DNA of 48,991 nt from Nitrospirota bacterium (GTDB taxonomy: Bacteria > Nitrospirota > Nitrospiria > Nitrospirales > UBA8639): the NCBI GenBank assembly GCA_027623995.1, contig JAQBUF010000024.1, forward strand, positions 1-48,991, given 5' to 3'. Below are positions 1-48,991 of this stretch, one piece after another (positions within the stretch are counted from its first letter, which is position 1; every line of letters begins with the position of its first letter). Below the pieces are notes generated by a model. The model was not told where the DNA came from. It did no database searches and was given only the letters and a program-made list of their open reading frames with translations. Position numbers and translations under genes: made by a program.

Positions 1-115
1 GGGGCGTAGGCGGAGGGACCCCCTTGGGGCCGCAGACGGGCGGACATGGTTTTGGGTCCTTTTGCCGAAACAAAAGGACCTCGTCTGCAGGGGCGAAACC
101 CTGCATATAATAATT
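1..115 (+). repeat. Structured repeat family 1, copy A (cut by window edge)
   Basis: This is the right-hand part of an element also found at about 32087-32315, 33076-33292, 38562-38650 and (short) 31676-31725. It holds a 10-bp hairpin (GGTCCTTTTG, loop CCGAAA, CAAAAGGACC) followed by a second hairpin (GCAGGG, loop GCGAAA, CCCTGC). An outer pairing GCAGACG with CGTCTGC encloses the first hairpin. Comparison with copy B shows that about 100 bp of the left end lie outside the window. Confidence 0.75.
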
Positions 116-169
116 TCCCAAGATCACCTACAACGAATCCTGTCCACGATAAAGAAAAAGCTAACCTGG

Positions 170-215
170 ATTCCCGATTAAAAATGTCGGGAATGACTGA
201 TCAAGTGATCGGTCA
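170..215 (-). terminator. Two adjacent hairpins downstream of pabC-like gene
   Basis: Two inverted repeats follow the stop of the class IV aminotransferase gene on the minus strand. TGACTGATCA pairs with TGATCGGTCA (194-215, one wobble), and ATTCCCGA pairs with TCGGGAAT (170-194). No strong T-run follows on the minus strand, so intrinsic termination is only a suggestion. Confidence 0.35.
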
Positions 216-1070
216 ACATGACTTAGCGATATGGCTCTCGTACAGGAGCTGAATTATTTGAGTCTCTGTCCCTTGCTTGGCTGACTTCAATTGTCTTGAG
301 TCAATCTTGCTGACTGGCAATATCCCAAAGCCCGTGTTCGTCAAAAAACCTTCATCGGCATCTAGAAGGTCTTTGGGCTCATACGTTCCTTCTTGAACGA
401 CCATGCCTTTGGCTGTTGCCAATTCCAAGACAATTTCTCTTGTGATCCCCGGCAGGATTCCACACTGGAGCGAGGGCGTGTAAAGACACTGGTCCTTCAC
501 GAAGAAAATATTACTGGTTGTGCATTCCGCGAGATGGCCGTCGGTATTCAACATGAGGCCATCGAAGGCCTGCGCTTTCACCGCCTCCTGCTTAGCCAAA
601 ATATTATTGAGGTAGTTGAGAGACTTCACTTGTGTGGGTAAGGCACAAGAAGGTTGTCGTCGTGTGTTCACGATGGCAATGCTTACCCCTTGTTCCCGTT
701 GGTCTTTTGTCAGCTGCGGAAGAGGCCTGGGAAAGATCACGATGGTGGGTGCTAAGCATCCCGTCGGATCAGGTCCTAGGCCTCCAACACCTCGGGAGAT
801 CGTTATTCGAACCAGGGCGTGTTCCAGGTGATTGCGTTCAACGAGTTCATGAAGAAGCATTTCCCACGCCGGTTCTGGTGTAGAAAGAATAAGGGCAAGC
901 GCTTCGCACGAATGGTGTAGACGTTGGAGATGACGATCGAGAAATAAGGGCTGGCCCTTATATATTCTCAGGGTTTCAAAGATGCCATCACCAAAGAGAA
1001 AGCCGCGATCAAAGATGGAGACTTTGGCTTGGTCGTCCTCGACAAATTGATTGTTGAGATACACCCACAT
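213..1070 (-). CDS. pabC: Class IV aminotransferase, likely 4-amino-4-deoxychorismate lyase
   Basis: This is a 285-residue PLP enzyme of fold type IV. The N-terminal motif DRGFLFGDGIFET, the lysine in VKSLNYLNN (PLP Schiff base candidate) and LAECTTSNIF are typical of the PabC/IlvE/D-amino-acid transaminase family. It lies 25 bp downstream of a pabB-type gene on the same strand, so release of p-aminobenzoate and pyruvate from aminodeoxychorismate (folate synthesis, cytoplasm) is the best guess. Family members cannot be separated by motif alone, and branched-chain or D-amino-acid transamination remains possible. The length is normal for the family, and the start gives the usual N terminus (MWVYLNNQFV). 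Confidence 0.8.
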   Translation of the reverse strand: MWVYLNNQFVEDDQAKVSIFDRGFLFGDGIFETLRIYKGQPLFLDRHLQRLHHSCEALALILSTPEPAWEMLLHELVERNHLEHALVRITISRGVGGLGPDPTGCLAPTIVIFPRPLPQLTKDQREQGVSIAIVNTRRQPSCALPTQVKSLNYLNNILAKQEAVKAQAFDGLMLNTDGHLAECTTSNIFFVKDQCLYTPSLQCGILPGITREIVLELATAKGMVVQEGTYEPKDLLDADEGFLTNTGFGILPVSKIDSRQLKSAKQGTETQIIQLLYESHIAKSC

Positions 1071-1095
1071 ATTTGAGATCGTCCAAAATTAGTAA

Positions 1096-2580
1096 TTATT
1101 GTAAGGCCTGAAAGAGCGCTTGTGCCTTCTGTAATGTTTCTTCGTATTCGAGTTGCGGTTGAGAGTCAGCGACGATTCCCGCACCGACCTGCAAATAGGC
1201 ACGATCTTGAGAGAGGAGTAGGGTGCGAATGATGATGTTCAAATCCATGTCACCTGTCCAACTCAGATAGCCAATTGATCCTGTGTAGGGGCCTCTACGC
1301 ACTGGCTCTAATTCTTCAATGATTTCCATGCAGCGTATTTTTGGCACACCGGTAATCGTGCCTCCTGGGAATACGGCTTTGATGAGGTTTTGTGCGGTGG
1401 AAGTCGAACGAAGCCTTCCACATACGTCCGATACCAAGTGCGCCACATGGGAGTATTGTTCCACGGTCATAAATTCTTCCACCTGGACTGATCCGTATTC
1501 ACACACTCGGCCTAAATCGTTTCTTCCGAGGTCAACCAGCATGAGATGTTCTGCTCGCTCTTTTTTATTTGCGAGGAGATCTGCCGTGAGTTGTTGGTCT
1601 TCCTGGGCCGTTCGTCCTCGCGGACGAGTGCCGGCAATGGGTCGTGTGGATGCGCGATTGCCTCTGAGCTCTACGAGCCGTTCTGGGGAAGAGGAGACTA
1701 AGGTGAGACGATCGGTGGCCAACAGGGCAGAGAAGGGCGAGGGGTTCACCTCACGAAGTTTTTTGTAGAGGGCTTGGCCAGCCTCTTGCGTCGATTGTCC
1801 CGTGCTTTGGTCTAAGTCGATGGCGAATCGATGCGATAAGTTTGCCTGGTAGATATCTCCAGCCCCAATTAATTCCTGACACTGTTCGACCCGTTGTACA
1901 TAATCCGAGCGTGTTTGATTGGCTTCTATCGCGCGAGGGGTGACGAGCGTGGAGAGCCCGTGAATGGGCTTCAGCGGAGAGTTGAGCTGGTACTCAAATT
2001 CCTCCAAGCGTGACTTGCCTTCTCGTAGGAGGACATCATGGGATTCGGACTCAAGCCTCTCCGGCGCCGGCGTATAAATGAGATGGAGGGTGTGGGTGGC
2101 ATGATCAATGGCTGCGAAAAGGTCTATGAAGAGAAATTCCATGTCGGGGAGGCATAAATCATTAGTGGCGATAGTCGGCAACACTTCGAATTGCCGAACG
2201 CAGTCATAACTCAAAAACCCCACAGCTCCTCCGATAAATGGCGGAAGAGTTGCTGATCGCGGGACCTTTGAGGCGTTGAGGATATCGAAAAGGGCTTGTA
2301 GGGGATCGCCGCTTCCTCGGGTGACGCCGTCTTGTCTTCGAGTTTCGTAGGTGCTTCCTGTTCCAGAAAATACTAGATACGGGTCGCTGCCCAAAAAAGA
2401 GTAGCGGGCAAGGCGTGATTCACCCTTTCCACTTTCGAGGAGGAACGATGGGCTCCCATGGGAGGAAATGCGCTGATACAACTCGAAGGGGTTGTTCCCT
2501 AGAAATGGCTTGGAATGGACCAGGGGAAAAAGGCTCGTTTCGTCAATGGACGAAGTGGGTGGAAGGAGAATGTGGCCCAT
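1096..2580 (-). CDS. pabB: Aminodeoxychorismate synthase component I (PabB/TrpE family)
   Basis: This 494-residue chorismate-binding enzyme has the full C-terminal catalytic domain: GDIYQANLSHRF (residues 241-252), PIAGTRPRG (314-322), DLGRNDLGRV (350-359) and PGGTITGVPK (405-414). It should aminate chorismate with ammonia from a PabA/TrpG-type glutaminase, which is not encoded here. Pairing with the downstream pabC-like gene favours PabB over TrpE. However, the position of the lysine that many PabB enzymes use as nucleophile (PIKGT) is Ala316, as in anthranilate synthase, so TrpE activity cannot be excluded. It lies 9 bp downstream of a secreted-protein gene and is probably cotranscribed with it. 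Confidence 0.82.
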   Translation of the reverse strand: MGHILLPPTSSIDETSLFPLVHSKPFLGNNPFELYQRISSHGSPSFLLESGKGESRLARYSFLGSDPYLVFSGTGSTYETRRQDGVTRGSGDPLQALFDILNASKVPRSATLPPFIGGAVGFLSYDCVRQFEVLPTIATNDLCLPDMEFLFIDLFAAIDHATHTLHLIYTPAPERLESESHDVLLREGKSRLEEFEYQLNSPLKPIHGLSTLVTPRAIEANQTRSDYVQRVEQCQELIGAGDIYQANLSHRFAIDLDQSTGQSTQEAGQALYKKLREVNPSPFSALLATDRLTLVSSSPERLVELRGNRASTRPIAGTRPRGRTAQEDQQLTADLLANKKERAEHLMLVDLGRNDLGRVCEYGSVQVEEFMTVEQYSHVAHLVSDVCGRLRSTSTAQNLIKAVFPGGTITGVPKIRCMEIIEELEPVRRGPYTGSIGYLSWTGDMDLNIIIRTLLLSQDRAYLQVGAGIVADSQPQLEYEETLQKAQALFQALQ

Positions 2581-2589
2581 GTGATATGG

Positions 2590-3189
2590 TCAATTAGGGT
2601 TGTCAGTTGGAGGGATGCCTAAAATATCGGTAGCTTCTTCTGGCGACAAAATTCCTTTTTGGATCAGGGCTTCCCGTAGATCCTCGATTTGCTTGGTTTC
2701 TGTGCGGCGTATGCCATAGATGCTAAACGTTGGGGGCGCGAGCCTGAGCAAATCGGGGTTTCGAATGCGAATTTGAATGGGATCGCTGACGCCATAGGGG
2801 GCTAGGTCGTCGGTGCTTCCGGTCGGGACTTGAAAAAATGGTTTGTTCTCAGATGTGTGGCCATCGTACCCCTGAACATCTAGCCGGGAGGTCGCATCCC
2901 GAGTTCCAGACACCTCCAGGATTTGCTCAATAACTAGAATAAGGGATGATCCGATGATGGGGTCGCCCGTTTGGTTTTTGACCTGAACGGTGTATTGAAT
3001 GTCACTACGGGAGGTGAGATTTCCACTGGAAAATAATTCCCCCCCTGCCATGAATGAACTTGACTGTCCAATTGAGACTAGAGGGATGACTTGGCCGGAA
3101 AGGTTTTGGAGGTCCTCACCTTCCTCGCTCATGGCTCCCGAAATCGGAAGGACCAAAAATATGAAAACCCCAAGACCAAATCGGCGCAT
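2590..3189 (-). CDS. Conserved secreted protein of unknown function
   Basis: The 199-residue product starts with a clear signal peptide (MRRFGLGVFIFLVLPISGAM). A beta-rich segment follows, containing a phrase on strand-like spacing (SDIQYTVQVKNQTGDP), and the tail (LSPEEATDILG) resembles a short helical SHOCT-like end. A GGGAGGT ribosome-binding site lies 6-7 bases before the ATG. It is the first gene of the minus-strand run with pabB and pabC and is divergent from atpI, sharing about 200 bp of promoter space. I do not recognise the family, and the link to folate synthesis is by position only. Confidence 0.6.
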   Translation of the reverse strand: MRRFGLGVFIFLVLPISGAMSEEGEDLQNLSGQVIPLVSIGQSSSFMAGGELFSSGNLTSRSDIQYTVQVKNQTGDPIIGSSLILVIEQILEVSGTRDATSRLDVQGYDGHTSENKPFFQVPTGSTDDLAPYGVSDPIQIRIRNPDLLRLAPPTFSIYGIRRTETKQIEDLREALIQKGILSPEEATDILGIPPTDNPN

Positions 3190-3391
3190 TCTTGACCTCC
3201 CAGTAGCTAATCATAGCGGGAATGCCGTAGATTAGGAAAGCCCTACCTTTATCCGAGGAGATTCTAGCAGGGCGAGATGAATAATTCCAAAAATTTTCAA
3301 GGGAACGGCTGCTGGCAAATGTTTGAAATCGCCAATAGGAAAGGTGGACCATGCAAATACTTGCTTGACAACCTTGAGGGGATTTGTTTGA

Positions 3392-3643
3392 ATGGCGCGC
3401 CCGAATTGGTGGGGTAGTTCTATGCCTCCATCTCAAGATCCTATGTTTGCTGGCCTGGGTCAGGCGATGAAGGTTGGAACCGATCTTCTGGCCGCCCTTA
3501 TTGTTGGTGGCGGGCTAGGATGGGCTGTTGATACATATGTCCTTTCCTCAAAACCTTGGGGTTTAGTGGTTGGCCTGATCCTGGGACTGGTGGCGGGCAT
3601 TCGAAATGCCTACCGAGCTGCCCAGCATTGGGATAAATCTTAA
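3392..3643 (+). CDS. atpI: ATP synthase accessory protein AtpI/AtpZ family
   Basis: This 83-residue protein has two predicted membrane helices (about residues 27-45 and 55-70) rich in Gly, including LIVGGGLGWAVD and GLVVGLILGLVAG. That is the pattern of the AtpI/AtpZ family encoded at the head of many F-type ATP synthase operons, with proposed roles in c-ring assembly or Mg2+ transport. Its place 30 bp before atpB supports this. The start could also be the internal Met11; the upstream ATG follows a GAGGGG stretch. Confidence 0.78.
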   Translation: MARPNWWGSSMPPSQDPMFAGLGQAMKVGTDLLAALIVGGGLGWAVDTYVLSSKPWGLVVGLILGLVAGIRNAYRAAQHWDKS

Positions 3644-3673
3644 CGTTCCGTTGCGCACGAATTAGAGGTTCCG

Positions 3674-4402
3674 TTGGAAGATCCACTTCATCCGTTTGAG
3701 CTTCATACCTACATTCCCCTATCACTGCTTGGTCTGGATATTTCAATCAACAAGGCTGTGCTTATGATGCTCCTTGTGGTTGGGGCCATCATTCTCTTTT
3801 TGACCAAAGCACGATCCTCAGGGTCTTTGGTGCCGACGAAACTCCAAAGTGTGGCTGAAATAATGGTGGAGTTTATTCGTGGGATCATTCACGATACGAT
3901 GGGGCCTGAAGGCATGAGGTTTTTCTCCTTGGTCACGAGCCTGTTTTTATTTATTTTATTTTCAAATCTCTTGGGATTGATTCCTGGGTCCTATACGATC
4001 ACCAGTCAACTCGTCGTCACTGGGGTCTTTGCTGTTGCAATGTATACCCTGAGCATTCTGTTGGGACTGAAAATTCATGGACCGAAGTTTATTAAAGCGA
4101 TGCTCATCCCTTCAGGAACGCCTCCATTTATTGTCCCATTGATGATCATTATTGAAATTATTAGCCAGCTTGCTCGTCCGATTTCGTTGGCCGTGCGATT
4201 GTTTGCCAATATGACCGCTGGACATGTGATTATTGGTGTGCTGGTTGGACTGACCATGAGTGGGGGGTTATTAATAGGCTGGTTGCCGTTTTCCTTTACT
4301 ATTGCCTTGTATGGGTTAGAAGTGGGGATTGCCTTTATCCAAGCCTATATATTTACGATTTTGGCTTGTGTCTATATGGGCGATGCCTACCATCTTCACT
4401 AA
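3674..4402 (+). CDS. atpB: F-type ATP synthase subunit a
   Basis: This is the membrane stator of the F0 proton channel, 242 residues with about six membrane helices. The diagnostic segment ARPISLAVRLFANMTAGH carries the essential arginine (Arg175), and GLEVGIAFIQAYIFTIL is the conserved last helix. Translation appears to start at a TTG seven bases after GAGG, because no ATG is near and the N terminus HPFELHTYIPL fits the family. It lies between atpI and atpE, and the 133-bp gap to atpE may hold expression control of the highly made c subunit. Confidence 0.95.
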   Translation: MEDPLHPFELHTYIPLSLLGLDISINKAVLMMLLVVGAIILFLTKARSSGSLVPTKLQSVAEIMVEFIRGIIHDTMGPEGMRFFSLVTSLFLFILFSNLLGLIPGSYTITSQLVVTGVFAVAMYTLSILLGLKIHGPKFIKAMLIPSGTPPFIVPLMIIIEIISQLARPISLAVRLFANMTAGHVIIGVLVGLTMSGGLLIGWLPFSFTIALYGLEVGIAFIQAYIFTILACVYMGDAYHLH

Positions 4403-4535
4403 ATAGAGTTTGTAGCAATGCTGTCCTAGGGCCAACAATCGAAAGCCATTGTGGAACAGCTATTTTTGAACTATATTTTGGCGTAACACATCGACGTTCG
4501 TTTATTCACGATTTTACGAGGGGGATACAAACACA

Positions 4536-4766
4536 ATGGATTCTGCAGCTGCAGCATTATTGGGAATGGGTTTGGCGGCCGCTGGATTTGCGGGTGCCGG
4601 TATCGGAATTGGGTATATCTTTGGAAAGATGATTGAAGCTGTCGCTCGCCAACCAGAAGCTGAAGCTCGGGTTGGAAAGTACATGTGGATTGGGTTTGCG
4701 TTGGTCGAAGCTATTGCGTTGTACGGCTTGGTCATCGCCTTTATTATCATGGGGCTGAGAAAGTAG
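4536..4766 (+). CDS. atpE: F-type ATP synthase subunit c
   Basis: This is the rotor ring subunit, 76 residues, a two-helix hairpin. Helix 1 is glycine-rich (GFAGAGIGIGYIFG), the polar loop is ARQPEAEAR, and helix 2 carries the ion-binding carboxylate Glu58 in FALVEAIALYGL. I see no clear sodium-site signature, so proton coupling is likely. An AGGGGG ribosome-binding site sits upstream, and atpF follows after 12 bp. Confidence 0.95.
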   Translation: MDSAAAALLGMGLAAAGFAGAGIGIGYIFGKMIEAVARQPEAEARVGKYMWIGFALVEAIALYGLVIAFIIMGLRK

Positions 4767-4778
4767 GACTCGGATACT

Positions 4779-5297
4779 ATGCCGCAATTTGATTCTCATT
4801 TTTTCTCATCTCTGATTTTTTGGGAGCTGATTTCGTTTGGGATTCTTCTCTGGGTCTTGTCGAAATTCGCGCTCCCTCCAATTCTGGAAGCGCTTGAAAC
4901 TCGCGAGCGAAAAATTCGGGACAGCATTGACCAGGCAGAGCAAAGCCGAACCTCCGCTGAGCAACGGTTGCGGGAATACGAAGCCAAGTTGCGAGGGGCT
5001 GCTCAGGAGGCCGAAGCCATGTTGGCGGAAGCACGAACTAAATCTCAGCGTATGCTTGAAGAAAATGAGCAACGCCTTCGTGCTGAGTCAGAACGCATCA
5101 AAGCTGAGACTACACAAGAAATTGATCGTGAGCGAAGAAAAGCCCTTCAGGACATTCGGGGAGAGGCTGCAGACCTAGCCCTGCTGGTTGCTGAAAAAGT
5201 TCTGGTGCGAAGCTTGTCGGACGACGACAATCGGCGATTTGCTCAAGAAGCTTTACAGTCTGTGTCGGCAGATCACTCAGCTTCTGGTCAGGCTTGA
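4779..5297 (+). CDS. atpF: F-type ATP synthase subunit b
   Basis: This is the peripheral stalk subunit, 172 residues. One N-terminal membrane helix (about 10-28) is followed by a long charged amphipathic helix (about residues 40-140, many Glu/Arg/Ala heptads), ending with EVADLALLVAEKVL-like sequence that normally contacts the delta subunit. No atpH, atpA, atpG, atpD or atpC gene follows; the next gene is larE on the opposite strand. The F1 genes must therefore sit elsewhere. Confidence 0.93.
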   Translation: MPQFDSHFFSSLIFWELISFGILLWVLSKFALPPILEALETRERKIRDSIDQAEQSRTSAEQRLREYEAKLRGAAQEAEAMLAEARTKSQRMLEENEQRLRAESERIKAETTQEIDRERRKALQDIRGEAADLALLVAEKVLVRSLSDDDNRRFAQEALQSVSADHSASGQA

Positions 5298-5429
5298 TTC
5301 AACCCATATACTCTTCGGGGTTATGTGATGCCGCCTCTGTTGGTGTTCAGGGAACAAGGAATGAGTGAGTTCTTTGAATTAAATGGAGGCGGCAGGAGTG
5401 TGGTTTGAGTAAGTGTTGAATGCGTCTTT

Positions 5430-6254
5430 CTAGTTTCCCCCACCGATTTGATACCCGTCCAGATCTAATGTGACCCAGCGAAAGCCAAGGCCTTTTAGGC
5501 TTTGGGTGATTCGTTGCCGTCGAGCTGAATCAAAAAAGTGTTCGATCTCCTCTCGGCCGACTTCCATTCGTGCAATTCCTTCATGATCACGAACTCGAAC
5601 TTGGCGAAATCCTTCCTGCTTGAGAATCGCTTCGGCTTTTTCTACTCGTCGTAAGTTCAATTCGGTAATCACCAGCCCTCGAGGAATGCGAGACGACAAA
5701 CATGCGGCCGCAGGCTTATCCCAGTTTGACAGCCCGAGGTGTTGCGCCAGGCTGCGAACATCAGATTTAGTGAATCCCGCTTCGACCAGGGGACTGCGAA
5801 CGCCATGATCCCGTGCGGCTTGGATTCCTGGTCGGTCATCGCCAAGATCATCAATATTGGTCCCATCAACCACTGTGGCGATCCCTGTTTCCTGTTTAAT
5901 CGGGTCGAAGAGCTGATAGAGGTCTGTTTTGCAATGATAGCATCGCGAGGCATCGTTGCGAACAAAACTCTCTATTTCCAGTTGATTGGTATTGGCCGTA
6001 ATGAGTTTGGCCCCAATTTCATGACTAATTTTTTGAACGTCTTGGAGTTCTTCTTGTGGGAATGTCGGAGACATGGCCACGACGGCGATAGCCTGATGCC
6101 CTAATGTTTTAAATGCGAGTTTGAGGACGAGCGTACTATCAATGCCTCCGGAGAAAGCGACGAGGACCGACCCAATTTCTTGGAATATGGATTCAAGCTT
6201 TTCCGTTTTTAATTGGAGGTCAGGTGTTAATGTTGGAAATGTGAGTGCTTTCAT
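5430..6254 (-). CDS. larE: ATP-dependent sacrificial sulfur transferase LarE
   Basis: This 274-residue PP-loop enzyme has the ATP-binding SGGIDS (35-40), the RCYHCKTDLY segment and the PAAACLSSRIPRG stretch that carries the sulfur-donating cysteine in this family; the C-terminal TLDLDGYQIG also matches. LarE adds sulfur to the pyridinium dicarboxylate precursor of the nickel-pincer cofactor of lactate racemase-type enzymes. No larA, larB or larC is in the window, so its client here is unknown. It is convergent with atpF and is followed upstream by a repeat of family 2. Confidence 0.88.
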   Translation of the reverse strand: MKALTFPTLTPDLQLKTEKLESIFQEIGSVLVAFSGGIDSTLVLKLAFKTLGHQAIAVVAMSPTFPQEELQDVQKISHEIGAKLITANTNQLEIESFVRNDASRCYHCKTDLYQLFDPIKQETGIATVVDGTNIDDLGDDRPGIQAARDHGVRSPLVEAGFTKSDVRSLAQHLGLSNWDKPAAACLSSRIPRGLVITELNLRRVEKAEAILKQEGFRQVRVRDHEGIARMEVGREEIEHFFDSARRQRITQSLKGLGFRWVTLDLDGYQIGGGN

Positions 6255-6290
6255 CTCTCTCCTTGTCGGATGGTACGATGAGTAACTTCA

Positions 6291-6460
6291 TGGACTGTTC
6301 AAAAAGTCCGCCAGCGGCGTTCCCAGGATTTGCCGAAGCGGCTCGCCCAGGCATAGTCGCCCTTTTGTCGCGCTCACGTCCATGAGGACGCTCCGCGCGC
6401 CCAAGGGTCTGCGGCCTTGCTGGACGGGCCTTTTTGACTAGCCCCTTGGCTATTGAGAAT
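6291..6460 (-). repeat. Structured repeat family 2, copy 1 (reverse orientation)
   Basis: Read on the minus strand this matches the cores at 18073-18229 and 30325-30446. It carries the GTCCAGCAAGGCCGCAG left block, a hairpin GCGTCCTCATGGACG, a CAAAAGGGCG block and CGCCGCTGGCGG near the right end. The hairpin arms differ from the other copies but still pair (GTCC/GGAC instead of GTAC/GTAC). It occupies most of the larE-rlmN intergenic space. Confidence 0.75.
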
Positions 6461-6520
6461 GCACGAAATTCGTCAATGGTGATTGGCCAGACAGAATTTA
6501 GGATTATTCAAGCGCTCCCT

Positions 6521-7585
6521 TCATGTGGGTATATTACCAAGTTGCCCACATGCTCCCAAGATATCCCTCCCACGACTCTTTCTCAGAAACACATCATACT
6601 GTCCTTGCCGTAAGATAGCCTGAAAATTTTCAATGGCCGCATCGGACGGACGGCGAAATGGGCTACCTGGAAATTCATTAAACGGGATAAGGTTGATTTT
6701 GCATTGAATGCCGTGAAGTAGGTGAATAAGTCGCTTGGCATCATCAGGAGAATCATTCTCACCGCTTAACAACACATATTCAAAGGTCAGTCGCCGATTG
6801 GGGTCTAAGGGGTAGGCTCGGCAAGCCTCTAAAAGTTCTGGTAACGGGTGCAGTTTATTCATCATTGGCATGAGATGATCCCGCTGGGCGTTCGTGGAAG
6901 CATTGAGGGAGACCGCGAGATTAATTCCTAATCCAGCGACGGCCTTTAATCGAGGTGCAAATCCCGCAGTGGAGATGGTAATTCGTCGGGCAGGGATGCC
7001 CAAGCCCCATTGGGTATTCGTGAGCCGCGTGACCGCTTCGGTTACCGCATCGACATTGGCAAGAGGCTCCCCCATTCCCATAAACACCAGTGAGGTGATT
7101 CGTTCGCCTTCTGCGAGCAAATCTTGGGCGGTCAGCACCTGCTCCACGATTTCATGGGCCTTGAGATTTCGCTTCAATCCCATTTGACCAGTTAAACAAA
7201 AACTGCAATCCACAGTACACCCCACTTGCGTGGAGATACACAATGTCAATCTAGGGTCATCGGGGATGAGCACACTTTCAATGGCTAGACCGTTTTCCAG
7301 AGAAAATAAGAGTTTGCGTGTTCCATCTTGTGAATTGACGACTGTTGGAGCTTTGGCCCGGTCGATCATTGAAATGGATTGTAGGCGTTCTCGATCTTTT
7401 TTCGAGAGGTTGCTCATTAAGGATATTTTTTTTGCTCGATGTTGGTACAGCCATTGGAGAATTTGTTTGGCCCTAAACGCTGGCCATTCTAATTGAGCAA
7501 CGAGATTTGATATTTCAATAGATGTCATGGCCAGCAAGTTTTGGTGTGAATCGTTAACAATTGGTAGCGTTTGAGGCAATGACAT
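6521..7585 (-). CDS. rlmN: 23S rRNA (adenine2503-C2)-methyltransferase RlmN
   Basis: This 354-residue radical SAM enzyme methylates A2503 of 23S rRNA and A37 of some tRNAs. The CxxxCxxC cluster is Cys123-Cys127-Cys130 (GCTVDCSFCLTG). GMGEPL, SLNAS, and a C-terminal GACGQL with the resolving cysteine are present. The length is usual for the family. The annotated ATG has no good ribosome-binding site, and Met20 is an alternative start. The gene is monocistronic in appearance, between repeat copy 1 and an AT-rich gap. Confidence 0.95.
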   Translation of the reverse strand: MSLPQTLPIVNDSHQNLLAMTSIEISNLVAQLEWPAFRAKQILQWLYQHRAKKISLMSNLSKKDRERLQSISMIDRAKAPTVVNSQDGTRKLLFSLENGLAIESVLIPDDPRLTLCISTQVGCTVDCSFCLTGQMGLKRNLKAHEIVEQVLTAQDLLAEGERITSLVFMGMGEPLANVDAVTEAVTRLTNTQWGLGIPARRITISTAGFAPRLKAVAGLGINLAVSLNASTNAQRDHLMPMMNKLHPLPELLEACRAYPLDPNRRLTFEYVLLSGENDSPDDAKRLIHLLHGIQCKINLIPFNEFPGSPFRRPSDAAIENFQAILRQGQYDVFLRKSRGRDILGACGQLGNIPT

Positions 7586-7957
7586 AAGACTGAACTTACT
7601 ATAACTAAGTGTTTTTCAACAAGAAATCGTTGAACATTCGAGCCACTTCATATTGGTCGAATGCAATGTGAATATTTCCCCTCATTTATATTCTGTTCTT
7701 CATAAAATGGTGATGAAATATATCAATCCCAAGTATTGTGGTATCAGAGCACTCACTACTAAATGTTGGCTTGAATACTTGTATGAACTAAAATTATGTA
7801 TAAAAAATGAGTTTTTGATATGTGAATTTTATCTATATTTATACAATGATTTTATTTGATATTAAAAAAGCATGAATAAATATATAAGTTTTGCTTTAAA
7901 TTTTTTATTGACACATGTTATTTTGGATGATAAAAGCAAGCAAGAATTACTTAAAGC
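7586..7957. other. AT-rich intergenic region
   Basis: About 370 bp that are far richer in A and T than the neighbours, especially 7700-7950. A 68-codon open frame inside has no ribosome-binding site and a composition driven by AT content, so I do not call it. The right end holds a promoter-like sequence for the HARE-HTH gene. Confidence 0.6.
7908..7936 (+). promoter_or_regulatory. Promoter-like sequence for HARE-HTH gene
   Basis: A perfect TTGACA (7908-7913) is followed after 17 bases by TAAAAG (7931-7936), about 22 bases before the ATG. The -10 match is only partial, and the surrounding AT-richness makes chance matches common. Confidence 0.35.
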
Positions 7958-8467
7958 ATGCTAATGGATATTCAAAAAGACGAAATGAAGGATATAGTCG
8001 TTGGCTTAGAGCAACGGATCACTGCCTATGAAACAAAGTTCAAGGACCTGAAAAAAAAGAGGGAGCGACTCAATGAAGAAATTGCGACCATTGAGAAATA
8101 TTTGGAGCTGGCAAAAACCCTTTACCGCGTTGAAGCCGATAAAGCGAAATTGGCTAGCCTGTCGAGTCAGATTCTTACAGATGAAACGGCCAACCCGCCG
8201 GTGCCGGTAACGGATGTCACGGACCAATCTCGTGAGATTCTTCTTGGTCGAAGTAAGTACGTAGGCATGAGTGTTTCAGACGCTGCTTACAAGATTCTAC
8301 TGGGCACTCAACGGCCCATGCATGCCAAGGAATTGTATCAGGCTTTATTGGCCGGGGGTATGCAGATTCGTGGAAAAACACCTGTCACTTCAGTGTCGAC
8401 ATCTTTAAAACGTGATCCTCGTTTTCGAAAAGTTGCTCCAAATACCTTTGAGGGCTTGGATGAATAG
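7958..8467 (+). CDS. Coiled-coil protein with C-terminal HARE-HTH domain
   Basis: In this 169-residue protein, residues about 10-70 form a charged coiled coil (repeated Lys/Glu heptads). Residues about 105-165 match the winged-helix HARE-HTH fold (MSVSDAAYKILLG, PMHAKELYQALLAGG, SVSTSLKRDPRF), known from bacterial RNA polymerase delta, restriction enzymes and eukaryotic HB1/ASXL proteins. It probably dimerises and binds DNA. An H-NS-like architecture (oligomeriser plus DNA binder) is an inference. It stands upstream of two lysine-rich histone-like genes. The start may be Met1 or Met3; neither has a strong ribosome-binding site. Confidence 0.75.
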   Translation: MLMDIQKDEMKDIVVGLEQRITAYETKFKDLKKKRERLNEEIATIEKYLELAKTLYRVEADKAKLASLSSQILTDETANPPVPVTDVTDQSREILLGRSKYVGMSVSDAAYKILLGTQRPMHAKELYQALLAGGMQIRGKTPVTSVSTSLKRDPRFRKVAPNTFEGLDE

Positions 8468-8514
8468 GAGCGCTCCCTCACGTAAGCGGTGTGAGGATTG
8501 TAAGGAAGGATAAC

Positions 8515-8619
8515 ATGTCATCTCACAAGGAGATGGTCAATAGTTCTCAAATCAAGAGAACCAACCAAGTGCAAAATTTCACAGGCATTTATTACGTTAT
8601 GGATTCTCAATGTCTTTGA
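8515..8619 (+). CDS. Possible 34-residue small protein
   Basis: An ATG follows GGAAGG at five bases and opens a 34-codon frame that ends before the first lysine-rich gene. The product begins MSSHKEMVNSSQIKR and has no recognisable domain. Only the ribosome-binding site and position support it. It could also be untranslated leader. Confidence 0.25.
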   Translation: MSSHKEMVNSSQIKRTNQVQNFTGIYYVMDSQCL

Positions 8620-8689
8620 ACACAACACAAAAGAGTTAGGTCCATGGTCAGAAAACTATTCACATCATTTAGGAGAGGGGGTGAGCGAA

Positions 8690-8833
8690 TTGGCAACAGC
8701 AAAGAAGAAAGCACCGGCGAAGAAAGCAACACCGGCGAAGAAAGCAACAGCTAAGAAAAAAGCACCGGCGAAGAAAGCAACAGCCAGGAAAAAAGCACCA
8801 GCCAAGAAAAAGGCGCCAGCCAAGAAAAAATAG
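8690..8833 (+). CDS. Lysine/alanine-rich histone H1-like protein, copy 1
   Basis: This 47-residue product is built almost only of Lys, Ala, Pro and Thr in KKAPAKK/KKATAKK repeats, like the C-terminal tails of histone H1 and of bacterial HctB/AlgP-type proteins. It should bind DNA or other polyanions non-specifically. I place the start at TTG 8690 because the paralog at 9745 has the same spacing (GGGGGTGA versus GGAGGTGA, then six bases, then TTG) and both then give exactly 47 residues. GTG 8681 is an alternative. A perfect 11-bp hairpin follows. No globular domain is present. Confidence 0.7.
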   Translation: MATAKKKAPAKKATPAKKATAKKKAPAKKATARKKAPAKKKAPAKKK

Positions 8834-8858
8834 TAACCCGCCTTTCGTACTCTCATCG

Positions 8859-8886
8859 CTGGGAGTAGAGAATAATCTACTCCCAG
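8859..8886 (+). terminator. Perfect hairpin after lysine-rich gene 1
   Basis: CTGGGAGTAGA pairs perfectly with TCTACTCCCAG across a six-base loop, 25 bases after the stop codon. A pyrimidine-rich CCATCTCTCTC stretch follows rather than a T-run, so it may stabilise the 3' end or terminate weakly. Confidence 0.55.
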
Positions 8887-9102
8887 CCATCTCTCTCTTC
8901 ACCATAGACATTTCTCCTCAGCAATCATGGTTGCTTGTTTATGATTGCCAAATTCCACCGTTCAGGCGCTTCACTAAATCATCAAAAATTATTTCACTAA
9001 GGGCATGCCTCCTTTCTCGTTGGAGTCAGCTGAAAGGTTCATGCCCAAGACCCCAGGATGCTAGAAATCGGACGACCCGCATCTGTAAGAGGGAATGATA
9101 AA

Positions 9103-9264
9103 CAATGTTCACCTTGTAAGACCGTCGCTATTCCCGGTCTTTGTCGCTACTTCGGCGGAGTAGGCTTGGCGCGAGGGTTCTACCTTGAGTATGTGAGCAA
9201 GGCAAAAGGGTGACCGTGTTTGGTCGAAGTCAGGGAACGCTGCTAGCGAAAGTTTTTAACATTT
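9103..9264 (+). repeat. Structured repeat family 2, degenerate copy 2
   Basis: Blocks in the same order as the intact copies can be recognised: AATGTTCA at the left, a GAGTATGTGAGCAAGGCAAA block in the middle, and GGGAACGCTGCTAGCG followed by a T-rich AACATT end. Many substitutions separate it from copies 3 and 4, so it looks like an old decayed copy. Confidence 0.5.
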
Positions 9265-9673
9265 TTTGTTGAAAAAAAAGTGGTAAATAATCTATGGGGA
9301 TGCCTCCCACTTGAATCGATTGCTAGGAGGAGGAAGAAGAAATTTATACAACGAAACCCCTGCAGAAAACCAATGGAAGAGTGACAAAATACGAAAGTGC
9401 TTTCTCAGTAGAACTCAAGGCTTTCACATCGCACACAAAAGAAAAATATTGAACGAATTTAATTATTGAGTGACGTGAAAATTTACTTCAGTTTTACCGC
9501 GTCAGGTAAATAAATAAATTTTATTCAGATCTTGAAGTAAGGATTGAGCAGGAAATTTTTCTTTAGAAAATGTTTTATTTGGCAACACTGGTTTTAATTT
9601 TTTTTGTGATGAAGAAAAAAACATTGAAAAAACTTTTTTAAAAGAGTAAGTAACAACCATCCATTGTGGTACA

Positions 9674-9693
9674 CACTCATGAAATCATGAGTG
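9674..9693. promoter_or_regulatory. Perfect palindrome upstream of lysine-rich gene 2
   Basis: CACTCATGA and TCATGAGTG are perfect inverted arms around AA, 51 bases before the TTG start. This could be an operator for a dimeric repressor or a leader hairpin. No equivalent is seen before copy 1. Confidence 0.4.
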
Positions 9694-9744
9694 AACATGC
9701 AGACCACGTTGTGTCGGAAAGAGATCTGAAAGGAGGTGAGACTG

Positions 9745-9888
9745 TTGCCGACAGCAAAAAAGAAAGCGCCGGCTAAGAAGGCCGCAAAGAAAAAAGCACC
9801 TGCTAAGAAAAAGGCTCCTGCCAAGAAAAAGGCTCCTGCTAAAAAGAAAGCACCAGCCAAGAAAAAAGCGACGTCAAAAAAGAAATAA
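9745..9888 (+). CDS. Lysine/alanine-rich histone H1-like protein, copy 2
   Basis: This 47-residue paralog of the product at 8690 has more regular KKKAPA repeats (about five in a row) and ends ATSKKK. A strong AAGGAGGT ribosome-binding site precedes the TTG start by six bases; the upstream GTG overlaps this site and cannot be the start. It is a predicted nucleoid-associated or polyanion-binding protein. It is followed by a canonical intrinsic terminator, so it forms its own short transcription unit. On the opposite strand the repeats create a long Phe/Ala frame that I regard as an artefact. Confidence 0.75.
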   Translation: MPTAKKKAPAKKAAKKKAPAKKKAPAKKKAPAKKKAPAKKKATSKKK

Positions 9889-9912
9889 TAACGACGCACC
9901 TGCCTTAAATAC

Positions 9913-9953
9913 ACGGTGGAAGAGGGGCTCCCTTCTTCCACCGTTGTTTTTTT
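9913..9953 (+). terminator. Intrinsic terminator after lysine-rich gene 2
   Basis: ACGGTGGAAGA pairs with TCTTCCACCGT (11 bp, ten-base loop), followed by TGTTTTTTT. This is a textbook rho-independent terminator 25 bases after the stop codon. Confidence 0.85.
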
Positions 9954-10044
9954 GCCTATATATCTTTATCTCTTACTGAAGAAACTTCTCTAGGAAAAAA
10001 ATATTCATTGGGGCTATCCCTTTGGTCCCAGAGCCACAAAAAAG

Positions 10045-10791
10045 ATGCAAGTTATTCATCCACTCGCGCTACGTCCTGCCGTGATTGCTTCAGTTCCTTA
10101 TCTAACTTATGAGGAGTCTCAAATAATCCAACATCATTTTTGCGACGCACGGATCGCGGGCAATCGGAATGATATGTTGATTCTTTTGGAGCATGACTCA
10201 GTGTTCACGCTTGGTCGTACGACGAAAGACGTGCATTGGGATGGACAGGTTGAAGATCTGAGGAGTCAAGGAATTCAGGTCATTGAAGTCGAGCGTGGTG
10301 GATCGGTTACGTATCACGGACCAGGACAGATTGTAGGATATCCAATTCTGCGTCTACGAAATTATTGCGCTGGCCCAAAAGCGTACATGCGTATGTTGGA
10401 AGAGGTCCTCATTCGTGTGTTGGCGGAATGGGAGATTGAAGGGCAACACGTCGAAAAGTTTGTGGGGGTGTGGGTGCGTGATCCAAACAGTCCAGAAGGG
10501 CCATTAGCCAAGATCGCAGCAATGGGAGTGAAGATTTCTCGCGGTGTGACGATGCATGGCTTCGCGTTAAATGCGTCGGTAGATCTTAACCCGTTTCAAT
10601 TGATCGTGCCGTGTGGCATTGAGGGCTGTAGGGTAACTTCGATGGCTGAGGTGTTAGGCCGTAAGCCTGATTTAGAAAAAGTCCGCGAGCAGATCGCGCA
10701 TCATTTCTCGGAAGTGTTTGGTATTGAGTGGATAGAAAGATTAACTGATTTTCCCCTCACCCTTCCCTTTCCCCATACTGGTGGAAAGTAA
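10045..10791 (+). CDS. lipB: Octanoyl-[acyl carrier protein]-protein N-octanoyltransferase
   Basis: This 248-residue LipB moves octanoate from ACP to lipoyl domains, the first step of endogenous lipoate synthesis. Family motifs are VERGGSVTYHGPGQIVGYPI, the acyl-accepting-site lysine in AKIAAMGVKISR, MHGFALN, and the catalytic cysteine in VPCGIEGC. The length is normal. No lipA lies nearby. The gene seems to be transcribed alone, converging on the SDR gene with a 30-bp gap. The ribosome-binding site is weak. Confidence 0.93.
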   Translation: MQVIHPLALRPAVIASVPYLTYEESQIIQHHFCDARIAGNRNDMLILLEHDSVFTLGRTTKDVHWDGQVEDLRSQGIQVIEVERGGSVTYHGPGQIVGYPILRLRNYCAGPKAYMRMLEEVLIRVLAEWEIEGQHVEKFVGVWVRDPNSPEGPLAKIAAMGVKISRGVTMHGFALNASVDLNPFQLIVPCGIEGCRVTSMAEVLGRKPDLEKVREQIAHHFSEVFGIEWIERLTDFPLTLPFPHTGGK

Positions 10792-10821
10792 GAACCCTGG
10801 TTTGTCGGACGAATTCCGACC

Positions 10822-11559
10822 TCACATCCCCCAACCCCCGCTGACATGAATGTTCGTACCCGTCACATACCGTGCATCATCGGAGAGTAAATAGCGTACG
10901 GCTGAGATCGTGTCCTTCACTTCACCGACATAGCCTGCCGGAATTTTCTTTTCCATCCCGTCGAGTTCGCCGGGGGGCGCACTGCCTGAGTCAATGAATC
11001 CTGGAGAGATCACGTTGACGGTAATGCCATCGGGGGCCAGCATTTTAGCGAGAGTGCGAGTGAGGATGAGTATGCCTGTTTTTGCGATATAATGCGCGGT
11101 GACCATTGGCTGGGCTTCCATCTTGTCAGCATTGGCCATGCTAAAGGAAATAATGCGACCAAATTTGCGAACCTTCATTCCTGGAGCCACGGCTTGGGCT
11201 AAATAGAACACGGGATGCAGATTATTGGTAAACATCTCATCCCAACCTTCCGGGCTTTCATTGAACAGATTGATTCGATGATACGGTCCGGCTCCATTCA
11301 CCAGGACATCGATTTTTCCCCATTGTTCTTCCACCTGCTTGATGAGGGTTTGGCAGGCTTGGGAATCTGATACATCGCAACATATTGACAGTGCTTGCCC
11401 GCCGAGGTTCTGGATTGCTTTTGCCGTCTCTTCGGCATCCTGGGCACTGGTTCGATAGCAAATGGCCACAGACCATCCCTGTGCAGCCAGATCGAGGGCA
11501 ATACCTTTTCCAATACCGCGTGCGCCGCCGGTGATCAGAGCAACGTTGGATTCCATCAA
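10822..11559 (-). CDS. Short-chain dehydrogenase/reductase
   Basis: This is a 245-residue classical SDR. The NAD(P)-binding TGGARGIG is near residue 10, NGAG near 89, a catalytic Ser lies in IISFSMAN, YIAK carries the catalytic Tyr and Lys, and PGFIDSG closes the substrate loop. It resembles FabG and pteridine-reductase-like enzymes; the substrate cannot be read from the sequence. It is the last gene of the eight-gene minus-strand run, 67 bp after a glycosyltransferase gene. Confidence 0.82.
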   Translation of the reverse strand: MMESNVALITGGARGIGKGIALDLAAQGWSVAICYRTSAQDAEETAKAIQNLGGQALSICCDVSDSQACQTLIKQVEEQWGKIDVLVNGAGPYHRINLFNESPEGWDEMFTNNLHPVFYLAQAVAPGMKVRKFGRIISFSMANADKMEAQPMVTAHYIAKTGILILTRTLAKMLAPDGITVNVISPGFIDSGSAPPGELDGMEKKIPAGYVGEVKDTISAVRYLLSDDARYVTGTNIHVSGGWGM

Positions 11560-11626
11560 GTTTCCTCTTTGACAGTAATTTGGGAAAAGCCGGCTTCTTG
11601 CTTACGCCATTTGAAATGGCGGGAAG

Positions 11627-12388
11627 TTAGTCAGTTGATCCATGACGCTGGAGTAATGTTTGGAATACATTGGTTGTTCGGGTAGATAACTTCTTTTTAT
11701 CGTGTCCCTGTGAGTCGGCCACGAAGGCTTGAAGGTCAGCAAACGTGTCGATATCGCGTTCGGCTTCAAGGAGCCCAACCGTTTGTCCAAGAGATTGCGC
11801 CTTGGCTTGAGTGAGGGCATAGACCTGGTCCGTGGACCATGGAATATCGGCAAAGAGTTCGGGTGTTGGTTGTTTCACGCCAATGAGGTAATACCCGCCA
11901 TCATGGGTTGGCCCCAACACGATATCGTGTGTTTGCAAAAGCGACAATGCATTTTTATACGTTGGTGGTGAGAGTGCAGGGATATCAGTGCCAATCACGA
12001 TGGCATAGCGGTATCCCTTGCGTAAGGCATTCGCGAGCGCGTGCTCCATGCGTTGGCCAAGGTCGTCACCGACCTGCTCGCACAAGGTCACGCCGTACCG
12101 AGCCGCGAGTGCTTGAAAAAATCCATGGTCTGACGATGGCGTACAGGCAAGAAATCGATCGAGATTTCGAACCCCTCGACTTTGCTCAGCCATATCCATG
12201 ACCATACTGCCATGCAGACTAGCAGCTTCATCAGGGGTAAGCGGCGGGCACAATCGTGTTTTGACTTGGCCAGGGATCGGCGCTTTGGCAAAAATAATGA
12301 GCGCCCCTTCAGTAGGTCCTGGAGGAGGGCCGCTTCGTTTTTTGTGCCCGTGGCGACGAGACGGTGAGGGTTTATCTGATCGTGGCAT
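11627..12388 (-). CDS. TIGR04282-type glycosyltransferase (DUF2064)
   Basis: This 253-residue protein has the nucleotide-sugar-like fold of the TIGR04282 family: LIIFAKAPIPGQVKTRL near the N terminus, IGTDIPALSP in the centre and GPTHDGGYYLIG. The family is named for a proposed role in arsenosugar biosynthesis because it usually sits next to a TIGR04283 enzyme, as it does here. No arsenite methyltransferase gene is in the window, so that role is unproven. A basic, proline-rich N-terminal 25 residues precede the domain. Its start overlaps the upstream gene by 17 bases, suggesting coupled translation. Confidence 0.85.
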   Translation of the reverse strand: MPRSDKPSPSRRHGHKKRSGPPPGPTEGALIIFAKAPIPGQVKTRLCPPLTPDEAASLHGSMVMDMAEQSRGVRNLDRFLACTPSSDHGFFQALAARYGVTLCEQVGDDLGQRMEHALANALRKGYRYAIVIGTDIPALSPPTYKNALSLLQTHDIVLGPTHDGGYYLIGVKQPTPELFADIPWSTDQVYALTQAKAQSLGQTVGLLEAERDIDTFADLQAFVADSQGHDKKKLSTRTTNVFQTLLQRHGSTD

Positions 12389-13073
12389 AAAATTGGCGTA
12401 GTGTCTGTGGACTGAGCCCTACCCAGTAGAGAAATCGAAGCGTCCACATGTGCAGGATGGTTTGAAGTGCGCCTCGTTGTTCCCACCGTCGAAAGGACGT
12501 CGTGACTTTGGTGCGCAGTGAGGCCACCTCTCCAAGGTGTTTCAGTCGCTTCGAGAACTCGAGGTCTTCCATCAAGGGAATGTCTGCGTATCCGCCCATG
12601 TGCTCAAAAATTTCACGACGAACAAAAATAGCTTGATCTCCGGTGGCAATGCCTGACCAGCGGGATCGTAAATTCATTAAACGACTAATCATCCATGCCC
12701 ATCCACGATCATGTTCAAACTGAACATCGAAGCGTCCCCCCACGCAATGAGGATTCTCCATGACGCGTTCAATCTCGGTTCGACTATTCAGGGGCAACAG
12801 GGTGTCGGCGTGGAGAAATAACAAAATATCCGATTTCACATCTGCTGCACCAGCATTCATTTGTCGTGCACGCCCGCGATCAGCGGTGAGGACCTGAGCC
12901 TTTTGGGGGGTGAGCGCCGAAAGGTTTTTCTTTGCCATGGAGACGGTCTGATCTTGAGAGCCTCCATCCACCACAATCACTTCGTTGAATTGTTGCTTCC
13001 GAAGGTGCCGCAGGGTTTGAGGTAGGGCGCGTTCCTCATTGAGAGTCGGGATGATAATTGCGATGGAGTGCAT
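12372..13073 (-). CDS. TIGR04283-type family 2 glycosyltransferase
   Basis: This 233-residue GT-A enzyme has IIIPTLNEE at the N terminus, VVDGGSQDQT and LFLHADTLLP with the DxD-like metal site. It partners the TIGR04282 gene downstream. I start it at the internal ATG 13073, directly before the conserved MHSIAIIIPT; an upstream TTG would add 18 unlikely residues. Residues about 200-230 may form a membrane-associated helix (MWTLRFLYWVGL). The acceptor is unknown. Confidence 0.85.
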   Translation of the reverse strand: MHSIAIIIPTLNEERALPQTLRHLRKQQFNEVIVVDGGSQDQTVSMAKKNLSALTPQKAQVLTADRGRARQMNAGAADVKSDILLFLHADTLLPLNSRTEIERVMENPHCVGGRFDVQFEHDRGWAWMISRLMNLRSRWSGIATGDQAIFVRREIFEHMGGYADIPLMEDLEFSKRLKHLGEVASLRTKVTTSFRRWEQRGALQTILHMWTLRFLYWVGLSPQTLRQFYATIR

Positions 13074-13131
13074 GTGATGGCGCGTACAGCGTTTTTCTTG
13101 TATTGATCCGCAACGAGCGACGAGCAACCTT

Positions 13132-13614
13132 TTATTTTGGATCGTCCAGATTCTTAGGTGTTTGAAACATAAAGAAGACTACCATGCCGATAGTCCCCCA
13201 ATAGATAACGTATTTGTGCCAAAAGAGCACCTCGCCCAGTTGAAGGAATCCAAGGGCACACACCGTTGAAAAGGCAATGACGAGATACCGTACCGTCGGG
13301 ATCTTCACCGATGAATGAGCCCAGAGTGCCATGCCAGCGAAATACAAAATCATTGGGAAGATAGTGATTTCCGCGCCAGTACTGGCCGAAAGGAACACTT
13401 GAATGAATCCGATGAAGACCATGGCTGAGCCAACCATCTTCATGGCGACGGTCATTTGGAGTGCTTCATGGGCTTCGGTCGTCAGATCGCCTCCAGGAGT
13501 CGGAGGGCCGACATGCATGCCAGGAATTTGCCGTGTTGGAGGTTCTTCAGTTGGCCTATCCGGAGTCGTCGGTGTTTCCACCTGATGTTTGGGTTCTTCA
13601 GTCATAGTCACCAT
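13132..13614 (-). CDS. Four-helix membrane protein, unknown function
   Basis: This is a 160-residue protein. About 45 residues of a proline- and threonine-rich, likely cytoplasmic N terminus are followed by four predicted membrane helices (about 55-75, 80-98, 105-125 and 132-150). It overlaps the end of the dCTP deaminase gene by 7 bases (ATGGTGA), so it is cotranscribed. Met4 right after the TGA is an alternative start. I do not recognise the family. Confidence 0.65.
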   Translation of the reverse strand: MVTMTEEPKHQVETPTTPDRPTEEPPTRQIPGMHVGPPTPGGDLTTEAHEALQMTVAMKMVGSAMVFIGFIQVFLSASTGAEITIFPMILYFAGMALWAHSSVKIPTVRYLVIAFSTVCALGFLQLGEVLFWHKYVIYWGTIGMVVFFMFQTPKNLDDPK

Positions 13615-14765
13615 TTAAAATGTTTGCTCAGCGTCAATCCTTGCTGATGGTAATTGGACCCAATGGTGGAGCCGTAGACTTCATCGGGGGTATCGAGCAT
13701 TTTTTCGTACAGCACTTTAAAAAACGTTTGGCCGTCGTGGATGAGGAATGGCACATCATGGGGACGAACTTCTAAGACTACCTGTGTTCCCTTCCGCGGG
13801 CTTGCTCCTGACCCAAAGCCCGGATCGAAAAACCCCGCGTAATGGGTCCGAAGTTCTCCGCATGCCGCTTCGTAGGCGACCATTTCTGCGGCATAGCCTG
13901 CGGGGACGTGAATTCGTTCCTTGGACGCGAGAATATAAAATTCCTCAGGCTCTAAGAGCAGCGTATCGTTTTTATGTCGGTAGAGGGGTTCCCAATAGTC
14001 CACAGCCGCATAATGACCAATTTTTGCCAGGTCGATGATGTGACTATTTCTCTTGGCGCGGTAGCCCACAATATTTTGTTCTGTGTCCTCGCCCTTCAGA
14101 TCTATTCGCAAGAAGAGCCCTTGGTCGATTCGGATATCGCGTGTCGCGACCGGGCGGTCCCCAGTCGAGTGGTCTTCATTATGGTGTAGTAATCGAGCGG
14201 ACTGATGTAGAGATTTGAGTTGGGAGTCATAGACCGTCGGTCGTCCGGCGATTAATCGAAGTTGGTTTAATGCCAAACCGGTTTGCACACGAATCGTAAA
14301 AGATCGTGGCACGATTTCCAGATACAATGGACCGTGATAGCCCGGTCGAATTTCGTCAAACCCCACGTTCAGATCAGTAATGACTCGGGTAAACACATCG
14401 AGTCGTCCTGTTGAACTTTTTGGATTCGCTCGTCCTCGAATGGTCGGCGGGAGCGCGAGGCTTTCTTGAAGAGGAACCAGATAGACATGTCCTTTCTCCA
14501 AGATGGCACCTTCAGTGAGATCCATTTCGTACATCACCAAGTCTGATTGGTACAGCTCTGGTACGCTTAAGCGTGCGCTGATTTCAGATCGCTCTGGCAG
14601 AAAGCTGCTCAGCAGTCGATAGGCTTTCGCTCCCAGCCGAAGATCAAGGCTCGCTGGTTGAATCTGGTGATCATGAATGGGGGTCTCTGAAGAAACTGCA
14701 CCGTCCGCAATGAGTTGCTTCAGGTGCTTGTCAGGAAGAATGCCGTGTTTGCGTGGAGAGGCCAT
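13608..14765 (-). CDS. dcd: Long-form 2'-deoxycytidine 5'-triphosphate deaminase
   Basis: This 385-residue member of the Dcd/dUTPase superfamily is about twice the usual Dcd length, apparently with two trimer-fold halves. The first half has IQPASLDLRLG and a GRANPKSSTGRLD motif with DEIRPGYHGPLYLEI. The second half has ACGELRTHYAGFFDPGFGSG and ends GQTFFKVLYEKM. The expected reaction is dCTP to dUTP plus ammonia for thymidylate supply. Long forms of this type occur in several Gram-negative groups. It starts 2 bp after kamA, so it is translationally coupled. Confidence 0.82.
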   Translation of the reverse strand: MASPRKHGILPDKHLKQLIADGAVSSETPIHDHQIQPASLDLRLGAKAYRLLSSFLPERSEISARLSVPELYQSDLVMYEMDLTEGAILEKGHVYLVPLQESLALPPTIRGRANPKSSTGRLDVFTRVITDLNVGFDEIRPGYHGPLYLEIVPRSFTIRVQTGLALNQLRLIAGRPTVYDSQLKSLHQSARLLHHNEDHSTGDRPVATRDIRIDQGLFLRIDLKGEDTEQNIVGYRAKRNSHIIDLAKIGHYAAVDYWEPLYRHKNDTLLLEPEEFYILASKERIHVPAGYAAEMVAYEAACGELRTHYAGFFDPGFGSGASPRKGTQVVLEVRPHDVPFLIHDGQTFFKVLYEKMLDTPDEVYGSTIGSNYHQQGLTLSKHFKW

Positions 14766-14767
14766 AG

Positions 14768-15889
14768 CTAGTCGTCCATGGCCCCATTGCTACAGAGTCC
14801 CCCGACAGAGGAGGCGCCTACCATTGGGAGTTCCCGAGATTTGTTTTGATCAGGTTGCGGATAATGGTACGTCTTGTTTTCGTAGTTTTTCAGCACCGCA
14901 CCTTTTTCATCCAAGTTCAGCAAGTATTCGTTGGGGAGAATAGGAATTTTCCCTCCTCCACCTGGGGCATCGATGACGAAATGGGGAACGGCCATGCCGC
15001 TGGTGTGCCCCTGAAGCGACTGAATAATTTTCAGACCCGTTTCCACTGTTGTGCGAAAGTGGTTGGTGCCTTTTGTGAGATCGGCCATATACAAATAATA
15101 GGGCTTTATTCTCGCAAGGAGGAGCTGGTGCATGAGGCGTTTCATAACTTCAGGATCGTCATTCACATCTTTGAGTAACACCGTTTGTGCGCCTAATGGA
15201 ATGCCAGCATCGGCAAGCCGACCACAGGCTTCTTTGACTTCCGGTGTCAGCTCGTCAGGATGATTAAAATGTAAATTCATATAAATGGGGTGATACTGTT
15301 TGACGATGGCACACAACTCCGGGGTAATGCGTTGTGGCAGAGTGCCTGGAACGCGCGTCCCAAACCGAATAAGTTCCAAATGCGGAATTGTACGAAGCGC
15401 TTTGAGAATGCGTTCGATCAAGTAATCTGGCAATAACAGGGGATCACCGCCGGATAAAATAATGTCCCGGACCTCGGTGTGTTCTCGAAGGTAGGCAATG
15501 GCTTGATCCAATTCGCCTTTCTTCAGAAACCCGGGTTTGCCCACGAGCCGTTTGCGGGTGCAAAACCGACAATAGATAGGACATTGGTTCGTGACCATGA
15601 GAAGGACGCGGTCAGGGTAACGATGGACCAAATGCGGTACAGGGCTATCGGTGTCTTCTTCCAGTGGATCGTCCGGTGCATCATAATCTTCCATTTCAAT
15701 GGCTTCGGGGACGACCTGTTTCCAAATGGGATCGCCGACTGACTTTATCGTGGCGAGAACCGTGGGAGTGATGCGCATGGGATAGGCTCCCACGACATCT
15801 TCAATTTCCTTCGGGTCCACACCTAAGTGTTTCGCTAAATCCTTGGGTTTTGTGATGCTCTCCGCTAGGACTTTTTTCCAATCATCCAT
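14768..15889 (-). CDS. kamA: Lysine 2,3-aminomutase family radical SAM enzyme
   Basis: This 373-residue protein from ATG 15889 follows AGGAAT by six bases; an upstream in-frame ATG adds 20 doubtful residues. The cluster CxxxCxxC is Cys103, Cys107, Cys110 (NQCPIYCRFCTRKR). The PLP lysine is Lys314 in DAPGGGGKIPI, and Asp270 and Asp307 match the two aspartates that hold lysine in characterised aminomutases, which favours L-lysine to beta-lysine conversion over the EpmB relatives. In other organisms beta-lysine serves in osmoprotectants, EF-P modification or peptide antibiotics. No ablB or efp-type gene is in the window. It shares an operon with an ATP-grasp-like gene. Confidence 0.88.
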   Translation of the reverse strand: MDDWKKVLAESITKPKDLAKHLGVDPKEIEDVVGAYPMRITPTVLATIKSVGDPIWKQVVPEAIEMEDYDAPDDPLEEDTDSPVPHLVHRYPDRVLLMVTNQCPIYCRFCTRKRLVGKPGFLKKGELDQAIAYLREHTEVRDIILSGGDPLLLPDYLIERILKALRTIPHLELIRFGTRVPGTLPQRITPELCAIVKQYHPIYMNLHFNHPDELTPEVKEACGRLADAGIPLGAQTVLLKDVNDDPEVMKRLMHQLLLARIKPYYLYMADLTKGTNHFRTTVETGLKIIQSLQGHTSGMAVPHFVIDAPGGGGKIPILPNEYLLNLDEKGAVLKNYENKTYHYPQPDQNKSRELPMVGASSVGGLCSNGAMDD

Positions 15890-16005
15890 TGATAATTCCT
15901 CGCAGATAAAAAAAGTGGTGGAGTGCAGAACTGTCCTGTCTATGGCCAATAGGCTTGGCCCAGAGTTGTATCATATCGTGGGGCAAAAAGCCCCTCGGTG
16001 CCAGT

Positions 16006-16254
16006 TCAGGTGTTTGTCGCATAGGTATCCAAATGTTCTAAAATGTCGCTGGTCTCGGTTAACACGGTTTCTCCGTCAACGAGGACAGGGACATAGCCTT
16101 GCCCCGAGACTTCATAGACTTGTTTTCGAAAGGGACGCATGTCAGGGACGATGACGCTTTCGTACTCAATATTGAAGTCAGAAAGCTTATCCCGAACCAC
16201 GGCACATTCTGGGCACCATTCTGTATGATATAAGGTCATCGCCACTGACTCCAA
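16006..16254 (-). CDS. Glutaredoxin/GST N-terminal-like thioredoxin-fold protein
   Basis: This 82-residue thioredoxin-fold protein has the active-site CPEC (TEWCPECAVVRDKL), the cis-proline segment YVPVLVDGE and a final helix (SDILEHLDTY), as in glutaredoxins and glutathione S-transferase N-terminal domains. It is a likely thiol reductant. It lies in the operon between the ATP-grasp-like gene (55 bp upstream) and kamA (116 bp downstream). Met6 is an alternative start. Confidence 0.78.
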   Translation of the reverse strand: MESVAMTLYHTEWCPECAVVRDKLSDFNIEYESVIVPDMRPFRKQVYEVSGQGYVPVLVDGETVLTETSDILEHLDTYATNT

Positions 16255-16309
16255 ATAATTTCGTATTTCGCGTTATCGCTTCTTTAATGTCTCAACACTC
16301 CAGAGGTCG

Positions 16310-17788
16310 CTACGCCCGGAGGGCACATGGAGCCAAAATCGCATCACGCATCCCGTGAATGACCTTTTTATCCTTCGGGCACACCGTGGCGAGGATGCCG
16401 CCTAACCGAGCTTCATCACCTACAACGAAATAATACGGCGAAAGCCGAACCCGCCCTGACATGGGGACTATGGTTTGGGTCCGCTCATCAGCATACGTCA
16501 TGTCATACTGGCGACCTTTATGAAACTCTTGCAGAATGTGAGGGCTGGTCTCAAATGCCCCAAGTCCTTGATTTAATGCCGAAGCCCATTCGTTTTGTGG
16601 AATATCGTGGCCAATGACCACGCCACGGCTGCCCCAGGCGAATTCGGAAAAGCCCGAGGGTTTGATCACATACTGTCGTTGCCGTTGCGTGGCCTGAGAC
16701 AATTGTTGCCAATCCGACACGGCGGAACCATCCAGGAATAAATCTGGAATGACAGCGGATGGAGGAATTGGTCGCGGATCCAATACCCACGTTTTTGGCA
16801 TCAGGCGATCCAGCGTTTCAAACGTGTCCGCCCCCAAGGTTTTTGACCAAAAGGACTTCAGCATAGGATGGTGCAGCAAGGCAAAGGCAAGTTTTTCTTC
16901 CATCCATGGCTTATAGGGAGGAGTGACTTCTACCCGGCCTTTTTTCGCGCTGTACATGATAAGTTCTGATTTGGGAATGTTTTTGAGGTCAAACAATTCA
17001 TAGAATCGATAAATGAGTGCAACGGGCTTTTCGCCTGAGAGAGTTGCTATGAACAAGGAATCTTCGGTAAATCGCAAGTCACGAGGATGAATGCCATAGG
17101 CTTCGATGCCGTGTTCCTTAATATGCGAAGCGATCCAAGTCATTTCGGTACGATAATCTTCGGCTTCGTCAGATACGATGATGGCCACACATCCAGTCGA
17201 ATTTCCTAACCGAGCTCGAAGCATTGAGGCAAACCCTTCAGAGATTCCCTGAGTGCCCCCAACGATGGTATCACCCAACGCGGCGTAGGCTTCAGACAAG
17301 ATCGCCGTGGTACCGATTCCTCCCGGCACGGAATCGAGCTCGGTGATGGCCATACCTTCTTCAGTTGAAATGACATCTGGACGAATAATATCAGGCAGGA
17401 TATCTCGAAATCGTTTCATGCGGCCGTACTCTAGAAGAGCTGGGGGCTTTCCCTGGTCCAAGTAGTCATGCACCCAATCAGGTTGTGTGCCTTTGACGCT
17501 TTCCAGGTAGAGGCGGTTAAGTCCCTGATAAAATCGTAATAAATGGATACCTAGAGATTCGAAGAAGGCCACTTCCTTGTGATCGAGCCAAAAGGGAGTC
17601 GGGGAAACCCGCCATTGTGGATTTTGAGAATTTTCAAACATCTTGGCGTTGACCAACATATCGGAAACCGACGCGCACCGATGTTGAGCATCAGCCATAG
17701 TTTCAGGATTGGCCTGGGGAGTTGGAGGACGCAGGGAGGCAGATGGGGCTTCTTGAACCATGGAGCCGTCGGCCGTTGGATGTGCCAT
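16310..17788 (-). CDS. ATP-grasp-like protein (possible ligase)
   Basis: This 492-residue protein has an N-terminal 60 residues of low complexity, then an alpha/beta region with GMAITELDSVPGGIGTTAIL, and a C-terminal part with YVIKPSGFSEFAWGSRGVV and PHILQEFHKG. These look like the nucleotide-binding strands of ATP-grasp enzymes (glutathionylspermidine-synthase or circularly permuted types). I infer an ATP-dependent amide ligase, but the metal-binding residues cannot be assigned with confidence. It heads the minus-strand run containing the glutaredoxin-like protein and lysine 2,3-aminomutase, so an amino-acid-derived substrate is plausible. Confidence 0.5.
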   Translation of the reverse strand: MAHPTADGSMVQEAPSASLRPPTPQANPETMADAQHRCASVSDMLVNAKMFENSQNPQWRVSPTPFWLDHKEVAFFESLGIHLLRFYQGLNRLYLESVKGTQPDWVHDYLDQGKPPALLEYGRMKRFRDILPDIIRPDVISTEEGMAITELDSVPGGIGTTAILSEAYAALGDTIVGGTQGISEGFASMLRARLGNSTGCVAIIVSDEAEDYRTEMTWIASHIKEHGIEAYGIHPRDLRFTEDSLFIATLSGEKPVALIYRFYELFDLKNIPKSELIMYSAKKGRVEVTPPYKPWMEEKLAFALLHHPMLKSFWSKTLGADTFETLDRLMPKTWVLDPRPIPPSAVIPDLFLDGSAVSDWQQLSQATQRQRQYVIKPSGFSEFAWGSRGVVIGHDIPQNEWASALNQGLGAFETSPHILQEFHKGRQYDMTYADERTQTIVPMSGRVRLSPYYFVVGDEARLGGILATVCPKDKKVIHGMRDAILAPCALRA

Positions 17789-18072
17789 GATGCGATTGGT
17801 GAGGTCGAGTCCTATGAGGTCCAGGCAGAATCGGTGATTTTCAAACGTCAGTCATGTCTGGCGAAGGCTAGTCTGTTTGCCAGGTGTTTTTGATTGGATC
17901 TTTTGTCCAACGCATGAAAAAAGATCGTACCATGTGCCCTTTTGGGTAGACAAGGGATAGCTCAGGTGAGGTTGGATTGCCGGCAAGTGGCTCCGGCGCA
18001 TTATGGGGCTGTTGAATAATTCGTGTCGATAGCCAATACACGTTTCAGGTGAGCCTCATATCACCAATGGGA
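17789..18072. other. Intergenic region, left flank of repeat copy 3
   Basis: About 280 bp between the divergent ATP-grasp-like and YkgJ-type genes. The segment 18003-18072 begins GGGGCTGTTGAATAATT. It is loosely similar to the sequence at 30256-30324 (GGGCCTGTTGAATATT), so family 2 may extend beyond its core. No gene or clear promoter is seen. Confidence 0.5.
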
Positions 18073-18229
18073 GGGAATGTTCAAAAAAGTCCGTCCAGCA
18101 AGGCCGCAGCCCTTTTGGCGCGCGGAGCGTACTCATAAGTACGTGAGCACGGCAAAAGGGCGACTATGTCTGTGCGAGCCGCTTCGGGAAAGCCAGAGAA
18201 CGCCGCTGGCGGCTTTTTTCAACATTCCC
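18073..18229 (+). repeat. Structured repeat family 2, copy 3, with terminal inverted repeats
   Basis: The ends are GGGAATGTTCAAAAAAG and, inverted, GGGAATGTTGAAAAAAG: 17-bp terminal inverted repeats with one mismatch. Inside lies a long hairpin with CCTTTTG/CAAAAGG outer arms and CGTACT/AGTACG inner arms. No target-site duplication is evident and there is no transposase frame, so it is MITE-like or REP-like. It ends three bases before the YkgJ-type start codon. Confidence 0.8.
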
Positions 18230-18232
18230 ATT

Positions 18233-18862
18233 ATGATGTCCGTGATGAGCATGAATACAGGCCAAACACCGGGTCATTCCCTACCAATGTTGCCCCAGAC
18301 TCAGCTGGTTCCTTCGAAAGTCTGTCTGAGCTGTGACGTTTTGTGTCGGTTTCCAGAGCAGGACAGTTTCCTCCGGCCGTATTTTGCTCGTGAGGAGATT
18401 GTCGAGGCGGTGAATCGCGGGATTGATCCTGGCTATTTTGCTGATCACAATGGGTCCCAGATTGTTGTTGTGCCCCATTCCAATGGCGACGGATGTTTGT
18501 GCCCGGCGTTTGATCCGGAGACTTCGCATTGTCGAATTTATGAAGTGCGGCCCCTGGATTGCCAGATTTATCCGTTTGCCATCATGTGGGATGCCGACCA
18601 CAAAGCCGTGTTGCTTGGGTGGGATCAGAAATGTCCTTGGATGATGACTGAAGCGTCAGCCGGCATGGAAGTCATTCGACTTATTCCTGAGGCGGAGGGC
18701 TACGCCGATCAAATCCTTGAGCGTTTTGAGCACGACGAGTCGGTCATAAATTTCGTCAGCCGAAATCCTCAATTGGTCAAGTCGTTTCAAGATGATGTGG
18801 TGGTGGTTGCTCGATTGGAAGTGCTTACGCAATATTTTTCTACTCAAAGATCTTCACCATAA
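18233..18862 (+). CDS. YkgJ-type cysteine-cluster protein
   Basis: This protein has 209 residues from ATG 18233. Cysteines lie in two groups, VCLSCDVLCRF and GCLCPAFDPETSHCRIYEVR followed by PLDCQIYPF. This is the pattern of the YkgJ/UPF0153 family, predicted to bind zinc or an iron-sulfur centre; the role is unknown. The same frame is open back to 18077 through the upstream repeat, which would add 52 residues of repeat-derived sequence; I reject that start as unlikely. No good ribosome-binding site precedes 18233, and Met57 or Met59 of the long frame are alternatives. Confidence 0.75.
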   Translation: MMSVMSMNTGQTPGHSLPMLPQTQLVPSKVCLSCDVLCRFPEQDSFLRPYFAREEIVEAVNRGIDPGYFADHNGSQIVVVPHSNGDGCLCPAFDPETSHCRIYEVRPLDCQIYPFAIMWDADHKAVLLGWDQKCPWMMTEASAGMEVIRLIPEAEGYADQILERFEHDESVINFVSRNPQLVKSFQDDVVVVARLEVLTQYFSTQRSSP

Positions 18863-18908
18863 TTTCATTCTTCAATTTTGGTCGAACTAATTTCTCCGCA
18901 GACTTCTT

Positions 18909-19798
18909 ATGACAATTGATCTTCGGCCATTAACCCTGAGCGATCGACCTCGCATCGACAGGGCCATATTCGCGTCCCCTGCCTTGCAATCGAGCCCTTT
19001 GTCCATGCGGGCCTTTGCGCCTCATTATCTGTGGCGGCATCAGTTTCGATTCTTTTGGAGTATGAGCAACGGTTGGATCGTGTTATTCGCAGAATATGCC
19101 GATGGCCTCTACGCGCCGCTTCCCCCTTTGAAAACGGAGGGTGCCTCAGAGTCCTTCGCGTCATATGCGGAGATTCTAGGAACGGTATTTAATTTTATGT
19201 CCGAACGAAACGGTGGGACGGCGGTTTCCCGAATTGAAAATATCCCCGAAGAGCTGAAGGAGGTGTTTCAGACTGTAGGGTATCAGCTTCAACCAAAAGA
19301 TTCGGACTATCTCTATCGGACTGAAGATCTGGTTCAGCTCAAAGGTGATCGGTATAAATCGTAGCGCGCGGCGTATAATTAATTTACCCGATCCCACTGG
19401 GCTGAGCAAAAACAACAAATCAGTCCAAGCGATCAAGACGAAATTCCCTGGCGGAGCCAAGCCATGCTGGAAGATTCGCGAAGTGCACATAAAGAGGTCT
19501 TCACGCATGCTGAGGAACTTGGTCTCAGGGGCCCGTAGTGAGGGTGGGGGAAACGGTGTGTGGTTACACCTTTGGCTATGCCCGCAATCCACAGGTGTTC
19601 TGTGCATTAGTGGAAGTGGCGGATCGTACGATTTTAGGGTTGGCACAGTATCTGTTTCGTGAACTGTGTCGGGAATGTTCGAATTATCAATTCATCAATA
19701 CGATGGATGATTCCGGTCTTCCCAGCCTGGCGCATTCCAAGCGGGCGTATCATCCTTTCCGATTGGTATCGAACTCCATCGCGACTATGAGTTCCTAA
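18909..19798 (+). pseudogene. Broken DUF2156 (phosphatidylglycerol lysyltransferase-domain) gene
   Basis: The first 151 codons (RPLTLSDRPRIDRAIF, PLKTEGASES, ending VQLKGDRYKS) match the N-terminal part of DUF2156 acyltransferase-fold proteins. The frame is then closed by TAG at 19362 and TAA at 19380, where the family has the conserved KR..YN.F segment (here RAAYN then stop then FTRSHW). Reading on, the same frame gives SQAMLEDSRSAHKE up to LGLRG. One missing base near 19533 then shifts to the frame that reads VVRVGETVCGYTFGYA to SNSIATMSS, ending 19798. Two nonsense changes and one deletion make this a decayed gene; the codon pattern across them is still well preserved. Confidence 0.85.
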
Positions 19799-19868
19799 CT
19801 TGTCCCTGCCTGGAACCCCCAGTATAATGCCCTCTCATATTTCCCAACGGTGCAACATTCAGAGGTAA

Positions 19869-20693
19869 GTGAGAGACGTCATGAAGGGCCAAGAACTCGA
19901 CATTGAACAATATCGACTAACCGAAGAGCCGTTTTATGAAGAGGTCAATGGCGAAATCGGATTGGTCACCATCGCATCCAAAACCAAAATGCCGGTGATG
20001 CTCAAAGGCCCGACTGGGTGTGGCAAAACGCGGTTCGTGCAATACATGGCCTACAAGTTAGGGCGTCCGCTGATCACGGTGGCTTGCCATGAAGATTTGA
20101 CGGCTTCGGATTTAGTTGGCCGGTATCTGCTCAAAGGCGAAGAAACGGTGTGGGTCGATGGGCCGTTAACGCTCGGTGTGAAACACGGCGCTATCGTCTA
20201 TTTGGATGAGATCGTCGAGGCGAGAAAAGACACGACGGTGATTATCCATCCCTTGAGTGATGATCGCCGCTTCTTGCCCATCGAAAAGCGAGGACAAATT
20301 ATTGAGGCGGTCGATGAGTTCATGCTGGTGATTTCCTACAACCCTGGCTATCAAAGTGTGTTGAAGGAATTGAAGCAAAGCACGAAGCAACGATTCATGG
20401 CCATTGAGTTTACCTATCCGCCGCCTGATATCGAGACCAGAATTATCGAGCGTGAAGCCAAGGTGTCGACAGAAGTCGCACAAAAACTCGTCAAACTCGC
20501 CGGCAAGGTTCGCAACTTGCGCAATCATGGTCTTGAGGAAGGCGTAAGTACGAGATTATTGATCTATGCCGGAACCTTGATCCAACAAGGTGTCCCATCC
20601 GAGAAAGCCTGTGAGGCCGCAGTGATTCGGCCCATTACCGATGATCCTGACATGCATCGCAGCATCCAGGAATTGGTCAAAGCCATTTTCTAA
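19869..20693 (+). CDS. CbbQ/NirQ/NorQ-type MoxR AAA+ ATPase
   Basis: This 274-residue AAA+ ATPase has Walker A GPTGCGKT at 47-54, Walker B AIVYLDEI at about 106-113, and the family-specific [15 protein letters not shown] and SYNPGYQS. CbbQ/NorQ proteins remodel metalloenzymes such as RuBisCO or nitric oxide reductase together with a VWA-domain partner (CbbO/NorD). No such partner is adjacent, so the client is unknown. Start: GTG 19869 follows AGAGG by three bases; ATG 19881 is an alternative with GAGAG. It follows the DUF2156 pseudogene by 70 bp. Confidence 0.88.
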
Positions 20694-20779
20694 CCTGCAC
20701 GTTCGTTCTATGGTGGCGAGGATGACGGGTTTTGTTTTCCCTCAATAGAGTATTCATGACGTACTGTTAAGCCTCGTCC

Positions 20780-21658
20780 ATGTCTGAACCGCAAAATATT
20801 CTCGCGATTGTGTATGACTTTGATCATACACTCAGCCCGCATTACATGCAGGACCACACGATTCTGCGTCATGCTGGAATCGACCCCTCGGAGTTTTGGC
20901 CGAGTTGTACTGCGTTGATTAAAGAACGCGGGTATGATCAGGAACTCGCCTACATGAAGCGGATGTTGGACTATGAGGCAATTCGCAATCTCTCCAACGC
21001 CGACTTGCAAGCCATGGGGCCGGACCTCACATTTTTCCCTGGCGTTCCAGATTTTTTTGATGAACTGAATGCGATCGTGCATCAGCCTCGGTACGCAGAA
21101 TGGGACATTCATCTCGAACATTATGTCGTGACGTCAGGCCTGAAAGCCATTTTAGATGGCAGCCAAATCGCCAAAAAGGTCAAAGCCATCTTTGGGTGCG
21201 AATTTGATGAAGACCAAGGCCACATTCATTTTCCCAAGCGCACGATCAGTCACACTCAAAAAACACAGTTCCTGTTTCGGGTGAATAAGGGATTGCTGAA
21301 TTTAGAGCAGGATGTCAATGATCATATGCCAGAAGAAGCTCGACGGGTACCGTTTCGTCACATGATTTATGTGGGCGATGGTCCAACGGATGTGCCGTGT
21401 TTCACCGTCATTAAAAAAAATGGCGGGTTAGCGGTGGCCGTGTACAACCCCAATGATACCACGCGAAAGTCGTTTAAAAAGTGTTACGACCTCACGCGAC
21501 ATGCCGATCGTGTGCATTTTATGGCTCCTGCGGATTATCAAACCGGTGGCCCCCTTCGCCTCATCCTGGAACAACACCTCACCGAACTTGCCGATGGCAT
21601 GGTGGAACGACGACGCCAGGCTATTGAAGGAACCCGCGTCCCTGCGCCCTCCCCCTGA
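20780..21658 (+). CDS. HAD-superfamily phosphatase-like protein
   Basis: This 292-residue haloacid dehalogenase-fold protein has motif I YDFDHTLS near residue 13, motif II VTSGL near 117, a lysine-bearing segment (AKKVKAIFG) and motif IV YVGDGPTDVPCF. The large insertion between motifs I and II forms the cap. A phosphohydrolase acting on a small metabolite is likely; the substrate is unknown. It is followed at once by a family 3 repeat that may act as its 3' end. Confidence 0.8.
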   Translation: MSEPQNILAIVYDFDHTLSPHYMQDHTILRHAGIDPSEFWPSCTALIKERGYDQELAYMKRMLDYEAIRNLSNADLQAMGPDLTFFPGVPDFFDELNAIVHQPRYAEWDIHLEHYVVTSGLKAILDGSQIAKKVKAIFGCEFDEDQGHIHFPKRTISHTQKTQFLFRVNKGLLNLEQDVNDHMPEEARRVPFRHMIYVGDGPTDVPCFTVIKKNGGLAVAVYNPNDTTRKSFKKCYDLTRHADRVHFMAPADYQTGGPLRLILEQHLTELADGMVERRRQAIEGTRVPAPSP

Positions 21659-21745
21659 TGCGTGAAACGTGAAGCGTAAGTCGTAAAGCGCCAGAAGTGA
21701 AAAGTCCATTTTTCTCATTACGCTTTACGCATTACGGCCTTACCT
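21656..21745 (+). repeat. Family 3 inverted repeat after HAD gene
   Basis: The sequence around GCGTGAAACGTGAAGCGTAA and a later ATTACGCTTTACGCATTACG can fold into one long imperfect hairpin. The same kind of sequence follows hpnA at 42150-42262, again starting at the stop codon. It may stabilise or end transcripts. Confidence 0.6.
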
Positions 21746-21823
21746 CCCGCGTTGCGGGGGCCTCTATGTGAGAGTTAAGCTGATCAAAGAAGGTAAACTT
21801 CTGGCCGTGAGGAGGTTCCCGTA

Positions 21824-22468
21824 ATGTTGAACAACAACAAAAATATGAAATATGGCATAAATTATAAGATGCAGGTTCTCTGGATTTTGGTGGGAGTGGT
21901 GGTCTTCATCGGTCATGCTTGTGGGCAGCCTGCCCCTGGCTTCGCACCCCAAGAAGCGAAGAAAGAAATGTCTGCACCTGCGGCTTCCCATCAAAGGATC
22001 ATGGCCCTCGACCAAAAAAATTGGAAGAGGCCGCAGTCTTCATTTAATTGGGTCGCCATGGCTCGTGGCGTTAAAACGCCATGGGATTCCCATGGCCGAT
22101 CAGGATGGATGACCGATGATGCCTATGTCGAACCCATTGATCCTGGCGCTTCAGAATTTTCTCCAGAAACAGATCTTTTTTATATTGTGTTTTCGGTTTC
22201 AGGGATGGATGCGCCTTCGCAATTTCGCGCGGCTTGGTATTTTATGCCGGATGGAAAGACTCCAGCCAAAGAACATTCGGGAACCGATGCCCTCTTTTTA
22301 GAAATGAATGAGAAGGCCGGTTATCTGGAAATCTTTCGCCCTGAGGGTGGGTGGAAAAAGGGCAAGTACCTCCTAAGGCTTTTCTATGAAAGCCCTGGCC
22401 AAGAACTCTACGACGGCAATATCGTTGGTACAATGGTGTTTACGATTACTGACACGCCTGCTGCGTAA
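21824..22468 (+). CDS. Secreted or lipid-anchored protein of unknown function
   Basis: The 214-residue product has a hydrophobic export segment (VLWILVGVVVFIGHACG) after a basic N terminus. The cysteine there could be a weak lipobox. Residues about 75-214 are beta-rich with aromatic strands (LFYIVFSVSG, AAWYFMPDG, YLLRLFYES), suggesting a single extracytoplasmic beta-sandwich domain. GAGGAGG lies about seven bases before the ATG; Met16 is an alternative start. I do not recognise the family. Confidence 0.6.
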   Translation: MLNNNKNMKYGINYKMQVLWILVGVVVFIGHACGQPAPGFAPQEAKKEMSAPAASHQRIMALDQKNWKRPQSSFNWVAMARGVKTPWDSHGRSGWMTDDAYVEPIDPGASEFSPETDLFYIVFSVSGMDAPSQFRAAWYFMPDGKTPAKEHSGTDALFLEMNEKAGYLEIFRPEGGWKKGKYLLRLFYESPGQELYDGNIVGTMVFTITDTPAA

Positions 22469-23279
22469 TATCTCACCTCTCGTGGAGTTGCCAGGGGGGT
22501 GGCAAAAGCGAGCAGGTATTGTTCCGACGATTGATGCCTCCTGTTTCATTTTTTTAAATCCTAAGTATGTGTTCTATAGCTCGAACGAGCCTGCGAGGTC
22601 ATAGTCTCCAGTGGTGCATGAATGTCGAGAAGATGCCCCTCTGGTTGATCCGGATGGGCTTCTTCTTTTGGAAAACATTCTCCTAATATACGCAACATGA
22701 CGTACAGACGGAAAAGTAAACGTGCGCAATACTTACAACTGTTGAGTGTGTGTGTTTCCTTTCTTGAGTGGTTGGGTGCCGGCCCATTAGGAATATCCTA
22801 ATGGGCCGGCGCTTTTTTGACCATTTCATTTACTTCTCTCACTCCTGAAGCAATACAAGTCAGCGATTGACTTACCATCAAGGTTTGTCACATTTCACTC
22901 TGTCCTCCTAGGCATTCGTTATCAAGGATTCATTCTAAAGGGAACATGCCGAATTCTGGAGACCAGGTAAGGCTGTCCGAGATGTCCAAAAGTTAAACTT
23001 AAACATGTGGATCTCTTTGTTTTTGATGTATTTGAAAGCACATAAGACGTGTTTCAAATCCGAATCCATTTTTGTGCAAAGTCGGCATAATGCGTATATG
23101 TGGCGGTTAGGTGAGATTGGTACTATGAGGGAATAATTTATGTGAGAAAAAGGTTGCCGTGAACTGCCAGCGTTGTTGTCTGGGGTGCCAACGCGGAGGT
23201 GATTTTGCCTTCCGCTACTACGGACTTCTCTCCTGGGGTTTTTTCCAATCGCACAGGGACATTGTTTTAATTAATCGAG
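22469..23279. other. Long intergenic region with an isolated terminator
   Basis: About 810 bp without a convincing gene. It holds a very strong hairpin terminator at 22776-22818, a 34-codon frame (22697-22801) that runs into that hairpin, and a small hairpin (GCGTTG/CAACGC, 23170-23194) before the next gene. Nothing else is recognised. Confidence 0.6.
22776..22818 (+). terminator. Strong intrinsic terminator
   Basis: GCCGGCCCATTAGGA pairs perfectly with TCCTAATGGGCCGGC (15 bp, three-base loop), followed by GCTTTTTT. It lies 310 bp after the previous stop codon, so it ends either a long 3' untranslated region or a separate small transcript. Confidence 0.85.
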
Positions 23280-24596
23280 ATGGAGATTCAACGCACACCC
23301 CCTGCCAATTCGTCTCAGAGAGGTTTCTGCCGTAATAATTGGTTTGTGTTGTTTTCTGTGGCTGGAGTGTTCCTTGTTCTCGCTTCCTATTCCAATTTCT
23401 TTCATCAACCTTTTCATGTCGGAGATAGTCAGGTCATTGAAGGCTATCTTTATGTGCAGGGCCTTGAATCAATTCCACAATTATTTACTGAACCCCGTGA
23501 AGTCTTAACTCATTTGGATTCGGTGGCCTATCGTCCCGTGCTTTCCCTATCGTTTTCTTTTGACCATTGGCTGGCTGGCAGCTTGGATCCGAGGACATTT
23601 CATTTCACTCAATTTATACTGATCGTCTTTCTTGGCCTTGGCTTTGCGGCCTTTTGCCAGTTTATTCTCGATCGCGCGTTTCTCCATTGGTCAAACAAGT
23701 ATATTGCGCTGGTTGCTGCGTTGTGGTGCTGTGTCCATTTTGCGAACGCCGAAACGTTCATCGAGATGTCCTCAAGGGCGAGTGTGCTTGCCACTCTTGG
23801 AGTGGTCGGAAGTTTTTTACTGTATGGCGGGCTTCCAACCTGGCGACCCTCACAGGTCTATTTAGTTCCTATGATGATTGGAACGCTGGCACACCCCCTT
23901 GGTGTGCTTTTTGCTCCCTTGCTGTTGATCTATGGGTTGTTGTTTGAGAAGAGGCTTTCATGTCGAGAAATGTTTTCGGCCAAGGCCTGGCCAAAAGTCC
24001 GACATGCTCTAGAAAAAACTCTTCCGGCATTTTTCACTGGAATGGGCCTTTTGTTTTTTCTTGATAGTGTGACCCCTCTCCAAAAAATTGATGGTGGTCT
24101 GGGCGTTGAGACACTTCTTATTCAGCCTGTTCTCTGGCTCGATTACCTGTATCGTTTTATTATCCCAATTGGAGTGAACCATGACATGGTCTGGTCTGTT
24201 TCAAAATCCGTAGGTGACCTACGATTCTTCGCTGGGATCACTTGCATGGGTTTGTTGGTTCGGCTTATGTGGGCCAGTTCTCGAAAGAAAGAATTGCGAC
24301 CTGTCGCCTTCGGAATCATGTGGTTTATTCTCGGGGTGTACAGCGTGGGAAATCTCGAGAATCGTATGTCTGCCCCAGAAGTCTTGTTTCCATTTATGGG
24401 TTTGCTGTTGGCGCTGATGGCGGGGATGGCCTATCATCTTCGACATTGGCGGCGCTGTTATCCCCAACGGTTTTCGTTGATGATACCTGTCGTGTTGCTC
24501 TCAGGGGTCTTAGTGTTATGTATCCATGCCATTGGGACTTACCAACTTCACGCACGCGGCTCTTCTCACGTTTCCTATCCAGAGATGAGGGGGTGA
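23280..24596 (+). CDS. Polytopic membrane protein, GT-C glycosyltransferase-like
   Basis: This 438-residue protein has about ten predicted membrane helices. The N-terminal loop (FHVGDSQVIEGY) and the later YRPVLSLSFSFDHWLAG followed by FHFTQF resemble the first loop of TMTC/PMT-type GT-C glycosyltransferases, where an acidic pair is catalytic; here the pair is reduced to GDS. Unlike TMTC proteins it lacks C-terminal TPR repeats. A lipid-linked sugar transfer role is inference. The ribosome-binding site is weak and the gene stands alone. Confidence 0.5.
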   Translation: MEIQRTPPANSSQRGFCRNNWFVLFSVAGVFLVLASYSNFFHQPFHVGDSQVIEGYLYVQGLESIPQLFTEPREVLTHLDSVAYRPVLSLSFSFDHWLAGSLDPRTFHFTQFILIVFLGLGFAAFCQFILDRAFLHWSNKYIALVAALWCCVHFANAETFIEMSSRASVLATLGVVGSFLLYGGLPTWRPSQVYLVPMMIGTLAHPLGVLFAPLLLIYGLLFEKRLSCREMFSAKAWPKVRHALEKTLPAFFTGMGLLFFLDSVTPLQKIDGGLGVETLLIQPVLWLDYLYRFIIPIGVNHDMVWSVSKSVGDLRFFAGITCMGLLVRLMWASSRKKELRPVAFGIMWFILGVYSVGNLENRMSAPEVLFPFMGLLLALMAGMAYHLRHWRRCYPQRFSLMIPVVLLSGVLVLCIHAIGTYQLHARGSSHVSYPEMRG

Positions 24597-25043
24597 GGAA
24601 AATCAAATGTTTTCGCAGCAAGAATTAGGAAACGGCTAACTTTGAATTTTTAATTACCAAGATTTTTTTTGATTTCAAAAATTATCCAATAGTTTTTAAT
24701 GTGGCCATTCGAAAATCTTGGCGACATAGGCTTTATCTCAAAGAGATCCTCAATCGATCTTTGGTTGACTGGATTATCCCCTTCCCCCCCGTTTGTACTA
24801 CGTCATCTAACATATGGTCCGAATCCAAGTCCTGGGAGATAGTAACCCTATGGCGCATTCTCCTTTGGTGAACGGCCCACTCGGAATCCTCTGAGTGGGT
24901 CGGTTTTTTTGCTAGCAGCAAAGAGAAAATGGAATTTTATCGAACTGTAATCGTAGGTTAAACTACAAGGAAGAAACATCGTCTTGCCTTTGGATCAAGA
25001 ATGTACTGATAAAGTTAGGCTACTTAAGGGGGGCAGCGAAGGG
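24597..25043. other. Intergenic region between convergent genes
   Basis: About 450 bp. The left half is T-rich and holds nothing I can name. A good intrinsic terminator lies at 24873-24910. A 26-codon frame starting near 24812 runs into that terminator but has no ribosome-binding site. Confidence 0.55.
24873..24910 (+). terminator. Intrinsic terminator
   Basis: GGCCCACTC pairs with GAGTGGGTC (one G-T pair) across a ten-base loop and is followed by GGTTTTTTT. Position and design resemble the terminator at 22776-22818. It lies about 280 bp after the membrane-protein stop codon. Confidence 0.8.
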
Positions 25044-26672
25044 TTATGAATTCGTGCGTACAGGGGCGGGGGTGATGGGTGAATTGGCTTGCGATTTTCT
25101 TGAGCGGAGAATTTCTTCGAGAGTGAGGAGTGCATCGCGGCCGGAGTTGGTTTCGAAGCCTTTAGATAGGCTTTGGTCGGCGTATTCGTGGCCGTGATCT
25201 TGGGTGGCGCTTTGGCTCAAACTGCCGGACCATTTGCGAGGGTCCCGGCTTCCGTGTTTTCGGTCCCATGCCGTCAAGCAAGCTTTGGCGATAAGCTTAT
25301 TTAATGGCGCGGGGTTGTAGAGCATCTTTTTAATGTTCCACGGCGTGAGGCTCAGAGGATTGTATCCTGCCGAGAGATAACCTTCGGATAGCAGTCGTTT
25401 TTCCAAATCCGTATTAGGTTGGACGCCTAAAAAGAACATCAAGGGGAAGACTTTATCCTCGCCCAAAATTGACGCCACCACTTTGTACGATTCAATACTT
25501 TGCAACAGGGTTTCCTCGGTTTCATCCGGTGAGTTGAGCGAGTAGTTTAGAATCACACGGCCATTGAATCCGGCTTCTTTGAGATAGCGGCACCCGTCAT
25601 ACAGATGTTCGAGTTTGAAGCCCATGTGCATACTGTTGAGCACTTTTTGCGAACCAGCAGTGATCGCAACTTCTAGATCGCCGACGCCGGATTTCACCAT
25701 GAGCTTCGCGAAGTCTGCGGAGATCAAGGAGGTTCGTACATAGCCAGACCATTCGATGTCCAGCCCTTCCTTGATAATTCGCTCTAATATTTCCGTGCAT
25801 TGAGGGTAGGCGTCTTTGCCAGTGATGAACTGCGCATCAGTAAACCAAAACCGTCGTGCGCCCCATTGGTGATAATATTGCGCAATGTCTTTCACGACGT
25901 TTTCCGCTGGCCGATACCGTACGCGTTTGCCTTCGATATAGGGATAGAGGCAAAACGAACAATCGTAGGGGCAGCCACGTTTGCTTTGCACACCAATACA
26001 TTCGCCGATGTATTCCTTGTATTGCGGAAAGATCGAGGTGAGGTAAGGAAGATCGACGGTTAACGAATCCAGCATCGCTGGGGTATGCTTGTCCCCTTTT
26101 TGCACAAAGCCGTTTTCGCGAATGATAAACCGTTCGTCCGCCAGAGGCTCATCATTTAAAACTTTGAGAATGGCGTCTTCCCCTTCCCCTAAAATTCCAA
26201 GAGTGCCTTGTGGAAGTTTTTCGATGAGCTGATCGGCAAAGGCCGTAAAGGCTCCGCCGCCAATCATGATGCGCGCTTTTGGGAATTCTTTATCCACGAG
26301 CCATGGGTAGGACAGGTTTGAGCGAATGTCTTGGTAATAGCGATAGAGATTATGCAAGCCTTGGAATGAGGCCACGACTCGTTTCAACGGGTTGCTGGAG
26401 TAGTAGAAGTTAAAGGCGTGCTCTAACGACGCATCGCCTTCGTGTGGAGAAAAAATTTGAATGTCGCGCCAGGAAAAGCATACCAGTTCCGGTTTGAATT
26501 CAGCGGTGACTTCTCGAAGGGCTTGTTGTCGATCCCTGCGAGGAAAGAGGGAAAGATCGAGAATACGCTGTCGAACGTCTGGACGCCGTCGATGAATGAA
26601 ATCGGCAAGATAGGTGATCCCCGTGGGATACACTTTTTTGCATGGGAGAAAGACGTAAAGGACGGAGTCCAT
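25044..26672 (-). CDS. B12-binding-domain radical SAM protein
   Basis: This 542-residue protein has an N-terminal Rossmann-like region (residues about 1-170, GGGAFTAFAD, ILGEGEDAIL) resembling the cobalamin-binding domain of class B radical SAM enzymes. The radical SAM core has Cys234-Cys238-Cys241 (KRGCPYDCSFCLYP) and WSGYVRTSLIS, ITAGSQKVLN, followed by a C-terminal helical tail with low-complexity end. The histidine typical of base-off cobalamin binding is not evident. The gene lies 5 bp after ubiE, so it is in the same operon; a link to quinone or lipid modification is only positional. Confidence 0.78.
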   Translation of the reverse strand: MDSVLYVFLPCKKVYPTGITYLADFIHRRRPDVRQRILDLSLFPRRDRQQALREVTAEFKPELVCFSWRDIQIFSPHEGDASLEHAFNFYYSSNPLKRVVASFQGLHNLYRYYQDIRSNLSYPWLVDKEFPKARIMIGGGAFTAFADQLIEKLPQGTLGILGEGEDAILKVLNDEPLADERFIIRENGFVQKGDKHTPAMLDSLTVDLPYLTSIFPQYKEYIGECIGVQSKRGCPYDCSFCLYPYIEGKRVRYRPAENVVKDIAQYYHQWGARRFWFTDAQFITGKDAYPQCTEILERIIKEGLDIEWSGYVRTSLISADFAKLMVKSGVGDLEVAITAGSQKVLNSMHMGFKLEHLYDGCRYLKEAGFNGRVILNYSLNSPDETEETLLQSIESYKVVASILGEDKVFPLMFFLGVQPNTDLEKRLLSEGYLSAGYNPLSLTPWNIKKMLYNPAPLNKLIAKACLTAWDRKHGSRDPRKWSGSLSQSATQDHGHEYADQSLSKGFETNSGRDALLTLEEILRSRKSQANSPITPAPVRTNS

Positions 26673-26677
26673 AGGCG

Positions 26678-27445
26678 TTATTTGACCGCGATGTGAATGG
26701 CGACAATTCCACCACTAAGGTTGTGGTAGTCGACATGCGAAAATCCTGCCTGTTGAAGCATGGCGGCCAGGCGTTCTTGATCAGGGAATGTTCGAATCGA
26801 TTCCGGCAGATAGTTATAGACATCGGTGTGATCCTTGGCCACCCACTGCCCGATTTTTGGGAGCATGTGGAAGGAATACCAATCGTAGGCTTTTCGAAGA
26901 AGGGCGGATACTGGTCGTGAAAATTCTAAACAGACAAATCGCCCACCAGGCTTGAGGACGCGATAGATTTCGGTAAACGCTTTCGGGCGATTTCCCACAT
27001 TTCGTATACAGAATCCTGCAGTGACGGCCTCGAAAGAATCGTTGGGAAACACGAGCGATTCCGCATTGCCTCTGAGACATTGAATGCGTGCATTCAACCC
27101 GCGTGCGGCAATTTTTTGTGCGCCCACCTTCAGCATTTCAAAATTCAAATCCATGGCGGTGACCTGACCTTGGGCACCCATTCGTTGGTCGAGCAGGATG
27201 GCCAGATCTCCAGTGCCAGCACCAATATCCAAGGCTCTTCCTCCAGAGACTTCTGGAACATAGCTGGCGGTGAGGCGTTTCCAGCGATGATGCAAGCCAA
27301 AGCTCAACAAAGAATTATTCAGATCATACGAGGGCGCGATGGCGGAGAACATCCGTTGCACGGCTTGCTCACGAGGGGCTCCAGACCACTGCGAAACGGT
27401 CTTTCCTTCAGGCGCTCCCACGGTCTTTTCTACGGATTGCAGCAT
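26678..27445 (-). CDS. ubiE: Demethylmenaquinone/benzoquinol methyltransferase
   Basis: This 255-residue class I methyltransferase has the family N terminus (FSAIAPSYDLNNSLLSFGLHHRWK), SAM motif I ALDIGAGTGDLA, and GFCIRNVGNRP and LEFSRP in the middle. It performs the C-methylation of demethylmenaquinone or the ubiquinone precursor at the membrane surface. I start it at ATG 27445; the open frame runs back to 27583, but those 46 residues do not resemble the family. The ribosome-binding site is weak either way. It is cotranscribed with the radical SAM gene. Confidence 0.92.
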   Translation of the reverse strand: MLQSVEKTVGAPEGKTVSQWSGAPREQAVQRMFSAIAPSYDLNNSLLSFGLHHRWKRLTASYVPEVSGGRALDIGAGTGDLAILLDQRMGAQGQVTAMDLNFEMLKVGAQKIAARGLNARIQCLRGNAESLVFPNDSFEAVTAGFCIRNVGNRPKAFTEIYRVLKPGGRFVCLEFSRPVSALLRKAYDWYSFHMLPKIGQWVAKDHTDVYNYLPESIRTFPDQERLAAMLQQAGFSHVDYHNLSGGIVAIHIAVK

Positions 27446-27805
27446 GCTCAGGACGTAGCATCGGCCCGTTCGGCTTGTCAAGGAAATGAGTGGGTGTGAA
27501 GGCCGGCACGCAAATGTAAAAAATGAGGAAACCTTTGCCCAGTGCAGTGGAATCCACACGGAAGAAATGGAATAGATGGACAAAGGCTTGGCATTAAAAC
27601 TGTAGCAAAATCAGTGAGATGGATCGTCATCCGACTAACGTACAAGTTGGCACAACTGTTGAATATATTTCAGCAGGTGTTCTCTGTGAATTGATGACAG
27701 GGAAACGTCCGAGGTTCACGTGCTCAAGTCTAACCTAATTGTAAATACGTAATAACGAATATTGGATTTCTCCTCACAAAATCCTAACGAAAGGTTCTGA
27801 GGCTT
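27446..27805. other. Divergent promoter region of ubiE and the Maf-type gene
   Basis: About 360 bp between divergently read genes. It is AT-richer near 27720-27790. I see no clear promoter pair, hairpin or repeat. Confidence 0.5.
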
Positions 27806-30184
27806 ATGACCATCTACGAGAAGAACGTTGAGGCTTTGACCACGCATCACCCCGAGCTGGTGGAGCTGACCAAGCAAACCATAGCCACAGATCATATTCA
27901 GGTCGATCTTACAGGGACGGGAACCCCTCGATTGGTTGTGAGAAATGCGGCTGGAGATATTGTCGAATTACATGATCCTCAGGACCCCTTAAGTGTGGCA
28001 GAGGGTACGGTCGAACAAATGGGCCCTGCGCTTCATGGTGTCACGGTGTCGTTAGGGTTGGAGTTTGGATATTTTGCGCTGGCGGTGGTGCGCCGATTGG
28101 ATGCCCTTTCTCGGCTCATTGTGTATGAAGCCGACCCGGCAATTTTTCTGACTGCGTTGCGGGAGGTTGATCTTACAGAGATTTTATCTTCTCCCCGAGT
28201 CAAATTGGTTGTGGGGCGTGAAGGGAAGCTTCGTCACTGGTGTACGAAGTTTGTGGGTCAGACCAATGGCACATTACGGGTCGTGAGTTATGAACCAGCG
28301 TTTCGATTAGACCCGGAGGCCTATGGGGAGGCGGCTGAGCAAGAACTGGATCGAATCCCCAGTATCGTCAAAGCGGCCCGTAATGCTCTCGTCCGACGGG
28401 GTCCGATGTTTATCGACAGCGTGTTGAATAATACGCCGGAGATATTGTTGGCCCAGGGTGTGACTACCTTGAAAAATCGTTTTGTCGGGATGCCGGCGAT
28501 TCTCGTGGCGGCCGGACCATCGCTCGAGAAAAATGTGCATCAATTGCGTGGTGCCAAAGGACGATCGGTGATCATTGCCGCGGACACCGCGCTGGGCTAT
28601 CTCTTGCTCCGCGGGATCGCGCCGGATTTTGTCGTGAGCGTCGATCCGCAAAAAGAAACCTTCCGAAAATTCCAGGGGGTTGAAATTCCCTCAGATGTCG
28701 CCTTGGTGTTTCATCCAGCCGTGACGCCGCATATTCCCAGACATTTTCCCGGTCCTAAATACACGTTGGATGCGGCCATGCCGGCGTATCAATGGCTTCA
28801 AGAGTTTTGGTCACCCAAAGGTGCTATCGATATCGAGTGTATGTGCCAAGTGCATGTGGGGTTTAATCTCGCGCAATGGATGGGATGTGAGACCATCATT
28901 TTAGCAGGCCAAGATTACTGTTATTCCGATGATGGCATGCACGTGAGAAACGGAGGATATTTGACGAAGGAGGAGGACGCCGCCATCGTGTCGAATGGTC
29001 AGCCGGCTCAGGATATTTTTGGGAAGCCGGTCAAAACCAGTCCAACGTTTCTGAATTATAAAGCCATCCTGGAAAAGAAGATTCGGCAATTTCCCGGCAA
29101 AGTGCTGCACGCCAATGAAGGGGGCCTGCCCCTTGAGGGGACAGAACTCTATCTACTCGGGGATGCCGTGGCCGAATATTGCCAAGGTCCGAATATCAAT
29201 GTGATGAAGCAATTAGGTGAGGTGCGTGGTCAATCCTCAGGCATTGATTGGATGCCATTGCTGCAAGAAGTACGTATGCGGTCTCGCGATGTCTTTCGCG
29301 TGCAGCGCACGAGTCACCATGTGTGCATCATGCTGACGAAGATGAAAGAGCGCTGGCAGCGTGTCCAGATTGCGGATAAAGAATTTCAGCAGTTAGGCAG
29401 AAAGGTCGAGCGGTTGACGAACCTTATCCCGCGCTATCCTAAAGTGCGGGAATTGCTCCATTGGATGAACATTGAGCTTGAACGACAACTCGCCGAAGAC
29501 ACACAGACCCTCGAAACGTTGACCGATCCCAAGGACAAACATGCCATGCAACTCGAACGCGGCCTTCGTTATTACGGCGGTTTGTCTCGAACCGCGCCAC
29601 CCTTGGGTGAAAAACTTCAAGAATTTTCGCGACGGCTCGAACAATGGCGAGAGCTGGAAACAAGGCTCCCGCAACCGGAAGGTTCACCTACTTGGCTAGA
29701 CATCGCCGAAGGGTTCATGAGTCTGCAAATGTATGATAAGGCCAATTACTGTGTAGAAAGTTATGCGCAGAAAAAACCCGAACCACGAATCGGTCTATCC
29801 GAAGCCCTGCTATCGATTCGCCTGTATTTGGATCAATTTCAATTCACCAAAGCCGCAGCGCAGGCGGAGCAGGCACGCGAAACCTTCCCCGACAATCCAG
29901 AAATCAAATCCCTCTGGAGTCATGCCAAGTGGGAGTATCGTCAATGGCAGGGAAAAGTGCGTGCCGCGCAGGCTGAAGAGGTAGTCACAGTGGACACGCA
30001 TCTGAAAGCTGGGGACTTCTATCACCGCATTGGCGATTATGCCCGAGCCAAAATACATTACCGCCTGGCCGTCGAAGAAGAACGTCGGCTCTCCATCCCC
30101 GATCAAGCCTGGGACTTTTTCTCAAAGAAAGACCGGGATCAATCAGTTGGCGAGGAAGATCAGGCAACCGTAGCGGGGAGTTAG
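27806..30184 (+). CDS. Maf-type protein (DUF115/MptE-like domain), putative glycosyltransferase
   Basis: In this 792-residue protein the central region (about residues 215-420) matches the DUF115/MAF_flag10 domain: PAILVAAGPSLEKN, IIAADTALGYLL, PDFVVSVDPQ, and LAGQDYCYSDDGMHV. This domain is found in motility-associated glycosyltransferases that modify flagellin with nonulosonic acids. The N-terminal third is the usual companion region, and the last 150 residues look TPR-like helical (YDKANYCVESYAQ, ARAKIHYRLAVEEE). No flagellar or sialic-acid-like pathway genes are in the window, so the substrate is open. GAGG precedes the ATG by about five bases. Confidence 0.78.
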   Translation: MTIYEKNVEALTTHHPELVELTKQTIATDHIQVDLTGTGTPRLVVRNAAGDIVELHDPQDPLSVAEGTVEQMGPALHGVTVSLGLEFGYFALAVVRRLDALSRLIVYEADPAIFLTALREVDLTEILSSPRVKLVVGREGKLRHWCTKFVGQTNGTLRVVSYEPAFRLDPEAYGEAAEQELDRIPSIVKAARNALVRRGPMFIDSVLNNTPEILLAQGVTTLKNRFVGMPAILVAAGPSLEKNVHQLRGAKGRSVIIAADTALGYLLLRGIAPDFVVSVDPQKETFRKFQGVEIPSDVALVFHPAVTPHIPRHFPGPKYTLDAAMPAYQWLQEFWSPKGAIDIECMCQVHVGFNLAQWMGCETIILAGQDYCYSDDGMHVRNGGYLTKEEDAAIVSNGQPAQDIFGKPVKTSPTFLNYKAILEKKIRQFPGKVLHANEGGLPLEGTELYLLGDAVAEYCQGPNINVMKQLGEVRGQSSGIDWMPLLQEVRMRSRDVFRVQRTSHHVCIMLTKMKERWQRVQIADKEFQQLGRKVERLTNLIPRYPKVRELLHWMNIELERQLAEDTQTLETLTDPKDKHAMQLERGLRYYGGLSRTAPPLGEKLQEFSRRLEQWRELETRLPQPEGSPTWLDIAEGFMSLQMYDKANYCVESYAQKKPEPRIGLSEALLSIRLYLDQFQFTKAAAQAEQARETFPDNPEIKSLWSHAKWEYRQWQGKVRAAQAEEVVTVDTHLKAGDFYHRIGDYARAKIHYRLAVEEERRLSIPDQAWDFFSKKDRDQSVGEEDQATVAGS

Positions 30185-30194
30185 GAATACGTTA

Positions 30195-30220
30195 GCAGCC
30201 TAGCCTAGAGGCTAGGCTGC
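30195..30220 (+). terminator. Perfect hairpin after the Maf-type gene
   Basis: GCAGCCTAGCC pairs perfectly with GGCTAGGCTGC across TAGA, 11 bases after the stop codon. No T-run follows, so it may protect the 3' end or terminate with help. Confidence 0.55.
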
Positions 30221-30324
30221 CTGTGAGAGTGAGGGATTCTTTCAAGTTTAATCTATGGGCCTGTTGAATATTGCCCATCAATAGCCCGTAAAAGCTCCTG
30301 ATAAGCCCGACATCGTCAAGGGGA

Positions 30325-30446
30325 GGGAATGTTCAAAAAAATCCGTCCAGCAAGGCCGCAGCCATTTTGACGCGCGGAGCGTACTCTTCGTACGTGAGCA
30401 CGGCAAAAGGGCGAGAACGCCGCTGGCGGCTTTTTTCAACATTCCC
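30325..30446 (+). repeat. Structured repeat family 2, copy 4
   Basis: This is a shorter copy (122 bp) with the same GGGAATGTT-type inverted ends, GTCCAGCAAGGCCGCAG, a CGTACTCTTCGTACG hairpin and CGCCGCTGGCGGC. Compared with copy 3 an internal segment (GAGCCGCTTCGG region) is missing. It ends one base before the vapC stop codon. Confidence 0.8.
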
Positions 30447-30447
30447 T

Positions 30448-30849
30448 CTATGGAATCAAAGGGACTGTTTTTAGACCAAGATGGGCCACGATTGGGTCGA
30501 AATCCCTATCACTGTAAAGAAGGGGAATCTTATGATGAATGCAGTAGGTCGCAATCATCACATCGATGGTCTTTCTAACGGTCAAACCTTGTTGCCGCAG
30601 TGATCGGTAATTTTTGGCAGCTTCTATGGCCAACTCTTTTCCTACCATGGAGTCAATCCTGAATGCTTCGAAGAGCCGCTTGGCTTCACGAAATTGGGCT
30701 TCGTCTCGAAACCCTTGGAGTACTTCGGTTAAAATTAAATCCCCGACGACGATGTCTTCTTTCCCAAGCAGGCGATCTAAAGAATTCGTGTGAGCGGAAA
30801 CCTTCCCGTTAAAAAAATCTACCCAGACCGAAGTATCGACTACGATCAT
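30448..30849 (-). CDS. vapC: VapC-type PIN-domain toxin
   Basis: This 133-residue PIN ribonuclease has acidic catalytic residues Asp5 (VVDTSVWVD), Glu42 (LTEVLQG), Asp96 (TIDVMIA) and Asp114/Asp116 (YSDRDFD). VapC toxins cleave tRNA or rRNA and are held inactive by VapB. Its start overlaps the vapB stop by four bases, typical of coupled translation. The C-terminal end lies against repeat copy 4 but the domain is full length. Confidence 0.93.
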   Translation of the reverse strand: MIVVDTSVWVDFFNGKVSAHTNSLDRLLGKEDIVVGDLILTEVLQGFRDEAQFREAKRLFEAFRIDSMVGKELAIEAAKNYRSLRQQGLTVRKTIDVMIATYCIHHKIPLLYSDRDFDPIVAHLGLKTVPLIP

Positions 30850-31046
30850 TGGCGTTTATCCAGGCGCATGGCCTCCAAGTCTCCTTTCCATTGCAGCTTC
30901 CCTCGTTTGCCTTTGACCGCCTCTTGTTTTTTAAGCCGCAACAACACCTTCAGCCCTTCCTCCACGACACCTTTTTTCGTGGGAATACCTGTAGCCTGTT
31001 GAGCATCTGCGAGCAATTGATCATCAATGACAATATTCGTGCGCAT
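30846..31046 (-). CDS. vapB: VapB-type antitoxin
   Basis: In this 66-residue antitoxin the N-terminal RTNIVIDDQLLADAQQATG and KKGVVEEGLKVLLRL form a ribbon-helix-helix-like DNA-binding part, and the basic tail (KGKRGKLQWKGDLE) should wrap the VapC toxin. It is the first gene of the pair. An imperfect inverted repeat upstream (31063-31087) is a plausible autoregulatory operator. AGGAGAACTTCC lies before the ATG on the minus strand. Confidence 0.9.
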   Translation of the reverse strand: MRTNIVIDDQLLADAQQATGIPTKKGVVEEGLKVLLRLKKQEAVKGKRGKLQWKGDLEAMRLDKRQ

Positions 31047-31062
31047 GGAAGTTCTCCTTGGT

Positions 31063-31087
31063 GTGTATGATAGATAAAACTATACAC
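31063..31087 (-). promoter_or_regulatory. Possible VapBC operator
   Basis: GTGTATGATAG and CTATACAC form an imperfect inverted repeat within an AT-rich stretch, 17 bases before vapB. This is the usual place for VapB autoregulation. Seen only by eye. Confidence 0.4.
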
Positions 31088-31184
31088 ATTGCCGCGCCTA
31101 AGCACAATAAAAAATCCTGAATGTGGCGATGAGCATCCTTGCTTCTTTGACAATGAACGGGAAGGGGTAGGGAAATATTCATTC

Positions 31185-31547
31185 CTAAGGATCTTCAGAA
31201 CCCCGGATACAATGGAAGGAAAGCGTAGTGACGTTGTAGACTACACCAATGGGCTCAGTCGCGACATACTGAGTGTTTTCATGATCGATGGTGAGTTTCA
31301 TGTCAGGCGCATGGGCTTTTTGGTTTTCTATAGAGACCAACGCTTCTTTAAAGGCTGCTCTTCTGGCTTCATGACATGTGTCGAGCGTGCCATAGGTCCC
31401 TTGAATGTGCCACGCTTCTTTGATGAAGTGTGAAGATCCTTTCACCCACAAAACAAAACTTGGATCACCAAACGAACTCAAAGGAGTGAGGACTAAAAAT
31501 AGTAGGAACAGGAGGAGTATCCCAATGGATCTTTGCATAAGGACCAT
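31185..31547 (-). CDS. Small secreted protein of unknown function
   Basis: This 120-residue protein has an N-terminal signal peptide (SIGILLLFLLFLVLTPLSSFG). Two cysteines (in DTCHEAR and SFHCIRG) may form a disulfide in the periplasm. Met4 is an alternative start; neither start has a clear ribosome-binding site. It sits among toxin-antitoxin genes but shows no toxin or antitoxin features. The family is not recognised. Confidence 0.5.
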   Translation of the reverse strand: MVLMQRSIGILLLFLLFLVLTPLSSFGDPSFVLWVKGSSHFIKEAWHIQGTYGTLDTCHEARRAAFKEALVSIENQKAHAPDMKLTIDHENTQYVATEPIGVVYNVTTLSFHCIRGSEDP

Positions 31548-31675
31548 GTGAAAAGTGAAGAATAATCCAATGATAAAATGAAAAGACCAGTTATAGATAG
31601 TATACCACCAACAACTGTAGCGGGGAGTTAAGGTTGCGCTGCCGGCTTAGTATTTTTAAACGAAACGCATGTATT

Positions 31676-31725
31676 TTATAAGCAGGGGCGAAACCCCGCA
31701 TTTAAATAGATTGGACGATTGAGAG
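31676..31725 (+). repeat. Structured repeat family 1, partial copy E
   Basis: Only the right-hand hairpin region is present: GCAGGGGCGAAACCCCGC followed by ATTTAAATAGATTGGACGATTGA, matching copy B (ATTTAAATGGATTGGGCCATTGA). It adjoins the broken toxin frame at its right side, so insertion or deletion at this point may have removed the rest of the toxin gene. Confidence 0.6.
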
Positions 31726-31794
31726 AAAAGGTTTCACGCGGGCGTGTTCAATCAGCTCTTATCGAGCATCAGGATGATAGTCCGCGGCCTTCAT
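31726..31794 (-). pseudogene. Remnant of a RelE/ParE-type toxin gene
   Basis: An ATG at 31794 overlaps the antitoxin end by 26 bases and reads MKAADYHPDAR, then a TAA (31761-31759). Ignoring that stop, the frame goes on ELIEHAR. YHPDAREEL-like sequence is the usual N terminus of RelE/ParE-type toxins of the TIGR02574 antitoxin partner type. After this point the sequence changes to repeat copy E. The toxin is therefore dead, both by the stop and by truncation. Confidence 0.6.
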
Positions 31795-32020
31795 TCGATT
31801 TCTCTCTGGCGGCTTTGAACACGTCTGTCGCCGGGATACATTGAACGACACCGCTTTCGTATTCCTTGATTCGCTTGGCGACTTCATTCTTCCAGGCTTG
31901 TTCAACGTCAGGGGTGGTGAAGTCCTCAATACTCCCAAGGAGCCTTTCGGCTAGCTCGGCGCGCGAGGAGGAGGGCAGTTTGAGCAGGTCCTCGGCAATC
32001 TGTTCAACATCATGGCTCAT
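31769..32020 (-). CDS. Addiction-module antitoxin (TIGR02574-like), toxin lost
   Basis: This 83-residue protein has the motif run LLKLPSSSRAELAERLLGSIE and an acidic, lysine-rich helical second half (EQAWKNEVAKRIKEYESG). This is the pattern of the 'putative addiction module component' antitoxins that pair with RelE/ParE-type toxins. Only a toxin remnant follows, so the antitoxin is now solitary and could act only as regulator or anti-addiction factor. The start is supported by the conserved N terminus. Confidence 0.82.
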   Translation of the reverse strand: MSHDVEQIAEDLLKLPSSSRAELAERLLGSIEDFTTPDVEQAWKNEVAKRIKEYESGVVQCIPATDVFKAAREKSNEGRGLSS

Positions 32021-32086
32021 GCGAGAAGTCTACTCTTGCCTAGTTCCGACTTCAAGGCCGCTCAATCTTTTCCCCTAGGTCGAATT

Positions 32087-32315
32087 TCAGTCTGTCTTAT
32101 GCGTTGGGCGCGGCGGAACCGCAGTATCGAATTCGACTCTTTGGCGAAGACTGTTTGAGCGGAGCGAGTTTCTGAGCCATTTAATTCGATACGGAGGTGG
32201 AGGGACCCCCATGGGGCCGTGCACGGGCAAGAATGGTTTTGGGCACTTTTGCCGAAACAAAAGTGACTCGTCGTGTGGGGGCGAAAACCTGCATTTAAAT
32301 GGATTGGGCCATTGA
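32087..32315 (+). repeat. Structured repeat family 1, copy B (long)
   Basis: This long copy begins TCTGTCTTATGCGTTGGGCG and runs through a GGAGCGAGTTTCTGAGCCAT block to the hairpin CACTTTTG/CAAAAGTG with loop CCGAAA, ending near TGCATTTAAATGGATTGG. Compared with copies A and C, both arms of the hairpin are changed together, so pairing is kept. It lies left of mazEF in the same orientation as copy C. Confidence 0.8.
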
Positions 32316-32401
32316 AGAGTGAAGACCCCTCACCCTTCCCTCTCCCCCAAGGGGCGAGAATAAAAACAGCCAGTGAAGCCCACCCAAATAAATTTTTGGC
32401 C

Positions 32402-32430
32402 TTGCCTGTCTGCGTCAGATAAAATATCAT
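32402..32430 (+). promoter_or_regulatory. Promoter-like sequence for mazEF
   Basis: TTGCCT (32402-32407), 17 bases, then TATCAT (32425-32430), 32 bases before the mazE-like ATG. The stretch between GATA and TATC around the -10 is nearly palindromic and could bind the antitoxin. Confidence 0.45.
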
Positions 32431-32462
32431 ATAAACTATCCTACTCAAAGGAGGATAGATCT

Positions 32463-32726
32463 ATGAAAGAAAAATTATCAGTGACAGTCGAGGAACCCCT
32501 TGTTCGGTTTTTGGATTCACTCCCTGGCAACTCTCGTTCAGAGAAATTGGAAAAAGTCCTTCGTCGATTTCAGGACGTATCTGCGGATGTGCTATTGAGA
32601 AAAGCGTTAGCGCGTCATGCGGAAGCTGGCGGGGGACGGGAAGAAGACGAGGCTTGGTCAAGAACGATGGAGCATGATCAATGGAACGAATCAATCGAGG
32701 GGACATCTGGACAGTCGAACTTGTAG
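32463..32726 (+). CDS. mazE: MazE/ribbon-helix-helix-type antitoxin
   Basis: The 87-residue product starts at the ATG after AGGAGG, so the longer open frame back to 32373 is not used. The N-terminal EKLSVTVEEPLVRFLDSLPG is a ribbon-helix-helix-like DNA-binding segment, and the acidic C-terminal tail (GGREEDEAWSRTMEHDQWNE) should block the toxin. It overlaps the mazF-type gene by 46 bases. By fold it is closer to RHH antitoxins than to AbrB-type MazE; the symbol reflects the toxin partner. Confidence 0.85.
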   Translation: MKEKLSVTVEEPLVRFLDSLPGNSRSEKLEKVLRRFQDVSADVLLRKALARHAEAGGGREEDEAWSRTMEHDQWNESIEGTSGQSNL

Positions 32727-33010
32727 CGCATCCTAAACCGAGGCCCGCTCTTATTGTCAGTATCAACGCAGTGAATGACTTGTGTCCTGATGTGTTGGTT
32801 GTGCCTATTACGTCCCAATCGGGTCCGCTTCGCTTTCAACTTCCCGAAGGGCTGGCCATCACGGGATTGCGAAAGGCCAGTTACGCGAAGTGTGAATCGA
32901 TTGGTCCAATTCACAAATCTCGTCTGAAAAAACGAATTGGGGCATTGCCTCCCGAGTATTGGAACGACGTTGAGGATGGCCTTCGGCGAGTCTTAGGAAT
33001 ACGTTCTTGA
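32681..33010 (+). CDS. mazF: MazF/PemK-type mRNA interferase toxin
   Basis: This 109-residue CcdB/MazF-fold toxin starts with INRGDIWTVEL, the usual N-terminal strand, followed by KPRPALIVS, DVLVVPITSQ and a central GLRKASYAKCESI with the hydroxyl/acidic residues of the family. It should cleave RNA at short sites. It overlaps the antitoxin gene, as usual. The module is enclosed by family 1 repeats 32087-32315 and 33076-33292. Confidence 0.92.
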   Translation: MERINRGDIWTVELVAHPKPRPALIVSINAVNDLCPDVLVVPITSQSGPLRFQLPEGLAITGLRKASYAKCESIGPIHKSRLKKRIGALPPEYWNDVEDGLRRVLGIRS

Positions 33011-33075
33011 GCGAGGGGAAAAGTAGGTTCACAGGGTCAGCTCTAACATTTCTACACATTCCCCTTGGTTGCATG

Positions 33076-33292
33076 TTCAATCTGTCTTATGCGTTGGGTG
33101 CGGCTGGGCTGTTGCCCCGAATCGACGTTTTGGCGAGGGCTGTCTGGGCGGAGAGAGTTTCTGAGCCATTTTATTCGTGGCAGTATACCAGGGACCCGTA
33201 GGCCCGCGCATGGGCAAGAATGGTTTTTGGTCCTTTTGCCGAAACAAAAGGACCTCGTCTGCAGGGCCAATACCTGCATATAAATACTTACC
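33076..33292 (+). repeat. Structured repeat family 1, copy C (long)
   Basis: This is a direct repeat of copy B from TCTGTCTTATGCGTTGGGTG to TGCATATAAATA, clearly diverged in the middle but collinear, including GAGTTTCTGAGCCATTTTAT. The first hairpin is GGTCCTTTTG/CAAAAGGACC, as in copy A. It ends at the stop codon of ruvB. Confidence 0.8.
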
Positions 33293-34292
33293 CAAACAAA
33301 TCTTTAGTCTTGCCAAAATGCTGAAACGCTTTGGCCGTCACCTGCCTGCCTCGGGCAGTACGATCAAGGTATCCAGATTGAAGGAGGAAGGGTTCGTACA
33401 CATCTTCGAGAGTCGCTTTTTCTTCTTGCACGGCAGCGGCGAGCGCTTCGACGCCCACGGGGCCACCGTTAAATTTATCCAAAATTGTCAGCAGAATTTT
33501 TCGATCCATGTCGTCGAAGCCTGCGGCATCGACGCCTAGCCATTCCAGTGCATCCTGCGCGACTTTTTGCGTGATCACCCCTTCGGCTTTCACCTCGGCA
33601 AAATCTCTCACGCGTTTGATAAGTCGATTGGCAATGCGTGGCGTGCCACGGGCGCGTCTGCCGATTTCGGTGGCGCCTCCTGGCTCAATCGCAACCCCTA
33701 ATAATCCTGCTGAGCGATTCACGATGATGTCCAATTCTTCCGCCGTGTAAAAGTCGAGACGGTAGACCAGGCCGAATCGTTCACGAAGGGGTGAGGTGAG
33801 TGCTCCGGCTTTGGTGGTTGCGCCGACGAGCGTAAATGGCGGCAAGTCGAGTTTCATAGTCCGCGTGGCTGGTCCTTGGCCGATCACCAAATCAATTTGA
33901 AAGTCTTCCATGGCTGGATACAAGGCTTCTTCGACCCCTGGCGGCAGGCGATGGATTTCATCGATGAAGAGAACATCGTGTGTTTGTAAGTTGGTCAGAA
34001 TGGCGGCAAGGTCACCGGCATGGTTCAGTACGAGCCCTGATGTGGCTCGAATAGTCCCACCCATTTCTTTGGCGATGATATGGGCAATGGTGGTTTTGCC
34101 TAAACCGGGTGGGCCGTAAAAAATGGCGTGGTCTAAAGGTTCGTTCCGTCGATGTGCGGCTTCCATGCACACGCGGAGGGATTCTTTCATCCGTTCCTGA
34201 CCGATGTATTCGTCAAGCGATTGTGGCCGAAGGGAGCCTTCGTTGTGCTGTTCTTCGTCTAGGGGATGGTTGGCGACCAGGCGGTCTTCCAT
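33288..34292 (-). CDS. ruvB: Holliday junction branch migration ATPase RuvB
   Basis: This 334-residue protein has [11 protein letters not shown], Walker [10 protein letters not shown], Walker [10 protein letters not shown], the sensor segment [21 protein letters not shown] and the winged-helix end ([20 protein letters not shown]). RuvB drives branch migration with RuvA. Neither ruvA nor ruvC is adjacent. The gene's last codons touch repeat copy C, yet the length is normal. Confidence 0.96.
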
Positions 34293-34417
34293 GGTATGCG
34301 TGTGATGAGCGGGGATACCTGTTTGAGGTTACGGAATAATGCGACGGGTCTCATATACTCACCGCCGCGATCAAAAAATACAACAAGGTTTCACACGAAA
34401 ACTTGTTGGCCTTGATA

Positions 34418-34975
34418 TTAGAACGTGTAGCATTCCTGCGAAATGGCCGCCGATGGTGTAAAGATGACGTTCACGTCTCGACCCAGGTGGCTGATGATAA
34501 AACCTTTTTGCTCGAAACACAGGCGCGCACCCATGAGGTTTTCATCGCCATATTCTTCAGGGCCCATCAGGTCGCGGATTTCTTTCACAGTTTCAGCCGT
34601 AAGCACTCGACGAAACAGGCCGCGTGTTTTGTGGGAGAATCGATTATTGATGAAGATGAGATCCACTTTACCATCGGTAATTTGCACGCCGGCCATTGGC
34701 GCGGTGGGATTGGATTGGTCCCACATCGTGACAAACTGGCCAACTTGCTCTACTCGGACTCCAGGGATTTTTTGGTTCACGAGCGTTTCGATGGCGTCGA
34801 TTTCAGAATCACCAAGTTTGACTTGATAGAGAGAGACTTCTTTGCTGTTGACGTCTGCAGGGTCGGCTACGCTATTGCGAGTTAATTCGTATTTTTTGGC
34901 CATGACCTCTGCGCCCATGACAGGGAGGATTAGGGTCAGGGTTATACTCAATGCCATGAGGGCCTTAATGCGCAT
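34418..34975 (-). CDS. Secreted protein of unknown function
   Basis: The 185-residue product has a signal peptide (RIKALMALSITLTLILPVMG). The start at ATG 34975 is fixed by AAGGAGG six bases upstream; the longer frame is not used. Two cysteines (ARLCFEQKG, SQECYTF) near the C terminus may form a disulfide. The mature part is a mixed alpha/beta domain with GVQITDGKVDLIFINNRFS. The gene is monocistronic, divergent from uvrA. The family is not recognised. Confidence 0.6.
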   Translation of the reverse strand: MRIKALMALSITLTLILPVMGAEVMAKKYELTRNSVADPADVNSKEVSLYQVKLGDSEIDAIETLVNQKIPGVRVEQVGQFVTMWDQSNPTAPMAGVQITDGKVDLIFINNRFSHKTRGLFRRVLTAETVKEIRDLMGPEEYGDENLMGARLCFEQKGFIISHLGRDVNVIFTPSAAISQECYTF

Positions 34976-35148
34976 GAAAACCTCCTTCACCAGGTCTATC
35001 GATGTTGGATCGTTGCCGGCGGGATTGAATTTCAAAAGAAAATGGCTTCTCCGCTGATTGTAACTGACGGTTTCTTCATAATCAAATTGCGGTGGCGCGA
35101 CTGACTAGGATATTGTCGCACGTTCCAATGCAGGAGATGAACACCTCT

Positions 35149-37656
35149 ATGAACCAAGTGATCCACATCAAAGGTGCGCGCGAACATAACCTGAAAAACC
35201 TGGATCTCGTGATCCCTCGCGACCAGCTTGTCGTGATTACGGGGCTTAGCGGTTCAGGAAAGTCGTCTCTGGCGTTCGACACTATTTATGCCGAAGGCCA
35301 GCGGCGATACGTCGAATCGTTGTCGGCCTATGCCCGCCAGTTTCTCGAGCAAATGGGCAAGCCGGATGTGGATTCCATTGAAGGCCTCTCTCCCGCTATT
35401 TCTATCGAACAAAAAAGCACCAGCCATAATCCGCGTTCCACGGTGGGTACGGTCACCGAAATTTACGACTACCTGCGGTTACTCTTTGCGAGAGTCGGGC
35501 GACCCTTCTGTGTCAGTTGTGGGGAGCCCATCACCGCGCAAACGGTTCAGCAAATGGTCGATGCCATTCAATCGTTACCGGTAGGCGCGAAGTTTCAAGT
35601 GCTGGCTCCGATCGTCCGTGGACGAAAAGGTGAGTATCGGAAAGAACTGTTGGCTGCGCGAAAGTCTGGGTTTATCCGTGCGCGCGTGGATGGCAAGATC
35701 GTGGATTTGGGCGAGACCATTTCGTTAGAAAAGCAAAAGAAACACACGATAGAAATTGTCGTCGATCGACTCATTATGAAGGATGAGGAATCGTTACGCC
35801 GTCGATTAGCCGATTCTGTGGAAACTGCGTTAAAGCTGGCACAGGGGTTAGTGGGCATTCTCACCGACGATGGTGCTGTCGCGCTTTATAGCGAGAAGCT
35901 GGCCTGTATTAATTGCGGTGTCAGCTATCCGGAAATTACACCACGCGTGTTCTCTTTTAACAGCCCGCATGGGGCTTGCCCGGCCTGTGATGGCATCGGG
36001 TTCGTGGTTTCGGGTTGCCCTGAAGGGCAGAGTTACGGTGAAGACAATGTTTGTACGGTATGTCATGGCGCGCGACTAAAACCTGAGAGCTTAGCGGTGA
36101 AGGTAGGGACTAAGTCCATTGCCGACCTGACGCAGTTTTCTATTCGAGATGCCGCGGGGTTTTTCGATCTGCTGGAGTTGAGCGAGCGGGAACGAATGAT
36201 CGGGCAACGCATTCTTAAAGAGATTCGTGAACGATTGGAATTTTTGTTGAACGTAGGCTTGGACTATTTAACTTTGGACCGTGCTGCCGCCACGCTGTCA
36301 GGCGGGGAGGGACAGCGCATTCGCTTGGCCACACAAATCGGATCTGGACTGGTGGGCGTGTTGTACATTTTGGATGAACCGAGCATCGGCCTGCATCAAC
36401 GCGATAACCGTCGGTTATTGCAAACCCTTCTTCGTTTACGCGACATGGGGAATACCGTCGTGGTGGTGGAGCATGATGCCGAGACTATGTTGGCTGCGGA
36501 TCATTTGGTGGATATGGGGCCGGGCGCGGGAGTGCATGGGGGCTATATCGTCGCCCAAGGCACACCGATCGAGGTCACTAATAATCCTGAGTCGCTCACT
36601 GGGCAATATCTCCGTGGGTCTGCCCAGGTGACCCTGCCTTCTCGAAACAGAGCGCCCAAAGGGTTTCTGACCATTGAGAAAGCGACCAAGCACAATTTAA
36701 AAACGGTGACCGCGAAGATCCCCTTGGGACAATTCACCTGTGTGACCGGTGTCTCCGGTTCTGGGAAAAGTTCGTTGATTTTAGAGGTCTTATTCCCGTC
36801 CCTGTCGCAGCTGTTGTATCAGAAGAAACCCAAGATCGAGGGTTGCAAAGCCATCAAAGGCGCGGATGCCCTCGATAAGGTTGTCGATATTGATCAATCG
36901 CCGATTGGTCGAACGCCGAGGTCAAACCCTGCCACCTACACGGGCTTGTTTACGTTTATTCGCGATTTGTTTGCGGGGCTCCCAGAGTCACGCGTACGGG
37001 GGTACAAGCCGGGTCGCTATAGTTTTAATGTCAAAGGTGGGCGATGTGAAGCCTGTCAAGGCGATGGGCTCATCAAAATCGAAATGCATTTTCTCCCAGA
37101 TGTGTATGTGACCTGTGAGGTCTGTAAGGGGCAGCGGTACAATCGCGAGACGCTTGACGTTCAGCATAAGGGGAAAAATATTGCGGAGATTTTGAATATG
37201 ACTGTGGCGGAGGCGTTGGAATTTTTCGAGCACATTCCGCCGATCAAAACCAAACTGCAAACTTTAGCGGATGTTGGGTTGCATTATATCAAAGTTGGGC
37301 AATCAGCGACCACGTTATCGGGGGGCGAGGCGCAGCGGGTAAAATTGTCGCGGGAATTATCGAAACGGGCGACGGGGCGGACCATGTATATTCTCGATGA
37401 GCCGACCACCGGGCTGCATTTTGCCGATGTGCAACGGTTGTTGGATGTGCTCCATCGTTTGGTGGAAACAGGGAATACCGTCCTCGTCATCGAGCACAAT
37501 TTGGATGTGATTCGGAATGCGGACTGGATCCTCGATATGGGCCCCGACGGTGGGGATCGCGGTGGCGAGTTGGTCGAAGTGGGATCCCCTGCCGATCTTA
37601 TTCAATCCGGCACCTCATGGACGGCGCAAGTGCTGCGGGAATCTCAGGAATCCTAG
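35149..37656 (+). CDS. uvrA: Excinuclease ABC subunit A lacking the insertion domain
   Basis: In this 835-residue UvrA (an earlier GTG would add 19 residues) the first ABC half has GLSGSGKSS at 32-40, and the UvrB-binding region is present ([10 protein letters not shown] to the [10 protein letters not shown] zinc motif). The second ABC half has GVSGSGKSS and CEACQGDG...CEVCKGQR. The two CxxC pairs that flank the insertion domain are at 277/280 and 302/305, only about 21 residues apart, where E. coli UvrA has about 120. The missing 100 residues explain the length (usual about 940). The damage-recognition ATPase should otherwise be complete. uvrB and uvrC are not nearby. Confidence 0.9.
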
Positions 37657-37663
37657 AAGTCTG

Positions 37664-37840
37664 TTATTTCTTCTTGTAAATATTTAGCCCGATTTTTTCT
37701 TCACGCTCTGGAAGGTTCACATTGCCCTCTGTGGAAGCGATGATAATCGTCTTGCCAGAGGAGGATGGCCCGAAATCTTGGGTAAGATCGACTTTGATTG
37801 TCAGCATGGTGCCTTCGACGGTCATTTCTACGTTTTTCAT
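37664..37840 (-). CDS. Small protein of unknown function (58 residues)
   Basis: The ATG at 37840 follows AAGAAGGG at six bases; the ATG two codons earlier touches that site. The product (KNVEMTVEGTMLTIKVDLTQ...GKTIIIASTEGN) looks like one small beta-rich domain with a basic end. It lies 64 bp from a membrane-protein gene on the same strand and directly after uvrA tail to tail. No family recognised. Confidence 0.6.
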   Translation of the reverse strand: MKNVEMTVEGTMLTIKVDLTQDFGPSSSGKTIIIASTEGNVNLPEREEKIGLNIYKKK

Positions 37841-37896
37841 AATCATCCCTTCTTAATAATGTGCGAGTTGTGCAAATCAGTCGTTGGCTCGCCTTG

Positions 37897-38232
37897 TTAG
37901 CTGAAAAAAACTAAGGACAAGAGCGCCAAACTCCCGACCATATACGGAATAATACAGGAATACAACACGATTTTTTGTGGCGGGATCCCCGTGCTTGAGG
38001 AATATCGCGTGAGATGTTCTTTATAAATGAACTCGTAGGAAAGAATGATCACGGCCAAAGTGAGGGTGATGGCTCGGCTTGTGCGGGGAAAAGTGTAGAC
38101 CCCGCTAAGTAGAAAATCCAGGGTGAAAAATCCGCTCCAGGCCAATAAGGGAACGGCGAGGACGATGTGGATAATGGCGGTCAAAGGCCAGCGATGGCTC
38201 TTTTTCGAAACTGGCTGGGTAGAGGCACTCAT
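37897..38232 (-). CDS. Small membrane protein with three predicted helices
   Basis: The 111-residue product starts at the internal ATG 38232; the longer frame overlaps the zinc-finger gene and reads nothing sensible there. Membrane helices lie at about residues 18-40, 52-68 and 88-108. No motif is recognised. It lies 29 bp after the zinc-finger gene, probably cotranscribed. Confidence 0.55.
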   Translation of the reverse strand: MSASTQPVSKKSHRWPLTAIIHIVLAVPLLAWSGFFTLDFLLSGVYTFPRTSRAITLTLAVIILSYEFIYKEHLTRYSSSTGIPPQKIVLYSCIIPYMVGSLALLSLVFFS

Positions 38233-38261
38233 GGCACGACAGGATTTCTCGGCTTTGCCAC

Positions 38262-38510
38262 TCAACCGGTGGGCTGATCTGGCGGATGATCGCAGGAAAG
38301 GCAGACACGCGGACGGCGTTTGAGGAATTTCACTTTTCCACTGGCCAGACAGGCATAGTGCACGAACCTGCCACAGAGGGAACACCGTTGCCAGCCGCCT
38401 TTGAGCAGGGTGGTGTTCCGAGAGAGTTCTTGATCACATACCCCACAATGTTCGGCTTCAATGCCCAGCAACAGTGGTGCCCATTCACCTGCCCCTTGTC
38501 GAATACTCAT
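38262..38510 (-). CDS. Small double zinc-finger protein
   Basis: The 82-residue protein has four pairs of zinc ligands: CGVCDQ, CSLCGR, HYAC and CLSCDH. The spacing resembles treble-clef/RING-FYVE-like fingers, unusual in bacteria but seen in small adaptor proteins. It is first of a short minus-strand run with the small membrane protein. Function unknown. Confidence 0.6.
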   Translation of the reverse strand: MSIRQGAGEWAPLLLGIEAEHCGVCDQELSRNTTLLKGGWQRCSLCGRFVHYACLASGKVKFLKRRPRVCLSCDHPPDQPTG

Positions 38511-38561
38511 AGGGCCGGAGTATATCTGGTGGCTCGGGAAAAATACAAATGAGGAATGTGG

Positions 38562-38650
38562 AATGGGGTTTCGCCCCCATACGACGAGTCACTTTTGCCG
38601 AAACAAAAGGACCTCGTCGCGCGGGCGCGAAAGCCCGCATAAATAAATCT
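38562..38650 (+). repeat. Structured repeat family 1, copy D
   Basis: The left arm of the first hairpin is of the copy B type (CACTTTTG) and the right arm is of the copy A/C type (CAAAAGGAC), so its outer pairs are disturbed. The second hairpin is a different but fully paired version: GCGGGC, loop GCGAAA, GCCCGC. An outer CGACGAG/CTCGTCG pairing is kept. Confidence 0.7.
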
Positions 38651-38761
38651 TCTTCCACTAAATCCGAACGCGAACACTTCGCATGAACACCTTGTTTGAC
38701 ACCCCCCTACCCCTTTGCTAGCCTCTCGATCCGCAAAAAATAATCTTTGAAAGGTTCTTGT

Positions 38762-39661
38762 ATGTCCATCGATATTGGGAAATATCTGGAAGAAAAACGA
38801 CAGCTCGTTGATCGATATTTGGAAACGCATCTTCCGCCGGTCGGTACTTCGCCAGCGGTGTTGCACGAGGCCATTCGCTATAGCCTGCTGGCTGGTGGGA
38901 AACGAATTCGTCCTATTTTGACGATTGCGGCAGCCGAAGCCATTGGGCCTCCTCCTTTATCATTGCCTCCCGTGGCATGTGCGTTTGAATTCATTCACAC
39001 CTATTCGCTGATTCATGATGATCTGCCGGCGATGGATAATGATGACTTTCGGCGCGGGAAGCCGACGAATCACAAAGTGTATGGCGACGGCATGGCGATT
39101 TTAGCGGGAGATGGCTTGCAAACGATGGCGTTTGAATGGTGCAGCCGGGCCGATCTCGTGATTGATATCGATCCGCGAACCCAGGTGCAAATTATTGCCG
39201 AACTCGCTTTAGGGTCTGGCAATGATGGCATGGTGGGTGGCCAGGTATTGGATATTCAGGCCGAGAATCAACAAGAGATCAGCCTGGAGGAGTTGCAAAA
39301 CATTCATGCGCATAAAACCGGCAAGCTGATTCGTGCTGCGGTGCGAGTGGGGGCATTGTTATCTGGGGCTGGCATGACACAATTTGAACAGCTGACGAAA
39401 TATGCCGAGGATATTGGCTTGGCCTTTCAAATCGCGGATGATGTGTTGAATGTGACTGGCACACGCGAGGAATTGGGCAAGGATGCCAACACGGATGCGG
39501 AGCGCGGCAAGCAAACCTATCCCTCGTTTTATGGTCTCGAGGGGGCCAAGAAGCTCGCGCAAGAATGTGCTGACCGCGCGATTGGACGACTTGCGAGTTT
39601 TGATGATAAAGCCGATCCGTTACGTGGGATTGCGCAGTATATTGTGAGCCGTCGGAAGTAG
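38762..39661 (+). CDS. ispA: Polyprenyl synthetase, likely farnesyl/geranylgeranyl diphosphate synthase
   Basis: This 299-residue trans-prenyltransferase has GGKRIRPIL near 45, the first aspartate-rich motif HDDLPAMDNDDFRRG and the second motif FQIADDVLNVTG. DDxxxxD spacing and aromatic residues before it fit the short-chain IspA group. It supplies C15 or C20 units for hopanoids, carotenoids and quinones, whose genes (hpnA, cruF, ubiE) lie in the window. I start it at ATG 38762; an upstream TTG adds five residues. Confidence 0.9.
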   Translation: MSIDIGKYLEEKRQLVDRYLETHLPPVGTSPAVLHEAIRYSLLAGGKRIRPILTIAAAEAIGPPPLSLPPVACAFEFIHTYSLIHDDLPAMDNDDFRRGKPTNHKVYGDGMAILAGDGLQTMAFEWCSRADLVIDIDPRTQVQIIAELALGSGNDGMVGGQVLDIQAENQQEISLEELQNIHAHKTGKLIRAAVRVGALLSGAGMTQFEQLTKYAEDIGLAFQIADDVLNVTGTREELGKDANTDAERGKQTYPSFYGLEGAKKLAQECADRAIGRLASFDDKADPLRGIAQYIVSRRK

Positions 39662-40101
39662 GTTTTTCTTACGGCTTGCCTCTTCTAGACGATTTTTTTA
39701 TTGTATCCAGGCTTATTTCCCTTCTGATTTGTATTCTTTGCTATCTGCGTATTCCTCATGAATTTCAGTTGAGATCTGTTCCCTTTCTTCCTTCCGGAAT
39801 TTTTCGAAATTTCCCTAGCCTCACATTTGGTTCATCTCGATTCGTTGGAATTCTTCCAGAATAATTAAGCTCTTTCTGATCCACCGTTTTTTTTCCCACG
39901 GGCGTTTTTGTTTTTTTGATCGTTCGTGGTACATATGAATCCAGCTTGAGGCCCGAATATTCATACTTTACTAATTCCTCCTTCTGCCGAAAACATCTGG
40001 GTATCGGATCATCATTGAAAATTACGTCTTCCTAGTCTGGTAACTAGCCGTCGCTGTTGATGGTAGGGATCATGAGGGATTCTAACCCTGGAGGTCTACC
40101 A
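39662..40101. other. Intergenic region before the HDOD gene
   Basis: About 440 bp. The plus strand is strongly pyrimidine-rich with several T-runs. No repeat, hairpin with T-run or promoter pair that I trust is present. A 62-codon frame at its left end lacks a ribosome-binding site. Confidence 0.5.
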
Positions 40102-40971
40102 ATGCCATCTCTTGCAAATCCGGACGCTGCCTCCTTGGAAGATTTGTTATTGCCGATTTTAGAGAAACTTGGAAGAAAAGAATTCGATCTTCCACCCCTC
40201 CCCCAAGTAGCGACCAGAGTGCTGGCGCTTACCACCGATCCTGATGCGGACGCAGCTCAACTCACGGCACTCATTCAACAAGATCCGGTACTCGCGTCAA
40301 AAATATTTCAGACAGCCAATTCTGCAGGTCTTGGTGCCTCGAGGAAGATCGAATCCCTCCAACAAGCTATTGCTTGGCTTGGGCTCAATAACGTGGCGGG
40401 ATCGGCGTTTTCCCTGTCGGTACAATCCGGCGTCTTCAATGTGAAAGGCTATACCCAAGAGGTAAAAGGTTTGTGGTCGCATGCCTTGGCCACGGGGTTC
40501 TATGCCAAAATGATTTCCGGGCAGATTGGACAAGAACCAGAAACAGCATTTCTCTGTGGGTTGTTGCATGGAATTGGGAAGCCATTTGTCGTCCATACGG
40601 TCAATCAGTATGGGCAAAAACCTGATTCTCCGTTGTCTTGGGATATGATGTTACAGCTTATGCAAGAATCGTATGTCGAAGTCGGTTGGCATTTGGGGGA
40701 AGCCTGGGATTTCCCCGTTCCCGTGAAAGAGGCCATTAACCTTCATGGAGATCATGCCTTTCATCTTGCCAATTCTCCAACGAAGGGGGCGGTGATTACG
40801 TGTTTGGCCAAACATCTTGCCAATCATTTCCTTGACCCAGAGGCGATCTCAGAAGAGGTTCTACGAGGGTTGCCGGTGGTTCAGGCCCTTGGGATTAAAG
40901 AAGAGGGGATGACGGCGTTACTTGATTGCCGCAATCTCATTGAGGTGCAAGTTCAGGCCATGCTTATCTGA
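40102..40971 (+). CDS. HDOD-domain protein
   Basis: In this 289-residue protein the HDOD fold spans about residues 25-225: LPPLPQVATRVLALT, LTALIQQDPVLASKIFQTANSA-like segment, SLQQAIAWLGLN, and LCGLLHGIGKP. HDOD proteins are HD-like signalling modules that mostly lack phosphodiesterase residues; here LLHGIG keeps a histidine but the full HD metal set is not evident. The start at 40102 follows GGAGG by eight bases. No partner signalling domain is fused. It lies between ispA and hpnA. Confidence 0.85.
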   Translation: MPSLANPDAASLEDLLLPILEKLGRKEFDLPPLPQVATRVLALTTDPDADAAQLTALIQQDPVLASKIFQTANSAGLGASRKIESLQQAIAWLGLNNVAGSAFSLSVQSGVFNVKGYTQEVKGLWSHALATGFYAKMISGQIGQEPETAFLCGLLHGIGKPFVVHTVNQYGQKPDSPLSWDMMLQLMQESYVEVGWHLGEAWDFPVPVKEAINLHGDHAFHLANSPTKGAVITCLAKHLANHFLDPEAISEEVLRGLPVVQALGIKEEGMTALLDCRNLIEVQVQAMLI

Positions 40972-41165
40972 GCAGAAATTCAATGATATTCTGTACTGCC
41001 TTGTAAAGAAGACCCCATTCTTCTTACACTCTCGTGTTTGGAAAATACATTCGACCGCCCCCACAGACCCCTTTAGGAGTGTTGGTGCCGGGGCCGGTTG
41101 AAAGAATCGTATGATCTTACAATATTTCCCTTTTCTTTCTTCCCTCATTTTTTAAAGTTCTCCTC

Positions 41166-42152
41166 ATGAAAGCCTTAGTCACAGGGGCCACAGGGTTTAT
41201 TGGATCGGCAGTCGCACGTGCGCTAGTTGCTGGTGGTACCGAGGTGCGGGTACTCGTCCGTTCTGGGACAGACCTTCGGGCGCTTGATGGGTTGTCGGTG
41301 GAATCGGTGCAGGGCGACTTATGCGATGCTGCGTCTTTACGGACTGCTCTGGGTGGCTGCCAGCAGTTATATCATGTGGCGGCCCATTATGCGTTATGGG
41401 CTCGCGATCCGTCGGTGTTTTATCGAGTTAATGTGGATGGGACGAAGGCCCTGATGGACGCGGCTCGGGAAGTTGGGATTGAACGAATTGTCTACACGAG
41501 CTCTGTCGCGGCTCTTGGGGTCCCGGTACCGGGTGGCGTGGCGAATGAGGAAACTCAATCTTCTTTGGAACACATGATTGGCGATTACAAGCGGTCGAAG
41601 TATTTGGCTGAGCAGGAAGTGTTAAAGTTCGCGAAATCAGGGTTGCCCGTGGTGATTGTGAACCCCTCGGCTCCGATTGGTGTGTTTGATGTGAAACCCA
41701 CGCCTACCGGACAAATTGTGGTGGACTTTATGAAGGGGCGGATCCCAGCCTATATGGAAACGGGGATGAATTTGACGGATGTTGAAGATGTGGCGGTGGG
41801 GCATCTACGTGCTATGGAGCGTGGGCGAATTGGAGAGCGGTATATCCTCGGCAATCGCAATCTGATGCTGCGTGATATTTTTGAGATGTTGAGTGCGATT
41901 ACCGGTGTGAAGGCGCCGACGATCAAGTTGCCCCGTGGGTTCGTGTTGCCGTTGGCGCATATTAATCAATGGATCGCCGATTATGTGACCCATCAAACCC
42001 CGCGAATCCCCCTTGAAGGAGTGCGGATGGCCAAGTACTTGATGCATTATGATTGCTCGAAAGCTGTTCGGGAACTTGACTTGCCGCAGACGCCGGTAGA
42101 AGTGGCGTTAGAAAAGGCGGTGCGGTGGTTTCGGGATCATGGCTACGCGTGA
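41166..42152 (+). CDS. hpnA: Hopanoid-associated sugar epimerase HpnA
   Basis: This 328-residue extended SDR/NAD-dependent epimerase has VTGATGFIGSAVARAL at the N terminus, LYHVAAHYALWA, the active-site YTSSVAALG and DYKRSKYLAEQ (YxxxK). The HAAHYALWARDP-type motif and length match HpnA. The family lies in hopanoid side-chain loci, though its exact substrate is not fixed. A family 3 repeat starts at its stop codon, and cruF follows after 122 bp. Confidence 0.87.
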   Translation: MKALVTGATGFIGSAVARALVAGGTEVRVLVRSGTDLRALDGLSVESVQGDLCDAASLRTALGGCQQLYHVAAHYALWARDPSVFYRVNVDGTKALMDAAREVGIERIVYTSSVAALGVPVPGGVANEETQSSLEHMIGDYKRSKYLAEQEVLKFAKSGLPVVIVNPSAPIGVFDVKPTPTGQIVVDFMKGRIPAYMETGMNLTDVEDVAVGHLRAMERGRIGERYILGNRNLMLRDIFEMLSAITGVKAPTIKLPRGFVLPLAHINQWIADYVTHQTPRIPLEGVRMAKYLMHYDCSKAVRELDLPQTPVEVALEKAVRWFRDHGYA

Positions 42153-42262
42153 AGCGTCATGCGTGAAGCGTGAAGGGTCAAAAAAAGATATTATCCGAAT
42201 TTTATACGCATTACTCATCACGCTTTACCCATCACGACTCTTCTTTCATTCATCACTCATAA
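42150..42262 (+). repeat. Family 3 inverted repeat after hpnA
   Basis: Repeated GCGTGAAGCGT units at the left and CATCACGCTTTACCCATCACG at the right can pair imperfectly into a long hairpin, as at 21656-21745. It fills the hpnA-cruF gap. Confidence 0.6.
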
Positions 42263-42274
42263 AGTAATTTTCCC

Positions 42275-43081
42275 GTGGATATTCCTTTTCTTTTGATAAA
42301 AACCGTTCTGCTGCGACCATACGTCTTTTTCTTTTTGGCGGTGTCGTTGTTTGCGGCGTCGCGGTTTTTAGGCTGGAAACGTACTGGAGCGATGTTCGGC
42401 ATCACTTGGCTTACGGCTTTTGTGTGTGAGTTTTTATCGACTCGGGTGGGATTCCCATTTGGCGATTATTATTACACCGCATCGACCGTAGGCGAGGAAT
42501 TGTATATTTTCAATATTCCATTCATGGATTCCTTGTCGTTTACGTTTCTCCTGTACGCGAGCTATTGCTTGGCTTTGCTGTTTGTCATGCCGTATCAAAA
42601 TACTTCTCAACCCTTGGGGAAGCGTCTTGTGCTGCGCGGGGCACTTTCCTGGCCGGTGATTGGTCTGACCTGTCTGTTGTTTATGTTTATCGATATTGTG
42701 ATCGATCCGGTAGCGCTTCAAGGGGGACGTTGGTTTTTGGGTCAAATTTATGGGTATCCAGATCCTGGGGTGTATTTTGGGGTGCCGCTTGCCAATTTTA
42801 TTGGATGGTTTATCGTTGGGCTGATCGCCATGATCGGGTATCGCGTGGTTGATCAACGCCAGGGGGTTCTGCCTCGGCTTCCCGAAACGATCCCTGCCAG
42901 GGAGGTGATGCTGGGTGTTGGGCTGTATTACGGGGTGCTCCTGTTTAACCTTTGTGTGACCTTTTGGATTGGCGAAGGGTTGATGGGCTTGGTGGGGTGT
43001 TTTATTTATGTTCCCATCACCGTGCTGGTGTGGTTGAAGCTTGCTGGAAGGCTTCCAATTCTCCAGTTAAATCTGAGATGA
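42275..43081 (+). CDS. cruF: CruF-type carotenoid biosynthesis membrane protein
   Basis: This 268-residue protein of the DUF422/CruF family (carotenoid 1,2-hydratase type) has about seven membrane helices. Conserved polar segments are EFLSTRVGFPFGDYYYT, NIPFMDSLSF, DIVIDPVA and YFGVPLANFIGW. The expected role is hydration of an acyclic carotenoid end group; no crtB or crtI lies here. The start is GTG 42275 with a weak ribosome-binding site. The neighbourhood (hpnA, ispA) supports an isoprenoid role. Confidence 0.82.
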   Translation: MDIPFLLIKTVLLRPYVFFFLAVSLFAASRFLGWKRTGAMFGITWLTAFVCEFLSTRVGFPFGDYYYTASTVGEELYIFNIPFMDSLSFTFLLYASYCLALLFVMPYQNTSQPLGKRLVLRGALSWPVIGLTCLLFMFIDIVIDPVALQGGRWFLGQIYGYPDPGVYFGVPLANFIGWFIVGLIAMIGYRVVDQRQGVLPRLPETIPAREVMLGVGLYYGVLLFNLCVTFWIGEGLMGLVGCFIYVPITVLVWLKLAGRLPILQLNLR

Positions 43082-43239
43082 CCGTGCCTGAGAAGTTTTT
43101 AAAACTCCTTTCTTCTCATTTCATGCTTGTCTGAAGGTATAGGCATGGGTAAGATGACAACGACCCTTCGAAAGTTTCTACGCGTTCTTGCAGATATTTT
43201 TTGAAGATTGACTTTGTTTCAAGGGGCTCACCACAGACC

Positions 43240-43641
43240 ATGCGAGGATTTATCCTTCGGTTTATCGTGACGGGCGTTGCGGTGTTAGTCGCGAGTGAAA
43301 TGATTTCTGGGATCCGGATTGACTCGGTGACCTCGGGGGTTGTGGGTGCGATCGTCCTGGCCTTGTTAAATGCGTTAGTTCGACCCATTCTGTATTTGCT
43401 GTCGGCCCCATTTATTGTCGTCACGTTGGGGCTCTTCATGCTGGTGATTAATGGGTTACTATTGGAACTGGTTTCTTTTTTAGTCAAAGGATTCCACGTC
43501 GAGGGGTTTTGGCCGGCGGTTGGTGGTGCCGTGATCATTAGTTTAGTGAGTGGCCTCATGAATCTGTTTGTGTCGGAGCGGGGGCATGTTGAAGTGGCCA
43601 CCTCCCACCATCACGAAAGAAAAATTCGGCATATCAATTGA
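43240..43641 (+). CDS. Holin-4-superfamily-like membrane protein
   Basis: This 133-residue protein has four membrane helices of the PF04020 ('phage holin family 4') type: FILRFIVTGVAVLVASE, GAIVLALLNALVRPIL, TLGLFMLVINGLLL, and GGAVIISLVSGLMNLF. Despite the name, these are mostly chromosomal proteins of unknown role. No phage genes are nearby. The tail is histidine- and arginine-rich. I start it at ATG 43240. Confidence 0.8.
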   Translation: MRGFILRFIVTGVAVLVASEMISGIRIDSVTSGVVGAIVLALLNALVRPILYLLSAPFIVVTLGLFMLVINGLLLELVSFLVKGFHVEGFWPAVGGAVIISLVSGLMNLFVSERGHVEVATSHHHERKIRHIN

Positions 43642-43694
43642 AATAAGCTTTCCACCCCTATAGAATCCCCTCATGGAAAATACCGAACAATATT

Positions 43695-45539
43695 ATGCGC
43701 AAAACTCCTGCTCCTAAATCTACGCCAGTTTCGAAACAGACAACCCTTCAGCGAATTCTCACGACCGTGGTGAATGACTTGGGGATGGATTCGACTGTCG
43801 CGATATTGAATCATGCCGATGGTCCTTTGACCCCTCAGGTGACCCGAGGGTTCTCTGACCGTGAGGTTCAGGCCGTTCTACGAGCACTATCTGGCAATGT
43901 CCTGGGTGCCGAGAAAAGCAATGGTGGTGTGAATGGATCTGATCTCAAAGGAGGCCTGCGCCTCCGAGTCGTGACTCCAAGTGCAAAAAACCTCCTGGCT
44001 GTTCCCCTCAACGATGGATCGCAAATGTATGGGGTCGTGGTGTTGGGTAAGCGTGAGGGGAGTGTTTTTTCCAAAAAAGATCGCGTTTCGATTGATTCCG
44101 TCAGCGATAGTATTACCAAGCAGTTGCGTGAAGCTCACCTTTTTGATGGGACGGTCATTCTTCATCAACCCAAAGTGGTCCAGGAGCCGGCTCCTGTTCA
44201 AACCCCAGCTCAAAAGGTTGAGCCGGAGCCTCAACAAGCTGCTCAGGCGAGAACGTTTACTTCCACCAAGGTTCAAGAGAAAATTGCTGAACTATTGACC
44301 GAGACGCAAACCACCATTCCTTTTGATCGAGGTTGGGTGACATTGTACGATCCTCTGGCTGCCTCAGTGGAGGTGCTTGGTTGCCTGGCAGGCCATAAGA
44401 AAGAGCTGCTGCCAGGGCAAAATCTATCGTTGAATGAATCCGCTTCGGGTTGGACGGTCCGGCATCGTAAGCCCCGTATTGATCATAACTTGGCTTCAAC
44501 ACAGGGGCGGTTCCAAGACTACAAGCAACTCTATCGTGAAAAGTTTCGATGTACTCTTGTTGTCCCCTTCTTTGTCAGAGGGCGAGTGGGTGGAACCGTG
44601 ACCATTTCGTCAAAAACTGCTGATCAATATGAGGCCGCAGAGTCAGAATCCCGAAAACTGGGACCGGTGACGACTCAATTGGCACAGATGTTTGAAGATC
44701 CGGCCTACAACCTTTCAGTCTTTTCAGCTCCGCCGTCCATCGAAAAACCTTCGACCGATCCTTCTGCTCCTCCTCCCGCACCTTCTGAGCCGGCGATTCG
44801 ACGGCAAGAGCGTCAGTCTGCCTTAAATGAAGTCAGTGCATTTTTGGCCGCGGAAATTCGTGAACCTATGGGCTTTATTCGCGCACAGTTGGAAGAAGTC
44901 ACCGGAGAAGGGACTTTGGATTTCGAATCTCAAACACGCGTGGAAGCTGCCATGCGGGATATGATCCGCATGGAAAGCCTGCTGCATGAAATATTGGACT
45001 TTACCAAACCACTTGAACTTGATCGACGTCCCTGCCGTATCCCCGATTTGATTGAGGAAGCCCTTGCCTTGATTGCGACGGATGTGAAGGTCAATCGTAT
45101 TGAAGTGACGAAGGATTTCCCTGCACGGCTTGCCCAAGTGCGGTGGGATATGGACAAAATGCGGCATGTATTTTTAAGCATTTTCAAAAATGCTCTGGAG
45201 GCGATGTCTCCAGGGGGAAACATTCGAGTTTCTGCCGCGCCGCAACGGGGCCGTCAGCCAGAAATCATCGTGCGAATCCAAAATGATGGGGCCCCCATCC
45301 CTGAAGAACTCGTTGAAAGGGTGTTTGAGCCCTATTTTACGACGAAATGGTCTGGAACAGGGCTCGGCTTAGCGACGGTGAAAAAGATTGTTGAAGAGCA
45401 CCAGGGACGCATTTCCATAGAAAGCCACCCTGAAGAGGGAACGACATTAGAACTCAGATTTCCTGCTCTTCGTCCCAAAGTGCCCTATCGTCGGCGTGGC
45501 GGGCCACCAAGAAGGCCTCCTCGGCGTTCCGCTGAGTAA
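43695..45539 (+). CDS. Two-GAF sensor histidine-kinase-like protein without the phosphoacceptor His
   Basis: This is a 614-residue soluble sensor: GAF-like domain 1 (about 10-150), a Pro/Gln linker (155-190), GAF domain 2 (about 195-335, RGWVTLYDP, TLVVPFFVRGRVGG), a Pro-rich linker, a dimerisation helix pair (about 375-435) and an HATPase domain (about 460-595, FKNALEAM, FEPYFTTK, GTGLGLATVKK). The usual HE(I)xxPL site reads AAEIREPM, with Ala386 where histidine should be. The ATP-binding motifs are intact. It either signals allosterically or works with another kinase. The Arg/Pro-rich tail is unusual. No response regulator is next to it. Confidence 0.82.
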   Translation: MRKTPAPKSTPVSKQTTLQRILTTVVNDLGMDSTVAILNHADGPLTPQVTRGFSDREVQAVLRALSGNVLGAEKSNGGVNGSDLKGGLRLRVVTPSAKNLLAVPLNDGSQMYGVVVLGKREGSVFSKKDRVSIDSVSDSITKQLREAHLFDGTVILHQPKVVQEPAPVQTPAQKVEPEPQQAAQARTFTSTKVQEKIAELLTETQTTIPFDRGWVTLYDPLAASVEVLGCLAGHKKELLPGQNLSLNESASGWTVRHRKPRIDHNLASTQGRFQDYKQLYREKFRCTLVVPFFVRGRVGGTVTISSKTADQYEAAESESRKLGPVTTQLAQMFEDPAYNLSVFSAPPSIEKPSTDPSAPPPAPSEPAIRRQERQSALNEVSAFLAAEIREPMGFIRAQLEEVTGEGTLDFESQTRVEAAMRDMIRMESLLHEILDFTKPLELDRRPCRIPDLIEEALALIATDVKVNRIEVTKDFPARLAQVRWDMDKMRHVFLSIFKNALEAMSPGGNIRVSAAPQRGRQPEIIVRIQNDGAPIPEELVERVFEPYFTTKWSGTGLGLATVKKIVEEHQGRISIESHPEEGTTLELRFPALRPKVPYRRRGGPPRRPPRRSAE

Positions 45540-45582
45540 TTTATGGTGTTTTTGAATAAATTATTCCTTTTAAGGAGGATGC

Positions 45583-45612
45583 TTGACACTCCCTAGGGAA
45601 AATGAATAAGAT
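45583..45612 (+). promoter_or_regulatory. Promoter-like sequence for the secreted-protein gene
   Basis: TTGACA (45583-45588), 18 bases, TAAGAT (45607-45612), about 80 bases before the ATG at 45691. A palindromic TCCCTAGGGA lies in the spacer and might bind a regulator. Confidence 0.4.
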
Positions 45613-45690
45613 CCACCCTTATTTTTGGAATGAGATCAGATTTTTAACGTCCTTATCGGCTATAACCTGTATTCACAAAGGAGCGCACTA

Positions 45691-46047
45691 ATGAAAGCTA
45701 CTCGCCTTCTTCTCGTTGCGTTAATCGGTACTGCATTTATGGCTACAGCAGCTTTTGCCAATCCTGGATTGCTTGGGACCCATCCTGGCTATCCAATGGG
45801 AGATACCAAATCCCCAGCAGATGGAACTCGGACTAGCTATGATTCTGGACAACCCAGCGCGGGTGGTGACAGTGCTTCAATGAAGGCGGCCGGAACCGCT
45901 GATAGTGCTGCGATTAACGATGTTTCTGATCCTAACCGGAACCGTATTACATCTGGCAATGGTGCTGGGCGTTTACCGGATGTTGACGGTCCATTGAATC
46001 GGGTCAATCCAAATCCAGCTGGTGCCAAGTCAACCGTGATTCGCTAA
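45691..46047 (+). CDS. Small secreted protein of unknown function
   Basis: The 118-residue product has a clear Sec signal peptide ending AAFA (cleavage before NPGLLG). The mature part is Gly/Ser/Pro/Asn-rich and probably disordered, without cysteine. GGAGCG is eight bases before the ATG. Its own promoter-like sequence and a strong terminator make it an independent, possibly highly expressed unit. Confidence 0.7.
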   Translation: MKATRLLLVALIGTAFMATAAFANPGLLGTHPGYPMGDTKSPADGTRTSYDSGQPSAGGDSASMKAAGTADSAAINDVSDPNRNRITSGNGAGRLPDVDGPLNRVNPNPAGAKSTVIR

Positions 46048-46066
46048 CGACATTTTTTAGATGTTT

Positions 46067-46103
46067 AAAAAAGGAGACTACTTCAAGTAGTCTCCTTTTT
46101 TTT
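46067..46103 (+). terminator. Strong intrinsic terminator
   Basis: GGAGACTAC pairs with GTAGTCTCC over TTCAA, extended by A/T pairs and followed by eight T. It is a textbook terminator; because the A-run precedes the stem it could also act on the minus strand. Confidence 0.92.
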
Positions 46104-46194
46104 GTCCATAATTGTCCAGGGGAGCTACATTGCGCTCATCGTTAGGTACTCAAATGTCGAATTTTTATACCAGGTGGATAGTGGTGGTGGAGTT

Positions 46195-47262
46195 GTGAAT
46201 CGAATTGAAACCCCTCTTGGTTCTATCATCAGAGATTACATTTTGGCCCATGGGCCGATAACCTTTCGGGAATTTATGGCGCAGGCTTTGTTTCATCCTG
46301 AATTGGGATTTTATTCCAAAGGGCCTGACATCGGTTCCATTGGTGGAACTTTCAATACCAATGCCATGTTTCCTGCCTTTGCGTTTGGTTTGGCTCGAGC
46401 GGTAGAGCAAGCCGAGGCGATGGTTGGTGAACCCTTGCGTATCGTGGAGTTTGGTGCTGGAACCGGAGAGCTAGGCGCAAGAATTCTGTCCTTCCTGTCT
46501 CATCCACACGAATATGTCGTTGTGGAGGCAAGTCACGGTCTCCGGCGAAAGCAGGAGGCCTTAGGTCTGAAGGTGTTCGAGAATGTGGAGGCTTTGGGGC
46601 CTGCCCCATCGTTTGTTTTTGGTAATGAGGTGGTTGATGCGTTTCCTGTCCATCGAGTGATGGGTGATGGTCGAGGGAATCTTTTGGAGATGTATGTCGC
46701 GGTTGATCAGCGTGGATGCTTTACAGAAGAGTTTGGCGAGCTATCCACGCCACAGCTTTCGTCTCGACTTGCCTCTGAAAGGGTTGGTCTCGGGCGAGGC
46801 CATATCGCCGAGGTTTGCTTAGACATTGACCCCTTTATCCATGGGGCTGCCTCTATAATTTCAAAGGGGTATCTGGTGATTATTGATTACGGGGAGTCGT
46901 CCTCGGCCTTGTATCACTATACGCGTAAGAACGGGTCGCTTCGATGTTATTACCAACAAGAACAAGTGCATGATCCGTTCGACCATATTGGGGATCAAGA
47001 TATTACGACGGATGTTGATTTTACCGCACTTGAAGCGGCGGCTTGTTCGGCAGGATTAGGGGCTGCACGGCGAGTATGGCAAGGGCCTTGGTTGGAAAAT
47101 CTTGGAATTCGCCAGTTTCAGCCACCGGGGGTTGATCCGAAAGATGTGAATGCTCAGATTGAGCAATTAACTCACCCTGCTAGACTTGGCAGTACCTTTG
47201 ATGTGTTGCTTTGGAACACATCGACTATTTCAAATGCTCCAGGCTTTCCTATTAAAACTTAG
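46195..47262 (+). CDS. MidA/NDUFAF7-family SAM-dependent methyltransferase
   Basis: This 355-residue protein is of the COG1565 family. The N terminus TPLGSIIRDYILAHGPITFREFMAQAL is conserved, as are GFYS, the SAM-binding VEFGAGTGELG, FGNEVVDAFPVHRV and IDYGESS. The mitochondrial homolog methylates an arginine of complex I subunit NDUFS2; the bacterial target is unproven. The open frame runs back into the terminator at 46102, so the start must be internal. GTG 46195 just before the conserved region is my choice, GTG 46174 the alternative. Confidence 0.85.
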   Translation: MNRIETPLGSIIRDYILAHGPITFREFMAQALFHPELGFYSKGPDIGSIGGTFNTNAMFPAFAFGLARAVEQAEAMVGEPLRIVEFGAGTGELGARILSFLSHPHEYVVVEASHGLRRKQEALGLKVFENVEALGPAPSFVFGNEVVDAFPVHRVMGDGRGNLLEMYVAVDQRGCFTEEFGELSTPQLSSRLASERVGLGRGHIAEVCLDIDPFIHGAASIISKGYLVIIDYGESSSALYHYTRKNGSLRCYYQQEQVHDPFDHIGDQDITTDVDFTALEAAACSAGLGAARRVWQGPWLENLGIRQFQPPGVDPKDVNAQIEQLTHPARLGSTFDVLLWNTSTISNAPGFPIKT

Positions 47263-47604
47263 AAAAACACGCCAACCCAGTGAGTGTGCTGGGTTTCCCT
47301 AAGTCAAGTCCCGCCTTCTGTCAAATTCCCCAACACACTGTTGAGAATTCAGACATGTGTTTTTGACGTATCTGGAGTGTCGCCAGCCATGTATCATCAG
47401 ATCAAGAGTTGTTTTAAACCAACTCATCTAAAGCGAAATCAAGAAAATTCCAGTTAAAAGCAAAGTTTTCGAGTGTTGGGGAGAGGTGAAATCGTGGCCT
47501 AGTTTTTTATCCGAGGTCGGTCTGGCCGGTGTGGCACACTTGATGCAAAACCTTTTGATGAGAGCGGGTGATGAGAGCAATCAACTCTTTTCAGGAGGTG
47601 AGAG
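47263..47604. other. Intergenic region after the methyltransferase gene
   Basis: About 340 bp. A hairpin AACCCAG/CTGGGTT lies at 47274-47295 soon after the stop codon and may end transcription. The rest holds no repeat or promoter I can support. Confidence 0.5.
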
Positions 47605-47832
47605 ATGCGGTGCACACGATGTGATGGATTAATGGTGATGGAAGATTGTCTGGACATTAAAGGCAATAAAGATGAGTTTTGGATTCGTGCGATGCGGTGC
47701 ATTACGTGCGGCAATATTTTAGACCCCATGATTGCTCAACATCGGACACATGGTCCAGCCGAGATTGTGTCTATCAATCGAAAACCCAATCGAAGGGCCC
47801 CTCGAACTCCTGTGGCTCGGTTAAGTGCTTGA
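47605..47832 (+). CDS. Small zinc-ribbon protein
   Basis: The 75-residue product has two CxxC knuckles, RCTRCDG at the N terminus and RCITCGN near residue 33, forming a zinc ribbon, then a basic Arg/Pro-rich tail (NRKPNRRAPRTP). It probably binds nucleic acid or acts as an adaptor. AGGAGG lies six bases before the ATG. A 7-bp hairpin (AGGTGAA/TTCACCT, 47834-47855) follows the stop codon. Confidence 0.75.
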   Translation: MRCTRCDGLMVMEDCLDIKGNKDEFWIRAMRCITCGNILDPMIAQHRTHGPAEIVSINRKPNRRAPRTPVARLSA

Positions 47833-47987
47833 GAGGTGAATACAGGGGTTCACCTAGTCGATGTAGGAAGGCCAAATATCGGTAGCAGAATTTCAGCTAA
47901 GAAGCTGTTGAGAAGCAATGTGCTGGGGTGTGGTGGGTAGGTTATGAAAAGGATGATATATAATTGAGGACGAATATTTGCACTTAT

Positions 47988-48764
47988 TTATGCCGAACCT
48001 TTTTGTGCCTGCAAGTCAAGTAAAGCCAACATAGCAAAGGGATCTCCCAGCTCAGAGGCTTGCTTGAACAGTTTACGTGCTTTCGCAATATTTTGGCCTT
48101 GGGTATTTTCTTTGGTATACGCATAACCCAAGTGCACCAATGCTGCTGCAAAATTAGGTTGAATGGTGATGGCTTTTTCGTAGGCTGAAATCGCCTTGTG
48201 GCGATCACCCTGAAGACTCAGAGCCATCCCTAGCCCAAGATAGGCCTTTGCAGAATTGCCATTCTTTCTGAGGGACTGTCGATACGCGGCTTCTGCCCCT
48301 CGATAGTTTCCATCCAATACTAATTTCCATCCGACATCGGCATGCCAATTCGCACTAAGTTGAGGATGCGGTCTCTGAATGCCGAATTGGCTTCGGATGT
48401 TTTTGGCCGAACTTGGACTGGTCGTAGGGGTAGAAATATTTGTGAATAGAGAGGATGGATGGGATTGGCCAGGTTGAATATGCTGAAAACTTTCTAAAAT
48501 TGCCGCATCAGAATAGTTTCCTTGCGTTAACATGTGCTGATACAACGTGGTCTGTTTGTGGTTCATCAACACGGATGTTTGATGCTCGGAAGGATTCTTC
48601 TCTCCCACCTCTTCCGCAAGTGCTTCCTGGGCATCAAAACGGGGTTCTCCCACAGAGTTACATCCAGACAGTGTGACAAGCCCCGCCGCCAGAACAAGGA
48701 GTCCAAGTTTTCCAATCTTCAACATTGCATTCGTGTGGTTTTTACCAAAATTTTTCAGTTTCAT
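47988..48764 (-). CDS. TPR-repeat lipoprotein
   Basis: The 258-residue product has a lipoprotein signal peptide with lipobox LSGC (lipidation at Cys35). After a low-complexity region, at least three TPR units follow (WKLVLDGNYRGAEAAYRQSL, AYLGLGMALSLQGDRHKAIS, ALVHLGYAYTKENTQGQNIA). The start at 48764 has GAGG about five bases upstream; Met14 is less likely. It is a likely outer-membrane or periplasmic scaffold. No assembly-complex genes are in view. Confidence 0.82.
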   Translation of the reverse strand: MKLKNFGKNHTNAMLKIGKLGLLVLAAGLVTLSGCNSVGEPRFDAQEALAEEVGEKNPSEHQTSVLMNHKQTTLYQHMLTQGNYSDAAILESFQHIQPGQSHPSSLFTNISTPTTSPSSAKNIRSQFGIQRPHPQLSANWHADVGWKLVLDGNYRGAEAAYRQSLRKNGNSAKAYLGLGMALSLQGDRHKAISAYEKAITIQPNFAAALVHLGYAYTKENTQGQNIAKARKLFKQASELGDPFAMLALLDLQAQKGSA

Positions 48765-48991
48765 TTCGCCTCAATTTCTCAAAAATAATGCAATTCACGT
48801 TCAAAAAGGTATTAACCCTCTTTAAGGTTTATCGGGGCTAAAGGAGGTTCCTTGAGGCTGTTTTCCATGGATGCGACACAACTTCTTAGGACTTGCACAA
48901 ACGGGTAGGGCATTTTTCAAAGCTTAGGTTCTAACTCCAAGTGCAACACTTCTGGTCCTAATGGGCTAAGGTGTTGCCATGAACCAAAAAT

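What the first reader, a model, noticed from the sequence alone, without database searches (positions are those of the whole stretch)
7958..9953. Possible nucleoid-protein zone: HARE-HTH coiled-coil protein plus two H1-tail-like proteins
A coiled-coil/winged-helix protein is followed within 2 kb by two 47-residue KKAPAKK proteins with separate transcript ends, next to AT-rich DNA. HARE-HTH domains are tied to chromatin in eukaryotes and H1-like tails condense DNA, so together they could form a chromatin-organising or AT-rich-DNA-silencing set.
Basis: inference. Interest (0 to 1): 0.6.

Follow-up and report, generated by a model that had tools for sequence, protein, structure and literature searches.

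The report
Winged-helix protein plus lysine-rich peptide operon
Nitrite-oxidising Nitrospira bacteria and their relatives carry a conserved gene pair, one for a DNA-binding-type protein and one, just behind it, for a tiny, extremely positively charged lysine peptide as short as 11 to 12 amino acids, and the tiny peptide gene survives even where the larger gene has been lost.

Summary
A 167-residue coiled-coil + HARE-HTH protein (7964-8467) lies upstream of two 47-residue Lys/Ala/Pro polycations (8690-8833, 9745-9888). In 119 of 122 distinct relatives from four Nitrospirales families, other Nitrospiria families and one further Nitrospirota class, the HARE gene is followed (median 51 nt) by a Lys-rich ORF with a GG(A/G)GGTGA ribosome site. 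The other three are N-interrupted or cut by a contig end; the control is 0 of 1525 other genes. The peptide is 11-113 residues (often MATKKAAKKKKK), always lacks acidic residues and varies synonymously. The unit ends in a hairpin. Its promoter is AT-rich and, in Nitrospiraceae, carries a near-unique palindrome. In Nitrospiraceae the HARE gene decayed four times independently, while the 12-residue peptide ORF, its ribosome site and hairpin stayed. So the peptide has a function of its own and HARE is a dispensable partner or regulator. The predicted HARE domain resembles the Rok DNA-binding domain and RNA polymerase delta. A nucleic-acid-binding, nucleoid-type role is the best reading; chromatin silencing by the set is unproven. 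The second peptide (9745) is a duplicate restricted to the window's family.

The parts
7908..7936 (+). promoter of the operon: TTGACA (7908-7913), 17 nt, TAAAAG (-10 like); relatives have TTGACA-N17-TATAAA
   Evidence: element present upstream of HARE in the relatives listed; recognisable forms also in HARE-decayed loci
7933..7962 (.). candidate operator: AAAGCAAGC (7933-7941) and AAAGCATGCT (7953-7962), imperfect form of the palindrome AAAGCAAGCATGCTTT of Nitrospiraceae
   Evidence: <=2 mismatches to the palindrome in 50 of 60 loci L132-L191 against about 1% of random stretches; nearly single site per genome in Nitrospiraceae. The window's own copy is degenerate.
7964..8467 (+). coiled-coil (residues 2-74) + HARE-HTH winged-helix protein, 167 aa (ORF listed from 7958)
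   Evidence: Pfam PF05066; orthologues in 55 of 60 near relatives; AlphaFold2 model pLDDT 81.8
8690..8833 (+). lysine-rich peptide 1: ribosome site GGAGAGGGGGTGA just upstream, TTG start, 47 aa, net +21; member of the conserved pair
8855..8890 (+). hairpin ending the HARE-peptide unit (15 bp arms, no T run here)
   Evidence: hairpin stem of at least 10 bp after the peptide stop in 110 of 116 distinct relatives
9636..9744 (+). leader of peptide 2 with ribosome site AAAGGAGGTGA, closely conserved in the sister genome although the rest of the intergenic region is not
9745..9888 (+). lysine-rich peptide 2: TTG start, 47 aa, net +23; duplicate found in several members of the window's family only
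9913..9944 (+). intrinsic terminator of peptide 2 (14 bp stem, T run)

Best explanation
This is a two-gene operon of a nucleoid/transcription type. Shown by sequence: a coiled-coil + HARE-HTH winged-helix protein is followed by a separate ORF for a polycation (no acidic residue, about 50% Lys) with a near-perfect ribosome site, behind one AT-rich promoter region and before one hairpin. Inferred: the winged-helix protein oligomerises through its coil, binds DNA and represses or tunes its own promoter through the AAAGCAAGC/GCTTGCTTT-type site. The peptide acts as a diffusible, H1-tail-like polycation that binds DNA (or RNA) without sequence preference and is made in excess because of its ribosome site. 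The peptide is the part kept longest: it persists without HARE in four lineages. In the window's family it has lengthened by KAPAKK repeats and duplicated (9745), which would raise the dose. Steps not shown: DNA binding by either product, co-transcription, and any physical contact between the two.
For: Pair in 119 of 122 distinct loci, control 0 of 1525, ribosome site GG(A/G)GGTGA in 119 of 119. In the f20 class most peptide starts lie 6 nt after the HARE stop, and in L222, L225, L226 the peptide begins at the HARE stop, so one transcript is likely. Pair kept in different neighbourhoods: lpxC in several families, rlmN/lipB in the window's family, others in f4. Peptide is coding: 12 different DNA sequences all encode MATKKAAKKKKK. 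HARE lost four times on the LpxC tree with the peptide ORF intact. Palindrome near the promoter, nearly the only such site in a Nitrospiraceae genome, decayed in three of the four lineages without HARE. C-terminal fold closest to winged-helix nucleic-acid binders; top Foldseek hit is the Rok DNA-binding domain; HARE half pI 10.1. KPAA-type peptides of AlgP bind DNA in vitro (PMC9239181).
Against: No DNA-binding, expression or localisation data. A 12-residue polycation may bind RNA, ribosomes or polyphosphate instead. Peptide retention without HARE speaks against an obligate complex. Fold match to Rok is modest (E 4.6e-3) and delta, forkhead and other winged helices score alike. The operator in the window itself is degenerate.
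Confidence: 0.48

Rival explanations
1. RNA-polymerase module. The HARE domain sits on RNA polymerase like the delta subunit, and the lysine peptide is a separately encoded counterpart of delta's lysine tract, tuning promoter complexes or RNAP recycling.
For: HARE-HTH is the Pfam family of delta (the control genomes that ring include B. subtilis); a delta chain is the second Foldseek hit and delta heads the VIA-align rows (Z 8.4). B. subtilis delta has a Lys tract KAKKKKAKK right after its HARE domain whose mutation changes transcription (PMC9136928), much like MATKKAAKKKKK.
Against: Here HARE is C-terminal behind a coiled coil, and there is no acidic tail, the hallmark of delta (PMC7749165). 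The palindrome at the promoter fits a site-specific DNA binder better. The peptide outlives HARE.
Confidence: 0.2
2. Regulator plus RNA- or polyanion-binding peptide. The peptide serves ribosomes, rRNA or polyphosphate, and HARE is only the local repressor of the peptide gene.
For: Peptide kept in four lineages after HARE loss, while the operator usually decayed. The near-single-site palindrome argues for local control. AlgP, a KPAA protein, sits on polyphosphate granules (PMC9239181).
Against: HARE is conserved strongly (61-92% identity across the order, 73% mean column identity), more than expected of a local repressor; no ribosome or polyphosphate gene in the neighbourhood.
Confidence: 0.26
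3. Not a protein function: the short lysine ORF and the hairpin are a regulatory RNA element or leader, translated only to control transcription or mRNA decay.
For: Very short in Nitrospiraceae; a hairpin follows it almost everywhere.
Against: Only synonymous differences among 12 versions of the same 12-mer. The next gene in Nitrospiraceae, lpxC, is convergent, so there is nothing downstream to attenuate. Repeat-length growth up to 113 residues stays in frame and acid-free.
Confidence: 0.05

Closest known systems
Rok of Bacillus subtilis (xenogeneic silencer)
   Same: Similar size (191 against 167-180 aa), N-terminal oligomerisation region and C-terminal winged helix (PMC6212790); top Foldseek match of the model.
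   Different: No sequence relationship shown; no lysine peptide partner known to me; binding to AT-rich DNA not shown here.
Delta subunit of RNA polymerase (RpoE, Firmicutes)
   Same: HARE-HTH domain (PF05066); lysine tract next to the HARE domain (PMC9136928); best VIA-align Z.
   Different: Delta has HARE at the N terminus and a long acidic tail; here a coiled coil precedes HARE and the basic tract is a separate gene.
AlgP / PhaF and chlamydial Hc2 (bacterial H1-like proteins)
   Same: Lys/Ala/Pro-rich repeats of variable length, positive, presumably disordered (PMC9239181, PMC2848022).
   Different: Those are tails or long proteins; here the whole protein is 11-113 aa, in an operon with a winged-helix gene, and matches no Pfam model.
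Eukaryotic linker histone H1
   Same: Winged-helix domain plus Lys/Ala/Pro-rich tail; the H1x globular domain is among the fold matches (Z 7.7).
   Different: Two separate proteins, HARE-type winged helix with a coiled coil; analogy only.

Membership tests
HARE-HTH domain proteins (PF05066) | Pfam model above its gathering score | tested here: met
   35.8 bits against 25.9; 33.5 bits in the genome search
RNA polymerase delta subunit | HARE domain at the N terminus | tested here: not met
   HARE spans residues 104-164 of 169, after a 70-residue coiled coil
RNA polymerase delta subunit | long acidic disordered C-terminal tail | tested here: not met
   The chain ends within about 15 residues of the HARE domain; protein pI 9.0-9.5
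RNA polymerase delta subunit | binding to RNA polymerase beta' jaw/shelf | not testable with these tools
   needs pull-down or structure
Rok / H-NS-like xenogeneic silencers | N-terminal oligomerisation region + C-terminal DNA-binding domain | tested here: met
   model: helix 2-74, linker, winged helix 88-167; heptad pattern. Layout only; oligomerisation not shown.
Rok / H-NS-like xenogeneic silencers | sequence homology to Rok, with the N-T-R minor-groove residues | not tested
   only the fold match was obtained; no residue comparison made
Rok / H-NS-like xenogeneic silencers | preferential binding and silencing of AT-rich DNA | not testable with these tools
   needs ChIP-seq or binding arrays; its own promoter is AT-rich
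Bacterial H1-like Lys/Ala/Pro proteins | Lys/Ala/Pro-dominated, acid-free low-complexity sequence | tested here: met
   K 49%, A 32%, P 8%, no D or E in any peptide
Bacterial H1-like Lys/Ala/Pro proteins | match to a curated family model | tested here: not met
   no Pfam hit up to E 1; only NCBIfam Rv3852 at 0.059, far below its cut-off. Low complexity makes this a weak test.

The most novel reading that the evidence does not exclude
A split H1/delta-like system in which the lysine tail of a winged-helix nucleoid or transcription protein is supplied in trans as one of the shortest conserved protein-coding genes of bacteria (11-12 residues). The peptide, not the winged-helix protein, is the core of the system and keeps working alone after repeated loss of its partner.
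Probability: 0.3. Interest if true: 0.78.

Novelty: new variant of a known kind. Interest (0 to 1): 0.62.

Why it matters
Nitrospira carry out nitrite oxidation and comammox worldwide, and no paper found here describes a nucleoid system specific to them. A 12-residue gene kept across an order and through four losses of its operon partner is a clean natural experiment on what a minimal polycation does in a bacterial cell. A gene of that size is easily missed by annotation. It also gives a testable case of a chromatin-like tail encoded apart from its DNA-binding domain.

Tried and rejected
Rfam scan of 7500-10100: nothing near a gathering score. PDB search by sequence with the HARE profile: only coiled-coil chance matches. 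Viral contigs and plasmids: no relative found, so no sign of phage or plasmid carriage. Leader/attenuator reading rejected for Nitrospiraceae because the next gene, lpxC, is convergent. A first detector wanted GGAGG-like ribosome sites and missed GGGGG ones, which made the pair look absent in 35 named loci; corrected. A pattern with a frame slip is not used; its repair also missed a true positive (G223), so whether f7/f9 genomes without HARE keep the peptide is undecided. A regulon of the palindrome was looked for and not found. Other phyla were not surveyed: the one genome-contig scan returned only Nitrospirales/Nitrospirota-type records among its best 80.

Full report
Observation. The window lies in contig 32 of a 3.13 Mb genome whose relatives are Nitrospirales. 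The ORF at 7958 (true start probably 7964, where relatives begin) holds a HARE-HTH domain above the Pfam cut-off behind a 70-residue coiled coil. Two TTG-started 47-residue polycations follow at 8690 and 9745. A hairpin follows the first (8855-8890) and a canonical terminator the second (9913-9944). The 350 nt before the HARE gene are the most AT-rich of the window.

Linkage. A near-relative search found the HARE orthologue in 55 of 60 genomes, full-length matches at 61-92% identity. In every such locus examined, a Lys-rich ORF behind a strong ribosome site follows. Over 122 distinct loci the detector finds it in 119; two of the rest are interrupted by N runs inside the lysine ORF and one ends at a contig edge. 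The same detector finds nothing behind 1525 other long ORFs of the same loci. The pair spans four families of the order, several other families of the class and a further class (f20) of the phylum. Most f20 loci have a gap of 6 nt, and in L222, L225 and L226 the peptide starts at the HARE stop codon, so an operon is the natural reading. In the window the gap is 222 nt. Neighbours differ: lpxC is convergent in the f2, f3, f5, f6, f7, f8, f10 and f20 loci looked at, rlmN and lipB (or an inositol monophosphatase) flank it in the window's family, other genes in f4. The pair has therefore stayed together when its surroundings changed.

The peptide. Length runs from 11 to 113 residues (median 18), TTG start in 109 of 119, no Asp or Glu anywhere. 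In Nitrospiraceae the commonest 12-residue form is MATKKAAKKKKK; twelve different DNA versions encode exactly this, differing only at synonymous sites, so the protein sequence is what is conserved. In the window's family it has grown by KAPAKK repeats of variable number (33-64 residues within one genus) and a second copy has appeared (9745 here). In genus g9 of the same family a second copy lies elsewhere in the genome. A hairpin of at least 10 bp follows the stop in 110 of 116 distinct loci, with differing stem sequences.

Control region. The loci listed have a TTGAC(A/T) element about 50-65 nt before the HARE start, in DNA far poorer in GC than the locus (32% against 53%, lower in 144 of 144). 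In Nitrospiraceae the start region carries AAAGCAAGCATGCTTT: at most two mismatches in 50 of 60 loci against about 1% of random stretches. In the three Nitrospiraceae genomes searched it is found at the HARE promoter, with a single additional weak site in one of them. The window has a degenerate form. Autoregulation is inferred, not shown.

Loss of HARE. Six Nitrospiraceae genomes without an intact HARE gene (G185, G191, G197, G228, G233, G282) still hold the peptide ORF with ribosome site and hairpin at the orthologous place, with HARE remnants of various length before it in some. A recognisable TTGAC-N17-TATAAA promoter remains about 350-440 nt upstream in the g22 genomes and weaker forms in the others; the palindrome has decayed in g22, g21 and g24 and is mostly kept in g26. 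An LpxC tree places these six in four separate lineages, and the well-supported branches force four changes. The peptide therefore has a function that does not need HARE. G207, G231 and G272 showed neither gene by pattern, which is a weak test.

Fold. The AlphaFold2 model (pLDDT 81.8, low between residues 75 and 92) is a long helix, a linker and a winged helix. Foldseek's best match is the Rok DNA-binding domain (E 4.6e-3), then an RNA polymerase delta chain. VIA-align puts delta, forkhead and other winged helices within one Z unit, so the fold says winged helix and no more. The domain layout is that of Rok (PMC6212790), the domain family that of delta (PMC7749165). Delta carries a lysine tract, KAKKKKAKK, behind its HARE domain (PMC9136928), a striking parallel to the peptides here.

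Conclusion. Its core is a HARE-HTH gene and one lysine peptide; the second peptide is a local duplicate. I favour a DNA-binding, autoregulated winged-helix protein with a polycation that binds nucleic acid and is retained for its own sake. A delta-like role on RNA polymerase, or an RNA/polyphosphate role of the peptide, are live rivals. Limits: no functional data; other phyla not surveyed; the operator test rests on Nitrospiraceae; loci were not sampled evenly over the phylum.

Noticed in passing
window 9014-9263: The stretch between the two lysine genes holds pieces of a dispersed repeat: 12 further partial copies (69-78% identity) occur in the same genome, and most of the stretch is missing in the sister genome.
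   Followed up: partly
window 8465-8500: The HARE protein has lost its C-terminal ~9 residues (the sister genome ends ..DEQDRSLTRAV) through an in-frame TAG and a second stop; the tail LTxAV is common elsewhere.
   Followed up: partly
L248, L250, L252, L253, L254, L256 (G233, G185, G191, G228, G197, G282): Four independent losses of the HARE gene in Nitrospiraceae with the 12-codon lysine ORF left intact behind the old promoter region.
   Followed up: yes
L246 (G228:C1:892598-892816): A different HARE-HTH protein (300-codon frame) elsewhere in a genome that lost the operon copy.
   Followed up: no
L095, 33-175 nt downstream of the HARE stop: Two tandem mini ORFs (MPAKKKAAKKKR and MPAKKKAAKKKK), each with its own ribosome site: duplication also in family f2.
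   Followed up: no
L102, L103, L104, L109: An extra, longer KAPAKKK peptide gene at a second, unlinked place in genomes of genus g9; its neighbours were not identified.
   Followed up: no
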